This document shows, piece by piece, positions 1 through 9,102 of a DNA stretch of 9,102 nucleotides. The first letter of the stretch is position 1; each line of letters starts with the position of its first letter. The position numbers were made by a program, and so were the translations under genes. Source of the DNA: Clostridia bacterium (lineage in GTDB: Bacteria; Bacillota_A; Clostridia; UMGS1883; HGM11501); contig JAFXHP010000060.1 of assembly GCA_017536285.1 (NCBI GenBank), forward strand, positions 1 through 9,102, in the 5' to 3' direction. Under the pieces are notes generated by a model. It saw only the letters and a list, made by a program, of their open reading frames with translations, ran no database searches and was not told the DNA's origin.

Positions 1-1
1 T

Positions 2-595
2 ATAATTATTGCACAGGGAACAGAAGGCGGAGAGAACGCCATTGAATTGACAATTGGCGAAAAGAAAATTGTTAAAATTGAAAATGGAGTAAAAACTGCT
101 ATTGAAACTGATGTGGCACCTATTATAAAGGACGGAAGAACATTTGTGCCTGTTAGGTTTATTTCTGAAAATTTTGGTTATGAGGTTGTTTGGAATGGAG
201 AAACTCAAACGGTTATGATAACTAAAGAAAATAAAACAGTTTCTGAAGAAATAGATACAATGAAAAGTGAGATAGAAGAGGATATTGTAAAAGCGTTTAT
301 GCGATGCACAAGAACTACGCCGATAAAACTAAATAATAAGTATATTGCAGTCAAGAATCTAAGTGGTGATGAGTATTATTACAGAGATGGGTTCTTTGGT
401 CAAATGAAAAAATTGGGATTTGAGAAAAGTGAAACTGTAGATAAATATAACGAAGGTTTAAGATATACGACTGTATATACATTTAAAAAAGAAGACATAA
501 AACTTACATATTTGATAGAAAAATGTCTTGGTGGAGAAGATGGATATACAGATGCTTATATCTACGTAGAATTTTTTGTTGAAATAGAAAAATAA
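2..595 (+). CDS. Stalk domain (copper amine oxidase N-terminal-like) protein, 3' part
   Basis: The reading frame is open from the left edge (first full codon at base 2), so this is the C-terminal 197 residues of a longer protein; the TTG at 47 is not needed as a start. Visible residues about 10-74 match one repeat of the 'stalk' domain named after copper amine oxidase N-termini (PF07833 type): a beta-rich segment, then PIIKDGRTFVPVRFIS, then GYEVVWNGETQTVMIT. These repeats normally come in tandem behind a signal peptide, so an earlier repeat and an export signal probably lie left of the window. Residues 75-197 are a charged linker followed by a roughly 100-residue Tyr/Lys-rich domain (YYYRDGFFGQMKKLGF, ending EFFVEIEK) that I do not recognise. 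In Clostridia such proteins are usually secreted or surface-attached; the function here is unknown. No copper-oxidase catalytic domain is visible. Confidence 0.8.
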   Translation: MIIAQGTEGGENAIELTIGEKKIVKIENGVKTAIETDVAPIIKDGRTFVPVRFISENFGYEVVWNGETQTVMITKENKTVSEEIDTMKSEIEEDIVKAFMRCTRTTPIKLNNKYIAVKNLSGDEYYYRDGFFGQMKKLGFEKSETVDKYNEGLRYTTVYTFKKEDIKLTYLIEKCLGGEDGYTDAYIYVEFFVEIEK

Positions 596-605
596 TAATT
601 CCTTC

Positions 606-636
606 AAAAGCCGCCCGGCGGGTGGCATTTTATCTT
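606..636 (+). terminator. Rho-independent terminator after the stalk-domain gene
   Basis: A 7-bp G/C-rich stem (610-616 with 620-626, one G-T wobble) closes a 3-nt loop. It is preceded by AAAA and followed by a T-rich tail (628-636). It lies 11 nt after the stop codon. Confidence 0.8.
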
Positions 637-663
637 GCAAATTTTTCCCATCCGTGCTATACT
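635..663 (+). promoter_or_regulatory. Sigma-A-type promoter of the alpha/beta hydrolase gene
   Basis: TTGCAA (635-640) and TATACT (658-663) are separated by 17 nt, close to the housekeeping consensus. Transcription would start near 670, giving a leader of about 20 nt before the ATG at 692. The -35 box overlaps the T-tail of the preceding terminator, so the hydrolase is probably transcribed on its own. Confidence 0.75.
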
Positions 664-691
664 TGATAAAAACAGGGAAAGGATTGATTTT

Positions 692-1501
692 ATGATATAC
701 GAAAAGATAGCACTTTCCGATAATGATGAAAACATATATTTAGAGGTTTACGCTCCCGAAAAGCTCCAGGGCTTTGTCCGTGACGGAATATTGGTAATTC
801 CCGGAGGCGGGTATGCCTGTGTATGCTATGACAGAGAGGGTGAGCCCATTGCTCTTGACTTTGTGGCAAAGGGACTTTGTGCATTCGTGCTTCATTATTC
901 GGTTGGGGAAAATGCAAAATTTCCCCGTCCGTTAATCGAAGCATCAAAGGCTATGAAATATATAAAGGAACATGCCGACCTTTACGGACTTAACCCCGAC
1001 AGAGTTTTTGCAACCGGCTTTTCTGCAGGCGGTCACCTCTGTGCTTCCCTCGGAACACTCTGGCATATGGACGAAATCTATAAAGAAATTGATATGCCCT
1101 ATGGGTTTAACAAGCCCTGCGGTATCATCCCAGTATACCCCGTAATTTCAGCCCTCGTGCCAACACACAAGGGCTCATTCCAGAACCTTACGGGAAGCTT
1201 GGAGCCCACGGAAGCAGAGCTTTTGGAATACTCACTTGAAACAAGAGTTGACGAAAAATCCGCTCCTGCATTTATTCTGCATACATCAACGGATCAGGCG
1301 GTGCCCGTATATAACGCCCTTGCCTTTGCAAAGGCTTATGCAGATGCAAAAATGCCTTTTGAGCTTCATATTTTCAGGGAAGCACCTCACGGAATGGCAC
1401 TTGCAACAAAAATTACCGAGGTTGGAAACCCCGGCTGGGTAAATGAATCTGCGGCAGAGTGGACGCACCTTGCGTATCTTTGGATGAAGGGAATAAAGTA
1501 A
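692..1501 (+). CDS. Alpha/beta hydrolase, esterase/acetyl-xylan-esterase-like
   Basis: A 269-residue cytoplasmic protein with no signal peptide. The ATG at 692 is chosen because AAAGGA lies 9 nt upstream and a promoter lies at 635-663; an in-frame TTG at 635 would put the promoter inside the gene. The fold is clear: oxyanion-hole loop PGGGY (residues 37-41), nucleophile elbow GFSAGGH (109-115, Ser111), acid Asp201 in HTSTDQAVP and catalytic His233 in EAPHGMA. The PGGGY and GxSAGGH pair and the length fit the esterase/lipase group COG0657 (BD-FAE and acetyl-xylan-esterase-like enzymes), which remove acyl groups from sugars or small esters. The true substrate cannot be read from sequence. It is flanked by terminators on both sides, so it is a monocistronic unit with no partner enzyme nearby. 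Confidence 0.85.
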   Translation: MIYEKIALSDNDENIYLEVYAPEKLQGFVRDGILVIPGGGYACVCYDREGEPIALDFVAKGLCAFVLHYSVGENAKFPRPLIEASKAMKYIKEHADLYGLNPDRVFATGFSAGGHLCASLGTLWHMDEIYKEIDMPYGFNKPCGIIPVYPVISALVPTHKGSFQNLTGSLEPTEAELLEYSLETRVDEKSAPAFILHTSTDQAVPVYNALAFAKAYADAKMPFELHIFREAPHGMALATKITEVGNPGWVNESAAEWTHLAYLWMKGIK

Positions 1502-1502
1502 G

Positions 1503-1529
1503 ATAAAGCCTCCCACAGGGAGGCTTTAT
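1503..1529. terminator. Strong, probably bidirectional hairpin terminator
   Basis: A perfect 12-bp stem (1503-1514 with 1518-1529) has a 3-nt loop and begins right at the end of the hydrolase gene. The A and T tracts are inside the stem ends, so it can act on both strands. It is the only classical terminator between the hydrolase and the convergent spoIID, and could also stop spoIID transcripts coming through the repeat region. Confidence 0.8.
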
Positions 1530-1542
1530 GTGTGGGAAAAAT

Positions 1543-1794
1543 AGATTCTTCGCCCTTCGGACTCAGAATGACAAGGGGGAAAGACGGACTAGGAATGACG
1601 GAGCGGGAAAGACGGACTCAGAATGACAAGGGGGGAAGGCGGACTCAGAATGACAAGGGGGGAAGGCGGACTCAGAATGACAAGGGGGAAAGGCGGACTC
1701 GGAATGACAATATATGAGAGGTGGACTCAGAAGGACAAGGAGTGTTGAACGAATATAGCTGTCATTCTGAGTGAACGTAGTGAGCGAAGAATCT
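1543..1794. repeat. Composite intergenic repeat with inverted ends (possible non-autonomous mobile element)
   Basis: The left end (1543-1573) and right end (1760-1794) are inverted copies of one element. AGATTCTTCGC (1543-1553) is the exact reverse complement of 1784-1794, and ACTCAGAATGACA (1561-1573) that of 1760-1772. The short segments between these blocks differ (7 nt on the left, 11 nt on the right). Similar 'attcttcg...ctcagaatgac' sequences are known to me as a dispersed intergenic repeat in many bacterial genomes, notably Clostridia, but I could not search for copies. No transposase and no clear target-site duplication are visible. The space between the arms is filled with a tandem array. 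Confidence 0.7.
1558..1748 (+). repeat. Tandem array of about seven 27-nt units
   Basis: Units begin at 1558, 1585, 1613, 1640, 1667, 1694 and about 1722. The core is CGGACTCAGAATGACAAGG followed by a G-run and a purine stretch. Units 3, 4 and 5 are nearly identical; unit 2 is 28 nt and diverged, and units 6 and 7 are degenerate. The core equals the inner part of the left inverted arm, so the array looks like local amplification of that arm. An open frame across it encodes repeated RRTQNDKGG, which I regard as a by-product because 27 is a multiple of 3, not as a gene. Confidence 0.85.
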
Positions 1795-1808
1795 CTGCCG
1801 ACACTTTT

Positions 1809-2738
1809 TTATTTTATCGTTTCAATTTCAACACCATTATAATAATGTTTTAATATTTCATCATAGGTTTTTCCTTCTTTAGCAAGGATGTTTGCACCGT
1901 GCTGACTCATACCTACGCCATGGCCGTAGCCCTTTACAGAGAAGGCTACAAGCTCTTCATCAGCAGAAATGGTGAAGGCGGAAGAACGCAGGGAAAAAAG
2001 GCTTCTTATTTCGCTTCCCTTAAAGCTGTGAGCACCTATTGTTATAGATTTTACATATCCGGCATCGGTAAGTTCTGCTTTTCCTATGTCGGAAGGGGAA
2101 TTTACGGATGCTCCCATAGAATTCAACTTGCTTTTAAATTCGGTAAAGCTTATGGTTAAAGTCGATTCAAAACGGTCAACCTCCTCTTCGCCAAAGCTTT
2201 CTGCGGATTTTAAGTAGGGGACGGAACTGCCCCATACATTTTCGGCATCTTCGGTTTTTCCTGCACTCATGGAGTGAAAAACGGCCAGAACGGGTTCATC
2301 TTTATACGTCATTATTTCGCCTCTTGTTTCGTCGACAGCTTTTTTTACTTTGGCAAGACTTACGTCATCTCCTTCGTATAAGTCCGGGAAAATATAGGCC
2401 TGACAGCAGGAGGCAGCCATGCAAATATCTGCATTTTCGTGGGTGGGGGAGCTAAGCTTCTTTTGGGTGTAAGTTCTTGCCGCAACGCTTTGTGCTTTTA
2501 AGGCTTCGTCTTGGAATGATGCGGGCATTTCCGCAAGGACAACGCCCAGCAGATACTCTTCCATGGGAAGGGTAAATACGCTTCCGTCGTATACGTTAAG
2601 GACTGAAACGCTTGGCTCTTCGTATATTATTTCTTCCGTCAGAGCAACTGGTTCCGGCTTTTTTGGTAACCCTGACAGGCATGGCGTAAAGACCATGACG
2701 GAAAAAATGATGGATGCACATATAAGTTCGGTTTTCAT
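1809..2738 (-). CDS. spoIID: Stage II sporulation protein D (SpoIID)
   Basis: A 309-residue membrane-anchored peptidoglycan lytic transglycosylase of the SpoIID/LytB family. In sporulating Firmicutes it works with SpoIIM and SpoIIP in the mother cell to thin septal peptidoglycan and drive engulfment. The start is taken at 2738 because AAAGGA lies 6 nt upstream; the in-frame ATG at 2753 has no such site. Residues about 4-23 are a hydrophobic N-terminal anchor. The catalytic-glutamate signature GVVLAEMPASF (Glu70) followed by EALKAQSVAARTY is complete. A cluster C106/C111/C112, the segment FHSMSAGKTEDAENVWG and the C-terminal signature GYGHGVGMSQHGA are also family hallmarks. The length is close to that of B. 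subtilis SpoIID. It is a single-gene unit divergent from trpS. Its presence implies an endospore former. Confidence 0.95.
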   Translation of the reverse strand: MKTELICASIIFSVMVFTPCLSGLPKKPEPVALTEEIIYEEPSVSVLNVYDGSVFTLPMEEYLLGVVLAEMPASFQDEALKAQSVAARTYTQKKLSSPTHENADICMAASCCQAYIFPDLYEGDDVSLAKVKKAVDETRGEIMTYKDEPVLAVFHSMSAGKTEDAENVWGSSVPYLKSAESFGEEEVDRFESTLTISFTEFKSKLNSMGASVNSPSDIGKAELTDAGYVKSITIGAHSFKGSEIRSLFSLRSSAFTISADEELVAFSVKGYGHGVGMSQHGANILAKEGKTYDEILKHYYNGVEIETIK

Positions 2739-2767
2739 AATAAATCCTTTCATTATGCTTTGTTATA

Positions 2768-2797
2768 ATAATATGAAAAACTTGTCCCGAAAATTAC
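2768..2797 (-). promoter_or_regulatory. Candidate sigma-E promoter of spoIID
   Basis: On the minus strand CATATTAT (2775-2768) matches the sigma-E -10 pattern (CATAnnnT) and GTAATTTT (2797-2790) lies 14 nt upstream as a -35-like element. The predicted start near 2761 gives a leader of about 22 nt containing the AAAGGA site. spoIID is a sigma-E gene in B. subtilis, which supports the reading. The -35 match is only partial. Confidence 0.55.
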
Positions 2798-2806
2798 TAT
2801 TAATAC

Positions 2807-2835
2807 TTTACAAATTTGTATTTTTGTGGTAAACT
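2807..2835 (+). promoter_or_regulatory. Sigma-A-type promoter of the trpS-tagO unit
   Basis: TTTACA (2807-2812) and TAAACT (2830-2835) are 17 nt apart. The resulting leader of about 55 nt ends in AAAGGAGG (2884-2891), 6 nt before the trpS ATG. The leader is too short for a T-box riboswitch and no terminator hairpin is seen in it, so the tRNA-sensing control common for aminoacyl-tRNA synthetases in Firmicutes appears absent here. Confidence 0.7.
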
Positions 2836-2897
2836 ATGAGAGTATGCAGATTAAAATGAGAAAGTATGCGAACTTTTATACATAAAGGAGGCTCATT

Positions 2898-3893
2898 ATG
2901 AGCGAAGAAAGAAAACAAAGAGTATTTTCAGGCATTCAGCCATCAGGTGCGCTGGGCCTTGGCGGATATATCGGTGCGGTTAAAAACTGGCTTAAAATGC
3001 AGGAGGAATATGATTGCTGTTTTTGCGTTGTGGACGAGCATTGCATAACGGTAAGGCAGGATCCTAAGGAGCTTCGTGCAAGAAGTATGGAGTTTCTGGC
3101 ACTTTACATTGCCTGCGGACTTGATCCGGAAAAAAGCCTTATTTATTTTCAGAGTCATGTGCCTCAGCATGCACAGCTTGCATGGGTGCTTAATTGCTAT
3201 ACCTACATGGGTGAGCTTTCCAGAATGACACAGTTTAAGGATAAATCGGCTAAGCACGCTGACAATATAAATGCAGGTCTTTTCACATATCCCGTTTTGA
3301 TGGCGGCAGACATTTTATTGTATCAGACAGACAAGGTGCCGGTAGGAATTGACCAGAAGCAGCATTTAGAGCTTGCACAGACCATTGCGGCAAGATTCAA
3401 CGGCGTATACGGAGAGACATTTAAAGTTCCCGAGGCTGTTATTGCCAAGGTTGGAGCAAAGGTAATGAGCCTTGCTGATCCCACAAGCAAAATGAGTAAA
3501 TCCGATCCCAAGGGAAACATAGGAATTCTTGATGCACCTGAAGTTATTATGAAAAAGTTCAAGAGTGCAGTTACGGATTCGGATGCTAAAATTGAATATA
3601 AAGAAGGCAAGGACGGAATCAATAACCTTCTTTCAATTTACTCCATTGCAACCGGAGAAAGCATTGAAGATGCAGTTAACCGTTTTTCAAATACCGGATA
3701 CGGTGAGTTTAAGGTAAAGACGGCTGAAGCTGTAATTGAAATGCTTCGTCCCGTAAGAGAAAAATATGAAGACATTTCAAAAAATAAAGATTATATCGAA
3801 AGCGTTTATAAAAACGGTGCGGAAATTGCCGGAAGAGTGGCAAGTAGAACTCTTGACAAAGTTTATAAAAAGATTGGCTTTGTTGCAAGATAG
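2898..3893 (+). CDS. trpS: Tryptophan--tRNA ligase
   Basis: A 331-residue class I aminoacyl-tRNA synthetase, the usual length for bacterial TrpRS. It activates tryptophan with ATP and charges tRNA-Trp in the cytosol. The N-terminus FSGIQPSGALGLGGYIGA (residues 10-27) is the nucleotide-binding region; its HIGH-equivalent reads GLGG (20-23) where TIGN or HLGN is usual. DEHCITVRQDP, LNCYTYMGELSRMTQFKDK and the tryptophan-pocket region YPVLMAADILLYQTDKVPVGIDQKQHLEL are typical of the family. KMSKS is perfect at residues 198-202 (SKMSKSDPKG). The ATG is fixed by AAAGGAGG 6 nt upstream. It is the first gene of a two-gene unit; its TAG stop overlaps the ribosome binding site of the next gene. Confidence 0.95.
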   Translation: MSEERKQRVFSGIQPSGALGLGGYIGAVKNWLKMQEEYDCCFCVVDEHCITVRQDPKELRARSMEFLALYIACGLDPEKSLIYFQSHVPQHAQLAWVLNCYTYMGELSRMTQFKDKSAKHADNINAGLFTYPVLMAADILLYQTDKVPVGIDQKQHLELAQTIAARFNGVYGETFKVPEAVIAKVGAKVMSLADPTSKMSKSDPKGNIGILDAPEVIMKKFKSAVTDSDAKIEYKEGKDGINNLLSIYSIATGESIEDAVNRFSNTGYGEFKVKTAEAVIEMLRPVREKYEDISKNKDYIESVYKNGAEIAGRVASRTLDKVYKKIGFVAR

Positions 3894-3907
3894 GAGGTAT
3901 CGCTTTG
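3893..3907 (+). promoter_or_regulatory. Ribosome binding site deciding a TTG start, overlapping the trpS stop
   Basis: AGGAGGT (3893-3898 plus preceding A) shares bases with the trpS TAG (3891-3893) and stands 6 nt before TTG at 3905. No in-frame ATG nearby has a comparable site. The arrangement suggests translational coupling of the glycosyltransferase to trpS. Confidence 0.75.
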
Positions 3908-4996
3908 ACAGATACAGTTAAAATAATACTTTCGTTTGTGGTTTCGTTTGTGGTGGCTTTTGCCACAACTCCTCTGGCAAAAAAAATTGCTGTTAAAATC
4001 GGAGCGATAGATGTTCCCAAGGAAGGTAGAAGAGTGCATAAAGAACCCACTCCGCTGATCGGAGGGCTTGCAATATTCCTTGGATTTCTGTCTTCACTTC
4101 TTGCTTTCGGAAAGATTGATGCAGAAATCGTAGGCATGATAGCAGGTGCTGTTATAATGGTGGTTTTAGGAATATTTGACGATAAGTATAATCTTCCTGC
4201 TAAGTTTAAGTTTGTGATTCAGATTATTGCGGCGATAATACCCGTAGCTTTGGGTGCGAAAATTGAAAGAATAATATTTCCGTTTTCTGAATACACCGGA
4301 ATTACAGGTATTGAGTTCGGATGGCTTTCTTATCCCATTACAATACTCTGGATTGTGGGACTTACCAATGCGGTAAATTTGATTGACGGACTTGACGGCC
4401 TGGCTGCCGGGGTTTCGGCCATTGCATCATTCTCTGTTTTCTGCGTTGCTCTTATGCAGGGCGAATACGGAATCGCAATTGTTACAGCGGCATTGGTTGG
4501 TTCGTGCTTTGGCTTTTTGCCATACAATTTCAATCCGGCATCCATCTTTATGGGGGATACAGGGTCAACGTTTTTAGGTTATGTAATGGCGGTAGTATCC
4601 GTTATGGGATTGTTTAAGATTCATGCCATAATTTCCTTTGCAGTTCCCTTTATTGCATTCGGAATTCCGATTTTCGATACCAGCTTTGCGATATTCAGAA
4701 GAATAAAAAATCATCGTCCCATCATGTCGCCGGACAGGGAACATCTTCATCACAGACTTATAGACAGTGGTCTTAGTCAGAAGCAGGCAGTCTTGGCGAT
4801 TTATGCAATCTGTGTTGTACTTGGTGCCGTAGCGGTTATGTGTTTCAGAAATAAAATATGGGCACTTGCCATTGCAATGCTGGGCATTCTGGGTGCTTTG
4901 GTATTCCGCTATTGGGGAAGAGTCGGCAAGGACGGAAATGCCGAAAATAATGAAAATGCATCTGCAGAAAACGAAAATAAAAACACCGAAGAGTAA
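3905..4996 (+). CDS. tagO: TagO/WecA-type undecaprenyl-phosphate sugar-1-phosphate transferase
   Basis: A 363-residue integral membrane protein of the polyprenyl-phosphate N-acetylhexosamine-1-phosphate transferase family (MraY/WecA/TagO). Family members move a sugar-1-phosphate, usually GlcNAc-1-P from UDP-GlcNAc, to undecaprenyl phosphate at the inner membrane face. This starts teichoic acid or another envelope polymer. Seen motifs: RRVHKEPTPLIGG (about 42-54), the Mg-binding pair Asp92-Asp93 in FDDKYNLPAK, NLIDGLDGLAAG (158-169), FNPASIFMGDTGS (Asp218) and the cytoplasmic EHLHHRL with His280/282/283. HLHH places it with WecA/TagO rather than MraY. Many hydrophobic segments, about ten or eleven, are evident. 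The last ~20 residues are an unusual Asn/Glu-rich hydrophilic tail. The start is TTG with a strong SD. The exact sugar is not readable. Confidence 0.88.
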   Translation: MTDTVKIILSFVVSFVVAFATTPLAKKIAVKIGAIDVPKEGRRVHKEPTPLIGGLAIFLGFLSSLLAFGKIDAEIVGMIAGAVIMVVLGIFDDKYNLPAKFKFVIQIIAAIIPVALGAKIERIIFPFSEYTGITGIEFGWLSYPITILWIVGLTNAVNLIDGLDGLAAGVSAIASFSVFCVALMQGEYGIAIVTAALVGSCFGFLPYNFNPASIFMGDTGSTFLGYVMAVVSVMGLFKIHAIISFAVPFIAFGIPIFDTSFAIFRRIKNHRPIMSPDREHLHHRLIDSGLSQKQAVLAIYAICVVLGAVAVMCFRNKIWALAIAMLGILGALVFRYWGRVGKDGNAENNENASAENENKNTEE

Positions 4997-4997
4997 T

Positions 4998-5023
4998 AAA
5001 AAAGCTGCTACGGCAGCTTTTTT
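4998..5023 (+). terminator. Perfect hairpin terminator between tagO and the sirtuin fusion gene
   Basis: An 11-bp perfect stem (4998-5008 with 5013-5023) has a 4-nt TACG loop, six A on the left arm and six T on the right arm. It begins 1 nt after the tagO stop and ends 14 nt before the next ATG. The downstream ribosome binding site AAGGAGA is at 5027-5033. No convincing promoter fits between the hairpin and that gene. Confidence 0.85.
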
Positions 5024-5037
5024 CATAAGGAGATACT

Positions 5038-6594
5038 ATGGACAAGTTTCAAAGACTTATTAACAGCTGTAATTATATAGTGTTTTTCGGAGGAGCCGGT
5101 GTCAGTACCGAATCCGGTCTTAAGGATTTCAGGAGCAAGGACGGACTTTATAACGAAAAGAGCGATGTTCCCCCGGAAATGATTTTAAGCCACGGCTATT
5201 TTGAAAAGCACACCGAAGAATTTTTTGACTTTTATAAAAATAAAATGATAGATCTTGATATACTGCCCAATAAGGCACATAAAAAGCTTGCCGAATTGGA
5301 AAAATCAGGAAAACTTAAGGCTGTAATAACTCAGAATATTGACGGACTTCATCAGGCTGCCGGAAGCGTAAATGTATTGGAGCTTCACGGAAGTGTCCAC
5401 AGAAACTACTGCACTGAGTGCAACAAGTTTTACGATGCAAAATTTATAAAAGAATCAAAGGGAGTTCCTGTCTGCTCCTGCGGTGGAATTATAAAACCGG
5501 ATGTTGTGCTCTACGATGAAGCATTATCGGATGATGTGATATCGAAGGCGGTAGCTCATATTTCTAAAGCAGACTTACTTATAATTGCGGGCACCAGCCT
5601 TATGGTTTATCCTGCGGCAGGATTGCTCAGGTATTTCCATGGGCAGTACCTTGCACTTATAAATAAAGAAGAGACAAGCGTTGACAGGCTTGCAAATTAT
5701 GTATCACATGAAAAAGTTGGGGAGGTTTTGGGAAGAATGGCAGTAGGAGTTACAATTAAAAATGAATTTATAGAAATGAAGTTCACTTCAAAGGGGGCAC
5801 AGTGCGAGAGCCTTATGTTCAATGGAGAAGAACAGCTCTGGCAGGATAACGGAAGACTTATATGGGAAGACCATTCGCCTGTGCTTTTCCCCATATGCTC
5901 AAGTCTTAGGGACGGCAAATACCATTATGACGGTAAATGGTACGAAATGCCTCAGCACGGCTTTTCCAAAGGGGCGATTTTCGAGGTTGAAGAGCTAGCA
6001 GGCGACAGAGTTGTATTCTGCCTTAAGGAAAATGATGAAACCTTGAAAATGTATCCATTCCTTTTCTCGTTCCGTGTGGAATATAAGCTTTCGGGCAATA
6101 AGGTCATTACAACCTACAGTGTTGAAAACAGGGATGGAAAAATTCTTCCTGCATCCTTCGGAAGTCATGAGGCTTACGCACTTCCCGACGGAATTGAAAA
6201 TTATGAAATTGTGTTCCCTGAAGACGATTTTCTTATGCATCAGGTTATGGACGGAAGACTTGTTAACGGAGAGACAAAAAAGATTGAACTTGAAGGAAGG
6301 ACTCTGCCACTTACACGTGGCGTATTCGGAACGGATTCTTATGTAATAAAAGACCATAAGTCAAGAAGTGTTACCTTACGAAGAAAGACGGGCGGAAGAG
6401 AAATTAAGATAGATTTTCCCGGAATTGACTATCTTGTCCTCTGGCATAAGGAAGATGCCGATTATGTTTGCATAGAGCCATGGTGCAGTTTTATTGACCG
6501 TACAGATTCTGACGGAGACATCACAAAGCGTGAGGGAATTATTCTTGTAGAACCCGGAAAAACAGTTGAAAAAACGCACACAATAACATTCTGA
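5038..6594 (+). CDS. Fusion protein: CobB-type sirtuin plus LacX-like aldose 1-epimerase
   Basis: 518 codons without interruption. Residues 1-233 form a full-length Sir2/CobB NAD-dependent protein deacylase: GAGVSTESGLKDFR (19-32), TQNIDGLH, catalytic His117 in ELHGSVHR, a zinc site made of CTEC and CSC, KPDVVLYDE and GTSLMVYPAAGL. The second zinc pair is Cys-x-Cys rather than Cys-x-x-Cys. Residues 234-518 are a full-length mutarotase of the LacX branch: IKNEFIEMKFTSKGA, FPICSSLRDGKY, MPQHGFSK (His307), GSHEAY (His377), IEPWCSF (Glu480) and C-terminal EPGKTVEKTHTITF. Sirtuins transfer acyl groups from lysine to NAD, giving nicotinamide and O-acyl-ADP-ribose. Mutarotases interconvert sugar anomers. 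Both domains look intact and cytosolic. I know of no standard fusion of this kind. Start: ATG with AAGGAGA. An assembly or sequencing artefact seems unlikely because both domains are complete and in frame. Confidence 0.88.
   Translation: MDKFQRLINSCNYIVFFGGAGVSTESGLKDFRSKDGLYNEKSDVPPEMILSHGYFEKHTEEFFDFYKNKMIDLDILPNKAHKKLAELEKSGKLKAVITQNIDGLHQAAGSVNVLELHGSVHRNYCTECNKFYDAKFIKESKGVPVCSCGGIIKPDVVLYDEALSDDVISKAVAHISKADLLIIAGTSLMVYPAAGLLRYFHGQYLALINKEETSVDRLANYVSHEKVGEVLGRMAVGVTIKNEFIEMKFTSKGAQCESLMFNGEEQLWQDNGRLIWEDHSPVLFPICSSLRDGKYHYDGKWYEMPQHGFSKGAIFEVEELAGDRVVFCLKENDETLKMYPFLFSFRVEYKLSGNKVITTYSVENRDGKILPASFGSHEAYALPDGIENYEIVFPEDDFLMHQVMDGRLVNGETKKIELEGRTLPLTRGVFGTDSYVIKDHKSRSVTLRRKTGGREIKIDFPGIDYLVLWHKEDADYVCIEPWCSFIDRTDSDGDITKREGIILVEPGKTVEKTHTITF
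5719..5757 (+). promoter_or_regulatory. Shine-Dalgarno-like sites at the domain junction (possible internal start)
   Basis: GGGGAGG (5719-5725) lies 11 nt before an in-frame ATG (5737, Met234). AGGAG (5745-5749) lies 5 nt before an ATT codon (5755, Ile240), exactly where stand-alone mutarotases begin. These may allow separate mutarotase translation or be relics of an ancestral gene boundary. Purine-rich codons alone could also produce them. Confidence 0.35.
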
Positions 6595-6606
6595 TTACGA
6601 AAAAAT

Positions 6607-6646
6607 GCAGAGCGAGAAGTCACTTTCGCTCTGCGAGTTTATTTTT
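6607..6646 (+). terminator. Hairpin terminator after the fusion gene
   Basis: GCAGAGCGA (6607-6615) pairs perfectly with TCGCTCTGC (6626-6634) around a 10-nt loop. It follows an A-run and precedes a T-rich tail (6638-6646), 12 nt after the stop codon. It separates the fusion gene from the arginine operon. Confidence 0.85.
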
Positions 6647-6676
6647 ATGCAAGAAAAATAAACAAAAATGTAAGAT

Positions 6677-6715
6677 TATGCATAAAGAAATTGGTAAAAT
6701 GCATAAATATTAAAA
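6677..6715 (+). promoter_or_regulatory. Two ARG-box-like sites upstream of argC
   Basis: ATGCATAAA occurs at 6678 and again at 6699, exactly 21 bp apart. Aligned to the ArgR/AhrC consensus (TGAAT, four A/T, ATTCA), the second site (6698-6715) reads TGCAT, AAAT, ATTAA, 8 of 10 core bases. The first (6677-6694) matches well only in its left half. Two 18-bp boxes with a 3-bp gap are the classical ArgR arrangement. The region is very A/T-rich, so chance matches are possible. Confidence 0.45.
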
Positions 6716-6732
6716 AATAATGTAAAAAAGCC

Positions 6733-6761
6733 TTGATTTTTCCTATGGCTGATGCTATAAT
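6733..6761 (+). promoter_or_regulatory. Sigma-A-type promoter of the arg operon
   Basis: TTGATT (6733-6738) and a perfect TATAAT (6756-6761) are 17 nt apart, with A-rich sequence upstream of the -35 that could act as an UP element. The start near 6768 leaves a leader of only about 24 nt, too short for a riboswitch or attenuator, so control is expected to be by a repressor at the promoter. Confidence 0.8.
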
Positions 6762-6767
6762 TATGCA
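6753..6767. promoter_or_regulatory. Near-palindromic operator candidate over the argC -10 box
   Basis: The 8-bp palindrome ATAATTAT (6757-6764) is flanked by TGC on the left (one base offset) and GCA on the right, giving an imperfect inverted repeat across the -10 box. A/T-rich palindromes with TGCA-like ends resemble ArgR half-sites. Binding here would block RNA polymerase. This is inference from position and symmetry. Confidence 0.35.
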
Positions 6768-6791
6768 AAATGATAAAATGCGGTGATATTT

Positions 6792-7724
6792 ATGTGCGAC
6801 AAAAAAACTAAAATATTTATAGACGGCTCTGCAGGAACAACGGGCCTTCGTATATATGAAAGGCTCGGGGCGATGGAGGATATCGAATTAATCCGTTTGC
6901 CCGAGGAGGAAAGGAAAAGTCCCGAAGCGAGAAAAAAGGCTATTAACGAAAGTGATGTAACCTTTTTGTGTCTTCCCGACGATGCGGCAAGAGAGTCCGT
7001 TTCCTTGGCGGGAGATGATGTTATTATAATTGATACATCAACGGCCCACAGAACAGAAAGTGATTTTGCCTACGGTTTTCCGGAGCTTTCGGAAGAACAC
7101 CGTGAAAAGATTAAAAATTCCAAAAGAATTGCGGTTCCGGGCTGTCATGCAGGAGGATTTATTGCACTTTTATATCCTTTGATAGAAAATGGATTTTTAT
7201 CGCCCGATGCACATATTTCTTGCCATTCATTGACGGGATATTCAGGCGGCGGAAAGAAAATGATTGCAGAGTATGAAGCGGGGGAAAATCAGCTTCTTAA
7301 AGGTCCGAGACAGTACGGTCTTTCGCAGAATCATAAGCACCTTAAGGAAATGGTTAAAATAACAGGACTTTCCGTTGCTCCCGTATTCTGCCCGATAGTC
7401 GGAGATTTTTACAGCGGTATGGAAGTGACGGTTCCTCTTTTCGCAAGCGATTTATTAAAGGGCGGAATAGAGGATATAAAAAATCTGTACAAAGAAAAAT
7501 ACAATTCTGACATTGTGAAATATGTTGAGGATGACGAGGAAGGCTTCTTGTCCTCAGTTAAATATTCGGGTAAGGACTTTATGAGGGTTGCTGTTTACGG
7601 AAATGAGGATAGAATAATCCTTGTTGCAAGATATGATAATTTAGGTAAGGGTGCATCAGGTGCGGCAATTCAGTGTATGAATATCGCCATCGGAAAAGAC
7701 GAAAAAAGCTCACTTGAGTTATAA
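6792..7724 (+). CDS. argC: N-acetyl-gamma-glutamyl-phosphate reductase, type 2
   Basis: A 310-residue cytosolic enzyme that reduces N-acetylglutamyl phosphate with NADPH to N-acetylglutamate semialdehyde, the third step of ornithine/arginine synthesis. The N-terminus KIFIDGSAGTTGLRIYERL (Rossmann loop GSAGTTG at residues 12-18) and the catalytic-cysteine motif PGCHAGGF (Cys118), with SLTGYSGGGKKMI downstream, identify the shorter type 2 branch (about 310 residues) rather than type 1 (about 345). The ATG at 6792 is preferred: GGTGA lies 5 nt upstream. The GTG at 6783, adding three residues, has no ribosome binding site. The weak site may limit expression relative to argJ. First gene of the argC-argJ-argB operon; 12 nt separate it from argJ. 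Confidence 0.93.
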   Translation: MCDKKTKIFIDGSAGTTGLRIYERLGAMEDIELIRLPEEERKSPEARKKAINESDVTFLCLPDDAARESVSLAGDDVIIIDTSTAHRTESDFAYGFPELSEEHREKIKNSKRIAVPGCHAGGFIALLYPLIENGFLSPDAHISCHSLTGYSGGGKKMIAEYEAGENQLLKGPRQYGLSQNHKHLKEMVKITGLSVAPVFCPIVGDFYSGMEVTVPLFASDLLKGGIEDIKNLYKEKYNSDIVKYVEDDEEGFLSSVKYSGKDFMRVAVYGNEDRIILVARYDNLGKGASGAAIQCMNIAIGKDEKSSLEL

Positions 7725-7736
7725 GGAGAAGAAAAA

Positions 7737-9102
<1,366 letters not shown>

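What the first reader, a model, noticed from the sequence alone, without database searches (positions are those of the whole stretch)
5038..6594. Sirtuin fused to an aldose 1-epimerase in one reading frame
Seen: one uninterrupted 518-codon frame with a complete CobB-like N-terminal half (GAG motif, QNID, His117, Cys zinc site) and a complete LacX-like C-terminal half (His307, His377, Glu480). Known: sirtuins make O-acyl-ADP-ribose, whose ribose has a free anomeric carbon; mutarotases act at anomeric carbons. Inference: the second domain may process an ADP-ribose-type product, or couple acylation state to sugar metabolism. Equally, it may be a simple co-expression fusion. I know of no described system built this way.
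Basis: partly seen in the sequence, partly recalled or inferred. Interest (0 to 1): 0.7.

Follow-up and report, generated by a model that had tools for sequence, protein, structure and literature searches.

The report
Sirtuin fused to a sugar mutarotase
In a small group of uncultured gut Clostridia, a protein-deacylating enzyme and a sugar-flipping enzyme that sit as two overlapping genes in a relative have become one protein, and both halves look functional, which hints that the two activities are useful together although nobody has tested why.

Summary
Window 5038-6594 (+) is one 518-codon frame: an intact CobB-type sirtuin joined without a linker to an intact LacX-type aldose 1-epimerase. 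It is not an assembly error: L001, a goat-colon Clostridia genome (94% identical, same gene order), and three protein clusters at 91, 64 and 63% identity are fused at the same point. In L002, from the same family, the two genes overlap by 8 nt; the fused genes differ by one 22-nt gap where L002 has the second gene's ribosome site and start codon and the first gene's stop codon. Both halves are under strong purifying selection against L001 (dN/dS 0.043 and 0.040). In another group of the class the two families are neighbours, in the opposite order, in 8 of 8 genomes with matches (3 more have none), 5 of 8 with a YhcH-family anomerase gene between them. The linkage looks functional, but what couples the activities is unknown. 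That the mutarotase handles the sirtuin's ADP-ribose product is unsupported so far, and fast spontaneous anomerisation of ADP-ribose speaks against it. New domain combination, rare, moderate interest.

The parts
5038..6594 (+). Fused gene, 518 aa: sirtuin plus LacX-type aldose 1-epimerase
   Evidence: same architecture in L001 and P0002-P0004
5038..5736 (+). Sirtuin half (residues 1-233); Pfam SIR2 at residues 19-192; NCBIfam NF001752 NAD-dependent protein deacylase 318.1 bits (cut-off 221)
5386..5388 (+). His117, expected catalytic His of the deacylase (role recalled)
   Evidence: invariant in 4 of 4 fused proteins aligned
5737..6591 (+). LacX-type mutarotase half (residues 234-518)
5956..5958 (+). 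His307, active-site His of the mutarotase (role recalled)
   Evidence: Present in 6 of 6 fused/linkedA, 8 of 8 linkedB and 44 of 44 other LacX rows
6166..6168 (+). His377, active-site His of the mutarotase (role recalled)
   Evidence: Present in 58 of 58 rows
6475..6477 (+). Glu480, active-site Glu of the mutarotase (role recalled)
   Evidence: Present in 58 of 58 rows
5737..5748 (+). Junction. Against the unfused pair of L002 the aligner puts one 22-nt gap between window 5747 and 5748; the 22 nt of L002 hold GGAG of its AAAGGAG site, the LacX ATG and the sirtuin TAA
5027..5032 (+). AAGGAG, likely ribosome-binding site, 5 nt before the ATG
   Evidence: Sequence; inference
4998..5023 (-). Terminator-like hairpin upstream, 11 pairs; listed on the - strand, but the stem ends in a run of T on either strand. 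Suggests that the gene is its own transcription unit
   Evidence: 6 terminator-like sites in the region, shuffles mean 1.7
6606..6635 (+). Terminator-like hairpin downstream (12 pairs), before argC
   Evidence: consensus match only

Best explanation
It is a genuine gene fusion that encodes one bifunctional protein: an NAD-dependent lysine deacylase tethered to a LacX-type sugar mutarotase. The ancestor most likely had the two as an overlapping gene pair, as L002 still does; a small deletion at the overlap put them in one frame. Shown: the frame, both domains, conservation of the fusion and junction, low dN/dS of both halves, and the overlapping pair in a relative. Inferred: the direction of the change; that each domain does its usual reaction on its own substrate; and that fusion fixes them in 1:1 amount and one place. 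I think the link is through carbohydrate metabolism: the mutarotase speeds conversion of a free sugar to the anomer that is metabolised, while the deacylase resets acylated metabolic enzymes in the same cell state. I do not think the product of one is passed to the other.
For: ORF and domains. Fusion in the window, L001, P0002, P0003 and P0004, down to 63% identity. Fused LacX halves form one clade (98/92) and join L002's LacX at 100/99. L002's pair overlaps by 8 nt, and the DNA alignment needs one 22-nt gap. dN/dS between window and L001 is 0.043 (sirtuin half) and 0.040 (LacX half), close to trpS at 0.028 and below four other neighbours at 0.075-0.18. Mutarotase catalytic residues are kept in 58 of 58 rows. 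Deacylase-type HG and Zn cysteines are kept. Terminator-like hairpins on both sides suggest a single-gene unit. The other LacX copy of G001 lies beside KduI/IolB, PfkB, class II aldolase and FGGY genes. In the second linkage, RecG and NagA follow in 8 of 8 genomes, and in G072 tpiA, gpmI and enolase lie upstream, with about 0.9 kb between enolase and LacX.
Against: No substrate is known for either half and no activity was measured; the carbohydrate link was not tested. The fusion is in one of the four held genomes of its family; one more has the pair and two have no sirtuin match. Outside two groups the genes are not neighbours. In one search, 15 of 99 genomes matched both halves: 1 fused, 4 adjacent, 10 with the genes on other contigs or at least 14 kb apart. 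Of 37 sirtuin loci (linkedB and fused loci not in this set) 36 lack a LacX within about 1.5 kb; of 43 LacX loci (the linkedB set not included except G045 as L062; some genes twice) 41 lack a nearby sirtuin. The fused genomes could therefore be keeping a harmless accident. dN/dS rests on one pair of genomes, with dS near 1.
Confidence: 0.55

Rival explanations
1. Neutral co-expression fusion: the deletion removed a stop and start codon without harm, and both enzymes keep unrelated jobs. The fusion itself has no function.
For: The overlapping pair makes fusion a one-step event. The fusion was seen in 1 of 391 class genomes and 1 of 4 family genomes. No shared product of the two reactions came up in the searches made.
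Against: The fusion persists over divergence down to 63% identity. The same two families are neighbours in a second group in 8 of 8 genomes with matches, which one accident does not explain, unless the linkage has one old origin, which was not ruled out.
Confidence: 0.25
2. The mutarotase domain (and, in the second linkage, YhcH too) acts on the sirtuin's own sugar product, O-acyl-ADP-ribose or ADP-ribose, speeding its anomerisation or ring opening before a hydrolase acts on it.
For: Sirtuins have a precedent for partners that act on their ADP-ribose chemistry: SirTM and a macrodomain are adjacent in bacteria and fused in fungi (PMC4518038, passages). YhcH is a shown anomerase for another sugar (PMC8141875, abstract and outline), and a YhcH-family gene sits between LacX and sirtuin in 5 of 8 linkedB genomes. 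ARH1 and ARH3 appear to hydrolyse alpha-anomeric products (PMC9738213, passages).
Against: ADP-ribose anomers are in fast equilibrium and cannot be isolated (PMC5473349, passages), so a catalyst seems unneeded. Structural relatives of the domain include GalM and a hexose-6-phosphate mutarotase. No ARH-type or macrodomain gene is among the seven other window genes tested; an alpha/beta hydrolase (BD-FAE) of unknown substrate lies four genes upstream.
Confidence: 0.12
3. The LacX domain is mainly a sugar sensor: sugar binding changes the sirtuin's activity or brings it to sugar enzymes.
For: Linker-free joining and a model with pTM 0.84 and mean pLDDT 89.8 over both domains suggest a fixed arrangement.
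Against: All three mutarotase catalytic residues are kept, which a mere sensor would not need. Predicted aligned error was not returned and only 5 of 26 rows of the alignment are fused proteins, so the packing is untested.
Confidence: 0.08

Closest known systems
CobB/Sir2 NAD-dependent protein deacylases (PF02146, NF001752)
   Same: Sirtuin half meets the Pfam and NCBIfam cut-offs and has the catalytic His and four Cys
   Different: Runs on into a mutarotase; apart from the three fusions, none of the SIR2 hits among the 120 listed carries PF01263
LacX-type aldose 1-epimerases (PF01263; solved relatives 3dcd, 3q1n)
   Same: Same fold and catalytic residues
   Different: The other 117 of the 120 listed hits show no SIR2 domain; I read nothing that settles the substrate of LacX proteins
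SirTM-macrodomain pairs and fungal Mfs1 fusions (class M sirtuins)
   Same: Sirtuin with a partner that is a neighbouring gene in some lineages and fused in others (PMC4518038, passages)
   Different: Partner is a mutarotase, not a macrodomain; the sirtuin keeps HG (class M has QG)
YhcH/NanQ anomerases (PF04074, TIGR00022)
   Same: A member lies between LacX and sirtuin in 5 of 8 linkedB genomes
   Different: Not seen beside the fused gene or in the L002 locus; the two tested score below the cut-off of the N-acetylneuraminate anomerase model (115.4 and 114.4 against 160 bits)

Membership tests
Sir2 NAD-dependent deacylase (CobB-like) | SIR2 domain above curated cut-off | tested here: met
   165.6 bits against 24; NF001752 318.1 against 221. 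The narrower CobB equivalog NF040867 is not reached (233.5 against 320)
Sir2 NAD-dependent deacylase (CobB-like) | Catalytic His in HG, QNID, and zinc cysteines | tested here: met
   His117-Gly118, QNID 99-102, Cys125/128/146/148 invariant in 4 of 4 fused proteins
Sir2 NAD-dependent deacylase (CobB-like) | NAD-dependent deacylation | not testable with these tools
   Needs enzyme assay
Class M sirtuin (SirTM) | Catalytic HG replaced by QG | tested here: not met
   HG present; definition from PMC4518038 passages
Class M sirtuin (SirTM) | Linked macrodomain | tested here: not met
   No macrodomain in the fused protein or among the seven other window genes tested
Aldose 1-epimerase, LacX type | Aldose_epim domain above curated cut-off | tested here: met
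   78.4 bits against 27
Aldose 1-epimerase, LacX type | Two active-site His and one Glu (recalled as catalytic) | tested here: met
   His307, His377, Glu480 in 58 of 58 LacX rows
Aldose 1-epimerase, LacX type | Mutarotase fold | tested here: met
Aldose 1-epimerase, LacX type | Mutarotation of an aldose | not testable with these tools
   Needs enzyme assay

The most novel reading that the evidence does not exclude
LacX (with YhcH in the second linkage) is a dedicated partner of these sirtuins that acts on the ribose of O-acyl-ADP-ribose or ADP-ribose. That would make an enzyme system for the anomeric or open form of a sirtuin product, found as a fusion, an overlapping pair and an operon.
Probability: 0.1. 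Interest if true: 0.8.

Novelty: new variant of a known kind. Interest (0 to 1): 0.45.

Why it matters
Both domains are old and common, but their union in one protein was not found described in the searches made. A fusion, an overlapping pair and a separate operon linkage give three natural versions to compare. If the link is functional, it ties protein deacylation directly to sugar anomer control, or reveals an enzyme that handles the sirtuin product. It is also a clear case of how an overlapping gene pair can become one gene.

Tried and rejected
Assembly error or lost stop codon: rejected, since the fusion recurs in L001 and in P0002-P0004. No reads were available to map.

Independent origin of the two linkages (Sir2-LacX and LacX-YhcH-Sir2): drawn apart in the sirtuin and LacX trees, but one clade was not rejected by the AU test (p 0.498 for the sirtuin and 0.941 for the LacX quick trees; p 0.453 for the careful LacX tree). 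For the LacX quick tree the held tree even scored 26.4 log-likelihood units higher, so that quick tree was poor. I therefore claim only that gene order differs, not that the linkage arose twice. P0200 was dropped before the careful tree because of its long branch.

Fusion of the second type (LacX first): none among the 120 listed of 1353 hits of a joined query; only the three known fusions appeared. Internal start for a free LacX: the Met at residue 234 is Ile in P0003 and Val in P0004; their DNA was not seen, and a Val codon can serve as a start, so this is weak. Anti-phage role: no PADLOC match. Structure: A5, a 92-row alignment, misplaced the LacX rows and was not used; A6 with 26 rows was used. 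Interface packing was not testable, as coordinates and predicted aligned error were not returned. A broad neighbour census failed in part: the class search listing was cut and at most 3 candidates per genome were scored. The phylum search with the L045 LacX matched 44 of 398 genomes and gave no new linkage among the 30 loci fetched.

Full report

Is the fusion real? In the protein database the search with the whole protein gave 1482 hits, of which 120 were listed; 3 of these 120 carry both domains (P0002, P0003, P0004). The search with the LacX half gave 1329 hits, and again the same 3 of 120 listed are fused. They are 518-520 aa and 91, 64 and 63% identical over the full length, with the junction at the same place and no linker. 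The one scan of genome contigs gave 6 loci, one of them fused: L001, a goat-colon Clostridia MAG (94% identical). There the order SpoIID, trpS, glycosyltransferase 4, fusion, argC, argJ is the same as in the window, at 84.8-93.3% DNA identity in two aligned stretches. So it is not an assembly error.

How it arose. L002, a Bacillota MAG whose genome falls in the same family, has the sirtuin (72% identical, 7280-8008) and LacX (57%, 8001-8858) as two genes that overlap by 8 nt in different frames. Aligned at the DNA level, the two fused genes compared (window and L001) show one 22-nt gap; the 22 nt of L002 hold GGAG of its AAAGGAG site, the LacX ATG and the sirtuin TAA. Twenty-two is not a multiple of three, so the loss also brings LacX into the sirtuin frame. 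The careful LacX tree puts the five fused halves in one clade (98/92) and L002 beside them (100/99). The sirtuin quick tree puts the same six together (SH-aLRT 99), though the fused five alone have only 57 there. That the separate pair is ancestral is inference from the rarity of the fusion.

Is it kept by selection? Between window and L001, dN/dS is 0.043 for the sirtuin half and 0.040 for the LacX half; trpS gives 0.028, argJ 0.075, the glycosyltransferase 0.083, SpoIID 0.12 and argC 0.18. This is one pair of genomes with dS near 1, so the values are rough. His307, His377 and Glu480 are present in 58 of 58 LacX rows aligned. Both enzymes are therefore probably active. Terminator-like hairpins lie on both sides (4998-5023 and 6606-6635), so the gene is probably transcribed alone; these are consensus matches only.

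How widespread is it? In a draw of 391 genomes of the class, only G001 (the genome of L001) shows a match over residues 1-518 in the listed rows; the list was cut at the weaker end and at most 3 candidates per genome were scored. The family and the order of these genomes each hold the same 4 genomes: G001 fused, G002 (L002) paired, G006 with only another LacX, G007 with no match. G001 and G002 each also carry a second, unlinked LacX at 41% identity; in G001 it lies in a cluster with KduI/IolB, PfkB, class II aldolase and FGGY kinase genes. The sirtuin-linked LacX is thus a separate copy.

A second linkage. One search (99 genomes) showed both halves matched in 15: 1 fused (G001), 4 with neighbouring genes (G002, G045, G072, G099), and 10 with the genes on other contigs or at least 14 kb apart. 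I then took relatives of G099 and of G045 (79 genomes in each call). The first 11 genomes listed are the same in both calls; 8 of the 11 match and 3 do not. In all 8, three of them the seeds, LacX and sirtuin are neighbours on one strand, LacX first. Reading these loci shows LacX, sirtuin, RecG and NagA in 8 of 8 (RecG as two frames in L045), with a YhcH-family gene between LacX and sirtuin and a phosphoribosyltransferase-like gene after RecG in the same 5 of 8 (families of some members). In G072, enolase, gpmI and tpiA lie upstream. Group membership is inferred from listing order, because the tool tells no kinship for these genomes; all 8 are in the class draw. Elsewhere the genes are apart: 1 of 37 sirtuin loci with about 1.5 kb on each side (less at contig ends; linkedB and fused loci not in this set) has a LacX, and 2 of 43 LacX loci, some of them the same gene fetched twice, have a sirtuin. 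Those positives are the G002 pair and the G045 locus. Whether the two linkages share one origin is open.

How it most likely works. I take it as a tethered pair of ordinary enzymes made in equal amounts, linked through sugar metabolism (inference; 0.55). It gains some colour from YhcH, an anomerase for sialic acid that supplies the open form (PMC8141875, abstract and outline). Against it stands the fast spontaneous equilibrium of ADP-ribose anomers (PMC5473349, passages). ARH1 and ARH3 appear to hydrolyse alpha-anomeric products (PMC9738213, passages), so anomers can matter in this chemistry. No ARH-type or macrodomain gene is among the seven other window genes tested; an alpha/beta hydrolase (BD-FAE, 635-1501) lies four genes upstream and its substrate is unknown.

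Novelty. Text searches for sirtuin with aldose 1-epimerase and fusion (1 paper, a proteomic analysis of mouse stem cells by its title, listing only), O-acetyl-ADP-ribose with mutarotase (0 papers) and a looser combination (118 papers, 10 listed, none of the 10 with the term aldose 1-epimerase) found no description. The library is open-access papers only. I rate it a new variant of a known kind: two known families in a new union.

Noticed in passing
L046, L047, L056, L058, L060 (and L045, L057, L059 without two genes): A tight cluster LacX - YhcH - sirtuin - RecG - phosphoribosyltransferase-like - NagA in one group of the class; YhcH and the phosphoribosyltransferase-like gene are both present in 5 of 8 and both absent in 3 of 8 genomes. 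Why a helicase sits with sugar genes and a sirtuin is unexplained.
   Followed up: partly
L048 3017-9014 and L049 2745-7641: The second LacX copy of both genomes lies in a similar cluster; in L048 with KduI/IolB, PfkB, class II aldolase and FGGY kinase genes, a likely sugar or inositol catabolic operon (L048 families tested, L049 judged by eye from the protein starts).
   Followed up: partly
window 5473-5481 (residues 146-148): The second zinc pair is CxC (Cys146, Cys148) rather than CxxC; the same shortening is seen in L002 and in the unfused relative P0005, so it is not tied to the fusion.
   Followed up: partly
window 7737-8957 against L001 9995-11215: argJ has a dS of only 0.19 between these two genomes against 0.84-1.23 for the six other gene pieces compared, which suggests recent exchange or another history for argJ; argC and SpoIID are only 75% identical in protein.
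   Followed up: no
L045 6521-7456 and 7538-8533: RecG appears as two frames in G045, while the other seven linkedB genomes have one long frame; a real break or an assembly fault.
   Followed up: no
P0256: A LacX relative at 45% identity to the L045 copy is labelled Treponema, so this LacX type may reach beyond Clostridia.
   Followed up: no
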